From Thermophilibacter immobilis (GTDB lineage Bacteria > Actinomycetota > Coriobacteriia > Coriobacteriales > Atopobiaceae): a stretch of DNA of 64,000 nucleotides. This document shows, piece by piece, positions 1 through 64,000 of the stretch. The notes beneath the pieces were generated by a model. The model saw only the letters and a program-made list of their open reading frames with translations, made no database searches and had not been told where the DNA came from. Both the position numbers and the translations under genes were made by a program. Numbering within the stretch: position 1 is the stretch's first letter; each line of letters opens with the position of its first letter. The DNA lies in contig NZ_CP063767.1 in NCBI RefSeq assembly GCF_015277515.1, forward strand, positions 620,001-684,000, given 5' to 3'.

Positions 1-77
1 GCGGGGTCCTCCGCCTTGTCGAGCAGGTCGTTGATGTTGGCCTTGATGATGGTGGTGAAGCGGTCCAGGATGCCCAT
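1..77 (-). CDS. pspA: PspA/IM30 family protein, N-terminal fragment
   Basis: Only the first 25 codons are present; the gene runs off the left edge. The residues begin MGILDRFTTIIKANINDLLD, the characteristic start of PspA/IM30/Vipp1 proteins, whose N-terminal amphipathic helix binds stressed membranes. The family forms coiled-coil ESCRT-III-like assemblies that protect membrane integrity. It reads in the same direction as, and lies just downstream of, a TPM-like membrane protein, so the two probably form a small envelope-stress operon. The identification rests on this short but distinctive stretch. Confidence 0.82.
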   Translation of the reverse strand, partial: MGILDRFTTIIKANINDLLDKAEDP

Positions 78-103
78 GGTGTTGCCCTTCTGTTGGCTTG
101 CTG

Positions 104-1273
104 CTACTGGGACGGCGTTTCGCCGGTAGTGCCCTTGTCCTCGTACTTGGAGGCGAGGTCCTCCAGGTCCTTGTCCCCAAACTTCTCGAGGGGCGTGCTC
201 AGAATTTCCTCCACCTGCTCTTCATGCGCCTTCTCGCGCGCCCTGCGCTCGAGCTCGTCCTGCTGCTTCTTCTGGCGATGGCGCTGCCACAGGAGCACCC
301 CCACCACCGATCCGGAGACGATCATCATCACCACGGCGACGGTGGTGCCCGTGGACGTGGTGGCCATGATGGTCGAGGCGGTCCGGGAGAAGGATTGCGA
401 GAAGATCTCCTCCTCGCTGAGCGAGTAGTCGTCGTAGGCATCCTCGAGGTTGTCGAAGAACGTGCTCAGGGCCTCAGAGTCCATGACCGTGGTCGCCTGG
501 GAGCCCACGACGTAGCCGTAGTTGTATGCCCCGTCGCCGTCGTCGCAGAAGACGAGAAGGACGTGGCCCTCGTCCTGGAAGAGCTCGTCGTAGAGCGTCT
601 GGGCGCGGCTCGTGAGCTCGCTCGTCGAGGTGGTCGTGGCGTTGGGCAGGATGTAGACGTACGGCTGGACGCCCGTCTTCTCGTAGAACTCCTTGAGGCC
701 CGCCTCGAGCGTGCTTGCGCTGTGGATCCAGTTCCCGTCCTCGTCGGTGTAGTAGGCCGTCTGGGTGACGGCTCCGGAGGCCAGGGGGGTGCGTACGTCG
801 GCGCTCGTGGCCGAGCAGCTGTTCAGCCCAAAGATGATCGCGCCTAGGGCAAAGACGACGACCATGAGCCAGAAGAGGAAGGTGAGACACCCGACGCCGG
901 ACCGCCGGCCCCCGCGGCCCGACGTCGGTGGGATGGAGTCACCGCCCGGATGCGGGTTTGACGCGTCCGAGCCGTAGCGCGGCGCGTTTATGATGACGGG
1001 GCGCGCGGGGATGCCCCAGAAGAGCGGGCGCCACGGGGACCGCGAGGGCCCCCAATAGGGGTCGCGACGCGGGCCGGGCCCGCCGAAGCCGCCGAACCCA
1101 AAGCCGCCCGACCCACCGTAGCCGCCGGAGCGGCCTCCCGAGGAGCCCCAGCCGCTCGAGCTGCGACCTCCGCCCCCGCCGTGCCCGCCGCCCGAGCTCC
1201 TGCCGCCGCCGAAGCCGCCGCCCGAGCTGCGACCTCCGCCTCCGCCACCAGATGATGAGCCTGACCTACCCAC
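104..1273 (-). CDS. Gly/Ser-rich TPM-domain-like membrane protein
   Basis: The 389-residue protein opens with about 70 residues made almost only of Gly, Ser and Arg, then a Pro/Arg-rich stretch, a membrane segment near residues 128-150, an extracellular domain, a second membrane segment near 310-332, and a charged cytoplasmic tail rich in Glu, Arg and Gln. The middle domain (from YYTDEDGNWI to about FSRTAS) resembles TPM domains, which are found in phosphatase-like and photosystem-repair proteins, with the pattern of a short-peptide stretch (TGVQPYVYILPN) followed by LVFCDDGDG. The GTG start is chosen because a GAGAGGGG ribosome site lies 6 bases upstream. It lies upstream of the pspA fragment, which fits an envelope-stress role. 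Enzymatic activity is not established. Confidence 0.65.
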   Translation of the reverse strand: MGRSGSSSGGGGGGRSSGGGFGGGRSSGGGHGGGGGRSSSGWGSSGGRSGGYGGSGGFGFGGFGGPGPRRDPYWGPSRSPWRPLFWGIPARPVIINAPRYGSDASNPHPGGDSIPPTSGRGGRRSGVGCLTFLFWLMVVVFALGAIIFGLNSCSATSADVRTPLASGAVTQTAYYTDEDGNWIHSASTLEAGLKEFYEKTGVQPYVYILPNATTTSTSELTSRAQTLYDELFQDEGHVLLVFCDDGDGAYNYGYVVGSQATTVMDSEALSTFFDNLEDAYDDYSLSEEEIFSQSFSRTASTIMATTSTGTTVAVVMMIVSGSVVGVLLWQRHRQKKQQDELERRAREKAHEEQVEEILSTPLEKFGDKDLEDLASKYEDKGTTGETPSQ

Positions 1274-1376
1274 GCGATGCCCCTCTCGATGGCGCCGAGG
1301 CGCGACTTAGCTTGTGGGGATTATCCCCCGAGCTCGGCCCGGAAGTCGAGGCACTCTGAGAAGGGGTCCGTGGCCA

Positions 1377-2636
1377 CTACTCCTCCACGACGAGGTTGGC
1401 CGTGCGCTCCTGGTCCACGAGGGAGTCGATGCGCCGGCGCTGCGTGAGGCCGATCACGAGAGGCATCGCGAGCACCAGCAGGCTCGCGGCCACGAGCGTC
1501 CCCTGGACGCCAAAGGTCCGCGCCAGGGCGGGCGCGCACACGAGCGGCACCAGCCCGGCCACGTTGTTGCCAAAGCCCATGACCGCGTTCACGCTTCCGA
1601 GCACGTCAAGCGGGGCGTGGGTCTGCACGAGGGTGGTGAGCAGCGGCATCATCATGCCAAAGGCGACGCCGATGAGAATCTGGCCCACGAGGGCCACGGC
1701 CACGGAGCCCGTGCCCACGTAGACGAGGCAGGAGGCGCCCTCGGCGCTGAGCGTGGCAAGAAGCGTCCGCACGGTGACGTGGCGCGTGGGTATGCGCAGC
1801 ACGACGAGGGCCCCCACGATGCCGCCCACGCCCGAGGCCGCCGAGAGCCAGCCCATCCACTCGACGCCCACCTTGAGGACGTCGCGGTAGTAGAGCGACT
1901 CGACGGGGTCGAAGGCCCCGTAGCCCAGAAACGAGAAGAAGCAGCTCCAGAAGAGCAGCGTGAGGGCGGGAAGCGAGAAGACCGCGGAGAACCCCCGCCG
2001 CAGGGTCGAGGCTCCTGCCGACGCGTCCTGTCCGGAGGCGGCTCCGCTTGGCAGACGTTGCGGGCGGAATCGGGCGGCGGGCACGAGCGCGGCGAGCGCG
2101 CAGACTCCGAGCAGGAGAAACACCGCCCGGGTAGAGAAGCGGGCCGCCAGGGCGCCGCCGGCGAGCGGGCCTGCGACGACGGCCGCGTTGGAGACGGTGT
2201 ACATCACCGAGTTGAGGTTCTTGAGCTGGGTGGGGTCGTCGGTGAGGTAGGCGGGAAACGCCTTGGCCACGAGGTCGCCCATGCCCCAGGCAAAGCCGAG
2301 CAGGACGGCCCCCGCGAGCACGCCGGCCATAGAGGAGGAGAGGACCTGGAACGAGGCTGCGGCCACGACGAGACCCGCGACCACGAGGCCGAAGTAGCCG
2401 CGCGGCCCGATGCGGTCGAGCAGGGGCCCGCCCACGAGCGAGCCCACGATCATGCAGCCGTTGAGGATGGCGATGCCCAAGACGTTGTCGCCCACGCCGC
2501 CTCCCAGGGCGAAGGTGAGCGTGCCCACGACGCCGATGAAGTAGGCGCACTGAACGCCGAGGTAGATGACCAGGCGCATGAGGACGAGCCTACGCGCCAT
2601 GGGCGTGAGCGACCTGAGGCTGGAGAGAAAGGACAT
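1377..2636 (-). CDS. Major facilitator superfamily transporter
   Basis: This 419-residue integral membrane protein has about twelve hydrophobic segments with the MFS layout: six helices, a central cytoplasmic loop containing basic residues (RFRPQRLPSG), then six more. It is probably a proton-coupled exporter or a permease of the MFS_1 type; the substrate cannot be read from the sequence. The ATG at 2636 is preferred over a TTG four codons upstream because GGGAG lies five bases before the ATG. It is divergent from the EamA transporter gene, with a shared intergenic region of about 200 bases. Confidence 0.8.
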   Translation of the reverse strand: MSFLSSLRSLTPMARRLVLMRLVIYLGVQCAYFIGVVGTLTFALGGGVGDNVLGIAILNGCMIVGSLVGGPLLDRIGPRGYFGLVVAGLVVAAASFQVLSSSMAGVLAGAVLLGFAWGMGDLVAKAFPAYLTDDPTQLKNLNSVMYTVSNAAVVAGPLAGGALAARFSTRAVFLLLGVCALAALVPAARFRPQRLPSGAASGQDASAGASTLRRGFSAVFSLPALTLLFWSCFFSFLGYGAFDPVESLYYRDVLKVGVEWMGWLSAASGVGGIVGALVVLRIPTRHVTVRTLLATLSAEGASCLVYVGTGSVAVALVGQILIGVAFGMMMPLLTTLVQTHAPLDVLGSVNAVMGFGNNVAGLVPLVCAPALARTFGVQGTLVAASLLVLAMPLVIGLTQRRRIDSLVDQERTANLVVEE

Positions 2637-2823
2637 GAGGGCTCCCAAGAGACGAGGTATGTGACGGGGATGCGCGCGTCGCGCGTCGTGTGGCCTACCG
2701 CTCTCTCAGTCCCGCCTCGTCATGCGCCTTCCCGTCCCCGGAGTCGGATGTGATGGGTCAAGAGTATACCGGCAGGAGGTCGTCGCATTCCGGGCGGCGG
2801 GCGAAAAAAGGGCCGGCCTGCCC

Positions 2824-2829
2824 TATAAT
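2824..2829 (+). promoter_or_regulatory. -10 promoter element of a probably leaderless transcript
   Basis: A perfect TATAAT ends nine bases before the ATG of the EamA transporter. Transcription would normally begin about seven bases after it, so the mRNA would start at or next to the ATG. No purine-rich ribosome site is visible. The -35 region (around 2801) is weak. Confidence 0.5.
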
Positions 2830-2837
2830 CAGACCCC

Positions 2838-3782
2838 ATGAACATCGAGAAGAACATACCCGAGGGCTTCTGGAAGCTCTGCCTCGCCCTCGTCGCGGCC
2901 ATCTGGGGCGGCTCGTTCGTGGTCATCAAGGGCACGCTCGACGCCGTGAGCCCCGCCTGGCTCATGGCAATCCGCTTCCTCCTGGCGACGCTCGCCGTGG
3001 GCGTCCTCTTCCGGCGCCGCCTGCGCGAGAACCTCGACGGCAGCCACCTCGTCGCGGGCGCTCTTCTGGGCGTGGCCTCGGGGACGGCCTACGTGGTGCA
3101 GAACCTGGGCCTCGCCGACACCACGCCGGGCAGAAACGCGTTTCTCACCGCCACCTACTGCGTGATGGTGCCGTTCATCAACTGGGTCGTGTCCCACGTG
3201 CGCCCCGGCGCCCACAGCCTGGTCGCGGCCGTGCTCGCCGTGGGCGGTGTGGGTCTCATCGCTCTCGGCGGCGACCTCTCCCTGACGATGTCCTGGGGCG
3301 ACTGGGTGACGCTCGCCTCCGCCGTGCTGTTCGCGCTGCACATCGTGCTCGTGGCGCGCTTCTCGTCGGCGCACGACGTCATGACGCTCACCGTGGTGCA
3401 GCTCGCCACGAGCTCGGCGCTGGCCGTGGTCGTGGCGCTGGCCCTGGAGCCGCTCCCCGCCGCGTCGGCCTTCGCGGAGCCGGGCGTGTGGGTCTCCCTT
3501 GCCTACCTCGTGCTCCTCTCGTCGTGCTTCTGTATGGTCATGCAGAACGTGGGGCAGGAGCACGTGCCCCCCGCGCAGGCGGCGCTGCTGCTCTCCCTGG
3601 AGAGCGTCTTCGCGGTGGTCGCGAGCGTGATCTTCTACGGCGAGGAGGTCACGCCCCGCCTGGCGCTCAGCTTCGCCACGATCTTCGCCGCCGTGCTCGT
3701 GAGCGAGCTGGGAAGCTCGTGGCCGACGCGCCGGCGCGCTTGGGGCGACGTTGTGACGGGCGTAGACGGGAGGCCCGCATGA
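2838..3782 (+). CDS. EamA (DMT) family transporter
   Basis: The 314-residue protein has two repeated EamA units of five helices each, starting with the hallmark AAIWGGSFVVIKGTLD (first helix) and with a second-half motif SLESVFAVVASVIFYGEE typical of drug/metabolite transporters of the RhaT/YdcZ type. It is probably an inner-membrane exporter of small metabolites; the substrate is unknown. Its stop codon overlaps the start of nudC (ATGA), so the two are co-translated. The start lacks a ribosome binding site and sits close to a TATAAT box, suggesting leaderless expression. Confidence 0.85.
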   Translation: MNIEKNIPEGFWKLCLALVAAIWGGSFVVIKGTLDAVSPAWLMAIRFLLATLAVGVLFRRRLRENLDGSHLVAGALLGVASGTAYVVQNLGLADTTPGRNAFLTATYCVMVPFINWVVSHVRPGAHSLVAAVLAVGGVGLIALGGDLSLTMSWGDWVTLASAVLFALHIVLVARFSSAHDVMTLTVVQLATSSALAVVVALALEPLPAASAFAEPGVWVSLAYLVLLSSCFCMVMQNVGQEHVPPAQAALLLSLESVFAVVASVIFYGEEVTPRLALSFATIFAAVLVSELGSSWPTRRRAWGDVVTGVDGRPA

Positions 3783-4672
3783 TCCAGGAGGTCGGTCCCG
3801 ACCACGTGCTCGACAACCACTTCGCGAGGCTGGAACCCGAGGGCTCCGACCGGGTGCTGCACTTCCGCGACGGCGCCTGCCTCGCGCGCGCGAGCTCCGT
3901 GGGCGCGGGTGACGCGGACGCGGGTGACGCCGGCGACGTGGTCGACCTGCCCCACCTCGCCGACTACGCGCGTGCCCCGGAACTCGTGACCTATCTCTTC
4001 TCGCTGGGCGAGGAGCGGTTCTTTCTCTGTCTTGACGACGAGGCCCACGCGGGCGGCGACTTCTCCTACGCGAGCATGGGATGGCTGCGCCATGCCGAGC
4101 CCGCCCACCTGCTCTTTGCGGCCGTCACCGCCTCCCAGCTGGATCGCTGGTATCGCGACAACCGCTTCTGCGGGAGCTGCGGCCACGCCATGGCGCTCGC
4201 GCCCACGAGTCGCGAGCTCGTGTGCCCGGCGTGCGCGCGCATCGTCTACCCCAAGATCTGCCCGGGCGTGATCTGCGCGGTGACCAGCTGCGACGGCGAC
4301 GACGAGAAGATCGTGCTCACGCGCTACGCCGGTCGCACGACGGCGCTTTGGGCGCTCGTGGCCGGCTTCACCGAGATCGGCGAGTCGCTCGAGGGAACCG
4401 TGCGCCGCGAGGTCATGGAGGAGGTCGGCCTGCGCGTCAAGAACCTGCGCTTCTACAAGAGCCAGCCGTGGAGCTTCACGGACACGCTGCTCGCGGGCTT
4501 CTGGTGCGAGGTCGACGGCGACCCGGCCATTCGCGTGGACCACACCGAGCTCAAGGAGGCCCGCTGGTTCACGCGCGCGGAGATCCCCGCGGAGCGCTCG
4601 GACGACCGCGTGAGCCTCACCGGCGAGATGATCGAGCGCTTCCGGGCCCAAGGCCGCGCCGGTCTGCTCTGA
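3779..4672 (+). CDS. nudC: NADH pyrophosphatase (NudC-type Nudix hydrolase)
   Basis: The 297-residue protein hydrolyses NAD(H) to NMN(H) and AMP, and family members remove NAD caps from RNA. It shows the NudC domain order: an N-terminal domain, a four-Cys zinc ribbon (CGSCGHAM near residue 130, then CPAC), and a Nudix fold. The Nudix box begins GFTEIGESLEG and continues REVMEEVGL (about residues 196-218). The SQPWSF motif near residue 227 is diagnostic of NADH pyrophosphatases as opposed to other Nudix enzymes. The start overlaps the EamA stop codon by four bases, so it is translationally coupled. Confidence 0.9.
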   Translation: MIQEVGPDHVLDNHFARLEPEGSDRVLHFRDGACLARASSVGAGDADAGDAGDVVDLPHLADYARAPELVTYLFSLGEERFFLCLDDEAHAGGDFSYASMGWLRHAEPAHLLFAAVTASQLDRWYRDNRFCGSCGHAMALAPTSRELVCPACARIVYPKICPGVICAVTSCDGDDEKIVLTRYAGRTTALWALVAGFTEIGESLEGTVRREVMEEVGLRVKNLRFYKSQPWSFTDTLLAGFWCEVDGDPAIRVDHTELKEARWFTRAEIPAERSDDRVSLTGEMIERFRAQGRAGLL

Positions 4673-4690
4673 AAACCGCCGCTGGGGCAC

Positions 4691-4715
4691 GTGGCAAGGG
4701 TTTCTTGCCTGCCAC
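4691..4715 (+). terminator. Hairpin downstream of nudC
   Basis: The arms GTGGCAAG and CTTGCC-TGCCAC can pair around a GGTTT loop, starting 18 bases after the nudC stop. There is no long T-run after the stem, so it may be a weak or factor-assisted terminator. Confidence 0.35.
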
Positions 4716-4780
4716 AGGTCCCCATTCCTGCGCAAACGTCGCCGTACCGGGCCCTTCTCGGCAACTGAAGGGCCTGTCAA

Positions 4781-4873
4781 CTGGGAAAACGTCGGGCCAG
4801 AGTCACGCACCAGGGCGACTTCCTCGCAGACACATCAAGAGTGCGCCTCAATCCAGCGAGAGGTGGGCCGGGC
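4781..4873 (+). repeat. Dispersed intergenic repeat, copy 1
   Basis: These 93 bases match the reverse complement of 56342-56435 at roughly three quarters of positions by eye. Shared blocks include CCTCGCAGA, CATCAAGA and GGTGGGCCGGG. The element points toward the secreted-protein gene at 5158. No convincing gene crosses it. Confidence 0.6.
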
Positions 4874-5157
4874 GCAGGGGTGGTCGGACGGGAAAGCCTC
4901 CCTTGCGGGCAAAGGGCCGCGGCATGGCTCGCCATGAGGGAACACGGATGAGAAGTCGAGAAAAATTTAGATATTTTCCGTTTAGAAAGTTGTTCCGACT
5001 GTCCGCCCAATAGAGGGAATTTGGCCCTAGGTCACTAGGGGAGAAGTCTTACATTTTAAGATATTGATAAGGATGCCAAGCAAAAAACGCTTGGCAAGAG
5101 CAACGTGCAGGGAAGGAAAAAGACAGGTCTATAACGAGAAGAAGGGGAATCGGAATT

Positions 5158-5589
5158 GTGCTGGGTGTTCTTCTGGCGATGCTCGTCGTGCTTCCCGCAA
5201 AACCGGCACTGGCTGACGACTCCTACACGAATTGGGGCTATACGTTTCCGTTCTCCGGGACTAATGCGACGTGGGAGACGGCCGGTCGGTACAAGGCCAC
5301 TAGCACGGAGGCATTCCTGCAGATTCAGGATATCGTGGGCATTAGTGGATGCTACTTTCGTCTTGATGGCTCCCACTCCAGTGCAGGACCTTGGAACACG
5401 GGGCTAACGCGTGGCGGCTCGGCGTACGCAGCCAGCTACAGAAGTGGATACTTTCTTATTAGTAATTACGTCAACGAAAACGGATACTCCTATGCTCGTC
5501 TCGCCGGTCGATCGGCAAGGGGCCGTGGCACCATTTGGGGTCAGTGGAGCCCCGACACGCACGAGCGCTATCACACCATTCTGAACTAG
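5158..5589 (+). CDS. Small secreted protein (bacteriocin-like / DUF2712-like)
   Basis: The product is 143 residues. A hydrophobic segment, LGVLLAMLVVLP, followed by AKPALA and DDS, gives a good signal peptidase I site, leaving a mature protein of about 120 residues rich in Tyr, Gly and Ser, with a single Cys. The start is GTG, with AAGGGGA about nine bases upstream; no ATG exists in frame. This start omits the basic residues (TRRRG) encoded just upstream, which a signal peptide would normally include. The mature part resembles small secreted proteins found beside ABC exporters in lactococcin-972-type loci, but the match is by impression only. It heads a locus of membrane proteins and an ABC transporter. 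It could be a bacteriocin, an immunity factor or a surface protein. Confidence 0.6.
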   Translation: MLGVLLAMLVVLPAKPALADDSYTNWGYTFPFSGTNATWETAGRYKATSTEAFLQIQDIVGISGCYFRLDGSHSSAGPWNTGLTRGGSAYAASYRSGYFLISNYVNENGYSYARLAGRSARGRGTIWGQWSPDTHERYHTILN

Positions 5590-5652
5590 CCGTTTGGAGG
5601 GACGGAATCAGGTGCAAGGCCTGATTCCGTCCCCGTCTGCAAGGAGCTGCCG

Positions 5653-6501
5653 ATGACCAAGGAAAGAGGCGGACGCGGCCCTCTTGTGGCGGGCGCTGCA
5701 ATCGTGATATTTGGTATTACTCTTTTTCTGTATAAAGTCTTTCCTTGGCTGACGTCCAGCACGTCGCAGGGGGCATCCCAAGGGGGAGCTCCCGCATCTG
5801 AGGAATCCCAGACGGACGATTCTCATCAGGAGCCGTCCTCTACCTACGCGGTGAGCGTTCCCTTTGATCTCGTGGGGATTCCGATGCCCGAAAGCGGGCC
5901 CTTTGCAGACGGTGACTACTCTGGCTCGGGTTCCTTTCTCTTTGACGCCGCCTGGGAATGGGACGGGACGATGCGCATGAGCGTCTCCAAGCCGGTCCTG
6001 TACGACTCGCTCGAGGAGGCGGGCTATGTTGATGACGGGTCGTTCTCGAACCAGGGAAACTTCGAGGGGTGCAGGGTCGTCGTGGTGGACGTGACGGTAG
6101 AAAACGTCGATGCAACCTGCAAGCAGAGCGTGTTGGAGTACACCGGTGTCCCGGCGTTTAACACGGCGATGTTTCATCTGGAGTCGTCACTGGCCTACGG
6201 CGTGTATGCCGATGCCAACTTGATCTCGGCACCGCGCGTGGAGGGCATCTCCTATGGATCTGAAAAGGCGCGAAGCTATACGTGGGTCGAGCCGGGGGGG
6301 GGCAGCATCACCGTTCGCATGGGCTATTTCGTGACGCATGACGAGTCCTCACATGACGCGGCATCGACGATTAGGAAGATTGACGACACCGGGCTCGACC
6401 CCGATTACGTCCTCGTTCTCGAGGCGGCCGGGTGGCGCAACGGCGCACCCGTGGTCTCGCTGGGCAAAGCGACTGCCCCCGAGGAGAGGGGAGCGCAATG
6501 A
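5653..6501 (+). CDS. Single-pass extracellular protein of the ABC locus
   Basis: The 282-residue protein has one N-terminal membrane anchor (LVAGAAIVIFGITLFLYKVF, residues 10-30), a Ser/Gln/Glu-rich linker, and a predicted beta-sandwich extracellular domain with alternating strands (GCRVVVVDVTVENVD). That pattern is shared with DUF4352/DUF5028-like accessory proteins; the assignment is an inference. A related but shorter protein closes the locus (9651-10265), so the ABC genes are bracketed by two like proteins. The start has GGAGCTG upstream, and the gene overlaps the next by four bases (ATGA). No known function; possibly an immunity or substrate-capturing partner of the ABC transporter. Confidence 0.6.
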   Translation: MTKERGGRGPLVAGAAIVIFGITLFLYKVFPWLTSSTSQGASQGGAPASEESQTDDSHQEPSSTYAVSVPFDLVGIPMPESGPFADGDYSGSGSFLFDAAWEWDGTMRMSVSKPVLYDSLEEAGYVDDGSFSNQGNFEGCRVVVVDVTVENVDATCKQSVLEYTGVPAFNTAMFHLESSLAYGVYADANLISAPRVEGISYGSEKARSYTWVEPGGGSITVRMGYFVTHDESSHDAASTIRKIDDTGLDPDYVLVLEAAGWRNGAPVVSLGKATAPEERGAQ

Positions 6502-7387
6502 GGGTCTTTGCCGCACTGTTCAGGGTAGAGTTCAAAAAGGCGTTGCTGGGCAACCCGTGGTTTTGGGGCGCGGTGGGCCTGGGAAGCATCCTTGCGCTCT
6601 TCTCTGCGGCTCAAAACCTTGTGGTGTTCCAGAACACACTTGAGCTTGCCCAAAGATACTGGAACCAGTCCGATGCGCTCTACTCGGCCGTGAGCTGCTT
6701 TGCGTTCTGGATGCCCACGCGACCGTACGAGTTCGCCCCGGGTATCTTCATTATGGTGTGGCCGCTTCTGGCGGCTGCCCCTATGCGTGGTCATGGTGCT
6801 CCGAAAGGAGCAGCGGGGTGCTCGCACAGGCCTACGCCCGGGTGAGCCGATTGGCGTACTATGCCGCCAAGGCCCTCGCGGGGTTTGTGGCCGGGGCCCT
6901 GGCCATTGTCCTGCCGCTTATTTTGAACCTCGTAGTCTGCGCGTGCTTTGCGCCCGCGGCTCCCGTGTGGGTGAGTGACCTCCTCTATGTGGGCGTGGAC
7001 GGCGCCGCGCCCCTCTCCTCGCTCTTCTATAACAATCCCCTTGCGTTCTGCCTAGTGTGGGCTCTTGTGGCGGGGGTGGTCGCGGGCTTGTGGGCGACGG
7101 CGGTCGGGGCCCTGAGCATGGTGGTGAGAAACTTCCTCGAGACGTTCGTCGTCTCCTACCTTCTTCTCCATGTGCTCGCATTCGTGGGCTCTCAGGTCCA
7201 GATGCTTCCTTTGGTCCAATCCCAATGGGAGCTCGCCCATTCGGCGTTGCCCACGTTTGACGTGTTCTCGGTGGTGGGAGTCCGTTCTGCTCTTGATGCA
7301 GGACCGGCCCTGATCATCGTTGTGGCATCTTTGCTCCTGTTCTCACTCACGGTGCCGAGCCTGCTGCTCAGGAGGGACGTGCTATGA
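6498..7387 (+). pseudogene. ABC-2-like permease, frameshifted
   Basis: The first part (6498 to about 6778) encodes MRVFAALFRVEFKKALLG, a membrane segment and an extracellular loop ending FIMVWPLLAA. The rest (about 6776-7387) continues in the -1 frame with PYAWSWCSERSSGVLAQAY and four or five membrane helices. Joined, they form a normal ABC-2-like permease of about 296 residues in which a PYA.S...E..SG motif follows the second helix. After the break, the first frame runs into unrelated residues and stops at 6845. The junction (GGCGGCTGCCCCTAT) is one base short of the expected reading and is not a classic slippery heptamer. It is either a real inactivating deletion or a sequencing error. It overlaps both neighbouring genes by ATGA. 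Confidence 0.75.
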
Positions 7388-8229
7388 GGGGGAGGCGATC
7401 CCTCGGAGGGCTCATGCGCGCCCTTATGGGCCGCGTGGAAATGCCGCTTTTGCTCCTCTTGCTGGTGGGCGTGGGCATGAGTGGGCTTTCCATGCTGTCG
7501 CTCTTCTCGCGGTCCAGCTTTGTGGAGGCGGCTTCGGGGAGGGTGGTCATGGCGAGCGAGGTGAGTGTGGGCGATGCCATCTTGTGGCTCTTCCTGGGGC
7601 ATCCCACGAGCCTTGCGGTTGACTGGGGGGCGCTCTGGGCATGCGTGCTCGGGCTGGCTCTGTGTGACCTGCGTGGTTCGGGCCCGGGATTGGGCGTGAT
7701 CCCTTATGTGCAGATGGGGAGTCGGGGCCTCTGCTGCGCCGCATGCTGCCTGGCGGTGGCTGCCTGTGCCGTCTCTGCGGTGCTGTCTCTTCTTGCGGAA
7801 GTCGCGATTTTTGTCGTGGCGCTTGGGGGACAGCCGACCTTGAGCCCGGCCGTGATCTCACCTCTTTCCCTCGGCATGATAGGGGAGGGTGTCTCGGCAA
7901 ACGCGGTGCTACAATTCGTGGCGCTCCTTGTGCTGGGGGCCGCCGCGCTCTCGTTGTTGCAGCTTGCGCTCAGCCTCTATGGCGAGCCCATGGGCGCCTT
8001 CGTGCTCATGGCGATCATGATCGTAGCCTCGGCGCTGGCTTCCTCGCTCCCCCTTCCAGGCTCGTGGCTCATGGCGTCACGGACGTCTCAGCTCGCGGCG
8101 GGTGGAGCGACGCCCTTCTCCTTTCTGCCGGGGCTGGCCCTCTTCGGGGCGTTGCTGGCCTTGTCCGTGCTTGTGGCCGCCCGCTTTTTCTCCTGCCATG
8201 ACCTTGGAATCGGGGGAGCGAAGCGATGA
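7384..8229 (+). CDS. ABC-2-like membrane permease subunit
   Basis: The 281-residue protein has about six hydrophobic helices, a short basic N-terminus (MRGRRSLGG) and the late-permease pattern LPGSWLMASRTS before the last helix, shared with the third permease of this locus (LPGNLMMAARSS). It overlaps the frameshifted permease upstream by four bases. It would form the membrane part of an ABC exporter with the ATPase at 9097-9654. Homology to export permeases of bacteriocin-type loci is inferred from topology and context only. Confidence 0.7.
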   Translation: MRGRRSLGGLMRALMGRVEMPLLLLLLVGVGMSGLSMLSLFSRSSFVEAASGRVVMASEVSVGDAILWLFLGHPTSLAVDWGALWACVLGLALCDLRGSGPGLGVIPYVQMGSRGLCCAACCLAVAACAVSAVLSLLAEVAIFVVALGGQPTLSPAVISPLSLGMIGEGVSANAVLQFVALLVLGAAALSLLQLALSLYGEPMGAFVLMAIMIVASALASSLPLPGSWLMASRTSQLAAGGATPFSFLPGLALFGALLALSVLVAARFFSCHDLGIGGAKR

Positions 8230-8275
8230 GGGCCACGTTCCCGCGGATCGACCTGGGAGTCCGGGAGGAGGGGAG

Positions 8276-9313
8276 GTGAGGCGCCGCGCGCTCGCCCTTC
8301 GCGTGGCCGTCAGCCGGCTGCGCTCCGCCTCCTGGCTCATGCTCGCCATGGCGCTGGTGGGGGTGTTGGTGGCCTTTGGCCAGTGCGCGGCCCTGCTGCT
8401 CCGCGCTCGGCAGGCGGTGGGGGCCAGCGTGGCCCCGAGCCTGGGGGACTACGTCGCGTTCCTCATGGCCGGCACGCCGCAGCCGGCTCCGCTCTCCCTC
8501 TTCCTCGAGCCCCAGAGGTTCGTACTGGTCCCCTTTGGGTGGCTCGCGACGGTCCTCTTGCCGGCGGCGGTGACGTCTCTTGCGTTTGGGGGCGCCGCCG
8601 ACCCTGACCCCCTGCTCGTCGCGTCGGGGAGCCGCTGGGGCCACTTTGCGGGCCGCTGCCTCGCGGTGCTCGCGTGCGGGGCCGGGTACTGGGCCACCCT
8701 CACGCTCGTGTGCGCCGCCGCGGCCGGGCTCTCCGGCGGCGAGATGTCTCTCACCGCGTCCTCGTGGCTGCCGCAGGCGGCGGGGCTCGCGCACGAGACA
8801 CAGACTCAGCCTCCCTACCAGGTGGGCGCGTTCTACGGGGCCGCAATCCTGTTCTCACTGGCGCTCCTGCTGGCGCAGCTCGCGGCCTCGGACGCGTGGG
8901 GGAGCCGAATCGGCTTCATCGCCGTGGCGGCGCTCGTCGTGGGCTCGGTCTATCTGATGACCCCGGCGCTCCCGGGAAACCTGATGATGGCAGCGCGTAG
9001 CTCCGTGTTCGTAGGCCTCTGGCAGATCGAGGTCGAGGTTGGTCGGGGCGCCCTGCAGGCGGGGATCGACTCCGCCTTTGTGATGGCCGCGGCGAGGTGG
9101 TGGGGCTCGAGGGAAAGAACGGCTCGGGCAAGACGATGGCCATGCGCGTGGTGCTGGGGCTCGTGCGCCCCGACGAGGGTGAGGTGGAGGTCGCCGGAGA
9201 GGTGCTCTGGCGAGACGCCTCGTTTCCCCCGAGCGTGGGGCTCCTCATCGAGGAGCCGGCGCTTCTGGGTACCTACTCCGCCCTGGCCAACCTGCGGTTC
9301 CTGGCCGCCATAA
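8276..9313 (+). pseudogene. Third permease of the ABC locus, running out of frame into the ATPase
   Basis: The GTG start follows GGGAGGAGGGGAGG. Six or so membrane helices are readable up to about 9085, ending LPGNLMMAARSS and GALQAGIDSAFVMAA. From there the frame passes into the ATPase gene in the wrong frame and yields a Trp/Arg/Pro-rich tail until 9313, so the last 75 or so residues are spurious. No permease stop codon precedes the ATPase. Either a deletion fused the permease 3' end to the ATPase, or a one-base frameshift broke what was an in-frame junction. A 17-codon frame (8226-8279, MRATFPRIDLGV) overlaps both the stop of the previous gene and this start, and might couple translation. 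Confidence 0.65.
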
Positions 9314-9654
9314 GGGGGGTCGCGCGTGACGAGGACCTGAGGCGCGCCCTCGAGCGCGTGGGGCTCGACCCTGACGACAAGAAGCGCGTGCGCAAGTACT
9401 CGCTCGGCATGAAGCAGCGCCTGGGCATCGCCATGGCCCTCATGGAGGCGCCCGACCTCATCGTGCTCGACGAGCCGACCAACGCGCTCGATGAGAGGGC
9501 ATGCACGGAGCTCGTGGGGATCATCGGCGAGGAGCGGGCACGCGGGGCGGCGATTCTCCTCTCGAGCCACGACGCGGACTTCCTCAAGGCGACCTGCGAC
9601 CGTGTCTGCCATATGGAGTCTGGCCGCATCAAGGAGACGGGCGAGACAAGATGA
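9097..9654 (+). CDS. ABC transporter ATPase, N-terminally truncated or frameshifted
   Basis: The 185-residue reading contains Walker A (GLEGKNGSGKT) only five residues from the first possible start, the ABC signature YSLGMKQRLGIAMAL, Walker B LIVLDEPTNALDE and the switch His (LLSSHDADFL). The usual 25-30 residues before Walker A, carrying the first beta strands and the aromatic A-loop, are missing in this frame. The sequence just upstream in the neighbouring frame (IEVEVGRGALQAGIDSAF) could be that missing start, in which case a single base was lost near 9082. As it stands, the protein is unlikely to bind ATP normally. The ATPases for lantibiotic/bacteriocin immunity transporters share this K-N-G-S-G-K-T style. 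Confidence 0.7.
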   Translation: MVGLEGKNGSGKTMAMRVVLGLVRPDEGEVEVAGEVLWRDASFPPSVGLLIEEPALLGTYSALANLRFLAAIRGVARDEDLRRALERVGLDPDDKKRVRKYSLGMKQRLGIAMALMEAPDLIVLDEPTNALDERACTELVGIIGEERARGAAILLSSHDADFLKATCDRVCHMESGRIKETGETR

Positions 9655-10265
9655 GAGGGCGCAGGCTTCTGGTCGTGGCGCTTCTGGCGGCCGCCGTCGT
9701 AGCCGTGGGGGCGCGCATCTGGTGGGTCAACGCGAACCTGCCCCGGATTCCCCTCGAGTACTACGGGCAGGGGGAGTGGGTCCCCCTCGAGGGGGCGTTC
9801 CAAAGCAGCGCGGACGAGGGCACCGACAGCTACTCGGTGATGGTCGAGGACGCGACGATCACGACCTACGACGGGTACCTCGGGGCGCACGGAGACGGCA
9901 CGCAGGAGCTGGGCGAGCACGGTTCCGCTCACTGCGTGGTCGACGTGACCCTGCGCATCAGAAACGAGGGCACCGACCAGGGCGGGCTCAACACCTTCCA
10001 GATGGTCCTGGTCCCCGCGCGCGCCAACGAGTACCTCATCTGCGACGTCATGAACCCCGACGCCCTGTGGCCGCAGGTCCAGGAGGGGGCCGGCTCCATC
10101 GTGAGCATACGCCCGGGGACCGAGTACGTGGTCCACATCCCCTACGTCTTCAACGGCAACGAGGAGGTCTACGAGCGAGAGATTACGGACAGGAGCTTCA
10201 CGCTGCTGGTCTCTCGCATGCCCGTGCGCAAGATGATCGAGGTCACGGCAGGCGACGTCGCGTGA
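9651..10265 (+). CDS. Single-pass extracellular protein closing the ABC locus
   Basis: The 204-residue protein has a basic start (MRGRR), one membrane segment (LLVVALLAAAVVAVGA) and an extracellular beta-rich domain with the pattern CVVDVTLRIRNEGTD, which parallels CRVVVVDVTVENVD in the first anchored protein of this locus. The start overlaps the ATPase stop (ATGA). Function is unknown; position and fold suggest an accessory or immunity protein of the transporter. It ends 28 bases from the convergent dipeptidase gene. Confidence 0.6.
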   Translation: MRGRRLLVVALLAAAVVAVGARIWWVNANLPRIPLEYYGQGEWVPLEGAFQSSADEGTDSYSVMVEDATITTYDGYLGAHGDGTQELGEHGSAHCVVDVTLRIRNEGTDQGGLNTFQMVLVPARANEYLICDVMNPDALWPQVQEGAGSIVSIRPGTEYVVHIPYVFNGNEEVYEREITDRSFTLLVSRMPVRKMIEVTAGDVA

Positions 10266-10293
10266 CCTTTGGCGCCGCCCCGGGCGCCCCCGC

Positions 10294-11778
10294 CTACCCG
10301 TCGCTGCGGGAGAACCCGTTCCTCATGCGCATGCTGGTCTCGTAGAGGACCTTGTCCAGAAGCTCGTCGGTCTGGCGACGGCACTCGTCGGCGACGGCGT
10401 CGTTCGCGGCCTCGCGCCCGCCGCCCGCCTCGTCGCAGGAGCGCACCAGTGCGGTGCAGGTGGAGCCCACCGCCTCCTGGTAGCGCTCCACGTGCGGCAG
10501 ACAGGCGCCAAAGGCTGCGTCGGCGAGGGCCCCTATGAGGCGGTTGGCCCAGTAGAAGTTCTCGCTGGTCACGCGCATCGTGGTGTTCTCCAGATAGGCG
10601 GGCGTCCCGTCCACGTTAGCGTAGAGGGGCACGAGGGCGTTGAAGGCGTTGGAGCCCAGCGCGACCCACTGCAGCGCCTGCCAGGCCTCCCCCACGTAGG
10701 GGCGCAGCTGCAGCACCGAGAGCTGGCTGTTGCGGTTGATGCCGATCGGGCGGTACAGCCCCCGGCGGTCGGGGCAGCCGGCCTGCGCGTAGGGGTCGTA
10801 CGGCGTGCCCTGGTAGTGCAGGGAGAGCACGTACTTCACGTCCTCGATCGTGACCTTGCGCTCGGGCACGCGGCACCAGGCCAGATGGTCGCTCTCGGGG
10901 CCAAAGTCCTCGCTCGGGGCGGCCGTGTCCCACGGGCCCGCGTGCGGGCTCAAGAAGCGCTGCATGGACCAGGCGCGCGGCGTGTTGTAGACGTGGTCGG
11001 AGTCGGAGTGGCTGCCGAAGGCCTCGCGCGGGTTGAAGCGCCGGCCGTCTCCGCCCATGGTGAGGTCGAGGTGGTTCTTCTCCATCCAGTCGCCCAGGTC
11101 GGCCGAGCACAGGTGCTCGGTGCCCCCGCCCAGGGCGTCGTCGAGGTCGAACGAGTCCAGACCCAGCTGGTTGGGCATGGTCACGTAGCAGTCGTCCGGT
11201 ACGCGCCGTGCGATCCAGTGGTGGCCGCCCACGGTCTCGAGCCACCAGACCTCGTTCACGTCCGAGAGGGCGATGCCGTTCATCTCGTAGGTGCCGTACT
11301 GCGCGAGAAGGGCCCCCAGGCGCAGTACCCCGCCGCGCGCGCTCGTGGCGTAGGGCAGGACGAGGGTGAGAAGGTCCTCCTCGCCGATGCCGCCGGCCTG
11401 CTCGGGGACGTAGCCGTCCTCGCCGGGGGCGCCTTGGGCCGCGCGATACGCCACGAACGGGTCGGCCGCGCGCACGCGCTCGTTGGTGGTGAGGGTCTCG
11501 GTGGCGCTCATGCCCACGTTGTGGGCGTTGATGCCCGCCTCCTCCCAGAGACCCTCCTTGAGGTCGACGTTGGGCATCGCGGTGTAGCGCGCGCCGCCGT
11601 CGGGCAGGGGGACCGTGAGGCGGCCGAGCACGCTCGTGTAGCTCTTCCTCTTGGTGGGGTCCACGGTCACGAGGCGCTTGGGGTTGAAGGTCCCGTTAGG
11701 GGAGTCCTCGTTGCGCGCGACCATGGTCGACCCGTCGTAGCTGGCCTTCTTGCCGACCAGAATGGTGGTGCAGGGCAT
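10294..11778 (-). CDS. pepD: C69 family dipeptidase
   Basis: The 494-residue protein starts MPCTTILVGKKASYDG and continues with TMVARNEDS, the N-terminal nucleophile signature of the C69/U34 dipeptidase family: Cys3 becomes the catalytic residue after the leader is removed, and the ARNED segment is conserved. The length is normal for the family. It hydrolyses a range of dipeptides in the cytoplasm, releasing amino acids for fermentation. AGGAGG lies six bases before the ATG. It is a single gene, divergent from aroF and convergent with the 5-10 kb locus. Confidence 0.92.
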   Translation of the reverse strand: MPCTTILVGKKASYDGSTMVARNEDSPNGTFNPKRLVTVDPTKRKSYTSVLGRLTVPLPDGGARYTAMPNVDLKEGLWEEAGINAHNVGMSATETLTTNERVRAADPFVAYRAAQGAPGEDGYVPEQAGGIGEEDLLTLVLPYATSARGGVLRLGALLAQYGTYEMNGIALSDVNEVWWLETVGGHHWIARRVPDDCYVTMPNQLGLDSFDLDDALGGGTEHLCSADLGDWMEKNHLDLTMGGDGRRFNPREAFGSHSDSDHVYNTPRAWSMQRFLSPHAGPWDTAAPSEDFGPESDHLAWCRVPERKVTIEDVKYVLSLHYQGTPYDPYAQAGCPDRRGLYRPIGINRNSQLSVLQLRPYVGEAWQALQWVALGSNAFNALVPLYANVDGTPAYLENTTMRVTSENFYWANRLIGALADAAFGACLPHVERYQEAVGSTCTALVRSCDEAGGGREAANDAVADECRRQTDELLDKVLYETSMRMRNGFSRSDG

Positions 11779-12088
11779 GATGCCTCCTTGGTCGAGGTTC
11801 TTGTCGGCCCCATTCTAGCCGTGTCGGACGCATGCCCGCCCGGTCGCGCGGGGAGCCCTCCGCGGTGAAAGCCAGCTTGGGTGTGCTCACGCCCGTTCGC
11901 GTCTCCGCGAGCCTGCCTCCTCGCACAAAATCGCCTTTGAGAAGAACCAGTCCGTGCGCCATGGCAGCCTCGACGCAAGGTGTGGTCGCACGTTTGTTTC
12001 GGGAGCCGATCATCTTGGCCGCCCCGCCACCAGCGAGAAACGCCCCCGTCATACTGCGAGTAGTTCTCGATAAAGACGGAGGAGTCCC
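11779..12088. other. Divergent promoter region between pepD and DAHP synthase
   Basis: These 310 bases separate two divergent genes. No gene, tRNA or attenuator-like leader with runs of Phe, Tyr or Trp codons is apparent. Promoters must lie here, but none stands out. Confidence 0.5.
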
Positions 12089-13117
12089 ATGTCCATGAAG
12101 TTCAAGCGCCGCCTGCCCATCCCCAAGGAGATCCGCGAGGAGATGCCGCTGTCGGTCGAGCTGGCCGAGCGCAAGGTGGCCGTTGACGCCGAGGTCGCAA
12201 AGGTTCTGCGCGGCGAGGACGAGCGGCGCCTGCTCATCGTGGGCCCCTGCTCCGCGGACCGCGAGGACTCCGTGCTCGAGTACGCGAACCGGCTCGCCAA
12301 GCTGGCCGAGCGCGTCGAAGACCGCCTGGTCGTGATTCCGCGCGTCTACACGAACAAGCCGCGCACCAAGGGGACCGGTTACAAGGGCCTGCTCCACAAC
12401 CCCGACCCCGAGGCGGCCGACGACATGCTCGGTGGCATCAAGGCCATCCGCCACATGCACCTGCGCGTGGTGGAGGAGACGGGCCTCTTCACGGCCGACG
12501 AGATGCTCTACCCCTCCAACTACCAGTACCTCATTGACCTTCTCGCCTACATCGCGGTCGGCGCTCGCTCGGTCGAGAACCAGGAGCACCGCCTCGTGGC
12601 GTCGGGCGTCCCCATGCCGGTGGGCATGAAGAACCCCACGGGAGGCTCGACCGCCGTGATGCTCAACTCCATCTACGCGGCGCAGCAGCCCCAGACCTTC
12701 ATCTTCCGCAACTGGGAGGTCGAGACCACGGGCAACCCGCTCGCGCACGCGGTCCTGCGCGGTTACGTGGGCCTGGATGGCATCAACTACCCCAACTACC
12801 ACTACGAGTACCTCGAGCGCCTCTGCGCGAGGTACACGACGGACACCTACGCCTCTCCGGCGGTCGTCATCGACTGCAACCACGACAACTCGGGTAAGCG
12901 GCCCCTCGAGCAGATGCGCATCTGCCACGAGGTCATGGACTCGGTGCGCCGCTCGCCCGCGATCGGGCGGCTCGTGCGCGGCTTCATGGTGGAGAGCTAC
13001 CTCGAGGAGGGCAACCAGCCCGTGGGCGGCGGCGTGTACGGCAAGTCGATCACCGACGCGTGCCTGGGCTGGGAGAACACCGTCCGTCTCGTGCTCGAGA
13101 TGGCCGAGCGCGCGTAG
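12089..13117 (+). CDS. aroF: 3-deoxy-7-phosphoheptulonate (DAHP) synthase, class I
   Basis: The 342-residue enzyme condenses phosphoenolpyruvate and erythrose-4-phosphate, the first step of the shikimate pathway. It has the AroF/G/H-type motifs: LLIVGPCSADRE, PRVYTNKPRTKGTGYKGL, SVENQEHRLVASG, MPVGMKNPTGG and VIDCNHDNSGKR, which together hold the metal and substrate residues. There is no extra regulatory domain, so feedback control would rely on the short N-terminal extension as in E. coli isoenzymes; which amino acid inhibits it cannot be read from the sequence. The ATG follows GGAGGAG. It is followed by a dehydrogenase gene 130 bases away. Confidence 0.93.
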   Translation: MSMKFKRRLPIPKEIREEMPLSVELAERKVAVDAEVAKVLRGEDERRLLIVGPCSADREDSVLEYANRLAKLAERVEDRLVVIPRVYTNKPRTKGTGYKGLLHNPDPEAADDMLGGIKAIRHMHLRVVEETGLFTADEMLYPSNYQYLIDLLAYIAVGARSVENQEHRLVASGVPMPVGMKNPTGGSTAVMLNSIYAAQQPQTFIFRNWEVETTGNPLAHAVLRGYVGLDGINYPNYHYEYLERLCARYTTDTYASPAVVIDCNHDNSGKRPLEQMRICHEVMDSVRRSPAIGRLVRGFMVESYLEEGNQPVGGGVYGKSITDACLGWENTVRLVLEMAERA

Positions 13118-13247
13118 CGCCCCGGTGCGCCGTCCATTCCCGGCACCAGCCGTTGTTGCGAAAATGTTACCATCTCAACGAGGCTCAGCCTCGGGCGGCG
13201 ACGCGCAGGCGCGCCACTTTCTTTTGTCATTGGAAAGGATGATGCAC

Positions 13248-14336
13248 ATGAAGGCAGCACGCTGGTACGAGGCGGGCGACATTCGCGTCGAGGACGTTCC
13301 CGAGCCACAGGTTGACGACTACTATGACGTCAAGGTGAGGCTGCACTGGTGCGGCATCTGCGGCTCCGACCTGCACGAATACCTCATGGGCCCGATCTTT
13401 ATCCCCGTGGGCACCCCGCATCCCATCACCGGCGAGAAGGCACCCGTGATCTTGGGCCATGAGTTCTCCGGCGAGGTCGTCGACGTGGCCCCGGGCGTCA
13501 CCAACGTCAAGGTGGGTGACCGCGTGGTCGTGGAACCCCTCGTCTGCGACGACACCTGCCCGGCCTGCCAATCCGGCCACGAGAACCTCTGCGTGAACCT
13601 CGGCTTCCACGGCCTCGCCGGCCGGGGCGGCGGGTTTGCCGACTACACGACGTTCCGCCACCGGTTCGTCCACAAGATTCCCGACTCCCTGCCGTACGAC
13701 AAGGCCGCGCTCGTCGAGCCGCTCGCCGTGGGCTACCACTCGCTCGAGGCCGGGGGCTTCCAGGCGGGCATGACGGCGGTCGTGGCCGGCGCGGGCACGA
13801 TCGGCCTCGCGACGGTCGAGTCGCTACGCGCGCTGGGCGCCAAGCAGGTCATCATGGTCCAGCGCAAGTCGGTCCGCCAGGAGTACGCCAAGAACTCCGG
13901 CGCCGACGTGGTTCTTGACCCCAATGAGTGTGACGTGGTCGAGGAGATTAAAAAGCGCACGGACGGCTTTGGCGCCGACGTGGCGTTTGAGTGCACGGGC
14001 GCCGAGACCGTCTTCCACAAGCTGCTCGACGCGGTCCACGTGGGCGGCACCGTGGTCGTCACCTCCATCTGGGAGAAGCCCGTCCAGCTCGACCTCAACG
14101 ACGTCTGCATCCCCGAGAAGAAGGTCGTGGGCTCCATCGCCTACTGCGGCAGCGACTTTGACAACGTGATCGAGCTTTTGTCCTCCGGCAAGATTCCGGC
14201 CAACGGCTTCATCACCAAGAAGATTGCCCTCGACGACATCGTCGAGGAGGGCTTCAAGACCTTGACCGGCCCCGAGAAGAAGAAGCAGGTCAAAATCATC
14301 GTGAGCAACAACTCCGAGGAGCTCGCCACGGTCTAG
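13248..14336 (+). CDS. Zn-dependent alcohol dehydrogenase, 2,3-butanediol dehydrogenase type
   Basis: The 362-residue medium-chain dehydrogenase shows the catalytic zinc site (CGICGSDLHEY and GHEFSGEV), the four-Cys structural zinc loop (CDDTCPACQSGHENLC) and the nucleotide-binding GAGTIGLATVES. The insertion around PVGTPHPITGEKAPV is typical of R,R-butanediol dehydrogenases, so acetoin reduction is likely, although sorbitol- or threonine-type substrates are possible. Three ATG codons lie close together (13239, 13242, 13248); 13248 is chosen because GGAAAGG lies nine bases upstream. A strong hairpin follows the gene. Confidence 0.85.
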   Translation: MKAARWYEAGDIRVEDVPEPQVDDYYDVKVRLHWCGICGSDLHEYLMGPIFIPVGTPHPITGEKAPVILGHEFSGEVVDVAPGVTNVKVGDRVVVEPLVCDDTCPACQSGHENLCVNLGFHGLAGRGGGFADYTTFRHRFVHKIPDSLPYDKAALVEPLAVGYHSLEAGGFQAGMTAVVAGAGTIGLATVESLRALGAKQVIMVQRKSVRQEYAKNSGADVVLDPNECDVVEEIKKRTDGFGADVAFECTGAETVFHKLLDAVHVGGTVVVTSIWEKPVQLDLNDVCIPEKKVVGSIAYCGSDFDNVIELLSSGKIPANGFITKKIALDDIVEEGFKTLTGPEKKKQVKIIVSNNSEELATV

Positions 14337-14359
14337 GCGACCGCCCGGGCATGCGCGGG

Positions 14360-14392
14360 AGGGGATCGGGGGCCACTGCGCCCCCGACCCCC
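14360..14392. terminator. GC-rich hairpin between convergent genes
   Basis: GGGGATCGGGGGC pairs with GCCCCCGACCCC over a short loop, 24 bases after the dehydrogenase stop. It has no T-run but lies between convergent genes, where it could end transcription in the plus direction. Confidence 0.5.
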
Positions 14393-14573
14393 TCGCCAAA
14401 GGGCATTGAGAACAGCGTGACTCCCACCGTGACGGGCTGTCGTGCGCTCAGCTTCTGAGGGACACGTGCACCGCTCCGTTTCCGTCTGCCCTGTGCAGGG
14501 TTGCCCTCCCACGCGAGCGCAGGGAAACGAGGAGAGGGCGCTGTCGAATGAGTGACGGCCTGCACGCAGCGCG

Positions 14574-15392
14574 CTAGCGCCCGCGCTCCCGACGACGCTC
14601 GACGCGGGCCCGCAGGGCAACGCGGCGCAGCTCGCGGCAGCGCGCAGCGTCCATGGCCGGGACCCCCTCGAGGGGATAGGCGATGCCGAGCCGCTCGTAC
14701 TTGACGCGGCCCATCGTGTGGTAGGGGAGCAGGTCGAGCCCGATCACGTTGTCCCAGTCGCCGATGATGCGCCCGACGCCGGCGACCTCCTCCTCACCGT
14801 CGGTGAGGCCGGGCACCACGACGTGGCGCACGACCACGGGCACGCCGCGGCGCGCCAGCTCGTCTCCCAGCGCGAGCGCGTGCGTCGCGGAAAGGCCGCA
14901 CAGCCTCCTGTGGAGGGCGGGGTCGGACGCCTTGATGTCGAGCAGCACGAGGTCGCATTCGTCCAGAAGGGCCGAGAAGCGCTCGGCACCCGCAGTCTCG
15001 TAGGTAGCCCCGGAGGTGTCGAGGCAGGTGTGGATGCGCCCGGCGGGGGCGGCGTGGGCGGCGGCGAAGAGGGCGGCCACGAAGTCCGCCTGCGCCATGG
15101 GCTCGCCCCCCGTGGCCGTGATGCCGCCGCGACGGTAGAAGGGGCGGTTGCGCTCGAATACCCCCAGGATCTCGCGCACGCTCGTCTCGTCGCCCGGCCC
15201 CGCGCCGTCGGGGCCGGCAAAGGCCCAGGTGTCTGGGTTGTGGCAGTAAGCGCAGCGCAGAGGGCACCCCTGGCAGAAGACCACGAGGCGGGTGCCGGGG
15301 CCGTCAACGGTGCCAAAGGTCTCCAGGGAGTGGACCCGCCCGCGCACGGCGAGCGGGTCTGTGGTCGCGTCCGCGTGGGGAGCGACCGACAA
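14574..15392 (-). CDS. pflA: Pyruvate formate-lyase activating enzyme
   Basis: The 272-residue radical SAM enzyme carries the [4Fe-4S] motif CQGCPLRCAYCHNP (the CX3CX2C cysteines) and the downstream TATGGEPMAQADF motif. It abstracts a hydrogen from the glycine of pyruvate formate-lyase to make the active glycyl radical. It is the last gene of the pflB-grcA-pflA group and starts two bases after the stop of the glycyl-radical protein. Because the glycine is on a separate 83-residue protein here, this enzyme must act on that small protein instead of the large one. Confidence 0.93.
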   Translation of the reverse strand: MSVAPHADATTDPLAVRGRVHSLETFGTVDGPGTRLVVFCQGCPLRCAYCHNPDTWAFAGPDGAGPGDETSVREILGVFERNRPFYRRGGITATGGEPMAQADFVAALFAAAHAAPAGRIHTCLDTSGATYETAGAERFSALLDECDLVLLDIKASDPALHRRLCGLSATHALALGDELARRGVPVVVRHVVVPGLTDGEEEVAGVGRIIGDWDNVIGLDLLPYHTMGRVKYERLGIAYPLEGVPAMDAARCRELRRVALRARVERRRERGR

Positions 15393-15394
15393 GG

Positions 15395-15646
15395 CTACAG
15401 CGCCTCGTGGAAGGTGCGTGAGATCACGTCGTCCTGCTGCTCCTTGGTGAGGGACGCGAACTTGACGGCGTAGCCGGAGACGCGGATGGTGAGCTGCGGG
15501 TACTTCTCGGGGTGGGCCTGCGCGTCAAGGAGCGTGTCGCGCGTGAACACGTTGACGTTGAGGTGATGGCCGCCCTCCTCGGCGTAGCCGTCTATCATGC
15601 TCACGAGGTTGTCGACCTGCTCGGGGGAGGCGTCGGAGGTCTTCAT
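15395..15646 (-). CDS. grcA: Separate glycyl-radical domain of pyruvate formate-lyase (GrcA-like)
   Basis: The 83-residue protein ends with [16 protein letters not shown], the glycyl-radical loop in which the glycine of SGYA becomes the radical site, and then [13 protein letters not shown], which matches the extreme C-terminus of ordinary pyruvate formate-lyases. E. coli GrcA (YfiD), about 127 residues, is a repair substitute with the same domain, used when oxygen cleaves the enzyme. Here, however, the large subunit has no such domain, so this protein is probably an obligate subunit. It lies between pflB (57 bases away) and pflA (2 bases away), strongly suggesting co-expression. Confidence 0.85.
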
Positions 15647-15703
15647 GGTGGTTCCTTTCTCGAGTGGCGGCGTCGGGTCGGGGCCCGGTGCCGAGAGTTC
15701 GGC

Positions 15704-17800
15704 CTAGCGGCAGCCGCAGTCGCCGCATGCGCCCGCCGGGTTCTCTATCTGAAGGTCGACGCCGAGGGCGTCGAGGTCGAGCTCGTCGAAGAGCACCGAG
15801 TCGGCCTTGCCGAGCGCGTCGGGGACGATGGAGAAGGTGTTGGAGATGCCGTCCTGCGCGTCGCCAAAGGGGAGCTTGGCCACGCTGGCGAGCGAGGCCA
15901 CGGCACCGTGGGTGTCTCGTCGGTGCATGGGGTTGGCTCCCGGGGCGAACGGCTCGCCTGCGCGTCGGCCGTCGGGCGTGTTGCCGGTCTTCTTGCCGTA
16001 GACGACGTTCGAGGTGATCGTGAGGATGGAGGTCGTGGGCACGGAGTCGCGGTAGGTGTCGTTCTCGCGCACGCAGGCCATGAACCGCTCGACGACGTCG
16101 TGGGCGATGCCGTCGACGCGGTCGTCGTCGTTGCCGTACCGGGGGGAGTCGCCCTCGATGACGTAGTCGGTGACCAGTCCGGTCTTGTCGCGCACCACGC
16201 GAACCCGGGCGTACTTGATGGCGGAGAGGGAGTCTGCGACCACGGAGAGCCCTGCGATGCCCGTGGCGAACCAGCGGTGGACGTGCTCGTCGTGCAAGGC
16301 CATCTGCAGCCGCTCGTAGCAGTACTTGTCGTGCATGTAGTGGATGACGTTGAGCGCGTTGACGTAGACGCCGGCCAGCCACGCCATCATGTCGCGGTAC
16401 TTGGCCACGACGTCGTCGTAGTCGAGGTAGTCACCCTCGACCGGCCGCAGGCGGGGGCCCACTTGCTCGCCGGTGACCTCGTCGCGCCCGCCGTTGATGG
16501 CGTACAGCAGGCACTTGGCCAGGTTGGCACGGGCACCGAAGAACTGCATCTCCTTGCCGATGCGCATCGAGGAGACGCAGCAGGCGATTGCGTAGTCGTC
16601 GCCGTGGTAGACGCGCATGAGGTCGTCGTTCTCGTACTGGATGGAGCTCGTGGCGATGGAGATGCGGGCGCAGTAGCGCTTGAAGGCCACGGGCAGGCGC
16701 GTCGACCAGAGCACCGTGAGGTTGGGCTCGGGCGAGGTGCCCATGTTCTCGAGGGTGCGCAGGAGGCGGAAGCTCGTCCTGGTGACCATCGAGCGCCCGT
16801 CGACGCCCATGCCGCCGATTGACTCGGTGACCCACTGCGGGTCGCCGGAGAACAGGTCGTTGTACTCCGGCGTGCGCGCGAACTTGATCATGCGGAGCTT
16901 CATGACGAGGTGGTCGACGATCTCCTGGGCTCCCTCCTCGGTGAGGGTCCCGGCCGCGAGGTCGCGCTCGGCGTAGACGTCGAGGAAGGCGGAGTTGCGA
17001 CCGATGGACATGGCTGCGCCGTTCTGCTCCTTGACGGCGGCGAGATATCCCAGGTAGAGCCACTGGACGGCCTCCTGGAAGGTGGCCGCAGGCCCAGAGA
17101 TGTCCAGGCCGTAGACCTCTCCGAGTCGCTTGAGCTCCCCCAGGGCGCGGATCTGCTCGGAGAGCTCCTCGCGGTGGCGGATGGTCTTCTCGCTCATGGT
17201 CTTCTGCGTGCCGGCCTTCTCGGCCCTCTTCTCGGCGATGAGGGCGTCGACGCCGTAGAGCGCCACGCGCCGGTAGTCGCCGATGATGCGCCCGCGCCCG
17301 TAGGCGTCGGGCAGGCCGGTGATGATGTGGGAGTGGCGGCAGGCGCGCATCTCGGGCGTGTAGGCGTCGAAGACGCCGGCGTTGTGGGTCTTGCGGTTGT
17401 GGGTGTAGAACTCGACGATCTGGGGGTCGACCTCGTAGCCGTTCTGCTCGCAGGCGGCCTGGGCCATGCGGATGCCGCCGTTGACCATGAGGGCGCGCTT
17501 GAGGGGCTTGTCGGTCTGCAGGCCCACGATCTTCTCGAGGGGCTGGTCGATGTAGCCGGCGGGGTGGCTCACGATCGTGGAGACGACCTTGGTGTCCATG
17601 CCCAGGACGCCGCCCGCCTCCTGCTCGGCGGAGAAGAGGTCCATGACCTCGTCCCAGAGCCTGGCGGTGTTCTCGGTGGGTCCGGCGAGAAACGACTCGT
17701 CGCCGTCGTAGGGGGTGTAGTTCCTCTGGATGAAGTCGCGGACGTCGATCTGGTGCTCCCAGCTACCGCCCGTAAAGCCCTGCCATGCCTGTTGGCTCAC
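15704..17800 (-). CDS. pflB: Pyruvate formate-lyase large subunit without glycyl-radical domain
   Basis: The 698-residue protein converts pyruvate and CoA to acetyl-CoA and formate. It keeps the family's hallmark regions: IDVRDFIQRNYTPYDGD, FLAGPTENTARLWDEVM, RIIGDYRRVALYGVD and the catalytic double cysteine in AIACCVSSMRIGKEM. It stops about 60 residues before a normal enzyme (about 750-760) would, ending ENPAGACGDCGCR in place of the glycyl-radical domain. The missing domain is encoded just downstream as a separate 83-residue protein, so the enzyme must work as a two-subunit complex. The CxxCxC tail is unusual. The start is ATG; upstream lies a region with inverted repeats and a separate terminator from the neighbouring gene. 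Confidence 0.93.
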   Translation of the reverse strand: MSQQAWQGFTGGSWEHQIDVRDFIQRNYTPYDGDESFLAGPTENTARLWDEVMDLFSAEQEAGGVLGMDTKVVSTIVSHPAGYIDQPLEKIVGLQTDKPLKRALMVNGGIRMAQAACEQNGYEVDPQIVEFYTHNRKTHNAGVFDAYTPEMRACRHSHIITGLPDAYGRGRIIGDYRRVALYGVDALIAEKRAEKAGTQKTMSEKTIRHREELSEQIRALGELKRLGEVYGLDISGPAATFQEAVQWLYLGYLAAVKEQNGAAMSIGRNSAFLDVYAERDLAAGTLTEEGAQEIVDHLVMKLRMIKFARTPEYNDLFSGDPQWVTESIGGMGVDGRSMVTRTSFRLLRTLENMGTSPEPNLTVLWSTRLPVAFKRYCARISIATSSIQYENDDLMRVYHGDDYAIACCVSSMRIGKEMQFFGARANLAKCLLYAINGGRDEVTGEQVGPRLRPVEGDYLDYDDVVAKYRDMMAWLAGVYVNALNVIHYMHDKYCYERLQMALHDEHVHRWFATGIAGLSVVADSLSAIKYARVRVVRDKTGLVTDYVIEGDSPRYGNDDDRVDGIAHDVVERFMACVRENDTYRDSVPTTSILTITSNVVYGKKTGNTPDGRRAGEPFAPGANPMHRRDTHGAVASLASVAKLPFGDAQDGISNTFSIVPDALGKADSVLFDELDLDALGVDLQIENPAGACGDCGCR

Positions 17801-17923
17801 TGCTCACGCTCCCTTGTCTGATGCCGTTGCGCATCTTTGCGGATAACGGGTTCGTCCAACCTATCAGAGATGCTCCCCGTGCATGACCAGAAAGGGGCGG
17901 CCTTAGGGGCCCCCGTGCAATTT

Positions 17924-17949
17924 ACACAACATCTTGTGTCTTGTGACAA
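17924..17949 (-). promoter_or_regulatory. Inverted repeat upstream of the pfl operon
   Basis: ACACAA-CATC-TTGTGT (17924-17939) is a perfect inverted repeat and is followed at once by TTGTGACAA (17941-17949). The TTGTG/CACAA half-sites resemble sites of redox regulators such as Rex or CRP/FNR-type proteins. It lies about 125-150 bases upstream of pflB. A second hairpin-forming repeat (GACGCCA-ACTAG-TGGCGTC, 17954-17972) is beside it. Confidence 0.45.
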
Positions 17950-17987
17950 AGTCGACGCCAACTAGTGGCGTCGTTTGGGCCCGCTGC

Positions 17988-18033
17988 AAAAAGGGGCCGC
18001 GTCACCGTCCCGTCCTGGCGGCAACGCGGCTCC
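17988..18033 (-). terminator. Rho-independent terminator of the GH3-GtrA operon
   Basis: On the minus strand the stem GCCGCGT/ACGCGGC, extended by G-C pairs, is followed by TTTTT. It lies about 30 bases after the stop of the GtrA-like gene. Confidence 0.7.
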
Positions 18034-18063
18034 GAGCGGGGCATGCGAGAGGCGAGGAGGACC

Positions 18064-18573
18064 CTAGGCGGCCTTGTCGTCGGGCATGATCCAGAACTTG
18101 AGCAGGGGAAAGCTCACGACGACGGCGAGAAGCGTGTTGACCACCGAGGCCACGGTCCCGGCCAACGTGGCGTCCATGCCGAAGGTAGTGGTGCAGAAGT
18201 CCGTGACGTAGCCCGGCAAGATTAGGTTCACCACGACGATGAGCACGGCGAGAAGGGCGTACTTCCAGGCGGCGTCGGCAAAGGAGGCGTCGGATTTGAA
18301 GACCCACCTCATCTGAACGAAGAAGTTGACCACCTGGGCAAGCACCTCGGCGACGAGGAAGGTGACGAAGCCCCCCAGACCGTTCGAGCTGGGCTGCGTG
18401 TAGTCAAAGATGAGGAAGTGAAAGGGATCGGTCATCTTGAGGGCGTTGATAAAGAGCGCCGTGCCCGCCCACACGAGCACGAAGCGCGCGATGGTTGAGA
18501 CGTTGGAGAGCACGTTGAACTTGATGAACTCCCAGATGCCCTGGTGCTCCTCGGTCCACGTCTTGAAGCTCAT
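18064..18573 (-). CDS. GtrA family membrane protein
   Basis: The 169-residue protein has four hydrophobic segments and the GtrA-like features FIKFNVLSNVSTIARF at the start and FFVQMRWVFKSD in the middle. GtrA proteins are thought to move or present lipid-linked sugars for cell-surface glycosylation. It begins 26 bases after the GH3 glycosidase gene, with AAAGGACC as ribosome site, and is followed by a terminator, so the two are one transcription unit. Whether it acts with the GH3 enzyme is unproven, but the pairing suggests a role in envelope glycan turnover. Confidence 0.85.
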   Translation of the reverse strand: MSFKTWTEEHQGIWEFIKFNVLSNVSTIARFVLVWAGTALFINALKMTDPFHFLIFDYTQPSSNGLGGFVTFLVAEVLAQVVNFFVQMRWVFKSDASFADAAWKYALLAVLIVVVNLILPGYVTDFCTTTFGMDATLAGTVASVVNTLLAVVVSFPLLKFWIMPDDKAA

Positions 18574-18599
18574 GGTCGGTCCTTTCTGTTGCGCGGCAG

Positions 18600-21035
18600 C
18601 TATGCCGAGCGAGGCTGGGAGGCGGCGGCAATCTTACGGGAGAGCAGGGCGTTCTGGACGAGGTTGGCGACAAACTCCACGATCAGGCGCACGAGTCCGA
18701 TGACCCAGAAGCCGCGGATCTCCATGACGAGGGAGTCGACCATGCGCATGTTGACCATGCCGTTGGTCATCTTTGCCAGCGCGCGCAGCGGCATGTTCCA
18801 GATGAATAGCACGTTGAGGTTGGGGTGCCCGGAGCGCTCCGAGGAGTTCTTGATCGTACGCAGTACGAGCCAGACGATCCAGAAGAGGGGCGAGCGCCCG
18901 TGGTTGAGGTCGCGAAAGCACATGTTGCAGCCGATCTCGGCCGCGCCCCCGGGCACCAGGTGGCCAAGGAGAGCCGCGAAGTGGGCGTCGTCGACATGGG
19001 CGACGTCGGCGGTCTCGTAGGGCCTGACGTCGACGCCCTCGTAGGGGTCGGGCGCGCCGGTGCCGGAGAGCTCGACGTGGCCCGTGAGGCGGACGTCGTC
19101 GGCGGAGGCGGCCACGCGCAGCTCGTAGGTGCCGCCCTCGACCTCCCACTGGTTGGTGCGCACGTTGAAGTAGCGGAAGGCCTTGTCGCCCAGCTCTATG
19201 GTTACGCGCCGGCTCTGGCCGGCCTCGAGCTCCACCCGGGCGAAGCCCTTGAGCTCCTGCTCCGGGCGAAAGACCGCGTGGTCGGGCTTGGAGATGTAGA
19301 GCTGCGCGACCTCGGTCCCCGCGCGGGGACCGTCGTTGACGAGCGTGAACGAGACGTCCCACTCGCTGAGCTCGAGGTCAGCGTAGGAGAAGCTCGTGTA
19401 GGACAGGCCGTAGCCAAAGGGGTAGGCCACGGGGACGCGCGCCGTCTGGTAGTAACGGTAGCCCACGTAGAGGCCCTCGCGATACTCGGCGGCGAGCGCG
19501 TCGGCGGGGAAGCTCTCGGCGCTGGCCACGTCCGCGTAGCGCACGGGCCAGGTCTCGGCGAGCTTGCCGGACGGGTTGACCCTGCCCGAGACCACGTCGA
19601 GCGCCGCCCCGGCGCCGGCCTGACCGCCCAGGGCGCAGTAGAGGATGCTGCGCGCGTCGGCGACCCAGCCGGTCTCCACGGCCGAGCCGGCGCTGAGCAG
19701 CACGACCACGTTGGGGTTGACCTGGGACACGGCGTGCGCGAGCTCGACCTGGTTCTCGTTGAGGCGCATGCTGCGGCGCTCGGCTCCCTCGGACTCGGCG
19801 ATCTCGTCGAGGCCCAGGCAGAGCAGAATGACGTCGGCGCGGCGAGCCAGGTCGAGCGCGGCCTCGCGCCTGGACTCGTTTTTGCCGCCGTGGCGCTCGA
19901 AGCCCGGCTCGTAGCCCACGAGGGAGAGATCGGTCTCGTCGATGAGGCCAAGCAGACTGTCCACCTTGGTGGAGTTGACGGCAGAGGAGCCGGCGCCCTG
20001 GTAGCGCGGCGTCTTGGCGAAGTCGCCGATGAGGGCAACCTTGACCGAGGGGGGCAGGGGCAGCAGGGACCCCTCGTTCTTGAGCAGAACGCAGCCGGCC
20101 GCCGCGGCTTCGCGGGCCAGCCGGTGGTGGGCCTCGACGTCAAAGGACGCGGGCGCCCCCTCGACGCCGGCGCGCGTCGCGAGCACGAGCTCGATCGCCT
20201 CGTCGGCGCGCTCGTCCACGTCTGCCTCGGAAAGGGTGCCGGCCTTGACGGCGGCGATGAGCTCGCGCACGGAGCCCAGCCCCGGGGCGGGCATCTCGAA
20301 GGTGGAGCCCGCCCGGACGCCGGCGACGTGGTCGTTGGAGCCTCCCCAGTCGGTGACGACGGCGCCCCCGAAGCCCCACTCGCCGCGCAGGATGTCCTTG
20401 AGCAGGTGGGGGCTCTCGTTGGCGTAGGTGCCGTTGACGAGGTTGTACGAGCTCATAATCGACTTTGGGTCGGACTCGCGCACGCAGATCTCAAAGGCGG
20501 TGAGGTAGATCTCGCGCAGGGTGCGCTCGTCGACGACGGAGTCGGAGGCCTGGCGGCGCGTCTCCTGGCTGTTGACGGCAAAGTGCTTGGGGCAGGCCGC
20601 GATGCCGTTGGACTGGATGCCGCGCACGTAGCCTGCGGCCATCTTGCCCGCGAGGTAGGGGTCCTCCGAGAAGTACTCGAAGTTGCGGCCGCACAGGGGG
20701 TTGCGCTTGATGCACAGGCCGGGGCCCAGCAGCGTTCCCACGCCCTGCGCCGCGGCCTCCTCGCCCATGGCGGCCCCCACGCGCTCGCCGAGCGCGGGGT
20801 TCCAGCTGTTGGCCACGGTGACGGCGGTGGGGAAGCACGTCGCCGGCTCCGAGCCGTTGAGGCCCAGGTGGTCGGCCGCCCCCGCCTGATGGCGCACGCC
20901 GTTGGGACCGTCTGAAAACTCGAGGGAGCCCACGCCCACCCGCTCGTTGGGCCAGGTTCCAAAGGTGGTGGCACCCTGGAGCAGCGCGCACTTCTCGGCA
21001 AGCGAGAGCTTCTTGAGTATGTCGGCGTGTCTCAT
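18600..21035 (-). CDS. Glycoside hydrolase family 3 beta-glycosidase with C-terminal membrane segment
   Basis: The 811-residue enzyme is a GH3 beta-glucosidase-type hydrolase. The N-terminal barrel carries KHFAVNSQE and the nucleophile Asp in AVVTDWGG; the second domain (from about residue 340) is the alpha/beta sandwich, followed by a fibronectin III-like domain (about 560-640). There is no signal peptide. The last 130 residues are unusual: after the ordinary subdomain (PLRALAKMTNG) come hydrophobic stretches (LFWIVWLVLRTI and FWVIGLVRLIVEFVANLV), suggesting that the enzyme is attached to the inner face of the membrane. The ATG at 21035 is selected by GAAGGAGCGAAC; an upstream start would add a poor, Arg-rich tail. 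It forms an operon with a GtrA gene. Confidence 0.88.
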   Translation of the reverse strand: MRHADILKKLSLAEKCALLQGATTFGTWPNERVGVGSLEFSDGPNGVRHQAGAADHLGLNGSEPATCFPTAVTVANSWNPALGERVGAAMGEEAAAQGVGTLLGPGLCIKRNPLCGRNFEYFSEDPYLAGKMAAGYVRGIQSNGIAACPKHFAVNSQETRRQASDSVVDERTLREIYLTAFEICVRESDPKSIMSSYNLVNGTYANESPHLLKDILRGEWGFGGAVVTDWGGSNDHVAGVRAGSTFEMPAPGLGSVRELIAAVKAGTLSEADVDERADEAIELVLATRAGVEGAPASFDVEAHHRLAREAAAAGCVLLKNEGSLLPLPPSVKVALIGDFAKTPRYQGAGSSAVNSTKVDSLLGLIDETDLSLVGYEPGFERHGGKNESRREAALDLARRADVILLCLGLDEIAESEGAERRSMRLNENQVELAHAVSQVNPNVVVLLSAGSAVETGWVADARSILYCALGGQAGAGAALDVVSGRVNPSGKLAETWPVRYADVASAESFPADALAAEYREGLYVGYRYYQTARVPVAYPFGYGLSYTSFSYADLELSEWDVSFTLVNDGPRAGTEVAQLYISKPDHAVFRPEQELKGFARVELEAGQSRRVTIELGDKAFRYFNVRTNQWEVEGGTYELRVAASADDVRLTGHVELSGTGAPDPYEGVDVRPYETADVAHVDDAHFAALLGHLVPGGAAEIGCNMCFRDLNHGRSPLFWIVWLVLRTIKNSSERSGHPNLNVLFIWNMPLRALAKMTNGMVNMRMVDSLVMEIRGFWVIGLVRLIVEFVANLVQNALLSRKIAAASQPRSA

Positions 21036-21492
21036 GTTCGCTCCTTCAGGCAACGCTTCGCGACTCGTCTCGTCGCGTTTTATGATACGAGCGCGCGGGT
21101 CCCGCTTGCGCGCGCCGACACGACCGGCGCCGAGGGGGACACGATCGGTGCGCCTCACACCTTAGGATAGGGACCAGCCTCCCTCGAGGCGGACTTCTGA
21201 CGCAAGCGGTCGCGGGGACGGCGCGAGCTGCGGCGCGGATGCGCGGACGGCTGGGACCAGGAGGAGCTTTCCGTGCTCGAAAAAGCGTTTCGCCGCCGCT
21301 TCGGACGCCTCCCGGTGACCCTGGGTGTAGATTTTTTGAATATATTTTAAAAACGGGAAGGAAAGTCGTATTCTCTCCATGAAGCGCGAGGAGTTAGTGG
21401 GTTGAAACTAGCTTTTCGCAGGGGAGGATTGGTGCTCACGCCGCGGCGACAGGGGCGTGATGGAGCATCAGAAAAGTAGGAGGGGAACCACC
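21036..21492. other. Divergent region upstream of GH3 and the radical SAM gene
   Basis: No gene is supported in these 457 bases. A TATGAT hexamer (21080-21085) is a possible -10 element but stands on the plus strand. A notable AT-rich tract (about 21328-21355) lies on the radical SAM side and may hold its promoter. The remainder is GC-rich. Confidence 0.5.
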
Positions 21493-22938
21493 ATGGGACT
21501 TACTCAGACGGCGGAGCGCGCGGCGCTCAACAAGCTCGTCGACTACATCGACGACGATCCGGCGGCTCACATCGACAAGATCATGGATCTGGTCAACAAG
21601 CTGGTGCCCGACTCGGTGTTTCCCAACCAGCGCAAGGCGTTCTCCGACGCCATCGAGAGCCGGGGCAACTGGTACCAGCTCATGATGAAGGTCTTTGACC
21701 TCAACCCCGAGATGCGCACCAAGCTCCTCAAGGCGCTTCTCATCGACGGAAACCTGCTCGCGTGGCCGGTCCAGGAGAAGGCACGTGACAAGTACGACTG
21801 CAACATCCCGTGGGCCATCCTGCTCGACCCCACGAGCGCCTGCAACCTGCACTGCATCGGCTGCTGGGCGGCCGAGTACGGCTACAAGCAGAACCTCACC
21901 TTCGACGAGATCGACTCGATCGTGACCCAGGGCAAGGCCCTTGGCACGCACATGTACATCTACACGGGCGGCGAGCCTCTCGTGCGCAAGGCCGACCTCA
22001 TCAAGATTTGCGAGAAGCACCCCGACTGCATGTTCCTCTGCTTCACCAACTCGACGCTCATCGACGAGAAGTTCTGCCAGGACATGATTCGCGTGGGCAA
22101 CTTCGTGCCCGCCATCTCAGCCGAGGGCAACGAGCGCACGACCGACGCCCGTCGCGGCGAGGGCGTCTACTTCAAGATCGAGCAGGCCATGGATCTTCTG
22201 AGCTCCCACAAGCTCCCCTTTGGCATCTCGTGCTGCTGGACCAAGGACAACGCGGACACGGTGGCGACGGAGGAGAACATCGACTGGATGATCGACAAGG
22301 GAGCCCTGTTCTCCTGGTACTTCCACTTCATGCCCGTCGGCCGCAACGCCACCGCAGAGCTCATACCCACGCCCCGACAGCGCGAGAAGATGTACCGCTT
22401 CATCCGCGAGATGCGCGAGAAGAAGCCGATCTTCACGCTCGACTTCCAAAACGACGGGGAGTACGTGGGCGGCTGCATCGCCGGTGGTCGTCGTTACCTG
22501 CACATCAACGCCGCCGGTGACGTGGAGCCCTGCGTCTTCATCCATTACTCCAACGCCAACATCCGCGACATGAGCCTGCTTGATGCGCTGCGCTCGCCCA
22601 TCTTCATGAAGTACTACGAGGGGCAGCCGTTCAACAACAACCACCTCAAGCCCTGTCCCATGCTCGAGAATCCCGAGACGCTGCCCCAGATGGTGGCCGA
22701 GACCGGTGCGCGCTCGACCGACCTGGTCGAGAAGGAGTCGCCTCAGCAGCTTGCGGAGAAGACGCGCCCCGCTGCCGAGGCATGGGCTCCCGTGGCCGAC
22801 CGCCTCTGGGAGGACGAGCAGAGCAGCCTCTACGAGAAGCGCCACGGAGAGGTCCAGGGCATGGCGGCCTCTGACATGAAGCGCTTCGAGTGCACCGGGC
22901 ATCGCGGCTACTCCGCCAGGGAGACCGCGATGAAGTAG
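21493..22938 (+). CDS. Radical SAM protein with C-terminal Cys-rich region
   Basis: The 481-residue protein has the radical SAM cluster CNLHCIGC (near residue 117) preceded by ILLDPTSACN, and the substrate-side motif YTGGEPLV. The region after GGCIAGGRRYLHINAAGDVEP contains CVFIHYSN and CPML, suggesting a SPASM-like auxiliary cluster. An N-terminal helical domain of about 90 residues, without clear family features, precedes the core. The substrate is unknown: no peptide precursor gene adjoins it, so peptide maturation is possible but unsupported. The ATG at 21493 has GGAGGGG eight bases upstream, better than the ATG at 21457. Confidence 0.8.
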   Translation: MGLTQTAERAALNKLVDYIDDDPAAHIDKIMDLVNKLVPDSVFPNQRKAFSDAIESRGNWYQLMMKVFDLNPEMRTKLLKALLIDGNLLAWPVQEKARDKYDCNIPWAILLDPTSACNLHCIGCWAAEYGYKQNLTFDEIDSIVTQGKALGTHMYIYTGGEPLVRKADLIKICEKHPDCMFLCFTNSTLIDEKFCQDMIRVGNFVPAISAEGNERTTDARRGEGVYFKIEQAMDLLSSHKLPFGISCCWTKDNADTVATEENIDWMIDKGALFSWYFHFMPVGRNATAELIPTPRQREKMYRFIREMREKKPIFTLDFQNDGEYVGGCIAGGRRYLHINAAGDVEPCVFIHYSNANIRDMSLLDALRSPIFMKYYEGQPFNNNHLKPCPMLENPETLPQMVAETGARSTDLVEKESPQQLAEKTRPAAEAWAPVADRLWEDEQSSLYEKRHGEVQGMAASDMKRFECTGHRGYSARETAMK

Positions 22939-22963
22939 GGCGTGCGGCTCATACAGCTCAGGT

Positions 22964-23021
22964 CGCCGCGCGGGGGGCGGGTCGCTTTTGGCGGCTCGCC
23001 CCCTTGGCGTCGGCGCGCGGC
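22964..23021 (+). terminator. Long GC-rich hairpin after the radical SAM gene
   Basis: GCCGCGCGGGGGGCGGG (left) can pair with CTCGCCCCC and GCGCGCGGC (right), with a small TTTTGG loop region inside. It begins 25 bases after the stop codon. The stem is not followed by a T-run. Confidence 0.4.
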
Positions 23022-23051
23022 CTCTGGCGCGCGACCGCGTTCGTAAATCGA

Positions 23052-23133
23052 GGACTGGGGCAGTCGCCGACGAGAAATGCTTGCGAATCAAGAGCCATGG
23101 CACGCAGAGGTCGCCTGAGGTCTGCCCCAGTCC
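23052..23133. repeat. 82-bp element with 12-bp perfect terminal inverted repeats
   Basis: GGACTGGGGCAG (23052-23063) is repeated in inverted form as CTGCCCCAGTCC (23122-23133), 58 bases apart. It lies between convergent genes. The GGACTGGGGCA sequence also occurs, on the minus strand, near 56500. Confidence 0.65.
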
Positions 23134-23216
23134 CAATTTTGTGAGCGAATGAGGCGTCCCCATGCCACGGGTCCGAATTCGCGAGCAGGGGTGTCCCGCT
23201 TTGCGGCGTGTCGTGC

Positions 23217-23891
23217 CTAGGCGTCGGCGTGGTCCCTGTCGGCTCCCTTGGTGGTTTTCCCGGTGCGACGCTCGCGCAGGGCGGGCAGGATGCGACGGAC
23301 GAACCACCAGACGAGCACCACGACCACGGCGGCGAGAATGACCAGCTTGACGATGTCCGAGATCCACTCCGCCTCGGCCGTGACGCTCTGCCAGGCGCTG
23401 CCCGCCGTCGCTCCCAGCACGCACAGGACGGTGTTCCAGACGAGCGAGCCGGCGAGGGTGTAGAGGGAGAAGCGCACCGGGCTCATCCGCGCGGTGCCCG
23501 CCGGGATGGAGATGAGGCTGCGGACCACGGGGACGCAGCGGCAGACAAGGACGGTGAGCTGGCCCTTGCGGTCGAACCAGCCGATGGCATGCGTGACGTC
23601 GTCGGACTTGAAGCCCAGAAGCCGCATCGGGGGCGTGTCGAGAAAGCTGGAGAGGCGCTCGCGCGAGAGGATGCGACCGAGCCCGTAGAGCACGAACGCC
23701 CCGGTGACGGAACCGACCGTCGCGGCGGCGACGACGCCGGGCAGGACGAGGTCGGTCGAGGTGGTGAAGAAGCCCGAGAGGGGCAGGATGAGCTCGGAGG
23801 GAATGGGCGGGAACACGTTCTCGAGAAAGATGAGCGCTGATATGGCAAGATAGCCAAACTGGTTGATAAAGTCGTAGAAGGCGGCTTCCAT
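23217..23891 (-). CDS. DedA family membrane protein
   Basis: The 224-residue protein matches the DedA/SNARE-associated family: an N-terminal FLENVFPPIPSELILPLSG motif, the RFFGxRxP-like stretch CRCVPVVRSLISIPAGTARM with its essential arginines, and four to five membrane segments. DedA proteins are undecaprenyl-phosphate or phospholipid flippases and support membrane potential and envelope assembly. The C-terminal tail is short, basic and soluble. AAAGGAGC precedes the ATG. It lies downstream of, and codirectional with, the surface protein gene, with a strong hairpin between them. Confidence 0.9.
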   Translation of the reverse strand: MEAAFYDFINQFGYLAISALIFLENVFPPIPSELILPLSGFFTTSTDLVLPGVVAAATVGSVTGAFVLYGLGRILSRERLSSFLDTPPMRLLGFKSDDVTHAIGWFDRKGQLTVLVCRCVPVVRSLISIPAGTARMSPVRFSLYTLAGSLVWNTVLCVLGATAGSAWQSVTAEAEWISDIVKLVILAAVVVVLVWWFVRRILPALRERRTGKTTKGADRDHADA

Positions 23892-23979
23892 GAAGCTCCT
23901 TTGGCGGTGCGGTTAATGGGGGCATTATGCCCTTTGCCGGCCGTCCCCGCCGTAAAACCAGGGATTGCACAGAAGTCGC

Positions 23980-24005
23980 GGTGGCCCGGCTGCGGCCGGG
24001 CCACC
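23980..24005 (-). terminator. Hairpin after the SpaA-like gene
   Basis: GGTGGCCCGG pairs perfectly with CCGGGCCACC over a six-base loop, five bases beyond the surface protein stop. No T-run follows on the minus strand. Confidence 0.55.
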
Positions 24006-24009
24006 TTGT

Positions 24010-27000
24010 CTAGGCGTGGAGGCGTCTGCGCACGAGGGGCACGGCGAGCGCCGCAAGTCCGAGAGCGGCCAGAAGCGATGCCGGTGAGGGCCCCTCCCCG
24101 GTGCCGGGGAGAAGCGGCATGAAACTGCGTGGCGTCTGCGTGACGGCGTCCGCGTCATGGTCCTCGAGGCTCTCTTTGCCGCCGTTGCGGAAGAGGTCGA
24201 GAGCGGCGGTGTTGTCGAGAACGCATCCCGTCTCGTAGGCCTCGGTCACCCGCAGGTGAAGGACGGCCGAGGAGAGCGTCTGGTCGTGGTCTGCCACGAC
24301 GTCATCCAGATCGTCGTGGACGTCCTTGAGGTCGGAGCGGTCCCAGTCCCCGACGCGCGTGGTGAAGTCCTTCTCGACGCGCCCGTACTCGAATCGGACG
24401 GCGGTCACGTGCTCGTCGGACGCGATCCCAAGGTCGGACGCGGCGAGCTCGACGCTGTCCCCGGCGGCGACGTCCGTCTTCCAGAGCCTCCAGCCGGCGT
24501 ATTCCAGTGCCCTGCCGTCGCCTTCGAGCCAGGGGTTCGCATGAGCGTCCGAGCGCGTCGCGTTGGCGCCTGCGGGGTCGACGTAGCCTATGGGTGTCTG
24601 GTCGGTCTGGTACCAGACGTTCAGAAGGCCGTCGTAGTCCCCGGTGACGCGCGGCGTCGTGATGCCCACGAGCTCGGCGAGACCGTCTCTGACCCCGTCG
24701 AGCGAGTCCGTGACGGTGAGCTCGTCGACCCAGGTCGAGCTCGTGTTGCGAAAGTCGAGGCTGTAATCGTAGAGACCCTCCTCGGATACGGAGACGCTGG
24801 CCCGGTTGGCCCCGTCGCCGTCTTCCACCGTGTTCGGGTCAAGGGCGTCGGCGATCTCCTGGCGCTTGTCCAGCTGTCCCGTGACCGAGACGGGCTCGTC
24901 GTAGAGCACCACCTTCTGAATCTCTCCGGCCTCGGCGACCTCGAACGTGACGGACTGCGACTGGTCGTAGGCGTGGGGCGTCATCGTCTCGGTGAGGACG
25001 TACGTGCCGGGTGCGAGCCGCTCGATGAGGTGGGGCCCCTCGGTCGAGGTCCAGGCATCGACGACGGTGCCCACGGAGTCGGTGACGCTGAGGGACGCTC
25101 CGGGGATCTCCTCCTCGGTGGTTACGTCGCGCTTGGAGACCTCGACTCTGGTGTGGTCGTTCTCCAGGAACGCGCTGGCCTGTCCTGCGTCGTCGAACCA
25201 GTCAGCGGAGATGATGCCGTCCTCACCCACGTGGACGCTGTGTCGGGTGGCGTCCGTCACGTAGCCGGGCACGGGCGCGGACTCCTGAAGGTACCAGTCT
25301 CCCGGCGCGATCTTCTCGATGCGCAGGATTCCGTCGTCGCCGACGGTGACGCTGCGCGCTCCCTCGGCCTCGCCCGGCGCGTCTCCCGCATCTGCGCTCC
25401 ACCAGGAGAAGACCGTTCCGGGAAGCGTCATCTCGGGGGAGCCCAGCTCGGCCTTGGTGATGGTGAGGGAGTTGGCGACGTTGCTCGCTTCCGTCGCGGC
25501 CTCCACGACCGGGGTCTCGGGGTCCTCGTAGGTGAGGGTGAACTCGTGGGGGATGGCATCGAGGACGTAGCCTGCGGGGACCTTCGTCTCGACGAAGGCG
25601 TAGGTGGCGCTCCCGTCTGCGAGGGGGAGGCCGTCGAGCGAGGCCCGGCCCTCACCGTCGCAGATGACGTGCCCCATGACCTGGCCCTCGACCGCTTGAA
25701 TCGTTCCATCCGGGGACGTCATTGCCTCGCGTGCGATTACGTCGAACTCCGCGCCCGCGAGCGCCGCGCCGCTCTGCGCGTCCGTCTTGACGATGGTGGC
25801 GCGGCCCGTGGCCTGCGCGTCCGTGTAGCGCGCGACGACTACCGGAGGAAGCGTCGCGTCCGCGGCAACGACGGCCTGCACGTCTTTTGTGCCGACGAGA
25901 TAGGGGGCGGGCGCGGCGGTCTCGTGGAGGTAGTAGGTGCCCGGGACCAGGCGCTGGGGCAGGGTCAGCGTGCCCGTCTCGTCGGTCGTGAACTCGCTGA
26001 GCTCGACGTGGGTGGGATACCAGCTCTCCTGCGTGACCGGGGAGCCGTCCTCGCGCAGGATCTGGAAGGAGAACCCCGCCAGGGGCACGGTGAGCCCGCT
26101 CGTGGCGTCGACCTTCACGACCTGCAGCCGCGCGGAGAGTGCGTGGTTGTCGACGATGTACTGCAGCTTCGCGCCGGCGGACATGGCGTCGGGCGAGAGG
26201 GTCCAGTCACCGACGTGGGAGAAGCCCTCCGGAACGCTGCTCTCGACCTCGTGAATGGTGTATCCGGCCGCATCGTAGGGAAGGGCCCCACCCGCGGCTT
26301 CGGGTCGCGTGCCCGCGCCGAACCAGAGGTTCGGGTCCGAGGCGGTGTCGGCGTAGCCGGAGGCGTTCGTCTCGATGGTGCCCACGACCGCTCCCGTGGT
26401 GTTGCTCACGATCTGGAACTGCACCCCGGCGGCGGGCTTCTCGATCCCCGAGCCCTCGTCGAGGCCGTCGTCAGCGAACTTTGTCAGCTCGAGGTCGAAC
26501 GCGACGACGTCCTCGGAGACGGGGTCGTTCGGGGAGAGATCGACCGTGTCCGCGTCGCCGAGCTCGGTGGCGCTCGCGTGATACGTGCGGACGGTCGCGT
26601 CAGGCAGGTAGCCGGCGGGTGCCCTGGTCTCCGTGACCTGCACCCGTCCGAGGGGGAGCCTCTCGAAGCGTGCGGTGCCGGTCGCGTCGGTGACAGCAAG
26701 GTGCGTGTCTCCGTTGGCGTCCACGGCGGTGAACTCGGCGCCCTCGAGAGAGGCTCCCGGCTGCGCCGCGCCCCCGGTGGCGGAGTCCTGCTTGCGCACG
26801 ACGAGCGTGACGGTGCCGGGCTCGTCGATGAGCTGCTCCGTGGAGTTCTCGACGCCCGTCTGGAAGTACGTGCGCTCGGGGTTGGCCACGAATCCGCTCG
26901 GGGCCTTTGTCTCGACGGCGTAGTAGCGCTCGTTGGGCGAGAGGGTGCAGCTCGCGCGCCCGTCCGCATCCGTCGTGACCGTGGCCACGAGCTCGTCGTC

Positions 27001-27780
27001 GGACTCCCGGCGAACCTCGTAGGTGGCTCCGGCGAGGGAGTACTCATCGTTGCCGCTCGTGAGGGTGGCGTCGGCCGAGCCCTTGGAGAGGGTCACGGTT
27101 ACGTTTCTCTGCACGACGAGCATGTTCTGGACGCGAGGGGAGGGGGCGTGGTAGACGCGAACCGCGGCGTGGTTCCAGGGACCGTCCTCGGACCCGTGCG
27201 CCTGGGCCGCCTCGTAGAGGGAGACGGCGGCCTCGCGTACCACGCCGCTGGTGGGGCCGTAGTCGGAGAGGCTGTAGCCGCCGCTCCCGTCATCGCTGAC
27301 GCCTGCGGGCACGTGGCAGTCGGCGCCCGGCTCGATGTAGCCGCACTCCATGTAGACGGCGATGGCCGTGGCGGTTCGGGCTCCCAACTCGCTGAGCTGG
27401 TGGCCCGCGACCGTCGTGGTGTTGGGGTAGCCGTTGTAGGCGATGTAGGCGAGCGGCCCCGAGGCATAGTCCCACCCCGCGTCATAGACCTCGGCCTCCT
27501 CGTTGTAGCGCCCCATGTTCATGCAGTAGCCGATGGTGAGCACGTCTCCCGTCCCGTCGACGTCAAAGTAATGGATGAAGTTGGGAAAGCCGTCATGGGA
27601 GTCGGAGCCGAGGCTGCTTCGAAGGGTGACGGCGTCGTCGAGGGCCTGCGCCAGCGTGGTTGGGCCTGCCATGCCCAAGAGCTGGGAGAGCATGAGCGCG
27701 TACGCGAGAAGCGCGGCGCGTACCCTCCTTCCGACCTGCCCCTTAGGTCCTCTGTCCCCTGGTAGTTGTCCTGTGCTCAT
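24010..27780 (-). CDS. Large LPGTG-anchored SpaA-repeat surface protein with thioester-like domain
   Basis: The 1256-residue protein has a basic N-terminus and signal peptide (AALLAYALMLSQLLG... LAQA), then a domain with GYCMNM and TATAIAVYME, resembling thioester domains (TED) of Gram-positive adhesins. About seven SpaA/Cna-B-like repeats follow; each ends in a V/Y-E-T-x-A-P-x-G-Y-type strand (for example YYAVETKAPSGFV, VQVTETRAPAGYLPD). A final domain precedes the LPGTG motif (residues 1224-1228), a hydrophobic stretch and RRR. Sortase should link it to the cell wall. No sortase gene is in the window. The ATG at 27780 is chosen for the GGAGAGGAG site. The thioester Gln seems replaced by Ala (see findings). 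Confidence 0.9.
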   Translation of the reverse strand: MSTGQLPGDRGPKGQVGRRVRAALLAYALMLSQLLGMAGPTTLAQALDDAVTLRSSLGSDSHDGFPNFIHYFDVDGTGDVLTIGYCMNMGRYNEEAEVYDAGWDYASGPLAYIAYNGYPNTTTVAGHQLSELGARTATAIAVYMECGYIEPGADCHVPAGVSDDGSGGYSLSDYGPTSGVVREAAVSLYEAAQAHGSEDGPWNHAAVRVYHAPSPRVQNMLVVQRNVTVTLSKGSADATLTSGNDEYSLAGATYEVRRESDDELVATVTTDADGRASCTLSPNERYYAVETKAPSGFVANPERTYFQTGVENSTEQLIDEPGTVTLVVRKQDSATGGAAQPGASLEGAEFTAVDANGDTHLAVTDATGTARFERLPLGRVQVTETRAPAGYLPDATVRTYHASATELGDADTVDLSPNDPVSEDVVAFDLELTKFADDGLDEGSGIEKPAAGVQFQIVSNTTGAVVGTIETNASGYADTASDPNLWFGAGTRPEAAGGALPYDAAGYTIHEVESSVPEGFSHVGDWTLSPDAMSAGAKLQYIVDNHALSARLQVVKVDATSGLTVPLAGFSFQILREDGSPVTQESWYPTHVELSEFTTDETGTLTLPQRLVPGTYYLHETAAPAPYLVGTKDVQAVVAADATLPPVVVARYTDAQATGRATIVKTDAQSGAALAGAEFDVIAREAMTSPDGTIQAVEGQVMGHVICDGEGRASLDGLPLADGSATYAFVETKVPAGYVLDAIPHEFTLTYEDPETPVVEAATEASNVANSLTITKAELGSPEMTLPGTVFSWWSADAGDAPGEAEGARSVTVGDDGILRIEKIAPGDWYLQESAPVPGYVTDATRHSVHVGEDGIISADWFDDAGQASAFLENDHTRVEVSKRDVTTEEEIPGASLSVTDSVGTVVDAWTSTEGPHLIERLAPGTYVLTETMTPHAYDQSQSVTFEVAEAGEIQKVVLYDEPVSVTGQLDKRQEIADALDPNTVEDGDGANRASVSVSEEGLYDYSLDFRNTSSTWVDELTVTDSLDGVRDGLAELVGITTPRVTGDYDGLLNVWYQTDQTPIGYVDPAGANATRSDAHANPWLEGDGRALEYAGWRLWKTDVAAGDSVELAASDLGIASDEHVTAVRFEYGRVEKDFTTRVGDWDRSDLKDVHDDLDDVVADHDQTLSSAVLHLRVTEAYETGCVLDNTAALDLFRNGGKESLEDHDADAVTQTPRSFMPLLPGTGEGPSPASLLAALGLAALAVPLVRRRLHA

Positions 27781-28300
27781 GCATGCTCCTCTCCTCCGAT
27801 GCCTGGGTGGGGAGCGTATCAGGGACGTCATGTGCGCTGTCTTACCTTTGTCTGACCCGTGCCTGACGGCACCGCTCAGAGATGCCAGAGGATAAGAGCG
27901 ATTCCATCTTTTTTCCGGGAGCGGTGGGATGCGGGCTGCGGGCGCGCAGTCGCGGCAGGTGGCGGTTCTAGTCGTGCACTCTTTGTCTTGCCACGATCCG
28001 CCTCTCTGCGTCCACGTCTGCCGTGCTGAACGCCTGGGATAGCGTCGCCGGTCTCATCGAGTGCGCGAAAGTTCCCGTCTTGCGATGGGCGTCAGGAACT
28101 GCCAACGGGGAAAGCGTCGCCGAGAAGTACGCTCTCCTCGTCCGAGCGGCCCGACTTTCGCGCGCTCGATTCTAAGGCCCCCGCGGCGTATGGTTTCTGG
28201 GCTGCCGGGGGTCCCGCCAAGGGGGATAGTAAGAGGAGCAGACATGAGGAAGCGAGGCTGCGGCGAGAGGCAGCACGCGGCCAGAGGAGAGAGGAACGTC
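27781..28300. other. Intergenic region between surface protein and FMN reductase
   Basis: No gene is supported in these 520 bases between divergent genes. They contain a 109-bp inverted-repeat element (28059-28167) and presumably both promoters. Confidence 0.55.
28059..28167. repeat. 109-bp inverted-repeat element
   Basis: GAGTGCGCGAAAGT (28059-28072) and ACTTTCGCGCGCTC (28154-28167) form inverted arms with one mismatch. On the minus strand the interior reads GAAAGTCGGGCC, then GCGTACTTCTCGG, which resembles part of the dispersed repeat at 4781-4873, although weakly. Confidence 0.45.
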
Positions 28301-28858
28301 ATGTCAGACAAGAAGAGGCTGCTGTTCGTGGTGGGATCGCTGCGCAGGGGGTCGTTCAACCGGATCCTGGCGACCCATGCCGCCGAGCATCTGGCCGATC
28401 AAGCCGAGGTCGAGATTCTTGAGTACGCGGACGTGCCGCTCATGAACCAGGACATCGAATTTCCCGCCCCTGCGTCGGTGAGCCGCGTGCGCGCGTCCTT
28501 CTCGGCCGCCGATGCCGTCTGGTTCTTCTCGCCGGAGTACAACCGCACCATGACGGCTCCCATGAAGAACGTAATCGACTGGATGAGTCGTCCGCTCGTT
28601 GCGGGGGACTATAAGACACCGCTTCCCCTCACGGGAAAGCCCGCGGCCATCTCGGGCGTCGGCGGCGCGAATGCCACGGCGGGCTCCCGCGCGGCGCTTC
28701 GCGCGCTCCTCGAGGTTGTCAAGGCCCGCCCGGTCCAGGGCGACGGCGAGGGCTTCTCCCTGCCCGCCGCAACGTGGGCCACGGGCGTCTACGAGATCCC
28801 GGCCGAGGACGCCGCGCGCCTCGACGCCCAGGCAGACGGGCTTCTCGCCGCGCTCTAG
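28301..28858 (+). CDS. NAD(P)H-dependent FMN reductase
   Basis: The 185-residue flavodoxin-fold protein shows the phosphate-binding loop GSLRRGSFNRILA near the start and SPEYNRTMTAPMKNVIDWMS, the family's signature around FMN. It reduces FMN or quinone-like compounds with NAD(P)H, probably as a redox-stress or chromate/azo-reductase-like enzyme. AGGAGAGAGG precedes the ATG; longer versions starting upstream would add a poor N-terminus. It is a single gene, convergent with an iron alcohol dehydrogenase gene. Confidence 0.9.
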   Translation: MSDKKRLLFVVGSLRRGSFNRILATHAAEHLADQAEVEILEYADVPLMNQDIEFPAPASVSRVRASFSAADAVWFFSPEYNRTMTAPMKNVIDWMSRPLVAGDYKTPLPLTGKPAAISGVGGANATAGSRAALRALLEVVKARPVQGDGEGFSLPAATWATGVYEIPAEDAARLDAQADGLLAAL

Positions 28859-28953
28859 GGACTCCCTCCCGTGCGAGGTGGGCAACAAAAAGAGCCGCGA
28901 GGCCGCTTGCCGCGACCCCGCGCCTCCGCACCGAGACGAAGCGAGCGCGTCCG

Positions 28954-30186
28954 CTAGAGTGCGGACTCGTAGATGGCCCGCGCGTCGGCCATGGTGAGGA
29001 GCTTGAACTCGCCGAACTCCGGTCCCTTGTTCTGCTCGAGGGTCTCGAGCAGCGCGGGGATCTGCTCCTTCGTGACGCCGAGCTCCCCGAGCGTGCGCGG
29101 CATGCCGATCGAGACGAAGAAGCTCTGGAGCTCGTCGATCGTGGCGGTGACCGCGTCGGTGACGGCCTCCTCGGGCTCCACGTCGACGCCGTCTGCGGCG
29201 GGGTCCACGGGCTCGATGCCAAAGACGTCGCGCCCGAAGGAGCAGAAGCGCTCGGGGCAGGTGCGCCACACGTAGCGCATCCAGGCCGGGAAGATGACGG
29301 CGAGGCCGGCGCCGTGCGTGACGCGCGCGTCGTGCGCCGAGAGCTCGTGCTCGAGGCCGTGGCTCTCCCAGCCGCCCGCCGAGCTCCCGCCGGGCTCGGT
29401 GCCGCGCCCGAGCCCGGCGAGGCCGTTGTGGGCGAGCATGCCCGCCCACATGATGTTGGCGCGCGCGTCGTAGTCTGTGGGGTCAGCGAGCGCGCGCGGG
29501 GTCTCCTTGATGAGGCAGCGGATGATTCCGGTGGCCACGTTGTCGGTGATGGGCACCGGGCCCGCGGCCGAGAAGTAGCGCTCCATGACGTGCGCGATCA
29601 TGTCGCTGACGCCGGCTGCGGTCTGGTACGGGGGCAGCGTGAAGGTGAGCTCCGGGTCCATGAAGGCGAGCACGGGGCGTCTCAGGTCAAAGGGGATGCC
29701 GCGTTTGAGGGAGAGCTCGTCGTTGGTGATGACGCACCCCGCGGAGGCCTCCGATCCCGCGGCGGGGATGGTGAGGACGCTCGCCACGGGAAGCTCTCCC
29801 GCGGGCTTGGGGGCTCCCGTGAAGAGGTCCCAGACGTCTCCGGCGTAGGGGACGCCGACCGCGATCGACTTGGCGGTGTCGATGACCGAGCCTCCCCCCA
29901 CGGCGAGGACCAGGTCGCAGCCAATCTCGCGTGCGGTCCGGATGCCGTCGCGCACGGGGCCGACCTCGGGGTTGGGACGAATCCCGCCCAGCTCGGTGTG
30001 GGCGATTCCGGCCTCGTCAAGAGACGCGAGCACGCGACCGAGCGTGCCCGTGCGAACCACGGAGCCCTGCCCGTAGATGACGAACGCGTGGGCGTAACCC
30101 GCGGAGGCGAGCTCCGGCCCCACGCGATCCGTGACGCCGCGCCCGAAGACGAACTTGGTGGGGGAGCAGAATGTAAAGTCGTTCAT
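28954..30186 (-). CDS. Iron-containing alcohol dehydrogenase (butanol dehydrogenase type)
   Basis: The 410-residue enzyme belongs to the type III (Fe-dependent) alcohol dehydrogenase family. It has the NAD(P)-binding GGGSVIDTAK, the metal-ligand region with ESHGLEHELSAH and THGAGLAVIFPAW (His ligands), and the starting pattern FCSPTKFVFGRGV. Members reduce aldehydes formed by fermentation (butanal, acetaldehyde). The ATG follows AGAAAGGA. It may help to reoxidise NAD(P)H during fermentation with the butanediol-type enzyme at 13.2 kb. Confidence 0.9.
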   Translation of the reverse strand: MNDFTFCSPTKFVFGRGVTDRVGPELASAGYAHAFVIYGQGSVVRTGTLGRVLASLDEAGIAHTELGGIRPNPEVGPVRDGIRTAREIGCDLVLAVGGGSVIDTAKSIAVGVPYAGDVWDLFTGAPKPAGELPVASVLTIPAAGSEASAGCVITNDELSLKRGIPFDLRRPVLAFMDPELTFTLPPYQTAAGVSDMIAHVMERYFSAAGPVPITDNVATGIIRCLIKETPRALADPTDYDARANIMWAGMLAHNGLAGLGRGTEPGGSSAGGWESHGLEHELSAHDARVTHGAGLAVIFPAWMRYVWRTCPERFCSFGRDVFGIEPVDPAADGVDVEPEEAVTDAVTATIDELQSFFVSIGMPRTLGELGVTKEQIPALLETLEQNKGPEFGEFKLLTMADARAIYESAL

Positions 30187-30267
30187 GGGAGTCCTTTCTC
30201 TTGGTGGCTGATAACAGCTTAGCGCTTAGGTGTAGCATGATTTTATCGACAGTCGAAGGGGGAGCTT

Positions 30268-30627
30268 GTGCGCACGCTGGCCAATATCATCTGGATTGTC
30301 CTGGGAGGCCTGGCGACGGCGCTTGGGTGGGCGCTCGCCGGGCTCATCTTCTACGTCAGCGTCGTGGGCATTCCCCTGGGGCGGCAGTGCATGAAGATGG
30401 CCTCGCTCACGCTTGCGCCGTTCGGCAGACAGATTGTCTACGGGGGCGGCGCTCCGAGCCTCGTGGCGAACCTGTTCTGGGTGGTGCTCGTCGGCATCTG
30501 GATGGCGGCGGCGTATGCTGTGAGCGGCGTCGTCTGGTGCGCCACGATCATCGGCATACCCTACGGTCTGCAACTTCTCAAGATGGCCAAGCTCTCGCTT
30601 TTTCCGTTTGGAGCTCAGGTCTACTAG
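30268..30627 (+). CDS. YccF domain-containing membrane protein
   Basis: The 119-residue protein has two repeated halves, each with a membrane helix pair and the motif GIPLGRQCMKMA or GIPYGLQLLKMA followed by LxPFG. This duplicated YccF arrangement is typical of small inner-membrane proteins of unknown role. The start is GTG, with GGGGGAGC upstream. No operon partner is evident: it is divergent from the iron alcohol dehydrogenase and convergent with the Dxs homologue. Confidence 0.87.
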   Translation: MRTLANIIWIVLGGLATALGWALAGLIFYVSVVGIPLGRQCMKMASLTLAPFGRQIVYGGGAPSLVANLFWVVLVGIWMAAAYAVSGVVWCATIIGIPYGLQLLKMAKLSLFPFGAQVY

Positions 30628-30672
30628 CCCGACAAGTCCCCTCAGGCTCCAAAAAAAGCCTTCGTTGGAGGT

Positions 30673-32433
30673 CTACGCGCGGCCCAAATCACGCATTACG
30701 TCGCCCACGACGCCCTCGACCGTCATGCCGCGGCGGGCGAGAAGCTCCTCGGGGTCGTAGCGGTCGAGAAAGGCGCGCGGCAGGCCGTAGCAGCGCACGC
30801 GTGCGTCTCCGCGTTCGGCTAGGACGCGCGCGCAGCGCTCGCCGAAGCCGCCCTCCACGATGCCGTCCTCCAGCGTGACCACGAGCCCGTGCCGGGAGCC
30901 AAGTCCCTCGAGCAGCTCCTCGTCGGGCGTCGTGGCCAGGCGCGGGTTCACGAGGGTGGGGGAGACCCCGCGCCCCTCGAGGGCCTCGCAGGCCCTCTCT
31001 CCCAGCGGAAAGGCATCGCCCAAGGCGAGAATCGCCACGTCGGAGCCTTCGCGCACGACCTCCCCCCCTCGTGCGAAGTTCGCGGGCCGTGCAAAGTCCG
31101 GACGCGAGACCACGTCTGCGACCGGCACGCGGATGGCCACAGGTCCCCCTCGCCAACCAAGCGACCAGTCGAGCATGGCGAGGTACTCCTCGCGGCACGT
31201 GGGCGCGAGATAGGTGAGGCCCGGCAGCGAACCAAGCAGGGGAATGTCGAAGAAGCCCAGGTGGGTGGCATCGGTGGTTCCGTATACCGAGGCGCCGAAG
31301 ACCAGGATCGTGGCCGGGGCCGCGTTGAGGCAGAGGTCGTGCCAGAGCTGGTCATAGGCGCGCTGCAGGAAGGTCGCGTAGATGCCCAGAACCGGCTTGG
31401 CTCCGGCCTGGGCCAGGGCCGTCACGTAGCTCACCGCGTGCTCCTCGGCGATGCCTACGTCCACGAACTGAGGACCTATCTGCGCGCGAAGCTCTGGTGT
31501 GAAGCCCATGACGTAGGGCGTGGCGGCGCTCACGGCCACGACGCCCTTGTCGGCGGCCATGCGCGCAAAGAGGAAGGAGCCCGTGATCGCGTCATAGCCC
31601 CTGGCGTCGGCGGAGGACAAGAAGGCACCCGTCTTGACGTCGAAGGGACGGGGGTGGTGCCAGGTCTCCGGGTCAGCCTCGGCGGGTGCGTAACCAGCTC
31701 CCTTCTTGGTGTGAACGTGCAGGACTACGGGGTGGTCGACGCCCGCGAGCTCGCCCAGCGCCCCCTCGAGCGCGGCGACGTCGTGGCCGCGCTCGAGGTA
31801 GCGGTAGTCAAACCCCAGCGCGCGGAAGAAGTTGTGGGGCGCCGCGCCCCCCGTGCTCCTGAGTTCGGCGAGGTTGCGGTAGATGCCTCCCTGGTCGGGG
31901 GCGATGGACCACTCGTTGTCGTTCACGACAATGATGAGACCGCTCGTGAGCTCGGCCGCGTTGTCGAGTCCCTCGAACGCCAGACCCCCGGAGAGGGCGC
32001 CGTCGCCGATGACGCACACGACGTCGTAGCCCTCTCCCGCGAGCTCGCGCGCCTTGACGAGGCCGCAGGCGAGGCTCACCGAGGTGGACGTGTGCCCCAT
32101 CGCAAAGAGGTCGTGCTCGGACTCGCGCGGGCTGGAGAAGCCCGAGACGTCCTCGTAGTGCGCGGGGTCCAGAAACGCCCGTGCCCGACCCGTGAGCATC
32201 TTGTGGGGGTACGTCTGATGGGAGACGTCGAAGACGATCTTGTCGCGCGGGGATCGAAAGACGCGATGCAGGGCAACGGTGAGCTCGACGACGGCGAGGT
32301 TAGGGCCCAGGTGGCCACCGACGGCCGCGGAGCTCGAGATGATGGCGGAGCGAATCTCGTCGCAGAGGGCGGGGAGGGCAGAAGCGGGAAGGGCACGCAC
32401 GTCAGAGGGAGCGTCGATCTGCTCGAGGTACAT
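30673..32433 (-). CDS. dxs: 1-deoxy-D-xylulose-5-phosphate synthase homologue (short form)
   Basis: The 586-residue protein is a transketolase-family enzyme with the thiamine diphosphate motif IGDGALSGGLAFEGLDNAAE, HQTYPHKMLTG, and the catalytic Glu in GIAEEHAVSYV. It would condense pyruvate and glyceraldehyde-3-phosphate for isoprenoid and thiamine synthesis. It is shorter than typical Dxs (about 620) and differs in normally fixed places: HQTYPHK for HQAYPHK and TDATHLGFFDI in place of DGATHQGAFD. It could be a divergent Dxs or a related acyloin synthase. No other non-mevalonate pathway gene is nearby to decide. It is a single gene with no visible partner. Confidence 0.7.
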   Translation of the reverse strand: MYLEQIDAPSDVRALPASALPALCDEIRSAIISSSAAVGGHLGPNLAVVELTVALHRVFRSPRDKIVFDVSHQTYPHKMLTGRARAFLDPAHYEDVSGFSSPRESEHDLFAMGHTSTSVSLACGLVKARELAGEGYDVVCVIGDGALSGGLAFEGLDNAAELTSGLIIVVNDNEWSIAPDQGGIYRNLAELRSTGGAAPHNFFRALGFDYRYLERGHDVAALEGALGELAGVDHPVVLHVHTKKGAGYAPAEADPETWHHPRPFDVKTGAFLSSADARGYDAITGSFLFARMAADKGVVAVSAATPYVMGFTPELRAQIGPQFVDVGIAEEHAVSYVTALAQAGAKPVLGIYATFLQRAYDQLWHDLCLNAAPATILVFGASVYGTTDATHLGFFDIPLLGSLPGLTYLAPTCREEYLAMLDWSLGWRGGPVAIRVPVADVVSRPDFARPANFARGGEVVREGSDVAILALGDAFPLGERACEALEGRGVSPTLVNPRLATTPDEELLEGLGSRHGLVVTLEDGIVEGGFGERCARVLAERGDARVRCYGLPRAFLDRYDPEELLARRGMTVEGVVGDVMRDLGRA

Positions 32434-32732
32434 GCGTCTCTCCTCTTCCGTGCTTCGGGGTCCTCTTCTCCCGCCTCAGGCAACGGCCCCCCAGCATCGC
32501 ACATTCGCTTGTCAAAGTTGTGGTGCGTCTGCAGAGAAGCGCCCGCACCTGGCGGGATCGCTTGGGATCCCCAGGCTCGACTGTGTGCGTAGCGTGTCCC
32601 CCTGTTTTGAATCTCTCCCATGATATACACTTGATTAGTTTATCTAGCTGCTCGTTCTTAGATTACTAATTTTTGAATTTGATTAAAAAAGTGCTCGTTC
32701 GCAGTTCGAAGACAAGAGAAAAGAGGGCACGC
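32434..32732. other. AT-rich divergent promoter region
   Basis: No gene is supported in these 299 bases. The portion from about 32620 to 32705 is markedly more AT-rich than the surroundings and likely holds the promoter of the DegV gene. A reading upstream (MNLIKKVLVRSS from a TTG) is in frame with DegV but would be an odd extension. Confidence 0.5.
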
Positions 32733-33587
32733 ATGGCCAAGATTGTCATCACTGCCGAGACGGGTTGCGACGTCCCCCGCGACCAGGCGGCCGAGCTGGG
32801 CATCGAGCTCGTCCCAATGCACGTGATCATCGGCGACAGGACCATCGACGACGGCACGCTTCCCCCGGCGGAGATGCTCGAGCAGTGCCGTCAGCTGGTA
32901 GTGCTGCCGCGCACGAGCGGCTGCATGCCCATCGACTTTCAGGCCGTGTTCGATCGCATTCACGAGGCCAAGCCGGACGCCCAGATCCTGCACGTGGCCT
33001 ACTCCGCGGTGACCACGTGCTCGCTCGAGTCCGCGCTCACGGCCGCCGAGGGCCGCGACTACGTGAGCTTCGTGGACACCAAGCAGGTGACCATTGGCCA
33101 GGGCTTCATCGTGACAGACGCGGCCCGGTGGGTGCGCGCGCACCCCGAGGCCACGGTCGCCGAGGCGCGCGCTCACGTCGAGGACCTTTCCGCGCGCACC
33201 CACCTGGCATTTATCCCCGGTGACCTCGGCTACCTGCGCGCGGGCGGACGCCTCTCCAACGCCGCGTTCGTGGGGGCCACGCTTCTCAAGATCAAGCCCG
33301 CCGTGGAGCTCATCGGCGGAAAGCTGACGGCGACCAAGAAGATGCGCGGGTCCATGGGGCCGGCGGCGGTGAGCCTGATCGACTACCTCGCCCTGCGCGA
33401 GGAGTTCGACCCCGAGCGCGTCTTCTTCATACGCTCCTCGGGCCTTCCCGAGCGCGTGCAGGAGCTGGCCGAGGCGCACGCGCGCGAGCTCGGCTTCAAG
33501 GAGGTCACCTGGTACGACACGGGCAACGTGATTACCTCGCACTGCGGCCCGGGCGCCTTCGGGCTCGCCTTCGCGGTGCGGGCGTAG
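32733..33587 (+). CDS. DegV family fatty-acid-binding protein
   Basis: The 284-residue protein matches DegV/FakB: two alpha/beta domains, the fatty-acid site start TSGCMPIDF, and GYLRAGGRLSN before LLKIKPAVELIGGKL. FakB proteins carry exogenous fatty acids to the kinase FakA, which phosphorylates them for phospholipid synthesis; no fakA is present in this window. The ATG at 32733 has AAGAGGG a few bases upstream. It is a single gene after an AT-rich promoter region. Confidence 0.9.
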   Translation: MAKIVITAETGCDVPRDQAAELGIELVPMHVIIGDRTIDDGTLPPAEMLEQCRQLVVLPRTSGCMPIDFQAVFDRIHEAKPDAQILHVAYSAVTTCSLESALTAAEGRDYVSFVDTKQVTIGQGFIVTDAARWVRAHPEATVAEARAHVEDLSARTHLAFIPGDLGYLRAGGRLSNAAFVGATLLKIKPAVELIGGKLTATKKMRGSMGPAAVSLIDYLALREEFDPERVFFIRSSGLPERVQELAEAHARELGFKEVTWYDTGNVITSHCGPGAFGLAFAVRA

Positions 33588-33625
33588 CGCGAAGGCCGCG
33601 TGCGAGGGGGGCCGGCCGCGCCCTG

Positions 33626-34111
33626 TCAGTCCTCGAGCAGCTCGGAGAGCCTCGCCGAGAAGCGCCTGCGGTCGTCATCCGTGAAGGGGGCCGGGCCCCT
33701 GGTGCGTCCGCCAGCTCGACGGACCTTCTTCTCCTCGTGGCGGATGAAGAGCTCCATGTCGATGGTCTCCCTGCGGTAGACGTGCCCCCGCACGCCGATG
33801 GCGGCGGCGCCGCGGCCCAGCACCATGCCGGCCAGCCCGATGTCCTGCGTGACCACCACGTCGTTGGCCGAGAGGCGCTCCACGATGGCAAAGTCCGCCG
33901 AGTCCGCCCCCACGGAGACGTCGAGCGTCTCGGCCCAGAAGCCGTGGCGGGCCGCGCCCTTGCTTCGGGGATCGTCCCGACGGATGTGGCGCTCGAGGTT
34001 CTGCGTGCTGTTGCCTGCGATGACCACGTGCGCACCCGCCCGGCGCGCGCAGCTGAGCGCCTCGCGCGTGACGGGGCAGGCGTCGGCGTCTATGAAGAGC
34101 GTTCGAGGCAT
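33626..34111 (-). CDS. YaiI/YqxD family protein (DUF188)
   Basis: The 161-residue protein begins MPRTLFIDADACPVT, the invariant start of the family, with the later GRGAAAIGVRGHVY and TIDMELFIRHEEKK regions. The fold is PIN-like, with acidic residues near the start; activity in the family is not defined. It is convergent with the DegV gene, 38 bases away. It is highly conserved across bacteria. Confidence 0.9.
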   Translation of the reverse strand: MPRTLFIDADACPVTREALSCARRAGAHVVIAGNSTQNLERHIRRDDPRSKGAARHGFWAETLDVSVGADSADFAIVERLSANDVVVTQDIGLAGMVLGRGAAAIGVRGHVYRRETIDMELFIRHEEKKVRRAGGRTRGPAPFTDDDRRRFSARLSELLED

Positions 34112-34218
34112 GAGTCCCCCTAGGTCCGTCCTGTGTCGGCGGCGCCCGCTCGCGCACGGGCGTGCGGGCTCCAGCTGCTATCTTATGCTGAACAAACATT
34201 GGCGGTGAGGGGGAGCGC

Positions 34219-34917
34219 ATGAGCATGGGGAAGAGCGGGCTTCGCGAGCTTCTGGAGGAGCACGCCGACGAGAAGTACCGTAGCTTCCAGTGCGGGCTCA
34301 TTCCCACCGTGGATCCTGGAAGCGTCCTGGGGGTGCGCGTGCCCGAGCTGCGCAGGATTGCCCGCGAGCTCGCGCACGATGGGCCCGTGGCTGCCCGCGA
34401 GCTCCTGGGCCCCCTGCCGCACGAGACCTACGAGGAGGGGCTGCTCCATGCCCTTCTCGTCAACGAGATGCGCGACTACGACGTCTGCGTGGCGGCGCTG
34501 AACGAGTTCCTGCCCTTCGTGGACAACTGGGCGACCTGCGACATTCTGGCGCCGCGCGCCTTCGAGGTCCGACCCGTCGCGCTGCCCGCGCAGACGGAGG
34601 GCTGGATGGCGGACGAGGAGCATCCCTACGCGGTGCGCTTTGGCGTCGGCGTGCTCATGAGGCTCTATCTGGACGACGCGTTCGACCCTATCTACCTGGG
34701 ACGCGTGTGCGCGCTGCGCTCGGGAGAGTACTACGTCAACATGATGGTGGCCTGGTACGTCGCCACGGCGCTCGCCAAGCAGTGGGAGGCGACGCTGAGC
34801 GTCCTCGAGGGCCGGCTGCTCGCCCCGTGGACGCACAACAAGGCCATCCAGAAGGCCGTCGAGAGCCGACGCGTCACGCCCGAGCACAAGAGGCTCTTGC
34901 GCACCCTGCGCGTGTAG
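34219..34917 (+). CDS. alkD: DNA alkylation repair protein (AlkD-like)
   Basis: The 232-residue protein is a HEAT-like repeat DNA glycosylase of the AlkC/AlkD family. It carries LGVRVPELRRIARELA near residue 36 and the catalytic region VDNWATCD (the Asp and Trp of the active centre), then the YYVNMMVAWYVATAL and NKAIQKAVESRRV stretches seen in AlkD. It removes positively charged alkylated bases such as 3-methyladenine. GAGGGGGAG precedes the ATG. It is convergent with a 2-hydroxyacid dehydrogenase gene, and an inverted-repeat element fills the gap. Confidence 0.92.
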   Translation: MSMGKSGLRELLEEHADEKYRSFQCGLIPTVDPGSVLGVRVPELRRIARELAHDGPVAARELLGPLPHETYEEGLLHALLVNEMRDYDVCVAALNEFLPFVDNWATCDILAPRAFEVRPVALPAQTEGWMADEEHPYAVRFGVGVLMRLYLDDAFDPIYLGRVCALRSGEYYVNMMVAWYVATALAKQWEATLSVLEGRLLAPWTHNKAIQKAVESRRVTPEHKRLLRTLRV

Positions 34918-34925
34918 GGCCCCGG

Positions 34926-35058
34926 CCCCCTTCGGGTTTGGGTTCGCGCAGAACCTGGGACCGGAGCTTGGGGCAGGGCTATCTGCACATATTCGGATGG
35001 CTCTGCGAGGATGCCCGTGAAAGGGCGCCGCGCGTGAACCCAAACCCGAAAAAGGGGG
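34926..35058. repeat. 133-bp element with long inverted arms
   Basis: A left arm at 34926-34949 (core TTCGGGTTTGGGTTCGCGC) pairs with a right arm at 35030-35058 (core GCGCGTGAACCCAAACCCGAA) with few mismatches. It may be a bidirectional terminator for the two convergent genes, but the arms are much longer than needed and the 80-base interior (holding GGAGCTTGGGGCAG) is unexplained. Confidence 0.6.
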
Positions 35059-35062
35059 TTCG

Positions 35063-35998
35063 CTAGGGCTCCACGAGGTTGCGCAGCCGCTCTCCGGCAG
35101 CAAGGCGCGCGAGGTTCTCGGCGGCTATGTCCACGATGTTGTCGAGTGTCACGTCCAGATGGAGCCCGCCCGAGACATGGGGCGTCACCAGGACGCCGGG
35201 CGCGTCCCAGAGGGGGTGGTCGACGGGCAGGGGCTCGGGATCGGTGACGTCGAGGGCCGCACCGGCAAGGTGTCCGGAGCGCAGCGAGGCGAGAAGGTCG
35301 TCCGTCACCACGAGGTCCCCGCGTCCCGCGTTGGCAAACCATGACCCCGTGCGCAGGGCCGAGAAGAACTCCCCGTCGGCCAGGCCGCGCGTCTCGGGCG
35401 TGCTGGGGAGAAACGACGCGACGACGTCCGCCTCGGGAAGCAGGCGAGGCAGCTCGCCCCTGGTGAGGAGCTCCTCGAACGAACCGCGCGCCGCGCTCGC
35501 GTGGCGCTGCACGCCGGTGACGCGCGCCCCCAGCGCCGCGGCGAGGCGGGCGAAGTGCGTCCCGATGTCGCCGGCCCCGAGCACGAGCACTCGGGCGCCG
35601 GACATCGTGGAGACGGGCCCCTCGTCCGCCCACACGTGGGCTCGTTGGTTGTCGCGGTAGGCGGGAAGGTTCTTCATGAGGCCGAGCAGCATCGCGAGTA
35701 CGTGCTCGGAGACGGCCTGCCCATAGGCGCCCGAGGCACCGGCGAGCTGCGCCCCCGCAGGCAGCGTGCCCGTCGAGAGGTAGCGGTCGTAGCCGGCTGA
35801 CCCGAGCTGCAGAAGGCGCAGGTGGTGCGTCTCGCCGAGCCGCTCGGGGGCAGGGTTGCCCACGATGACGTCGGCGGCGGCCAGCTGGTCGGGCGCGACA
35901 TCGCGGTTGGGCGCGTAGGAGAAGCGAGCCTTGGGGGCGCCCCTCTCGAGACGCGCCCTCTGGGCCCCGCTCAGGGGCAGCAGCACCAGCACGTTCAT
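35063..35998 (-). CDS. D-2-hydroxyacid dehydrogenase
   Basis: The 311-residue protein belongs to the phosphoglycerate/lactate dehydrogenase superfamily. It has the NAD-binding loop GAGDIGTHFARLAAALGARV, the conserved Arg region and the catalytic His in TPHVSGG. The substrate is undefined: D-isomer-specific reductase of 2-keto acids such as glyoxylate or hydroxypyruvate is likely. The ATG at 35998 has GGGAGG upstream; the longer reading from 36028 lacks support. It lies divergent from the FeoA-FeoB fusion. Confidence 0.85.
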   Translation of the reverse strand: MNVLVLLPLSGAQRARLERGAPKARFSYAPNRDVAPDQLAAADVIVGNPAPERLGETHHLRLLQLGSAGYDRYLSTGTLPAGAQLAGASGAYGQAVSEHVLAMLLGLMKNLPAYRDNQRAHVWADEGPVSTMSGARVLVLGAGDIGTHFARLAAALGARVTGVQRHASAARGSFEELLTRGELPRLLPEADVVASFLPSTPETRGLADGEFFSALRTGSWFANAGRGDLVVTDDLLASLRSGHLAGAALDVTDPEPLPVDHPLWDAPGVLVTPHVSGGLHLDVTLDNIVDIAAENLARLAAGERLRNLVEP

Positions 35999-36141
35999 AA
36001 GGACCTCCCAGCGCACGACGACGGGCAAGGCCCATTCTAGTACGGACTCGCGGTCCTACGGGGGGGTCCACGGTGCATCCTCGTGACCTCCTCGCGCTAG
36101 AATATCTTCCCGGAGGGGGAGCCACTAACGGGGGAAGCTAC

Positions 36142-38502
36142 ATGAGGCTTGATGCACTCGAGATCGGAAAGGACGCGGTCGTCGCTTCGGTGAACTCGGA
36201 TGACCAGGCCTTGCACCAGCACATTCTTGATATGGGGCTCACACCGGGCACCGAGGTCACCATGGTGAAGTACGCCCCCATGGGAGATCCCGTGGAGATA
36301 CGCCTGCGCGGCTACGAGCTGACCCTGCTCAAGGCGGATGCCGCGCGCATCGAGCTCGCGGGCGTGCGCGACGCCCATGACCGGGCATACGAGAACGCGC
36401 GCATGCCCACCCCCGACCACCCCGCCCTCGGCGAGCGAGCGTATCACCCGCGCGCCGCCGCAGACGCGCTCGACGAGACCGCGCCGCTCTCCGTGGCCCT
36501 CGTGGGCAACCAGAACTGTGGCAAGACCACGCTGTTCAACCAGCTCACGGGCTCCAACCAGCACGTGGGTAACTTCCCCGGGGTGACCGTGGACCGCAAG
36601 GACGGCCAGGTGCGCGGCCACGCCAAGGTCACGGTCACAGACCTGCCCGGCATCTACTCGCTGTCCCCGTACACGAGCGAGGAGATCGTGAGCCGGCAGT
36701 TCATCCTGGATGCGCACCCGGACGCGGTCATCGACATCGTCGACGCGACCAACATCGAGCGCAACCTCTACCTCACGCTGCAGCTCATGGAGCTTGACCG
36801 TCCGATGGTGCTGGCGCTCAACATGATGGACGAGGTCGCGGCCAACGGCGGGACCGTGGACGTGAACCTCCTCGAGAGCCTGCTCGGGATTGCCGTGGTC
36901 CCGATCTCGGCGTCCAAGAACGAGGGCGTCGACGAGCTCGTCGAGCACGTGCTCACCGTGGCGCGACGCCGGGAGCTTCCGGGACGGCTGGACTTCTGCG
37001 CTCCCGACGGCCCCGACGGCGGGGCGCTGCACCGCTGCATCCACGGCATCGGCCATCTCATCGACGACCATGCCCAGCGCGCGGGCATCCCGGTGCGCTT
37101 CGCCGCGACCAAGCTCGTGGAGGGCGACGAGCTCGTGACCAGCGCCCTGCACCTCGACTCCAACGAGCTCGCCGGCATCGAGCACATTGTCGCCCAGATG
37201 GAGGAGGAGTCGGGTACGGACCGCCTCTCCGCCCTGGCCGACATGCGCTTCTCATTCATCGGTGAGGTCTGCGAGAAGTGCGTGGTCAAGCCGCTCGAGA
37301 GCAGGGGGCACCTGCGCTCCGTAGCCATCGATCGCGTGCTCACGGGTCGCCGCACGGCCCTTCCCGCGTTCGTCGCGATCATGGGCCTTGTGTTCTGGAT
37401 CACCTTCGGGTCTCTGGGCGCCTGGCTTCAGGGTCTCATGGAAGGGGGCGTGGATGCGCTCACGCAGGTGACCGATGCCGCCCTCACCGCCTCGGGCGTG
37501 AATCCGGTGGTACAGTCCTTGATTATCGACGGGGTCTTCGCGGGCGTGGGTAGCGTGCTCTCGTTTCTGCCCCTCATTGTGGTGCTGTTCCTGTTGCTGT
37601 CTGTGCTCGAGGACTCGGGCTACATGGCGCGCGTGGCCTTTGTCATGGACAAGGTCCTGCGCAAGTTCGGCCTGTCCGGACGTAGCTTCGTTCCCATGCT
37701 CATCGGCTTTGGCTGCAGCGTGCCGGCCATCATGGCCACGCGCACCCTGCCCTCCGAGCACGACCGCAAGATGACCGTCATGCTCACGCCGTTCATGAGC
37801 TGCTCGGCCAAGCTTCCCGTCTACGGGCTTCTCTGCTCGGCGTTCTTCGCGCGCGGGTCGGTTTTGGCCATGGTGTCGCTTTACGCGCTCGGCATCCTCG
37901 TGGGCATGCTCGTGGCGCTCATCCTCCATCGCACCACCTTTCACGGCGCGCCGGTGCCGTTCATCATGGAGCTGCCCAACTACCGGATGCCGAGCGCCAA
38001 GACCACGCTGCGCCTGGCCTGGGACAAGGCCAGGGACTTCATGACCCGCGCGTTCACGATCATCTTCCTGGCGAGCGTGGTCATCTGGTTCCTGCAGACC
38101 TTCGACGTGCGGCTCAATGTGGTGCAAGACCAGTCCCAGAGCCTGCTGGCGGGCCTGGGCGGCCTCATTGCCCCGGTCTTCGCGCCGCTCGGCTTTGGCG
38201 ACTGGAAGTCCTCGACGGCGCTGGTTACGGGCCTCATCGCCAAGGAGAGCGTCATCTCCACGCTGACGGTCCTTCTGGGAGACACCACGGCGGTCGCGCT
38301 GCGCACCCTCTTCACGCCGCTCACGGCCTACGTGTTCCTGGTGTTCACCCTGCTCTACCCGCCGTGCGTGGCGGCGATCAGCGCCGTGAGGAGCGAGCTT
38401 GGTGGGCGCTATGCGGCGGTGGTGTTCGCGCTGCAGATAGGGGTCGCGTGGGTCGCGGCATTTGTCGTGCGCATGGCCGGCCTCGCGCTTGGGCTCGGGT
38501 AG
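36142..38502 (+). CDS. feoB: FeoA-FeoB fusion, ferrous iron transporter
   Basis: The 786-residue protein starts with a FeoA-like SH3 domain (residues 1-75, with GLTPGTEVTMVKYAPMGDP), then a linker with histidines, then the FeoB GTPase domain (GNQNCGKTTLFNQLTG, G3 in TVTDLPGIYS, G4 NMMD), a helical region, and two gate motifs: LEDSGYMARVAFVMDK and SCSAKLPVYGLLC. It imports Fe(II) across the inner membrane. In most bacteria FeoA and FeoB are separate, as in the second system at 61.2 kb. The ATG at 36142 follows GGGGGAAGC. No clear iron-regulator site was identified upstream. deoC follows 69 bases after the stop. Confidence 0.95.
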   Translation: MRLDALEIGKDAVVASVNSDDQALHQHILDMGLTPGTEVTMVKYAPMGDPVEIRLRGYELTLLKADAARIELAGVRDAHDRAYENARMPTPDHPALGERAYHPRAAADALDETAPLSVALVGNQNCGKTTLFNQLTGSNQHVGNFPGVTVDRKDGQVRGHAKVTVTDLPGIYSLSPYTSEEIVSRQFILDAHPDAVIDIVDATNIERNLYLTLQLMELDRPMVLALNMMDEVAANGGTVDVNLLESLLGIAVVPISASKNEGVDELVEHVLTVARRRELPGRLDFCAPDGPDGGALHRCIHGIGHLIDDHAQRAGIPVRFAATKLVEGDELVTSALHLDSNELAGIEHIVAQMEEESGTDRLSALADMRFSFIGEVCEKCVVKPLESRGHLRSVAIDRVLTGRRTALPAFVAIMGLVFWITFGSLGAWLQGLMEGGVDALTQVTDAALTASGVNPVVQSLIIDGVFAGVGSVLSFLPLIVVLFLLLSVLEDSGYMARVAFVMDKVLRKFGLSGRSFVPMLIGFGCSVPAIMATRTLPSEHDRKMTVMLTPFMSCSAKLPVYGLLCSAFFARGSVLAMVSLYALGILVGMLVALILHRTTFHGAPVPFIMELPNYRMPSAKTTLRLAWDKARDFMTRAFTIIFLASVVIWFLQTFDVRLNVVQDQSQSLLAGLGGLIAPVFAPLGFGDWKSSTALVTGLIAKESVISTLTVLLGDTTAVALRTLFTPLTAYVFLVFTLLYPPCVAAISAVRSELGGRYAAVVFALQIGVAWVAAFVVRMAGLALGLG

Positions 38503-38571
38503 GCCTGTAGGTATGCGGACGGTCCCGCGCGCGGAGGCCGTCTTCCGGATTTTGTCTCAAGGGAGAAGCTC

Positions 38572-39222
38572 ATGGACCTCAACAAGATGATCGACCACAC
38601 CAACCTCAAGCCCGACGCCGCGCGCGCCGACATCGAGCGCCTCTGCGACGAGGCCCTCGAGCACGGGTTCTACTCCGTGTGTGTGAACTCCTCCTGGACG
38701 AGTACGTGCGCGGCGCGCCTCGTGGGGACGGGCGTGCGCGTGGCGACCTGCGTGGGTTTTCCCCTGGGTGCCATGTCCACGACCGCCAAGGCCTTCGAGG
38801 CCGAGCGCGCCGTGGCTGACGGCACCGACGAGCTCGACATGGTCATACCCGTGGGCCGGCTCGTCTCGGGGGAGGACGACGCCGTACGCGAGGACGTGGC
38901 AGCCGTGGTGCGCGCCGCGGACGGGCGTCCGGTGAAGGCGATCCTCGAGTGCTGCCTGCTCACGCCCGACCAGATCGTGCGCGGATGCGAGCTGTGCGTG
39001 AGCGCGGGCGCGGCCTTTGTCAAGACGAGCACGGGCTTCTCGCGCGGCGGCGCGACCCTCGATGACGTGCGGCTCATGCGTAAGACCGTGGGCGACGCAT
39101 GCGGGGTCAAGGCCGCCGGCGGCATCCACACACGTTCCGAGGCGCTCGCGTTCGTGGAGGCGGGTGCCACGCGCCTGGGAACGAGCAGCGGAATCGTCAT
39201 CGCCCGGGGAGCCCAGGAGTAG
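38572..39222 (+). CDS. deoC: Deoxyribose-phosphate aldolase
   Basis: The 216-residue protein cleaves 2-deoxyribose-5-phosphate to glyceraldehyde-3-phosphate and acetaldehyde. It has the class I aldolase signature FVKTSTGF with the Schiff-base Lys, the early IDHTNLKPDA and the late VKAAGGIHTRSEA (second Lys). AAGGGAGAAGC precedes the ATG. It follows the FeoA-FeoB gene and could be on the same transcript, although the functions are unrelated. Nucleoside catabolism partners (deoA, deoB) are absent here. Confidence 0.95.
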   Translation: MDLNKMIDHTNLKPDAARADIERLCDEALEHGFYSVCVNSSWTSTCAARLVGTGVRVATCVGFPLGAMSTTAKAFEAERAVADGTDELDMVIPVGRLVSGEDDAVREDVAAVVRAADGRPVKAILECCLLTPDQIVRGCELCVSAGAAFVKTSTGFSRGGATLDDVRLMRKTVGDACGVKAAGGIHTRSEALAFVEAGATRLGTSSGIVIARGAQE

Positions 39223-39570
39223 GTGCCCCACGTTCCGGTTCTGCGCAGTTTCGGCCTCCGACGTACGTCTCAAGAGGGCCTGCTAAGGTATGGAGTTTTG
39301 GCCAACAGGTCAAACGTTGGATTTTAGTGCATTATTTTATTATTTTTCGCAAAGGCGGAAGATTTCGCGTGCATTGAAGGGCCAAACTGTGGCGCGTTTT
39401 CCAAAAACGTGCATCGAAGGTCGAAAGTGCGCATGCGGTGGGGGCGCCGTCCCCATTTCGTTGTGCGCCACGCTCGGGTATATCCCCTTGTGACAATTCT
39501 TTACGGCCGGGTTACCGCCTGCTCATGCATGTGACGTATCGTGGCTGCGCAAACGAACAAGGAGAACGAA
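39223..39570. other. Intergenic region with short imperfect direct repeats
   Basis: No gene is supported in these 348 bases. An AT-rich stretch near 39310-39355 and a pair of imperfect direct repeats (39368-39386 and 39408-39426) are present; the downstream half probably contains the promoter of the LOG gene. A hairpin with GGGG and CCCC arms is near 39440-39455. Confidence 0.5.
39368..39426 (+). repeat. Imperfect direct repeat pair
   Basis: CGTGCATTGAAGGGCCAAA (39368-39386) and CGTGCATCGAAGGTCGAAA (39408-39426) match at 16 of 19 positions, 40 bases apart. They may be paired regulator sites or degenerate repeats. Confidence 0.5.
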
Positions 39571-40362
39571 ATGACCGACAAGAAACATGACGCTGTCGAT
39601 TTGGCTCAGGAGAACGAAGCCTGTGAGGGGGAGCCCCTCGGGACGACCTACCATCGGGGCCCCGTGATCATGCGGGGCCCGATGATTCCCTCCGACACCA
39701 CGACGGGAAACCTCCTGTCGCACGAGGACTCGACGGACTGGCTGCACATGGACCCCTGGCGCGTCCTGCGGATTCAAGCGGAGTTCGTGGACGGCTTCGG
39801 TGCCCTGGCCGAGCTGGGGCCCGCCGTCTCGTGCTTCGGCTCCGCGCGGACCCCGCGCAGCGATCCCATGTATCGCGCCGCGCGGCACGTGGGGGCAAAG
39901 CTCGCGCAGAGGGGCGTGGCCGTGATCACCGGCGGGGGGCCGGGTATCATGGAGGCAGCCAACCGCGGTGCATCCCAGGTGGGCGGCAAGTCCGTGGGCC
40001 TGGGCATCGAGCTGCCGCACGAGCAGGGCGTCAACGAGTGGGTCAACCTCGGCATGACCTTTCGCTACTTCTTCGTGCGCAAGACGATGTTCGTCAAGTA
40101 CTCGAGCGGCTCCATCGTGTTTCCGGGCGGCTTCGGCACGCTTGACGAGGCCTTCGAGCTGCTCACCCTCGTCCAGACCCACAAGGTGGCCAAGACCCCG
40201 GTCGTGCTCTTTGGCTCCGAGTACTGGGACGGTCTCATGAGCTGGATCGAGGGACCCATGCGCGAGTCGGGAAACATATCGGAGCTCGACCCCGCGCTCA
40301 TGGTGGTCACCGACGACGAGGACGAGGCCATCCGCGTGGCCACGAGCACGATCGGGGGATAG
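39571..40362 (+). CDS. LOG family / TIGR00730-type protein
   Basis: The 263-residue Rossmann-fold protein has GGGPGIMEAANRGA and PGGFGTLDEAFELLTLVQ, the two hallmark motifs of the LONELY GUY family, nucleoside-monophosphate phosphoribohydrolases. An N-terminal extension of about 70 residues, rich in acidic residues, precedes the core; it is longer than usual. The exact nucleotide substrate is uncertain. AAGGAGAACG precedes the ATG. A rho-independent terminator follows 59 bases after the stop. Confidence 0.88.
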   Translation: MTDKKHDAVDLAQENEACEGEPLGTTYHRGPVIMRGPMIPSDTTTGNLLSHEDSTDWLHMDPWRVLRIQAEFVDGFGALAELGPAVSCFGSARTPRSDPMYRAARHVGAKLAQRGVAVITGGGPGIMEAANRGASQVGGKSVGLGIELPHEQGVNEWVNLGMTFRYFFVRKTMFVKYSSGSIVFPGGFGTLDEAFELLTLVQTHKVAKTPVVLFGSEYWDGLMSWIEGPMRESGNISELDPALMVVTDDEDEAIRVATSTIGG

Positions 40363-40420
40363 CGATGAGCGGGTTGTTCCTTCGCCTAAGGCAGAGGATC
40401 GGATTCCTCATGGCACCCGA

Positions 40421-40455
40421 GGCGCGACTGCTCTTCGCGAGCGACCGCGCCTTTT
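40421..40455 (+). terminator. Rho-independent terminator of the LOG gene
   Basis: GGCGCG (40421-40426) pairs with CGCGCC, the inner GCTC pairs with GAGC around TTCGC, and the stem runs directly into TTTT. This is a textbook intrinsic terminator. Confidence 0.8.
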
Positions 40456-40457
40456 GT

Positions 40458-40946
40458 CTAAGACTCGATCTTGGAGACAGCTAAGTCGATGCTGCCGATC
40501 TCCGTGCGTTGACGAGTGGTTCGTACTCCTCTCATATGATGGGCAACGCAGCGTTCGACAAGGTCGGCAAGCTCGAAACCGTTCAGGAAGACTCGCGGGG
40601 CCTCGCCTCGTACGACTTGCTCTTGGACGGCCTCCTCCCGCTCTCTGAGTCGCTCGATCTGAGGGCTCGCGAGCGCGTGGTAGCCGCCTGCCTTCTCTGA
40701 CCGACAAAACAGATGCTTGATTTCAGGTAGGCTGTATTCGCTGCCTCGGCACTGCCTGACGACAAAAAGCATTCCAAGGTCCTCGGCGCTATAGAGTCTC
40801 CCTGCCTCATGACCCCCCTTGGTTCGAGGATTCCTACGCCGTCCTTACCGGGATGGCAGGAGCGTTGGATAATCGCGTCGAGGCAGGCCGACCAGTCGCT
40901 CGACTTCGGATGTCTTCCATCCCTTGCGTTCGCCCGTTGTGCCCAT
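40458..40946 (-). pseudogene. MerR-type regulator remnant
   Basis: The minus strand starts MGTTGERKGWKTSEVERLVG, the helix-turn-helix start of a MerR-like regulator, and continues for 33 codons to an in-frame TAA (40845-40847). The expected middle (GKDGVGILEPRG) is readable only in another frame, and the original frame resumes with GRLYSAEDLGMLFVVRQC and SLPEIKHLF to the end. Two compensating frame changes or a stop have therefore broken it. It is an inactive remnant, opposite in strand to the neighbouring LanFEG operon. Confidence 0.7.
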
Positions 40947-41057
40947 GTGCTCACCTCTAGGCTTAACCAAGGCTGCGCCGCCCACGACCTTTAGCGCTTC
41001 TTAAGAGTCTCCCGTCATCCTCGTAGTCGTCCCACAGAAGACGACGAGAGGAGAGAC

Positions 41058-41777
41058 ATGGCGACAAGCGCAATCGTGCTCCAGACGCACGGGCTCACCA
41101 AGCGATTCGGTCGCGGGGCCAGCGCCCAGACGGCCGTCGAGGACGTGAGCCTCACCGTAAGGGCGGGCGCGGTCTACGGGCTCTTGGGCCCCAACGGCGC
41201 GGGCAAGTCCACCACGCTCAAGATGCTCACGGGGATGCTGCGCCCCACGGCAGGCCAGATCGAGTTCCTGGGCCACCCCTGGCGCAGGGAGGACCTCTAC
41301 CAGATCGGCTCGCTCGTCGAGCAGCCCCCGCTCTATCCCAACCTCACGGCCCGGGAGAACCTGCGCGTGCGCACCGTGGCGCTCGGGCTGCCGGACGAGC
41401 GCATCGAGGAGGTCCTCGAGGTCGTGGGCCTCACGGACACAGGGCGCAAGCGCGCGGGGCGCTTCTCCTTGGGCATGAGGCAGCGCCTGGGCATCGCGCT
41501 CGCGCTCCTCTGCGACCCGCGTCTGCTCATCTTGGACGAGCCCACCAACGGCCTGGATCCCCTGGGCATCGAGGACCTGCGCGACCTGATCCGGGGCTTC
41601 GCCGCGCGCGGGGTCGCGGTCGTGGTCTCGAGCCACATCCTCTCGGAGGTCCAGCAGATGGCCGACGCGGTGGGCATCATCTACCAGGGGCGTCTCGCCT
41701 ATCAGGACGTCCTGCGCCCCGACGAGGACCTCGAGGCGCTCTTCATGCGCGTGTGCCGAGAGGGGCGTGCCGCATGA
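41058..41777 (+). CDS. Lantibiotic-protection ABC transporter ATPase (LanF-type)
   Basis: The 239-residue ATPase has Walker A (GPNGAGKSTTLKMLTGML), Q-loop region EQPPLYPNLTA, signature FSLGMRQRLGIALAL and Walker B LLILDEPTNGLDP. The [15 protein letters not shown] region is a feature of lantibiotic self-protection ATPases (LanF, as in gallidermin and mutacin systems). AGGAGAGAC precedes the ATG. It overlaps the next gene by four bases. With the two permeases it should export or expel peptides from the membrane. Confidence 0.87.
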   Translation: MATSAIVLQTHGLTKRFGRGASAQTAVEDVSLTVRAGAVYGLLGPNGAGKSTTLKMLTGMLRPTAGQIEFLGHPWRREDLYQIGSLVEQPPLYPNLTARENLRVRTVALGLPDERIEEVLEVVGLTDTGRKRAGRFSLGMRQRLGIALALLCDPRLLILDEPTNGLDPLGIEDLRDLIRGFAARGVAVVVSSHILSEVQQMADAVGIIYQGRLAYQDVLRPDEDLEALFMRVCREGRAA

Positions 41778-42589
41778 GCGAGAATGCCCTTGCCACCCCG
41801 CGCTGCGTCCTGCCTGCCGTCCCGCATCCCACATTCTTCTCCGCCCTTCGCGCCGAGGTGCTCAAGTCGGCCCACGGCGCCCCCGTGCGCCTTGCCGTCG
41901 CGCTTGCGCTCCCGTTCGGACTCCTGGGCGGGATCGTTCTCCCACTCGCGGGCTGGCCGATCAGCTACTCGGCCTGGAACTACTACTATATGCTGCTGCT
42001 GCCCGTCACGGTCTCGCTTGCGTCGGCGACGGTCGCGGGCTACGACGCGCGGCTTTCCGGCCACGTGCCCCTCTCTTGCGGCGTTCCCCTTGCACGGACG
42101 TGGGTCGCGAAGGCGCTCTGGTGCCTCGGCCTCTCTCTTCTGGGCAGCCTCGTGACGTGCGCCCTCTACACGGTGGGCGCGCTCCTCTCGCCGGCGGGTG
42201 CCGCGAGTGTGGCCAGCATGCTCGCGACGGCGCTCGTCTCCACCGTGGCCACGTCGTGGATGGTGCCGGTGACGCTCTTCCTCGTGACGCGCGCGGGCAT
42301 GCTCGCGGGCGTCCTCGTCCCGCTTGGGGTGCAGCTCGTGGCTGGGTTCGCCTGGGGCTCGACGTCGCTGTGGCCCCTGATCCCGCCGGTCGCGGCGGCG
42401 GTCCTTCCGACGGCGTTCCTGCCGGTGCTGCCAAGCGGAGAGCCCATGGACGCTGCGACCGGCGCGCTTGCGGCAACGCTCGGACGCCTCACGCCAGACC
42501 ATGCGCTGGCGCTCGTCGTGTGCGTCGCGGCCACCGTGGCCCTCACGGCGCTCTCGGCCCTCTGGTTCTCGCGATCGGAGGAGCTGTGA
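41774..42589 (+). CDS. Lantibiotic immunity permease (LanE/MutE-like)
   Basis: The 271-residue membrane protein has six hydrophobic helices with the MutE-type start (FFSALRAEVLKSAHGAPVRL) and the NYYYMLLLPVTVSL stretch after the second helix. It overlaps the ATPase gene (ATGA). It pairs with the following permease to form the LanFEG complex. Confidence 0.8.
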   Translation: MSENALATPRCVLPAVPHPTFFSALRAEVLKSAHGAPVRLAVALALPFGLLGGIVLPLAGWPISYSAWNYYYMLLLPVTVSLASATVAGYDARLSGHVPLSCGVPLARTWVAKALWCLGLSLLGSLVTCALYTVGALLSPAGAASVASMLATALVSTVATSWMVPVTLFLVTRAGMLAGVLVPLGVQLVAGFAWGSTSLWPLIPPVAAAVLPTAFLPVLPSGEPMDAATGALAATLGRLTPDHALALVVCVAATVALTALSALWFSRSEEL

Positions 42590-43410
42590 GGGCGGGCCGC
42601 GCGGCCGGAGCCGCGCGCATGACGTTTGCCCGCGCGCTGCACGCGGAGCCCCTTCGGCTGCGTCGCTCGGGACTCCTGGCCCTTCACCTCGTCTGCGCCC
42701 TTGCGGCCGGCCTTGCCTGCGGCGCCTACTTCGCGGGGGCTCCCTGGCCATCGGGCCTTGGCCTCGATGCCTACGTGCAGCTCCTGGGCGCGCTCATGCC
42801 CCTCATGGTGGGCGTCGTCGTGGGGCTGGACATTGATGCGGAGCGCCGGGAGACCCGCCTCGCGCACCTTCTTGGGGCGGCCTCGCGGCGCACGGCCCTC
42901 GCGGCGCGCGTCGTGGTGCTCTGGGCCCTCGGAGCGTTGACCCTCGCGCTCGCGGTCGGTACGCTCGCGGGGGTCCTCGCCCTGTCCGGAAAGGCGGCGC
43001 CTGCCCTGGTGACCTGCGCGGCGGCAACGGCGGGCCTCGCGGCGGGGAGCCTCGTGCTCTACGTCTTCCACGCGTGGCTCGCGCTGGTCTGGGGCCGTAA
43101 CGTGACCATTGCCGTCGGTGCGGCGGGTCTCATGCTCTCCTTCTTCTCGGTGGGCGGGCTCGCGCACGGGCTCATGACCGGTGAGCTCACGGCGCTGTCC
43201 GCGGGGGCCCTCGCCCTCGTGCCGCTCACGTGGGCCACGAGGCTGGGGTCGCTCTCGGTCGAGCTCCCTTTGGCGCCTGCCTCTCAGACGGGCGTGGTCG
43301 TGGGCCAGCTGATCCGGTCGGGTGCCTTCGCGCTCTTCGTCACGGCACTCGCCCTCGTGGCCCTGCTCTGGTGGATAGCGGCGTTCGAGGAGGGACGAGA
43401 AGATGAGTAG
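42586..43410 (+). CDS. Lantibiotic immunity permease (LanG/MutG-like)
   Basis: The permease has six helices with MTFARALHAEPLRLRRSG, the MutG-like start. GTG at 42586 overlaps the preceding stop (GTGA) with GGAGGAG close by and gives 274 residues. An ATG at 42619 with GGAG nine bases upstream would give 263 and is also plausible. The end overlaps the next gene by eight bases. It shares the YVQLLGALMPLMVGVVVGLD segment with MutG-family proteins. Confidence 0.78.
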   Translation: MRAGRAAGAARMTFARALHAEPLRLRRSGLLALHLVCALAAGLACGAYFAGAPWPSGLGLDAYVQLLGALMPLMVGVVVGLDIDAERRETRLAHLLGAASRRTALAARVVVLWALGALTLALAVGTLAGVLALSGKAAPALVTCAAATAGLAAGSLVLYVFHAWLALVWGRNVTIAVGAAGLMLSFFSVGGLAHGLMTGELTALSAGALALVPLTWATRLGSLSVELPLAPASQTGVVVGQLIRSGAFALFVTALALVALLWWIAAFEEGREDE

Positions 43411-43828
43411 GGCGAGGTCGGCCCGTCCCGTGGCCCTGCTCGTCCTGGCGCTTGCCGTCGCGCTCCTCGTGGGTAGATGCTCGGCCCCGGACGGCCTGGG
43501 AGTGGTGGTCCGCTCAGTCGTGGACCGAGTGAGCCCCCTCGCGTCGGCGCGCACGCTCTGGGCGCGCGCGCCGGAGCCCAAAGGCTTCGTGGACTCCTAC
43601 GCCAACGCCGCCGAGGACGATGACAACTACGTGTACGAGGTCGAGGGATTCGACGACGAGGGGGAGCCTCACGTGGTGACGATCATCCTCTTCGGTCGCA
43701 GGGCGAGCGGGGAGGGCTACCTCCGGATCGAGGCCAGGGGAGGATCGAGCGAGCGCTACGACCGCGTCCCCGAGGACGCGGTGCCCACCGTCGCGCTCGA
43801 GGCACTGAAAGCGACCGCGCCGGCGTGA
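43403..43828 (+). CDS. YxeA-like lipoprotein-type accessory protein
   Basis: The 141-residue protein has a membrane-anchor or lipoprotein-like N-terminus (LLVLALAVALLVGRC, Cys26) and an extracellular domain with YVYEVEGFDDEGEPHVV and YLRIEARGG. The latter matches YxeA/DUF1093-type proteins with an oligonucleotide-binding-like fold. Such proteins often accompany LanFEG transporters, where they may act as immunity or sensing proteins (LanI-like). It overlaps the permease stop by eight bases, so it is translationally coupled. Confidence 0.65.
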   Translation: MSRARSARPVALLVLALAVALLVGRCSAPDGLGVVVRSVVDRVSPLASARTLWARAPEPKGFVDSYANAAEDDDNYVYEVEGFDDEGEPHVVTIILFGRRASGEGYLRIEARGGSSERYDRVPEDAVPTVALEALKATAPA

Positions 43829-43839
43829 GGCCGAGAGGC

Positions 43840-43845
43840 TACACT
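43840..43845 (+). promoter_or_regulatory. Possible -10 element of the response regulator gene
   Basis: TACACT lies 24 bases upstream of the GTG of the response regulator, after the previous stop. It could give the two-component genes a separate promoter. A recognisable -35 box is lacking. Confidence 0.3.
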
Positions 43846-43868
43846 GGAGCCGGAGGGGGAGGCTGCCC

Positions 43869-44531
43869 GTGGCGAGAATCCTGGCGATCGATGACGAGAG
43901 GGCTATCTGCGACCTGCTCGTGCGCGTGCTCGAGCGCGACGGTCACGAGGTGGACGTCACCTGTGACCCCACCGATGTCCCCGCGCGCGACCTCTCGCGC
44001 TACGACCTCATCCTCACCGACGTGATGATGCCGGGCCTCGACGGCTTCGAACTCGTGAGAGAGATCAGGGGCCGCGTGGACGTTCCGATCGTGTTCCTCA
44101 CGGCCAGGGTCTCCGAGGACGACGCCGTGGTGGGCCTCGGGCTGGGGGCCGACGACTACCTCCGCAAGCCCTTCGGTACCGCCGAGCTGCGCGCCAAGGT
44201 CACAGCCCACCTGCGTCGCGAGCGTCGCGAGCATCACGCGGCCCTCGACTTCGGCCTCGTCCGCCTCGACCTTGCCGCCCGCGAGCTCGCGGTCAGCGGC
44301 ATCGTGGTCCCCCTCACGCCCACGGAGTACGCCATCTGCGAGTTTCTCGCCCGCCGTCCGGGACAGGTCTTTAGCCGCGCTCAGATTCTCGAGAAGGCCC
44401 TGGGCTGGGGAACGGAGGCCGGTGAGGACGCGGTGAGCGTGCACGTAAGCAACCTGCGCGCCAAGCTCAAGCGGGGCGGCGTCGAACCCGTCCAGACCGT
44501 CTGGGGCGTGGGGTACAAGTGGCGGGCGTGA
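43869..44531 (+). CDS. OmpR-type response regulator
   Basis: The 220-residue protein has the receiver domain (acidic pair DDE at the start, phosphorylation Asp in ILTDVMMPG, and LRKPFG) and a winged-helix DNA-binding domain ending VHVSNLRAKLK and VWGVGYKW. It is a LanR/NisR-like or CprR-like transcription factor that probably controls the LanFEG operon. The GTG start follows GGAGGGGGAGG. The kinase gene follows directly. Confidence 0.9.
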   Translation: MARILAIDDERAICDLLVRVLERDGHEVDVTCDPTDVPARDLSRYDLILTDVMMPGLDGFELVREIRGRVDVPIVFLTARVSEDDAVVGLGLGADDYLRKPFGTAELRAKVTAHLRRERREHHAALDFGLVRLDLAARELAVSGIVVPLTPTEYAICEFLARRPGQVFSRAQILEKALGWGTEAGEDAVSVHVSNLRAKLKRGGVEPVQTVWGVGYKWRA

Positions 44532-45961
44532 GGAGGGGCCGAGAGAAGCGGAGGCCTCGCTTGCCGCTCTCCTTCGTGGTGGGGCGCTACTTCGTGTACG
44601 TCCTTTTGGGGGCGATCCTCACAGTGGGAGTTCCGCTGCTGGTTTTTGAGGCCCTCCTTGACCAGGGCTCCGTCCTCCCGGCGAACTACGGCGAGAGGCA
44701 CCTGCAGCAGACGATCGAGACCCTCTCGACGCCGGGCTCCTTCGACGTCACCGGGCTTTCCAGCGCGTATCTCTACGCGCACCTCACGGCCTCGGGGGAC
44801 GTGCTGGGGACCGACATGGGGGAGGAGGACCTCGCGCAGGCGCGCGCCCTGGTCGCCTCGCTCGAGGCACGGGGGACGACCGGCCACTCCGCGGAGTCGG
44901 AGGAAAGATCCGCTCGCGCGGCCTTCTCGCGCGGGGACGGCACCTGGTGCGTGCTCTCGTACGACATCCTGCCGCAGTGGTCCGATCGCTCCCTGCGCGA
45001 CTCCTGGCCGAACCCGCAGGACATCATGATGGGGGCAATCGTCGTTCCGACGATAGCGCTCGTGGTTCTCGTGGCCCTGCGTGCGAGCAGGGTGCTCACG
45101 CGCAAGATGTCCCCCCTCGTGGACGCGGCCGAGGCGGTGGGCGCGGGTGAGATCGACTTTGCGGTGCAGACGAGCACCGTGGCACAGATCGACGACGTGC
45201 TCGCCGCGATGGAGCGCATGCGCCGCTCGCTCAGGGACTCCCTCGAGGAGCAGTGGTCGGCCGAGGAGCGCCAGCGCGTGGAGGTCGCGGCGCTCGCGCA
45301 CGACCTCAAGAGCCCGCTCACCGTCATACGCGGCAACGCCGAGCTCCTGGGCGAGGATGCGCAGGCGGGAGGCCTGAGTCAGGAGCAGGCCGCCTGCGCC
45401 GAGGCCATTCGCACGGCATCTGCCGAGATAGACGCCTTCGTGGCCCAGATCATCACGACCTCGCAAGGCCGGGAGGCATCCTCGCGCGAGGCCGTGGACA
45501 TGGAAGAGCTGGCGGGCCGGCTCGCCTCCCGGGCGCGCGAGCTCGTCTGCGCGCGGGGCCTCGCGCTGGACGTCGAGACCTCTGCGCTGCCGGACATCCG
45601 CCCGAGCTGGGACGCGCACGCGGTGGGGCGCGCGGTCATGAACCTCGTGAGCAACGCCTGCGACTATGCGCGCACGCGCGTCTCACTTGGACTCGCCGCT
45701 GCCAACGGCGAGCTCGTTATCACGGTGGCCGACGATGGGCCGGGCTTCTCGCCCGCCGCGCTCGCGCATGGCCGCGAGAGATTCTTCCGCGACGACGCCG
45801 CGCGTGGCGGGGGAGAAGGCCACTTTGGCCTGGGGCTCTCGATTGCCCTTGAGGTCGCGCACTCCCATGGGGGGACTCTTGAGCTCTCCAACCGCGTCTC
45901 ACCCGATGGCTCCGAGACCGGCGCCGTCGCGCGCCTCACGCTCCCGCTCAAAGGAATCTAG
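44519..45961 (+). CDS. Sensor histidine kinase of the LanFEG locus
   Basis: The 480-residue kinase has two membrane helices (near 24-45 and about 165-190) flanking a 120-residue extracellular sensor domain, a HAMP-like segment, the H-box ALAHDLKSPLTVIRGN, N-box NLVSNACDYA and G-box DDGPGFSP / GLGLSIALEV. This is the NisK/SpaK-like layout. The GTG at 44519 is used; one at 44528 overlapping the regulator stop is possible. It should sense an antimicrobial peptide and phosphorylate the neighbouring response regulator. Confidence 0.88.
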   Translation: MAGVRRGREKRRPRLPLSFVVGRYFVYVLLGAILTVGVPLLVFEALLDQGSVLPANYGERHLQQTIETLSTPGSFDVTGLSSAYLYAHLTASGDVLGTDMGEEDLAQARALVASLEARGTTGHSAESEERSARAAFSRGDGTWCVLSYDILPQWSDRSLRDSWPNPQDIMMGAIVVPTIALVVLVALRASRVLTRKMSPLVDAAEAVGAGEIDFAVQTSTVAQIDDVLAAMERMRRSLRDSLEEQWSAEERQRVEVAALAHDLKSPLTVIRGNAELLGEDAQAGGLSQEQAACAEAIRTASAEIDAFVAQIITTSQGREASSREAVDMEELAGRLASRARELVCARGLALDVETSALPDIRPSWDAHAVGRAVMNLVSNACDYARTRVSLGLAAANGELVITVADDGPGFSPAALAHGRERFFRDDAARGGGEGHFGLGLSIALEVAHSHGGTLELSNRVSPDGSETGAVARLTLPLKGI

Positions 45962-46023
45962 CGCGGGGCTCATCTAGAGCATGTGTCCGCTTTCTGAGAA
46001 AGAAGAGATATCAGAGCTGTAAG

Positions 46024-46190
46024 AGAACAGCCGCCTGCTCGGGTGGCTGTTCTGCGTGGGTGTCACCCACAAACACGGTCGTCCACAGGAGGGCCTCAAA
46101 CCCTCCGCTCGCGACGGGTATACCCCACCTGCGGCCCTGCACGCCGTGGGGATGCTCGGGGCCCCGCGCAGAGCGCGTGCGCGGGGCCCC
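46024..46190. other. Cluster of hairpins between convergent genes
   Basis: Four hairpins are packed here: AGAACAGCC/GGCTGTTCT (46024-46053), GTGGGT/ACCCAC (46056-46070), GGAGGG/CCCTCC (46088-46106) and a strong 12-base-pair GC hairpin GGGGCCCCGCGC/GCGCGGGGCCCC (46158-46190). The last probably ends glutathione peroxidase transcription. Their role as a group is unclear. Confidence 0.5.
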
Positions 46191-46200
46191 TCTCGTCAAG

Positions 46201-46752
46201 CTAGAGAAGCTTCTCCACGGCTGGCTTCACGACGGTCGCGACGTCAGCGGTGGGCTCGAAGCGCTCGACCACGTTGCCCTCGCGGTCGATGAGGAACTTC
46301 GTGAAGTTCCACTTGACGTCCGGCTTCTTCTCCCAGTCAGGGTCGGCCTTGCCTAGGATGTCCACCAGAATCGGCGTGATCCTATGGTTGGGGTCGAGGC
46401 CGGCGTAGCCGCGCTCGCCCTTGAGCCAGGTGTACAGGGGACTCTCGTCCGCGCCGTTCACCTCGATCTTGCCGAACTGCGGGAAGGTGACGCCGAACCG
46501 ACCGGTGCAGAACATGTGAATCTCGTCGGAGGTGCCGGGGGCCTGCTCTCCGAACTGGTTGCAGGGGAAGTCGAGAATCTCGAGGCCGCGCCCGGAAAGC
46601 TCCTCGTAGAGCTTCTGGAGGTCGGCGTAGGTCGGGGTGAAGCCGCACTCGGTGGCGGTGTTGACCACGAGTAGGACCTTGCCCCTGTAGTCGGAGAGGC
46701 TGACGTCAGCCCCGGTGCGGTCCTTGACGGTGAAGTCGTAGATGGTGCTCAT
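46201..46752 (-). CDS. Glutathione peroxidase-like peroxidase
   Basis: The 183-residue thioredoxin-fold protein has the catalytic Cys in NTATECGFTPTY, DFPCNQFGEQAPG and the WNFTKFLIDREG tail of GPx proteins. With Cys in place of selenocysteine it most likely uses thioredoxin to reduce hydroperoxides. The ATG at 46752 has AAGGAGACC upstream; the longer upstream reading is not coding. It protects this likely anaerobe against peroxides. Confidence 0.93.
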   Translation of the reverse strand: MSTIYDFTVKDRTGADVSLSDYRGKVLLVVNTATECGFTPTYADLQKLYEELSGRGLEILDFPCNQFGEQAPGTSDEIHMFCTGRFGVTFPQFGKIEVNGADESPLYTWLKGERGYAGLDPNHRITPILVDILGKADPDWEKKPDVKWNFTKFLIDREGNVVERFEPTADVATVVKPAVEKLL

Positions 46753-46857
46753 GAGGTCTCCTTCTGGTTGGAGGGTGACGCGCGTCGCGCGCCGTTGGGG
46801 CAGTTGTACCCCTTGTCCTGGGGACCCAACCAAGCGGGGCGCTGCGGCTCCGTGCGC

Positions 46858-46863
46858 TATGCT
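46858..46863 (+). promoter_or_regulatory. -10 element of a probable leaderless transcript
   Basis: TATGCT ends six bases before the ATG of the deoxyinosine glycosylase gene. There is no ribosome site in between, so the transcript would begin at about the start codon. Confidence 0.4.
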
Positions 46864-46869
46864 GTCCCC

Positions 46870-47400
46870 ATGGCGGACTATCAGCACATAGCGCACGGGT
46901 TCGAGCCGGTGTTCGACGAGAGGAGCCGCGTGCTCGTGCTCGGGTCGTTCCCGTCGGTGCTCTCGCGTCAGAACGCGTTCTACTACGGCAACCCGCGGAA
47001 TCGCTTCTGGCGGGTGATCTCGTCGCTCACGGGAGAGCCGGTGCCCAAGACTCGTGACGTGGCCTCCAAGCGGGCGCTGCTCGTGCGTCACGGCATCGCC
47101 CTGTGGGACGTGATCGAGAGCTGCGACGTGCGTGGTTCGAGCGACGCGTCGATAAGAAACGTGACGCCTGCGGACGTGGGGCGCATCACGTCGGCGGCGC
47201 GCATAGGCGCCGTCATCTGCAACGGCTCCACGGCGGGCGGGCTCTACCACCGCTGGCTCGAGGGGGAGCTGGGCCTCGTCGCCACGGTGCTGCCCTCCAC
47301 GAGCCCGGCCAACGCCTCGTGGTCGCTCGCGCGTCTGACCGAGCGCTGGGGAGAGGTGCTCGTGCCGCTCATCGAGAAGACGGGGGAGGCGCATGACTGA
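46870..47400 (+). CDS. DNA-deoxyinosine glycosylase
   Basis: The 176-residue protein belongs to the uracil-DNA glycosylase superfamily, deoxyinosine/hypoxanthine group. Its start VLVLGSFPSVLSRQNAFYYG and NPRNRFWRVIS are diagnostic, with the later LPSTSPANA region. It excises deaminated adenine (hypoxanthine) from DNA. It appears leaderless (TATGCT just upstream). It lies between gpx (divergent) and an HPr-like gene (convergent). Confidence 0.88.
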   Translation: MADYQHIAHGFEPVFDERSRVLVLGSFPSVLSRQNAFYYGNPRNRFWRVISSLTGEPVPKTRDVASKRALLVRHGIALWDVIESCDVRGSSDASIRNVTPADVGRITSAARIGAVICNGSTAGGLYHRWLEGELGLVATVLPSTSPANASWSLARLTERWGEVLVPLIEKTGEAHD

Positions 47401-47465
47401 CGAGGAGCGCCTGGGGGCGTGAGCACACTGCCCCGCGCCCGCGCTACGCTGCGCCCACGTCACGC

Positions 47466-47720
47466 CTAGAACGTCGACGCAAGATGCGCCAGCGCCGTGG
47501 CGGCGGTGGCCTCGTCGGGGCCCGAGACGCTCACGACCACGCGCTCGCCGCTGCGCACGCCGAGCATGAGGAGCTCCATGAGCTGCTTGGCGTCCGCGCT
47601 GCGCCCCTCGTGCGTCAGGGTGACGTGGCTGCGCCAGCGCTGAGCCTCGCTCGCGAGCAGCACGGCAAGCTGGATGTGCAGCCCGAGCGGGTCGGTGATG
47701 TCGCAGGCTATCTCGCGCAT
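47466..47720 (-). CDS. HPr-like phosphocarrier paralogue
   Basis: The 84-residue protein has the HPr fold order with DPLGLHIQLAVLLASEA. The active-site His is present, but the usual HARPA sequence is replaced by HIQLA, losing the conserved Arg. The region of the regulatory Ser46 (SIMG motif) reads KQLMELLMLG, without Ser. The protein is thus probably not an ordinary sugar PTS HPr, and may serve another phosphorelay or have lost the function. The ATG follows GGAGGGAC. No PTS genes are nearby. Confidence 0.72.
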   Translation of the reverse strand: MREIACDITDPLGLHIQLAVLLASEAQRWRSHVTLTHEGRSADAKQLMELLMLGVRSGERVVVSVSGPDEATAATALAHLASTF

Positions 47721-47832
47721 GGGGTCCCTCCGACGGGGTCGTCCCCCAGACCATAGCCGCCCCGTCATCGTGCGGGTTCCTCGCGTCGGCGGAATGCGCC
47801 CCGCGGGCCGTCATCGGTAGCCACGTTCCGCC

Positions 47833-48429
47833 CTAGGCGATGAGGTCGGAGGGGCGCAGGTCCTTCGCCGAGGAGATCATGTCCGCCACGCGCTCGGGCG
47901 TCTCGGCGCCGCCGCGCTTGAGCCACAGGGAGATGATCGTGAGCACGTGGTCGAGCACAAGCTCGCGCGCGTAGTCCTCCCCGAAGACACCGCGCCCGTC
48001 CACGTGCTGCTCCGTGGTCGCGAGCCCCTGGTCGAGCAGACTGCCCATCACCTGCCGGAGCTTGGTCGAGAACTGCGCGTCGCCGTTGCGTCCCGCGATG
48101 GCCGAGACGAACTCGAGGTCGCCCGAGGCGAACTCGAGCGACTCGAGGATGGCCGCGCGCGGGAACATCTCGGGGAGCCCGGCCGCCCCACCGTCACGCG
48201 GGCGCAGGAGAATCTCCTCGAGACGGGCCATGAAGTCCCCCTCGAGCTGCTCGAGCAGGTCGTACTTGTCAATGAAGTGCAGGTAGAAGGTGCCTCGGTT
48301 GATTCCCGCGCGCCGCGTGAGGTCGCTCACCGTAAGGGCGTCGAGGCCCCTCTCGCCGATGAGCTCGGTGAAGGCGCGCTTGATGCGAGCGTGGGTCCGC
48401 GTGTTTCTCGTGGCACGTCCTGCTGGCAT
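47833..48429 (-). CDS. TetR family transcriptional regulator
   Basis: The 198-residue protein has the TetR DNA-binding helix-turn-helix LTVSDLTRRAGINRGTFYLHF near residue 35, and a helical ligand domain. It is divergent from the FtsX-type ABC transporter genes and two identical-type palindromes lie in the intergenic region, so it probably represses both. The ATG at 48429 is the natural start; an upstream reading adds a non-conserved tail. Ligand is unknown. Confidence 0.88.
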   Translation of the reverse strand: MPAGRATRNTRTHARIKRAFTELIGERGLDALTVSDLTRRAGINRGTFYLHFIDKYDLLEQLEGDFMARLEEILLRPRDGGAAGLPEMFPRAAILESLEFASGDLEFVSAIAGRNGDAQFSTKLRQVMGSLLDQGLATTEQHVDGRGVFGEDYARELVLDHVLTIISLWLKRGGAETPERVADMISSAKDLRPSDLIA

Positions 48430-48455
48430 AGGGGTCCCCCGGGGTATCTTAAATG

Positions 48456-48466
48456 AACAGGTTGTT
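48456..48466. promoter_or_regulatory. Operator-like palindrome, site 1
   Basis: AACAGGTTGTT (half-sites AACA and TGTT) lies 27 bases upstream of the TetR start. Extended, it reads TAAATGAACA, which is repeated in inverted form at site 2. Confidence 0.5.
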
Positions 48467-48523
48467 GCGGGTTGTGCATTGCCTCTCTCCTCCCACAGGG
48501 TAGAATCTCCCTCGTCAATAGTC

Positions 48524-48534
48524 AACACGTTGTT
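48524..48534. promoter_or_regulatory. Operator-like palindrome, site 2
   Basis: AACACGTTGTT lies 23 bases upstream of the ABC ATPase start and has the same AACA-N3-TGTT pattern as site 1, followed by TATTTAAA. Two sites flanking the divergent promoters support shared TetR control. Confidence 0.5.
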
Positions 48535-48556
48535 TATTTAAAGTGGGTGCGAAGGC

Positions 48557-49258
<702 letters not shown>

Positions 49259-49269
49259 GGGGAGGGCGC

Positions 49270-52200
49270 GTGGCAGGCAGCCAGGGACAGCGCAAGACGG
49301 CGCTCGTCAAGGACTTTCGCCGCTCGATCGCCCACTCCAAGGGGCGCTTCGCGTCCATCCTCCTGCTTATGGCCCTGGGCTCGTTCGCGCTCGTGGGCCT
49401 CTTCGTGACCGGTCCCGACATGCGCGCCACGGGCGCGGCCTACTTCGCCGCGCATGACCTGGCCGACCTCACGGTCATCTCCGACTACGGCCTCACCTCA
49501 GACGACGTCGCCGCGATCGACGGGGTGACGGGCGCCTCCGCCATCGAGTACGGCTCCTTCAAGGACGTGACCGTGGACGGGACCACCCAGGCGGTGCGCG
49601 TGATGTCGGCGCCTGCGGACGTCTCACGGCTCGAGCTCGTGGGCGGCCGCATGCCCGAGACGGACGACGAGATCGCGCTCGACTCGAACCTGGCCGGCAC
49701 GTTCGCCCTCGGTGACACGTTCGGCGTCACCGAGAAGGCCGACGCCCTGTCCGACGCGACGTCGCTCACGAGAAACGCGTTCACCGTGGTGGGCTACGTC
49801 GACTCGCCCGAGATCCTCTCGTTCGTGAACATGGGGCAGTCGACGGCGGGCGCGGGCTCGCTCGCGGGCTACGCCGTGGTGGACCAGGGGGTCTTTGACG
49901 CGGACGTCTACACTCTGGCCCGCCTGCGCTTCTCGGACGCCGCGGGGCTCGACCCCTACTCCGATGCCTATCGCGACGTCGTCCAGGCGCACAAGGACGA
50001 GCTCCAGGGGCTTCTCGCCGCGCGCCCCCAGGAGCGCCTCGACGAGGTCAGGGCCTCCGGGCAGCAGGAGGTCGACGACGCCCAGGCCCAGCTCGACGAC
50101 GCCCAGGCCCGGCTTGACGACACGAGCGCTCAGCTGAGCGACGCCTCCGCGCAGCTGGACGACGCGGCGGCGCAGATCGCGGCCGCGAAGGAGGAGCTCG
50201 CCTCGTCTGCGTCCGCGGGGCAGGCTCAGCTCGACGCCGCGCACGAGCGCCTCGCCTCCGCCGCCGGCCAGCTCTCCTCGGCGCGCGCGCAGCTCGACGC
50301 CTCGAAGGGCCAGACCGACGAGGGAGCGCGGCAGCTCGCGGACGGTCAGGCCGAGCTCGCCTCCCAGAAGGCGGGGCTCGACGGCCAGCAGGCGTCCTTC
50401 GACCAGGCGGCCGCCGCGTATGAGCAGGGGTGGGAGTCGGTGAGCGCGGGATGGCAGGCCAGTCAGGGCGCGTGGGCCCAGCTCGACGCCGTGCGCGACC
50501 AGATTCCCGCCCAGGTGGACCACTGGCAGGCGGCCGTCGCCGCCGACCCCACGGACGACGAGGCCACCACGCAGCTCGCGGCCTGGACCCAGCGCCAAGA
50601 CCAGCTCGCCCAGCTCGACGAGCTCAAGGCCAGCTACGACCAGCTCGCGGCCTTCGCCGGCTCCAGAGACGACCTTGCCCAGCAGCTGGCACAGGCCCAC
50701 GCGGCCTACGACGCGGCGGCAGCCACGCTCTCCCAGAAGTCCTCCGAGCTCGCCGACGCCCGCGTGGCCTACGACGCCGGCGAGGAGACCTACGCCCAGA
50801 ACTACGCCGACTACCAGGACGGCGTCACGGCCTACCAGACCGCGCTGGCCTCCTACCGCCAGCAGCTCTCAGCTGCGAGCGACCAGATCCTAGACGCCCA
50901 GTCCCAGCTCGACGCCGGACGCCGGGAGTACGAGGACAACCTCGACGCCTTCAACGAGGCCCTGCCCGACGCCCAGTCCCAGATCACCGACGCCGCCGCC
51001 GAGCTTGCCGCCGCCCGCGCGCGTCTGGAGCGCCTCACCATGCCCTCCTACGAGACGGACACGCGCCGCGAGGCGCCGGGCTCGCAGGCCTACGCGACCT
51101 ATGACACCATCTCCCAGATCGTGGACTCGCTTGCCCGCGTCTTTCCCGTCCTTCTGTACCTGGTGGCCGCCCTCGTCACGCTCTCCACGATGACGCGCAT
51201 GGTCGACGAGGAGCGCGTCAACTCGGGGACCCTGAAGGCGCTCGGCTACTCGGACGCGGACATCGCCAAGAAGTTCGTGCTCTACGGGGCCCTCGCCGGG
51301 GGCGCCGGCGCGGCCCTGGGCATCGTGGCCGGCCACACCCTGATGCCCTGGATCGTCTACACGGCCTACGGCCACGCCTTCACCCTGCCTCCCATCCAGC
51401 TGGGCTTCTATCCCGGCATCACCGCGATCGCCCTGGCCCTGGCGGCGGTCTGCTCGGTTTTGCCCGCCTTCGTGGCGGTCAAGCGCGAGCTCCTGGCCCG
51501 ACCCGCCGAGCTCCTGCTGCCCAAGCCGCCGCGCGGGGGCTCCAAGATCTTTCTCGAGCGCCTCACGCCCGTCTGGCGGCGGATGTCGTTCACCCACAAG
51601 GTCACGGCGAGAAACCTCTTTCGCTACAAGCAGCGCATGCTCATGACCGTGCTCGGCGTGGCCGGCGCCGTGTGCATGCTCGTGGCCGGCTTCGGCGTCC
51701 AGCACTCGATCTCGAAGATGGGGACCAGGCAGTTCGACGAGCTCCTGAACTACGACATGATCGTCGCTCGTACCCCGACCGCCACGGACTCCCAGCTCAC
51801 AGACGTTGACGACCTCCTGGAATCCGACGCGGTCGCGGCTCACGCGCCCGTTCGCTACGAGAGCGTCTCGCGTGAGGGCGGGGCCAACCAGGACCGCCAG
51901 GACATCACCCTGCTCGTGCCCCAAGACGACGCCGCGCTCTGCGACTACGTGCTGCTCAACGACCGCACGAGCGGGGCGACGCTCGCCCTGCCCGACGAGG
52001 GCGCCGTCATCTCGGAGCGTCTGGCGAGCCTCTTGGGGCTCCAGGTGGGAGATACCCTCGACTTCACGGCCACTGACGGGGGAGCCCGCTCGACCACGGT
52101 CGCGGGAATCACCGAGATGTACATGGGCCACTTCATGTTCATGAGCCGCGAGGCCTACGAGGCCTGCTACGGCGCGGACTTCTCGTCGAACGCGGACCTC

Positions 52201-52731
52201 GTGCGGCTCTGTGACGGCTCCACGACCAGCGTCGAGGACGAGTCGGCACACTTCATGGACCTCGCCGGCGTGCGCGGCGTGGTCCAGAACACGGCACTCG
52301 AGGATCAGATCAACACGGTGGTGACCTCGCTCGACATGATCATGACCGTCCTTATCGTCGTGGCCACGCTGCTGGGGATCGTCATCATGTACAACCTCAC
52401 CAACCTCAACGTCTCCGAGCGCATGCGCGAGCTCTCCACGATCAAGGTCCTGGGCTTTCACACCAACGAGGCGACCATGTACATCTACCGCGAGACGATC
52501 GCGCTCACCGCGCTCGGCCTTCTGGCGGGCTACGCCTTGGGCGTGGCGCTGCACGAGTACATCCTCGTCGTGGTGCCGCCCGACGAGGTCATGTTCAACC
52601 CGGCCCTCTCGGCAATCGAGTTCGCGGTGCCGGCCGCGGTCGTTGCCGCCATCACGGTGGTGCTGTACTTCGTGGTCGTCTACCGCCTGCGGCACGTGGA
52701 CATGCTCGAGGCGCTCAAGAGCGTGGAGTAG
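49270..52731 (+). CDS. FtsX-like ABC permease with large coiled-coil extracellular domain
   Basis: The 1153-residue protein has an N-terminal helix, an extracellular domain, a long Gln/Ala/Asp-rich coiled-coil stretch (about residues 265-590, with heptad-like units such as QAQLDDAQARLDDTSAQL), a three-helix FtsX domain near 620-740, and a second FtsX domain at the C-terminus ending RHVDMLEALKSVE. Duplicated FtsX permeases like this act with the MacB-type ATPase just upstream. The coiled coil could reach into or across the peptidoglycan to sense or grip a substrate. The GTG start at 49270 follows GGGGGAGGG. Confidence 0.88.
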   Translation: MAGSQGQRKTALVKDFRRSIAHSKGRFASILLLMALGSFALVGLFVTGPDMRATGAAYFAAHDLADLTVISDYGLTSDDVAAIDGVTGASAIEYGSFKDVTVDGTTQAVRVMSAPADVSRLELVGGRMPETDDEIALDSNLAGTFALGDTFGVTEKADALSDATSLTRNAFTVVGYVDSPEILSFVNMGQSTAGAGSLAGYAVVDQGVFDADVYTLARLRFSDAAGLDPYSDAYRDVVQAHKDELQGLLAARPQERLDEVRASGQQEVDDAQAQLDDAQARLDDTSAQLSDASAQLDDAAAQIAAAKEELASSASAGQAQLDAAHERLASAAGQLSSARAQLDASKGQTDEGARQLADGQAELASQKAGLDGQQASFDQAAAAYEQGWESVSAGWQASQGAWAQLDAVRDQIPAQVDHWQAAVAADPTDDEATTQLAAWTQRQDQLAQLDELKASYDQLAAFAGSRDDLAQQLAQAHAAYDAAAATLSQKSSELADARVAYDAGEETYAQNYADYQDGVTAYQTALASYRQQLSAASDQILDAQSQLDAGRREYEDNLDAFNEALPDAQSQITDAAAELAAARARLERLTMPSYETDTRREAPGSQAYATYDTISQIVDSLARVFPVLLYLVAALVTLSTMTRMVDEERVNSGTLKALGYSDADIAKKFVLYGALAGGAGAALGIVAGHTLMPWIVYTAYGHAFTLPPIQLGFYPGITAIALALAAVCSVLPAFVAVKRELLARPAELLLPKPPRGGSKIFLERLTPVWRRMSFTHKVTARNLFRYKQRMLMTVLGVAGAVCMLVAGFGVQHSISKMGTRQFDELLNYDMIVARTPTATDSQLTDVDDLLESDAVAAHAPVRYESVSREGGANQDRQDITLLVPQDDAALCDYVLLNDRTSGATLALPDEGAVISERLASLLGLQVGDTLDFTATDGGARSTTVAGITEMYMGHFMFMSREAYEACYGADFSSNADLVRLCDGSTTSVEDESAHFMDLAGVRGVVQNTALEDQINTVVTSLDMIMTVLIVVATLLGIVIMYNLTNLNVSERMRELSTIKVLGFHTNEATMYIYRETIALTALGLLAGYALGVALHEYILVVVPPDEVMFNPALSAIEFAVPAAVVAAITVVLYFVVVYRLRHVDMLEALKSVE

Positions 52732-52837
52732 GGAAGGGCCCCGAGGGGGCCCGAGCTTGACCCCGGTGCTGTGTACGGGGGAGAATCATGCGGGACAAGA
52801 ACGTGTCGGTGCGCTACCGAGAAACCCGGAGGCAACC

Positions 52838-53231
52838 ATGGCCCTCGCGCTCGTGTCGGATCTCGTCCAGCGGGGGGAGCCGTCGTCGCTCTGGCGCCGG
52901 TAGCCCTGGGCTTTCTTGCGATGCCCCTGCTCTCGAGGGCGCTGGAGCGCAAGCGCTCAGATAGGTTGGTTCGGTTCAACCTCATTGCGGAGGTTATCTG
53001 CCTGGGTCTGACCCCGGCGGTCATGCGCAACCTCCTCTGGCGCCTCGAGGGAGGCCGAGCAAGACCCTGCTCCTGATCCTCGAGTGGGTCGTCTTTGGCT
53101 CGGCTCTCATCGTGCCCTTCAAGATTTCCGTGGGTCCAGTCCGGAGCATCTCAGAGCGTGTGTTCGTCTCTTCGATGAGCCTGTTTTACCTCATTGAGGC
53201 CTATTGGAGTATGCTTCTTCTCGTTGGGTGA
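52838..53231 (+). pseudogene. Broken small membrane protein gene
   Basis: Three frames together give a hydrophobic protein: MALALVSDLV near 52838, then GGAVVALAPVALGFLAMPLL and ICLGLTPAVMRNLLW in a second frame, then KTLLLILEWVVFGSALIVPF to MLLLVG and a TGA at 53229-53231 in a third. Each piece is too clearly membrane-like for chance, but no single frame reads through. The family is not recognised. It lies after the ABC permease and may have been part of that operon. Confidence 0.45.
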
Positions 53232-53342
53232 GTTCCCCGCCCCGCCCCTCGGGGGCCTTCCGCATCCCCACCGTAAAACTTCATCATGGTATGAGAACAT
53301 CAGGGCGTCTTGTAACCCATGCGCATGCGAGGGGCTCCGTCG

Positions 53343-54232
53343 TTGAACGTCAAGCAGCTCAGATACGTTCTGGCCACGCTCTCCCAGGGGAGCTTCTCCG
53401 CGGCCGCGACTCGGGAGGGCGTCTCCGTGCAGGCGGTCTCCAAGGCCGTCTCGGAGCTCGAGCGAGAGATCGGAGGCGCGCTGTTCGAGCGCGCGAGCTC
53501 GGGGGTCCACGCGACCGCGCTGGGGGAGGCCCTCGCCGCGCGCGCCCGCGCGGTCGTGAGGGGCTATGACGACCTCGCGCGCTTCGTGAGCTCCGGGGAC
53601 GCGACCCAGAGGGCGCAGACCAGGTTCGCCTGGGCTTCTGTTGCCCCCGGTTCCCGGGGACCGATTGCTTCCTCGCGCTGATCAAGACAACCGCCGAGCA
53701 CATCCTGAGGCAACCGGTGGACGTCTCGTTCACAACGGGGAGGACCTGCCTCGAAAACCTCAGGGCGCGCCGCCTGGACGCGCTCGTCACGATCGGTGCC
53801 CTCAGGGAGCCTGACGTCACCTGCGTCACCCTGGGGACGATGCCTCCCTACGCGCTCATGTCGGGCACGAATTCCCTCGCGCTCAAGGCGGAGCTGACGC
53901 TCGAGGACATCAACGCCTGCCCCGTGGTCTTCTCGCGCGACTTCGACCACTTCAACGAGTCGGTGTGCCGGACCTATCTCGACCGGGGCATGAGCTCCGA
54001 GCTCGTCGAGCTCACGAGCGAGCGTGAGAGCATCGACTTCTTCGAGCGCAGGGGCGGCCTCGCGCTTATCGCGGGGGGCAAGTTCGCGAGCCCCACGGGT
54101 CGGGTGGTCGCACGACCGATTGCCGAGAAGGACCGCGTGATGGTGCCCATCTGCCTTCTGTCCCTGGGCACGCTCGACGTGAGCTGCGAGGAGATCAGGG
54201 GCACCCTGGCGCAGACGAGCCTCTTCGCGTAG
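53343..54232 (+). pseudogene. LysR family regulator, frameshifted
   Basis: The first frame encodes a LysR-type winged helix from MNVKQLRYVLATLSQGSFS, with AVSKAVSELEREIG, and ends at 53681. The second frame picks up around 53650 with FPGTDCFLALIKTTAEHILR and reads through the ligand-binding domain to 54232. Together they make a full regulator of about 295 residues with one -1 frameshift. A TTG at 53343 is the likely start, with AGGGG upstream; an ATG at 53319 has no ribosome site. It is an inactive regulator, or the base is a sequence error. Confidence 0.75.
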
Positions 54233-54250
54233 GAGCGTGGGGCCGCGGCC

Positions 54251-54955
54251 CTAGAGCTCGCGGCGCGCGTAGAGCGCCTGGGCCCCATGCATGCAGGCGA
54301 GGTAGAAGAGGGCTCCTGCGGCCACGCAGGCCATGGCGAGCAGCGCGATCGGGCCGTCTCCGGGAGCCTGTGCGCCAAGACCGGCAAGAACGTCTCCCAT
54401 CCAGGGAGATCCGCCAAAGAACACCAGGTAGGGGAGAAGCAAGGCGACGCGGGCGCGCTGCATGCCCAGTGCGAACACGATCGCCATCTGCGCGGCGACG
54501 AGCACGAGGATCACGCCGGCCACCAGCGCGAGCGCGAGAAGCGTGTCCGTCGTGGGCAGGGGCATGGCGGGGACGCGTCCGCGTATCATCTCCGCGGCGC
54601 CAAGACAGATCGTCGCCGACGGCACCGCCAGGGCGAGCAGGGCGCCGTAGGAGAGGGCCACGAACGCGTAGCGGGATCGAACCACCTGCCGTGGCGTTAC
54701 GGGCAGCGCGGCGAGTCGGTACGCCTCCCAGCTGTTCTGCTCGTCGGCACCAAAGAGCACGGTTAATAGGAAGTAGCTGGACATCGTGAGACAGCTAGCT
54801 GCGGAAGCGATGATGGGCAGGGAGGCGTTCTGCGAGGTGATGACCTCGGAGGTCCCCTGGGCAATGAGGACCGAGGTGGCAAGGCTGACAAGCAGGAACA
54901 GCAGGGAGCGTCGCGTGCGGACGGCGCACCAGTCGGCGTACAGCAGGGCCCTCAT
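54251..54955 (-). CDS. ABC-2-type permease subunit of a YtrA-controlled transporter
   Basis: The 234-residue membrane protein has six hydrophobic segments and the GADEQNSWEAYRLAALPVTP motif typical of ABC-2 permeases of the YtrC/EcsB kind. It starts directly after the ATPase stop (TAGATG). It completes an operon of GntR regulator, ATPase and permease. It is probably a peptide or drug exporter. Confidence 0.82.
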   Translation of the reverse strand: MRALLYADWCAVRTRRSLLFLLVSLATSVLIAQGTSEVITSQNASLPIIASAASCLTMSSYFLLTVLFGADEQNSWEAYRLAALPVTPRQVVRSRYAFVALSYGALLALAVPSATICLGAAEMIRGRVPAMPLPTTDTLLALALVAGVILVLVAAQMAIVFALGMQRARVALLLPYLVFFGGSPWMGDVLAGLGAQAPGDGPIALLAMACVAAGALFYLACMHGAQALYARREL

Positions 54956-55870
54956 CTACCTCACCTCTCCCTTGATCATGAGCGCCATCACGTCGTCGAT
55001 GGTCGCTCGGTCGCAGACGTAGTCGGGGTAGGCGCGAGCAAACGCCGTGCGGTCGCTTACGAGCAGCTCGAAGCTCAGGTCACGTTTGAGGACGCGTGCC
55101 TCTCCGGGGGCGGCCACGCGCCCCTCGGAGAGCACGCGCTCGAGCTCGGCCCCGCGCAGGTGGGCGATTCCCATCTCGTCGTCGATAACGTCGCGGGCGC
55201 ACGAGAGCGCTACGCGTCCGCCGTCGAGCATGACCACGTAATCGGCGATTTTCTCGAGGTCGCTCGTGATGTGGCTCGAGATGAGGGCGCTTCGGCCCTC
55301 CGCCTCCATCCACACGCGGATGACGTCGAGCACCTCGTCGCGCACGATCGGGTCGAGGCCGCTCGTGGGCTCGTCCAGAACGAGCAGGTCGCTTCCCGCG
55401 GCCATGGCGCAGCAAAGCTGCAGCTTCATGCCCATGCCGCGCGAGAGCTCCTTGACGCTGCGCGACCCCTTTCCGCCCCCGGTGAGGCCCAGACGCCGGC
55501 AGAGCCCCTCGAAGACCTCTCGGTCGAAGCGGGGAAACGCAAGCGCGCTCATGTGGGCAACCTGCGCCACGGTCATGGTGGGCGGATAGGAGCAGATGGC
55601 GCCCACGTAGCCCACCCGCGCGCGCAGGGCTGCGCGCTGGGGGTCGCCGAGGGCGCAGAGGTCCTGGCCAAAGAGCTCCACGTGCCCCGCATCGACGCGG
55701 ACGCTGCCCAAGAGGGCCCGCATCAAGGTGGTCTTTCCGGCGCCGTTTTGGCCCACGAGGCCCACGACGAAGCCGCGCGGTATCTCGAGCGTCACCCCCT
55801 CGAGCGAGAAGCCCGGGTAGCGCTTGGTCACGTCGACGGCGCGCAGGTCGCTTTCTGTCTCTGGTCTCAT
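54956..55870 (-). CDS. ABC transporter ATPase (YtrB-type)
   Basis: The 304-residue ATPase has Walker A GQNGAGKTTLMRALLG, signature LSRGMGMKLQLCCAM, Walker B LLVLDEPTSGLDP and a C-terminal extension of about 80 residues beyond the ATPase core. It is translationally coupled to the GntR regulator (ATGA overlap). The YtrA/B-type pairing suggests a cell-envelope stress or antibiotic-response transporter. Confidence 0.88.
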   Translation of the reverse strand: MRPETESDLRAVDVTKRYPGFSLEGVTLEIPRGFVVGLVGQNGAGKTTLMRALLGSVRVDAGHVELFGQDLCALGDPQRAALRARVGYVGAICSYPPTMTVAQVAHMSALAFPRFDREVFEGLCRRLGLTGGGKGSRSVKELSRGMGMKLQLCCAMAAGSDLLVLDEPTSGLDPIVRDEVLDVIRVWMEAEGRSALISSHITSDLEKIADYVVMLDGGRVALSCARDVIDDEMGIAHLRGAELERVLSEGRVAAPGEARVLKRDLSFELLVSDRTAFARAYPDYVCDRATIDDVMALMIKGEVR

Positions 55871-56247
55871 CGATCCTCCAGTTGTAGTTGTAGGTCGAGC
55901 ATTTCGCGAAGCTCGTCGCCTCCGATGCCGGCGGCCCGCGCGTCGGACACGGCGCGCGCGAGCGACGCCTCCACCATGCGCAGGCGCTCCTCGCGCAGGA
56001 GCTCGACGTTGGCCTCAGAGACGAAGCACCCCTTTCCGGGGACCGTGTGGATGAGGCCCTGTGCCTCCAGGTCCTGGTAGGCGCGTTTGGTGGTGATAGC
56101 GCTGATGCGAAGCTGCGCGGCGAGGCCTCGAATCGAGGGCAGCCGCTCGCCCTCCGAGAGCGCGCCTGTCATGACGGCGGTGCGCACCTGCGTGGCGATC
56201 TGCTCGTAGATGGGCTTGTCGGACGAGTTGGAGATGATGATCTCCAC
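55867..56247 (-). CDS. GntR family regulator, YtrA subfamily
   Basis: The 126-residue protein has an N-terminal winged helix (KPIYEQIATQVRTAVMTGAL and ISAITTKRAYQDLEAQG) and only a short helical C-terminus, the mark of the YtrA subfamily. These repress their own ABC operon. The GTG start follows GGGGAGG. A clear palindrome is 36 bases upstream. It is the first gene of the operon with the ATPase and permease. Confidence 0.9.
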   Translation of the reverse strand: MEIIISNSSDKPIYEQIATQVRTAVMTGALSEGERLPSIRGLAAQLRISAITTKRAYQDLEAQGLIHTVPGKGCFVSEANVELLREERLRMVEASLARAVSDARAAGIGGDELREMLDLQLQLEDR

Positions 56248-56282
56248 GGTTCCTCCCCTCAGCTTAGTGGCGTCATATAACT

Positions 56283-56301
56283 GTATATATTGTACATATA
56301 C
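56283..56301. promoter_or_regulatory. Operator-like palindrome upstream of the GntR gene
   Basis: GTATATATTGTACATATAC is a near-perfect palindrome 36 bases upstream of the regulator start in an AT-rich stretch that stands out in this GC-rich DNA. YtrA-type regulators bind such GT..AC sites upstream of their own genes. Confidence 0.6.
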
Positions 56302-56341
56302 GGTAGTGTCAATAGAGGGAAAAGTTTTTTCTCGCGCTCGA

Positions 56342-56435
56342 CGCCCCGGCCCACCCCTCCAGGATTAGGGTGCATTCTTGATGCTTCTGCGAGGGAGTGG
56401 CCTCGATGCGCGACGGTGGCCCAACGCTTTTCCAG
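56342..56435 (-). repeat. Dispersed intergenic repeat, copy 2
   Basis: On the minus strand this stretch repeats 4781-4873 at about three quarters of positions. Shared blocks include CCTCGCAGA, CATCAAGA and GGTGGGCCGGG. It points toward the GntR gene, ending 40 bases upstream of its operator-like site. Confidence 0.6.
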
Positions 56436-56608
56436 CGGGCATGTCGTTCCCGTGTCGAGAAGAACCCTTTTGTATCACGAAGTTGCCCCAGTCCGCGGAG
56501 GGGACTGCCATTCTGCGCGAGCCTGCCGCTCGGCACACAATGATGCCTGGAGCGAGAAGAGCCGTGCTATGAGGCAGGCTCGTCGAGAAGACACCCGCAG
56601 CAGCAAAG

Positions 56609-56818
56609 TTGCGCGCCTCGCTGGCGCAGGTGATCGTGCGCCGCCGCACGGACGCCCACATGACGCAGGAGTTCGTCGCCCACGAGCTGGGGGTCAGCCG
56701 CCAGGCGGTCTCCAAGCGGGAATGGGGCGCCTCCGAGCCGTCCACCACCAATCTCATCGCGCTCGCCCATTTCTTTGGCGTGGAGCCCGCCGACCTTCTT
56801 CGTGAGGTTGCGGTATAA
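56609..56818 (+). CDS. Short XRE-type helix-turn-helix protein
   Basis: The 69-residue product has a clear HTH region MTQEFVAHELGVSRQAVSK and SEPSTTNLIALAHFFGVEP. Such regulators of the XRE family usually have extra residues before the helix; here the only in-frame starts are TTG at 56609 and, within it, weaker ones. The upstream frame has a stop nearby, so the N-terminus may be lost. It precedes the nitroreductase gene by 42 bases. Confidence 0.6.
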   Translation: MRASLAQVIVRRRTDAHMTQEFVAHELGVSRQAVSKREWGASEPSTTNLIALAHFFGVEPADLLREVAV

Positions 56819-56860
56819 CGGCATCACATCCATCGCATCCATCACGTCGAGGGAGAAGCC

Positions 56861-57385
56861 ATGAACGAGGTCATCGCTGCACTCAAGAGCCGTCGCAGCT
56901 CGCGCGCCTACACGTCTGAGGTCCCGAGCGCCGACAAGATCGACCAGGTCGTGGAGGCGGGCCTGTGGGCCGCGAGCGCCATGGGGCGGCAGGATCCCAT
57001 CATTGTGGCCGTCACCAACAAGGACCTGCGCGACCGCCTCGCGGCCATGAACGCGCTCATCATGGGCTCGCCCGAGGGTGAGGACCCGTTCTACGGCGCC
57101 CCGGTCGTGCTCGTGGTCCTCGCACCCAAGAACGTGTCCACCCATGTCTACGACGGCAGCCTCGTGATGGGAAGCCTCCTGCTCGCCGCCCACGCCCTTG
57201 GCCTGGGGAGCTGCTGGATCCATCGCGCCAAGGAGGAGTTCGACGCGCCCGAGGGCAAGGCCATTCTCTCCGAGCTGGGCGTCGACGGTGACTACGAGGG
57301 CATCGGCCACTGTATCCTGGGCTATGCCGCAGACGCCCCCGAGCCCGAGCCGCGCCGTGAGGGGCGCGTGTTTCTCGCCGAGTAG
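56861..57385 (+). CDS. Nitroreductase family protein
   Basis: The 174-residue flavin enzyme has the FMN-binding starts IAALKSRRSSRAYT and GLGSCWIHRAKEEF, with the family's central PVVLVVLAP strand. It reduces nitro or quinone compounds with NAD(P)H. It is shorter than many nitroreductases (about 200), a normal variation in the family. GAGGGAGAAGC precedes the ATG. The XRE-type protein just upstream may regulate it. Confidence 0.88.
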   Translation: MNEVIAALKSRRSSRAYTSEVPSADKIDQVVEAGLWAASAMGRQDPIIVAVTNKDLRDRLAAMNALIMGSPEGEDPFYGAPVVLVVLAPKNVSTHVYDGSLVMGSLLLAAHALGLGSCWIHRAKEEFDAPEGKAILSELGVDGDYEGIGHCILGYAADAPEPEPRREGRVFLAE

Positions 57386-57475
57386 GAGCGGCCGTCCGCC
57401 CGCGTTCTGCTAGCCTAGGGGATTGTCGACGCAATGGTCGGCGATCCCCTGCACGTGCGAGTGAGAGCGTGGAAC

Positions 57476-58438
57476 ATGGACCTCAGCCAAGCGATCGAGT
57501 GCGCAAACGCCTTCGTCTTCCCGGGATTTCTCACGGATGACGCGTCACTGTCCGCGGAGCGCTCCAGAAACGAGGAGGCGCTCGGGGTCCTCAGGTCCGC
57601 CTGGATGGACGCCCCGGTGGGCAAGGAGCCCTTCCCCTACGAGCTCGTGCTCGACCTCGCCGACCGCAACCGAGACATCTGCGACCGCTTCGGCACCGAG
57701 CGCCTGCGCAGCCTCTCTCCCTCGAGCCTCGCGCGCGGCCTGCCCGCCGCCGACCTCATCCGCGCGGTCGCCGTGCTCCAGCGCAGAAGCGTGGCGCAGG
57801 TCACGGCCCTGTCGGGCCCGGATGCGCGCGACCTCAACGTGGCCTGGGTGGACGCCCCGGTCTCGGGCATGGTCGTGGGCATAGACATCGAGACCACCGA
57901 GCGCGACCCGGCGCGCGGCTACATCATCAACGTTGGCCTCGAGTTCATGACGGTGGGCCCCAAGGCCAAGCCCCACGACCCCTTCGTCGGCTACTTCGGC
58001 CTGCCCGAGATGTATGCCACCAAGGGCGTGCCCCTCACGGAGATCCACCAGATCACCTGGTCTGACCTTGCGGGCAGGGTGCCCTTCCGCGAGGACAAGC
58101 AGGTCCAGAAGGCGCTTCTCGCCACGCTGTGCGCCTATCCCTTCATGGCGCACAACGCGGCCTTCGAGGACTCCTGGTTCATGCTGCACATCGACGGCTA
58201 TGCGGGGGCGCGCAAGGACGGGCGCATCGTGCCCATCGACACGCGCGACGTCTGCCGCCGCGTGGACCCCGAGGTCCGCATCCTGCCGCACGAGACGCGG
58301 CCCGCCTCCCTGCAGAGCTGGGCCCAGCGGCGCGGCACGCTCAAGGCGGGGGAGTCGGAGCGGCACCTGGGCCTCGACGACGTGGAGCTCATGCTCGCCA
58401 CCGTCCAGGCGGAGTTCGCCGAGAGGAACATGCTGTAG
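57476..58438 (+). CDS. DEDD-type 3'-5' exonuclease
   Basis: The 320-residue protein has an N-terminal region of about 130 residues without known features, then a DnaQ/RNase T-like domain. Exo I is in VGIDIETTERDP; Exo II is near HNAAFEDSWF, where the usual Asp after Phe is Glu with Asp next to it; Exo III is HLGLDDVELML. It could act on DNA or RNA ends. The ATG at 57476 is chosen; one at 57434 in frame would add 14 residues. It is a single gene. Confidence 0.72.
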   Translation: MDLSQAIECANAFVFPGFLTDDASLSAERSRNEEALGVLRSAWMDAPVGKEPFPYELVLDLADRNRDICDRFGTERLRSLSPSSLARGLPAADLIRAVAVLQRRSVAQVTALSGPDARDLNVAWVDAPVSGMVVGIDIETTERDPARGYIINVGLEFMTVGPKAKPHDPFVGYFGLPEMYATKGVPLTEIHQITWSDLAGRVPFREDKQVQKALLATLCAYPFMAHNAAFEDSWFMLHIDGYAGARKDGRIVPIDTRDVCRRVDPEVRILPHETRPASLQSWAQRRGTLKAGESERHLGLDDVELMLATVQAEFAERNML

Positions 58439-58492
58439 GGACTTGGTCCCGCCATCCAAGGACCCGGCTCCACGATAGCGCGCCGCTCGCCG

Positions 58493-59593
58493 CTAGGAGA
58501 GCTCGACCACCGCTGCGTCCTCGCGCGTGACCTGGTAGGTGACGTACTCGTTGGCGCTGTCCGCGCCGGGGGTGACCGTCGTGACCCACACTATCTCGTC
58601 GCCCGCCTCGACAAAGGCCAGGGCCGTCGCGGACGTGCGACGCGGCACCGTGGCCAGGGCCTCTATCGACGGGGTTCCGTCCTTCTGCGTCCCCGTGTTG
58701 ACGAGCACCGCGAACGTCTCTCGGTCCACGAAGAACAGGTCGTCCCCGGAGCGGTCAAAGACGACCTTCTGCGAGCTGAAGTCGTGGACGAGCTGCTCAT
58801 CCGTGCCGTCGGCGGCCACGCTCACCAGGCGGTTCGTGAGGGCGACGTCGTCTTGGGCCTCCACGTAGACGTGGCCGTCGGCTACCTGCCAGCTGAGCGC
58901 GCTCTTCTCGCTCGCGACCCCGTCGAGCGAGAAGACCACGAGCTCGTCGGCCCCCTCGAGCGTCACCGAGCGGATCTGGCGCACGTCGTCGAGACTGACG
59001 CCGCTGCAGTAGACGCGACCGGCCCCCACGTCCACGTAGCGCGCGTAGAAGCCTTCGGGAAGCGCGAAGTGGGTCACGAGGTCGCTCCCGTCGAGGGCGA
59101 CCGAGCAGAGCTCCGAGTCCATGGACGTGCTCTCGAGCAGGCTGAAGTAGAGACGCCCCTGGGCGATGACGATCGGCAGGGGGAGCCTCGTGGACGATCC
59201 CGAGGCCCAGACCGTGCGCTTCTGCGCGCCTGCGCCCACCGTGCCCACCGCCAGGATGCTCGCGGTGGGGGCGTCGCAGAAGAGCACCTCGTCGTCGGCA
59301 CACGCCAGGTAGCGCACGCCCAGGTGATTGACCTGGCCGTTGGTGTAGAGGACCTCGCGCGAGGAGTCCGCCCGGTCGCTGCGCACGATGGAGCCGGACG
59401 AGAAGGCCACGTAGTAGACGGTGTCTCCGTCGTTCACAGCGGCCTGGTGCGCGGCGCTGACGCTCCCCGCGGAAGAGTCCTGCGCAGGTGAGCCGTCCGC
59501 GACGTCACCGTCGCATCCGGAGATCCCGAACCCGGCAGCGCCCGCGAGCCCCAGGGCGCCCAGCGCGCAGGCGAGCACGCCCCGACGCGTCAT
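58493..59593 (-). CDS. Tat-type lipoprotein with beta-propeller-like domain
   Basis: The 366-residue protein begins with MTRRGVLACALGALGLAGAA, a twin-arginine signal, and a lipobox ending ISGC, so it is probably exported folded and lipid-anchored. The remainder is made of repeated beta units with patterns such as VYYVAFSSGSIVRSDR, RLYFSLLESTS and LFFVDRET, typical of a six- or seven-bladed propeller of the DUF5050/TolB kind. Function is unknown; it may bind a ligand at the surface. The ATG at 59593 has GGGGGTGG upstream. Confidence 0.7.
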   Translation of the reverse strand: MTRRGVLACALGALGLAGAAGFGISGCDGDVADGSPAQDSSAGSVSAAHQAAVNDGDTVYYVAFSSGSIVRSDRADSSREVLYTNGQVNHLGVRYLACADDEVLFCDAPTASILAVGTVGAGAQKRTVWASGSSTRLPLPIVIAQGRLYFSLLESTSMDSELCSVALDGSDLVTHFALPEGFYARYVDVGAGRVYCSGVSLDDVRQIRSVTLEGADELVVFSLDGVASEKSALSWQVADGHVYVEAQDDVALTNRLVSVAADGTDEQLVHDFSSQKVVFDRSGDDLFFVDRETFAVLVNTGTQKDGTPSIEALATVPRRTSATALAFVEAGDEIVWVTTVTPGADSANEYVTYQVTREDAAVVELS

Positions 59594-59781
59594 GAGGGGG
59601 CCACCCCCCTGTGCACTATGCCTGCCCTGCGCCATGCGCCTCCCCTGACGTGTCGCCCCTGGTCCCAAACGAGCATTCTAGGTGAAATGGACGGGCTGCG
59701 CTCGCGGGGCCAGCCCAGGCAGCCGCCTGCCGCCTGATGGTAGTCTAGGGGCGACAAAACTCACATTCAAAGGAGCACCCC

Positions 59782-61101
59782 ATGAAAGACGCCCAGGCAG
59801 CCGCCGGCCTCGTGGACTTTGTCCGCGCATGTCCGAGCATGTTCCACACCGCATCCACCATCCGCGCCGCCCTCGACGCGGCCGGCTTCACCTATCTTCC
59901 CGAGTCTTCGGCCTGGTCGATGGAGACTGGCGGGCGCTACTACACCGTCCGCAACAACTCGAGCGTCGTGGCCCTCAAGGTGGGCTCCGAGCTCGACGCC
60001 TATCACTTCCAGCTCGCCGCCGCGCACGGTGACTCGCCCACGTTCAAGGTCAAGGCGGTGCCCGAGCTCACGGGTCCCCAGGAGTACCTGCGCCTCGACG
60101 TGGAGGCCTACGGCGGCATGATCGACCACACCTGGCTCGACCGACCGCTCGGCATCGCCGGACGCGTTCTGGTGCGCGACGGCGCGCACGTGAGGAGCCG
60201 CCTGGTCAACATCGAGAAGGACGTGGCCCTCATCCCCAACGTGGCCATCCACCTGGGCCGCGAGGCGGGCCTCGAGCCGCATCTCAGCCGCGCCGTCGAC
60301 CTCTTCCCGCTCTTCTCGGCGGGGGCGCTGCCTGCGGGCTCCTTCGACGAGATGGTGGCTGCCTCGGTGGGCGTCGACCCCGTCGACGTGCTCGCCCGCG
60401 ACCTCTTCCTCGTGAACCACGAGCAGCCGCGCGTCTGGGGCTGGGCCGACGAGTTCGTCTCGGCCGGGCACCTCGACGACCTCGAGTGTGCCTACGTGGC
60501 GCTCGAAGCGTTCCTCGCGGCCGACAATCCCCACGACGTCAGCGTCTACGCCTGCTTCGACAACGAGGAGGTGGGCTCCAACACCAAGCAGGGGGCCCTC
60601 TCCACCCTTCTGCGCGACGCGCTCGCGCGCACCAACGCCGCACTGGGCCGCACGCCGGAGGAGCTGCAGCGCGCGCTTGCGGCGTCGATGCTCGTGAGCT
60701 GCGACAACGCGCATGCCCTGCACCCCAACCACCCCGAGAAGTACGACGAGGCAAACCGCTGCCGGCTCAACGGCGGGGTCGTGATCAAGGAGGCCGCCAA
60801 CCAGCACTACTGCACGGACGCCTTCAGCCGTGCCGCCTTCGTGGCGATTCTCGACGCGGCGCGGGTTCCCTACCAGACCTTTGCCAACCGCTCCGACATG
60901 GCCGGCGGCGGGACCCTCGGAAACCTCTCCAACGTCCAGGCGAGCATGCACGCCGTGGACGTGGGCATGCCCCAGCTCGCCATGCACTCGGCTTACGAGA
61001 CGACTGGAGCCCATGACGCGGCCCTGGGAATAGACGCGATCTCCGCCTTCTTCTCCACGAACGTCCTGATAGAGGGGGCCGACTCCATCACGCTCGCGTA
61101 A
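59782..61101 (+). CDS. M18 family aminopeptidase
   Basis: The 439-residue zinc enzyme matches the aspartyl aminopeptidase family (M18): an N-terminal AAAHGDSPTFKVK with the His and Asp metal ligands, CFDNEEVGSNTKQGA in the catalytic domain, and MAGGGTLGNLSN near the C-terminus. It removes N-terminal residues from peptides in the cytoplasm, feeding amino acid fermentation with the C69 dipeptidase. AAAGGAGC precedes the ATG. It is upstream of, and codirectional with, the second iron system. Confidence 0.93.
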   Translation: MKDAQAAAGLVDFVRACPSMFHTASTIRAALDAAGFTYLPESSAWSMETGGRYYTVRNNSSVVALKVGSELDAYHFQLAAAHGDSPTFKVKAVPELTGPQEYLRLDVEAYGGMIDHTWLDRPLGIAGRVLVRDGAHVRSRLVNIEKDVALIPNVAIHLGREAGLEPHLSRAVDLFPLFSAGALPAGSFDEMVAASVGVDPVDVLARDLFLVNHEQPRVWGWADEFVSAGHLDDLECAYVALEAFLAADNPHDVSVYACFDNEEVGSNTKQGALSTLLRDALARTNAALGRTPEELQRALAASMLVSCDNAHALHPNHPEKYDEANRCRLNGGVVIKEAANQHYCTDAFSRAAFVAILDAARVPYQTFANRSDMAGGGTLGNLSNVQASMHAVDVGMPQLAMHSAYETTGAHDAALGIDAISAFFSTNVLIEGADSITLA

Positions 61102-61178
61102 GCGTGACGTTTCCTCGACGCATCCACCAAAGTTACAGAAAGCGAACTGTTTCGTGTGGGGGGTTGCGCCGTCTCGAG

Positions 61179-61187
61179 TTAGGCCTA
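61179..61187 (+). promoter_or_regulatory. Weak iron-box-like site upstream of feoA
   Basis: TTAGGCCTA resembles half of a DtxR/IdeR box (TTAGG and CCTAA elements), 50 bases upstream of the first feoA. The match is partial, so this is only a suggestion. Confidence 0.25.
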
Positions 61188-61236
61188 TATTACTCATAGT
61201 GAACTTAGACTGCACTGACTTTTGAGGAGGCAGCAT

Positions 61237-61476
61237 ATGGCCGCAGCTGCAACGGCGCAACTTCCGCTTGCCCTGGCTGGCGAGGATGAGATCGTGTACG
61301 TTGCTCGCGTCAAGGGGGACGCCGAGCTGCGCCAGCACCTCGCCGAGCTCGGCTTCGTGGAGGGGGCCGAGGTCAGGGTGATCTCGAGCGCTCGGGGCAA
61401 TGTCATCGTGAACGTCAAGGGCGCCCGCCTGGCTCTTAACCGCACGATGGCCGATCACGTGACGGTCGCGCTCTAG
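61237..61476 (+). CDS. feoA: FeoA family protein, first copy
   Basis: The 79-residue SH3-like protein contains HLAELGFVEGAEVRVISSARG and the ending strand VIVNVKGARLALNRTMADHV. FeoA assists FeoB in ferrous iron uptake. GAGGAGG precedes the ATG. A second, different FeoA gene follows 75 bases later, then feoB. This copy is the more divergent. Confidence 0.85.
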   Translation: MAAAATAQLPLALAGEDEIVYVARVKGDAELRQHLAELGFVEGAEVRVISSARGNVIVNVKGARLALNRTMADHVTVAL

Positions 61477-61551
61477 CGCGTTTCCGAGAGGTTTGTTAAA
61501 GGGGTTTCTGTGAGCTGCCGACGAACGTCGGCAAGGAGAGAAGGGTACGGA

Positions 61552-61800
61552 ATGGCAACTCTGAAGGACGTGAGGGTGGGGGAGAGCTGCACGGTTGCCG
61601 CGCTGACGGGCACCGGTGCGCTCAAGCGCCGCATCATGGACATGGGCCTCACCAAGGGCACTAGCGTCTACGTGCGCAAGGTGGCCCCCCTGGGCGATCC
61701 CATCGAGCTTACGGTGCGCGGCTACGAGCTCTCGATTCGCAAGGACGAGGCCGCCAACGTCGAGGTCAGAGATGTTACCGCTGGCGAGGTCGTGGCCTAG
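61552..61800 (+). CDS. feoA: FeoA family protein, second copy
   Basis: The 82-residue protein closely matches the FeoA fused to FeoB at 36.1 kb: RRIMDMGLTKGTSVYVRKV and APLGDPIELTVRGYELSIR mirror HILDMGLTPGTEVTMVKYA and APMGDPVEIRLRGYEL. AAGGAGAGAAGGG precedes the ATG. It is transcribed with the first feoA and feoB. Confidence 0.92.
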   Translation: MATLKDVRVGESCTVAALTGTGALKRRIMDMGLTKGTSVYVRKVAPLGDPIELTVRGYELSIRKDEAANVEVRDVTAGEVVA

Positions 61801-61917
61801 GCCTAGTACGGGGTCGCAGAGTCTGTGTGGCCCCGTTTATTGGGCCCTACGAGTTACCTGAAGCTAACTAATGGCATCCCAACGGTAGCAATTGCATGCA
61901 CAGGGAAAGGTAAGAAA

Positions 61918-64000
61918 TGGCAGAAACGTTCATCGGCCTTGCGGGCAACCCAAACTGCGGCAAGACCACCCTCTTCAACGAGCTGACGGGCTCCAACGGC
62001 TACGTGGGCAACTGGCCCGGCGTCACCGTGGAGAAGAAGCAGGCACCCTGGCGCGTCGACAAGTCCGTCACCTTCGTCGACCTCCCCGGCATCTACTCGC
62101 TCTCCCCGTACACCCCCGAGGAGGTCGTCTCGCGCGACTACGTGGTCAACGAGCGCCCCGACGCGATCATCAACCTCGTCGACGTGACCAACCTCGAGCG
62201 CAACCTCTATCTGACGACCCAGATCCTCGAGGCCGGCCGTCCGGTCGTCGTGGGCCTCAACATGTGCGACCTGCTCAAGGAGCGCGGTGACGTCGTCGAC
62301 ACGGCAGCGCTGTCCTCTCGTCTCGGAGTGCCCGTGGTGGAGGTCTCGGCCCTCAAGAACGACAACCTGGACGAGCTCGTGAGGAAGGCCCTGTCCGCCG
62401 GGGCGAAGGGCGTTCCCGTTGCGGGCACGAAGTGCTTCTCACCGGAGGTCGAGAACGCGCTCGCCCGCATCGCCGCCGTCATCTCGGGAACGTGCGACGC
62501 CAGCCTCGAGCGCTGGTACTCCGTCAAGGTCTTCGAGCGCGATACCGAGGCCATCAGGCCCCTGCACCTCACCAAGGACCAGACGGCGGCCATCGAGCCC
62601 GTCATCAAGTCCGTCGAGAAGAAGCGCGGCGACGACGCCGAGTCCCTCATCACCTCCGATCGCTACGACTGGATCGCAGAGACGATGGAGGCCTGCGTCA
62701 AGAAAGCTCCCAAGAGGCTCAGCGTCTCCGAGAAGATTGACAAGGTCGTCACTAACCGCGTCTTGGGCCTGCCGATCTTTGCGGCGGTGATGTTCCTCGT
62801 GTACTTCATAGCCATTTCCAGCGTGGGCACGGCCGGCACCGACTGGGTCAACGACAACCTCTTCGCGGACGGCTTCTTCACGAACGGCGCCTCCCAGGCG
62901 ACCTACGAGGCCGACCAGGAGGACTATGACGCCGGCCACTACAGCGACCAGATCGACGGGTTCGTCCTGGCCGCCGAGGCCGGGGGCGTTGACGTTGATG
63001 GCGTCTCGGACGCCGCCGCGGCCCTCGCCGAGGACCCCGAGGATGCCGAGGCCCAGGTCGTGGTCAACGACTTCGCCGCCGCAGCCGAGGCCAAGGGTGT
63101 CGTGGCCACGGACGTCGCCGTCCACGACTCCGACGGCAACTTCCTGGACACCGACGACGAGCCCATCACGAGCGTCACCGCAGATGACGAGCCCGTCCTT
63201 GCTGACGGCCAGCAGCTCCAGGTCATCGACACGGTGACGGCCGACGACTTCTCGGCTGCGGTGGCTGCGACCGAGGAGGCCCCCGACCCGGCTTCCTACG
63301 ACGGCTTCGTACCCTCCATTCCCACGGCCGTCACCGGCTGGCTCGAGGCCGCTGGCGCATCGGCGATGGTCATCTCGCTCATCGTCGACGGCATCATCGG
63401 CGGCGTGGGCTCGGTGCTCGGCTTCATCCCCCAGATGTTCGTGCTCTTCGTGCTCCTGTGCTTCCTGGAGGACTGCGGCTACATGAGCCGTGTCGCCTTT
63501 GTGATGGACCGCGTGTTCCGCCGCTTCGGCCTGTCCGGCAAGTCATTCATCCCGATGCTGATCAGCTCCGGCTGCGGCGTCCCGGGGGTCCTGGCGACCA
63601 AGACCATCGAGAACGAGAAGGACCGTCGCATGACGGCCATGCTCACCACGATGATTCCCTGTGGTGCAAAGACCCCGATCATCGCCCTCGTCATGGGCGT
63701 CCTCATCGGTGGCTCCAACGCCTGGTGGGTTGCCCCGATGTTCTACTTCCTCGGCATTGCCGCGATCATAGTCTCGGCCGTCATGCTCAAGAAGACCAAG
63801 ATGTTCGCCGGCGAGCCCGCCCCGTTCGTCATGGAGCTCCCCAACTACCACTTCCCGACCATCAAGTCGTGGTGGCTCCACGTCTGGGAGCGCGTCTCCG
63901 CCTACATCAAGAAGGCGGGCACGATCATCTTCGCCGCCGCCGTGGGCATCTGGTTCCTCTCCAACTTTGGTCTCGCCGGCTGGGAGGGCGGCTCCGGGGC
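61918..64000 (+). CDS. feoB: Ferrous iron transporter FeoB, truncated by the window end
   Basis: The protein begins MAETFIGLAGNPNCGKTT with GTPase motifs (G3 VDLPGIYSLSP, G4 LNMCD) and then the FeoB helical domain, first membrane helix and the gate regions LEDCGYMSRVAFVMDR and MIPCGAKTPIIALV. About 694 residues are present; the last helices are beyond position 64000. Between the first helix and the core membrane domain lies a long insertion of about 140 residues (62890-63303), very acidic and almost without basic residues. AAAGGTAAGA precedes the ATG. It is the transport subunit of the second iron system. Confidence 0.93.

Follow-up and report, generated by a model that had tools for sequence, protein, structure and literature searches.

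Among the sources of formate in gut fermenters, pyruvate formate-lyase (PFL) is an important one, and textbooks describe it as a single chain. The locus described here raises the question whether a PFL can also be permanently divided, with the catalytic cysteines on one polypeptide and the radical glycine on another, or whether such a pair of genes reflects a decaying enzyme next to a spare part, a stop codon that is read through, or a sequence error. It lies in a stretch of 64,000 nucleotides from Thermophilibacter immobilis (contig NZ_CP063767.1, positions 620,001 to 684,000), called the window in the following.

Results

Gene layout and profile matches

On the minus strand of the window, pflB is followed by grcA3 and then by pflA, and the ATG of grcA3 is preceded by AAAGGAA (Table 1). 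Judged by profile and residue matches, the encoded enzyme is a PFL by its parts and not a one-chain PFL. The PFL model TIGR01255, which has 744 positions, is shared out between two products, with positions 1-670 on PflB (above the curated cut-off, 1064 against 994.2 bits) and 664-744 on the 83-residue protein. Pfam Gly_radical is cut at about position 50, with 1-51 on PflB and 50-105 on the small protein. PflB retains the first half of that domain and lacks the helix, the beta-10 strand and the glycyl-radical loop, the last of which sits on the separate small protein. The original prediction, namely that the 698-residue PflB has the double Cys but no radical loop and that the missing domain is a gene of its own between pflB and pflA, is borne out on both points. 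What it had overlooked is that the small protein already has a name in NCBIfam, GrcA3: the 83-residue product scores above the cut-off of NF038360 (165.8 against 158 bits) and below those of GrcA TIGR04365 (103.8 against 170) and GrcA2 NF008341 (98.8 against 145).

Table 1. Features of the divided PFL locus, in window positions
Feature	Position	Strand	Basis
pflB, large subunit, 698 aa	15704-17800	-	GTG start, TAG stop; TIGR01255 1064 bits
grcA3, glycyl-radical subunit, 83 aa	15395-15646	-	NF038360 165.8 bits; Gly_radical 50-105
pflA, radical-SAM activating enzyme, 272 aa	14574-15392	-	TIGR02493 237.8 against cut-off 231.75
Catalytic Cys pair, PflB residues 407-408 (E. coli C418/C419)	16577-16582	-	alignment
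Acidic tail of PflB, replacing the link to the radical domain	15707-15805	-	sequence
Cys-rich end of PflB, CGDCGC	15710-15727	-	same-genus relatives mostly DCGCC
Codon of the expected radical glycine, GrcA3 Gly58 (RVSGYA)	15473-15475	-	read off the sequence

At all 15 E. coli PFL positions that were looked up, the window carries the E. coli residue. The positions are given by E. coli number (one label was wrong), and R176, W333, C418, C419 and R435 belong to the active site. These five are identical in 124 of 124 aligned sequences besides that of E. coli, a count that takes in the window and near-copies and leaves out the truncated row L162; of the 15 positions, five are variable somewhere in the alignment.

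As the two window genes are in frame, with grcA3 resuming 19 codons past the TAG stop of pflB, their read-through fusion was modelled with AlphaFold, the stop being read as Q (801 residues; pLDDT 76.7, pTM 0.81). Compared with E. coli PFL (2pfl), the model gave a Z of 43.0 and an rmsd of 2.5 over 723 residues, model residues 1-801 lying on chain residues 4-757; 1qhm, a PFL large-domain entry, gave a higher Z of 46.9, but over 591. The pLDDT fell below 50 in much of residues 593-721, the seam, and in the glycyl loop at 773-778. In this model, where the fused chain forces both parts together, the PflB and GrcA3 pieces jointly account for one PFL fold.

A perfect palindrome, ACACAACATCTTGTGT, lies at window positions 17924-17939, 123 nt upstream of the pflB start. 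The search for it gave one match with at most one mismatch, against a mean of 0.06 in shuffled sequence, where 5 of 100 shuffles had a match at all, and sites with 0-2 mismatches stand 118-129 nt upstream at 14 of the 24 loci L123-L146, as well as at L039. It resembles an NrdR box and is a candidate regulator site.

Relatives and genome surveys

A search of genome contigs with the large protein returned at least 587 stretches, at least 582 of them related, of which the best 80 loci were kept. In 77 of these the large gene is broken in the same way, and three are full-length. Since the same part is missing in 77 of the 80 nearest loci, faulty sequencing or assembly of the pflB end, the objection that the original prediction had raised against itself, is ruled out; as the sample was picked by similarity to the split enzyme, this proportion does not tell how frequent the break is among PFLs in general. 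The original prediction had also proposed looking in relatives for a small glycyl-radical gene adjoining the truncated PFL, and such an ORF lies downstream of the large gene in 75 of the 77 split loci among the best 80, while the other two (L057 and L096) stand at contig ends with 231 and 147 bases left. The best 80 loci come from Atopobiaceae, Collinsella, Lachnospiraceae, Oscillospiraceae/Ruminococcus, Erysipelotrichaceae, Spirochaetota and Gastranaerophilales. By these sequence matches, the split arrangement is common in Clostridia, which had been missed before, and is found in many gut bacteria.

In the survey of the window's family, where matches to PFL were accepted at E<=1e-100, 80 of 140 genomes gave a match: a split-type PFL is present in 51 (72-100% identity) and a full-length PFL in 30 (62-65%), the two types being sorted by identity and frame and two G105 rows being pieces of one gene. 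The split PFL is the sole match at this threshold in 50 of the 51 genomes that have it, some of them incomplete, and of the 140 genomes, that of the window (G000) is alone in having both types. GrcA3 exceeds its cut-off in 51 of the 140 genomes, 50 of which are split-PFL genomes, and in 0 of the 29 with a full-length PFL only, as a comparison of the two genome lists by hand revealed. G010 (57% complete) has a split PFL with a GrcA3 slightly below cut-off, and G109 (87% complete) has GrcA3 and no large-subunit match. The phylum sample gave a match in 16 of 246 genomes, G276 being one of the 16.

The second PFL of the window's genome is full-length, with a frame of 762 residues that is 64% identical (about C1:1138761-1141031, in L119), and is adjoined by a pflA-like ORF, recognized by eye. 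Also by eye, a probable Crp-family regulator lies beyond this ORF, and the opposite flank carries an ORF resembling a transposase. Of the eight places in this genome that match the glycyl-radical domain, three are accounted for by the two split-PFL halves and the full-length PFL; the other five lie in frames of 752-854 residues, and one of these resembles NrdD by eye.

Olsenella phocaeensis (L041) has two GrcA3 ORFs, at 527-1042 and 6082-6459 of its locus, about 5.4 kb apart. They are identical across the last 60 residues shown and apparently stem from a partial duplication, in a locus with ambiguous bases; the spacing in G044 is the same.

Phylogeny

When 97 large-subunit cores were placed in a quick maximum-likelihood tree with E. 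coli PflB as root, three changes between the split and the full-length state were required, counts of such changes giving no direction. The main group comprises 90 sequences, 87 split rows and three nested full-length sequences from Clostridia, with a support of 94, slightly below the program's star, and with long branches flagged. According to this tree, split PFLs mostly form one group, and the nested full-length sequences (L085, L090 and L091) probably go back to re-fusion. Apparently independent is the split in G276 (L164), a genome from another family of the phylum: its large chain, ending in ...QVANLVGLLDAGFVPGC, is broken later than that of the window and terminates in a single Cys, and a different 83-residue small protein is encoded 57 nt after the large gene. 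Across 85 loci, the distances of the large and small proteins are correlated (r 0.66; 0 of 2000 permutations as high), which could also come from shared ancestry alone.

Cysteine-bearing tail and third protein

Two further traits, both new here and missed by the original prediction, concern the acidic tail of PflB and a third protein. Among the 87 split rows of the tree, the tail contains no Cys in 43 and two or more in 44, and never one. The median gap before grcA3 is 283 nt without tail Cys against 54 nt with them, a link that arises because the long gaps hold a gene, the third ORF. At 150 nt, a threshold picked post hoc, tail-Cys state and gap length agree in 81 of 85 rows; a sign test on four independent contrasts at starred branches was not significant (median p 0.625). 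An RNA element in the long gaps was considered and rejected: an Rfam scan of 14 long-gap loci gave nothing at gathering score, and the gaps hold the third ORF.

A profile of 27 third proteins was run on six-frame ORFs of the fetched loci and detected 42, including the 27 from which it had been built. Within 78 split loci (the window and 77 others), two or more Cys are present in 77, borne either by the large-subunit tail (35 loci, window included) or by a third protein with its own gene, about 60-85 residues long (42 loci). L057 scored as both, and since its third hit was judged to be a contig-cut GrcA3, it is counted among the 35. At the remaining locus, L044 of Collinsella aerofaciens MCC370, the split PFL lacks both the tail Cys and the third protein, which shows that the Cys part is not strictly required. 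Tail Cys, at least two of them, are found at all 37 split loci of the family and the order (L123-L159), and no separate third gene shows among the profile matches listed for the 140 family genomes, which all fall within positions 2-34, the front half common to GrcA3 and PFL. No third protein was detected with the profile in six-frame ORFs at the three full-length loci nested in the main tree group.

Weak contacts of the profile with 10 of the 35 Cys tails (E from 2.7e-3 in L066 to 4.8e-2 in L046) were also recorded, and most of these ten end in an ACxxPTLFEGLD-like stretch, as the third protein does. For the ten, the matches suggest well that Cys tail and third protein are one module. The other 25 tails were unmatched, the window's included (no match at E<=1), and the likening of the window tail to the third protein is only an analogy.

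As for the third protein itself, the helix and beta-10 strand of GrcA3 have their counterpart in its front half, IDDLVxMLDxxMxxGxGHxNV (hhalign probability 95.7 and E 9.5e-9 in a single comparison over 34 columns). The RVSGY glycyl loop is absent from the 27 aligned third proteins and a Cys motif comes after the front half instead; it aligns at the place of the GrcA3 RVSGYAV, which in so small an alignment of low identity is suggestive only. When four of the 42 third proteins were scanned, the NCBIfam GrcA3 model matched them mostly in the front half (E 3.4e-5, 0.0044, 0.018 and 0.075) and Pfam gave nothing credible; judging from these four members, the third protein of PFL operons is unnamed in Pfam and NCBIfam. 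Against PDB sequences, the profile gave nothing significant (best E 0.11). We propose that the third protein may be a placeholder for the site of the radical domain.

A second AlphaFold model, of the large and third proteins of Lacrimispora amygdalina (L059) with an alignment free of GrcA3 and full-length rows, was poorer than the fusion model (pLDDT 70.0, pTM 0.74). The third-protein helix at 695-712 has block means of 53-74, the remainder is mostly below 50 and no strand is assigned; the structural alignment with 2pfl stops at model residue 724, opposite residue 714, where confidence is low. The model hints weakly at a position of the third protein near PFL's own helix and beta-10.

Discussion

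The PFL of the window is very probably a permanently divided polypeptide, PflB plus GrcA3, that works as one enzyme. The gene order, the complementary break, the conserved residues, the co-occurrence and the tree carry this case, from which we infer the assembly of PflB with GrcA3, activation on GrcA3, catalysis and the equivalence of tail and third protein. PflB would give the barrel, the double-Cys site and the substrate pocket, and GrcA3 the helix, the barrel-closing beta-10 strand and the glycyl loop. The two would assemble, PflA would install the radical on Gly58 of GrcA3, and the radical would then move on to the PflB Cys pair in the manner of a one-chain PFL. The Cys-bearing part would be a further recurrent component, carried here by the large tail and in many Clostridia by a third protein with a gene of its own, and either may take over a recognition or holding role.

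With E. coli PflB the window enzyme shares the active-site residues, the fold of the modelled fusion and the pflA neighbour, but E. coli PflB is one chain of 759 residues, whereas the large chain of the window closes with a tail that is acidic and bears Cys. E. coli GrcA/YfiD is likewise a free-standing glycyl-radical domain with an SGYA loop; it differs in its length of 127 residues, in being encoded far from pflB and in lacking the NLVxxLDGY helix that GrcA3 has, and its N-terminal half is disordered (PMC8683613). It also serves a PFL that was made complete, whereas the PflB of GrcA3 is made without the entire region so that it contains neither a strand nor a loop to be displaced; in the natural split each element occurs once, and no displacement would be needed. 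In benzylsuccinate synthase and hydroxyphenylacetate decarboxylase, the radical domain is part of the large chain and small subunits bind [4Fe-4S]; these small Cys-bearing partners are likened here by description alone.

Experiments with truncated E. coli PFL are reported in PMC8683613. PFL cut at 695 was poorly activated with YfiD or its C-terminal half, the radical amounting to 0.5 uM for tPFL:YfiD and 2.7 uM for tPFL:truncYfiD against 15.9 uM for cPFL:YfiD, and binding of YfiD to tPFL was not measurable; once activated, the cut enzyme matched the wild type in activity. According to the same paper, the YfiD strand duplicates PFL beta-10 and PFL residues 696-733 seem to be a recognition element. 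A PflB G734A strain formed formate with GrcA and none without it, as reported in PMC12338860. As to the products, PMC7520715 includes formic acid in its table for four Olsenella species and only acetate for O. lakotia, formate not being among the acids that the method for the latter names; for Atopobium vaginae, PMC12208373 gives a decrease of formate by about 90% with hypophosphite. A split PFL, or GrcA3 as part of a split enzyme, is not described among the open-licence papers listed, and the excerpts of two of gut genomes, PMC9403272 and PMC7478625, discuss PFL and leave a split unmentioned.

A purpose compatible with the divided enzyme, possible though doubtful, would be oxygen tolerance, burnt GrcA3 being swapped without PflB being remade. 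In PFL, O2 cuts the chain at the radical glycine (PMC8683613). It follows that only the small chain should be cut in a split enzyme, and the second GrcA3 ORF of O. phocaeensis is in favour of such an exchange. However, organisms with a split PFL are, as far as is known, gut or otherwise strict anaerobes, the large and small genes are near each other, giving no hint of a separate supply of the small protein, and a neutral split fixed by interdependence would look identical.

Far less probable is that GrcA3 is an E. coli-type spare part for another full-length PFL, the truncated PflB being a decaying pseudo-enzyme. The name of the NCBIfam family NF038360 (model kind 'exception'), autonomous glycyl radical cofactor, implies a spare part, and the full-length PFL of the window's genome could be the repair target. 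The gene evidence, in contrast, implies a subunit: no other PFL was found at E<=1e-100 in 50 of the 51 family genomes with a split PFL, which most likely makes it a standing multi-protein PFL, the small gene follows in 75 of 77 split loci among the best 80, and the active-site residues of PflB stay conserved, contrary to decay. The claim that GrcA3 must be a stable partner is supported as far as a standing pair is concerned, whose genes stay together, and is weakened in the window's own genome, where the second, full-length pfl that would count against it is indeed present; no second match at E<=1e-100 came up in the 50 other split-PFL genomes of the family. The split enzyme need therefore not be the sole PFL of this organism and could be secondary there.

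That the split is only apparent, read-through or frameshifting yielding a full-length chain, fits the in-frame grcA3 of the window and deserves next to no credence, since the relative frames of pflB and grcA3 divide 27/33/24 among 84 split loci, the window being one of them, and further stops occur in 6 of the 12 in-frame loci with a gap below 200 nt, which rules it out as a conserved mechanism, and since the gaps range from -17 to 982 nt and another gene intervenes at 42 loci.

For the divided enzyme, we also considered a more speculative and rather unlikely role of the Cys part in what would be a three-part PFL of many gut anaerobes. The third protein or a Cys tail of the window type would be a decoy radical domain, its loop exchanged for Cys-x(4-8)-Cys, usually followed by x2-Pro, which plugs the open beta-10 slot or the Cys-Cys site and yields to GrcA3. 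It would act as long as GrcA3 is missing, burnt or still to be activated, and its thiols could serve as redox sensor or hydrogen donor. The odds of this are lowered by the window tail, which has no match to the third-protein profile. If true, the radical part of this glycyl radical enzyme would be an exchangeable cartridge, and the decoy a safety plug built into the enzyme.

A natural split would be a clean system for studying how activase and glycine meet, how the radical domain leaves and re-enters the barrel, and whether O2-burnt parts are exchanged, questions that the work on E. coli approached with engineered truncations. For gut genomes, a truncated PflB beside an 'autonomous cofactor' gene would accordingly be read as the subunits of one enzyme.
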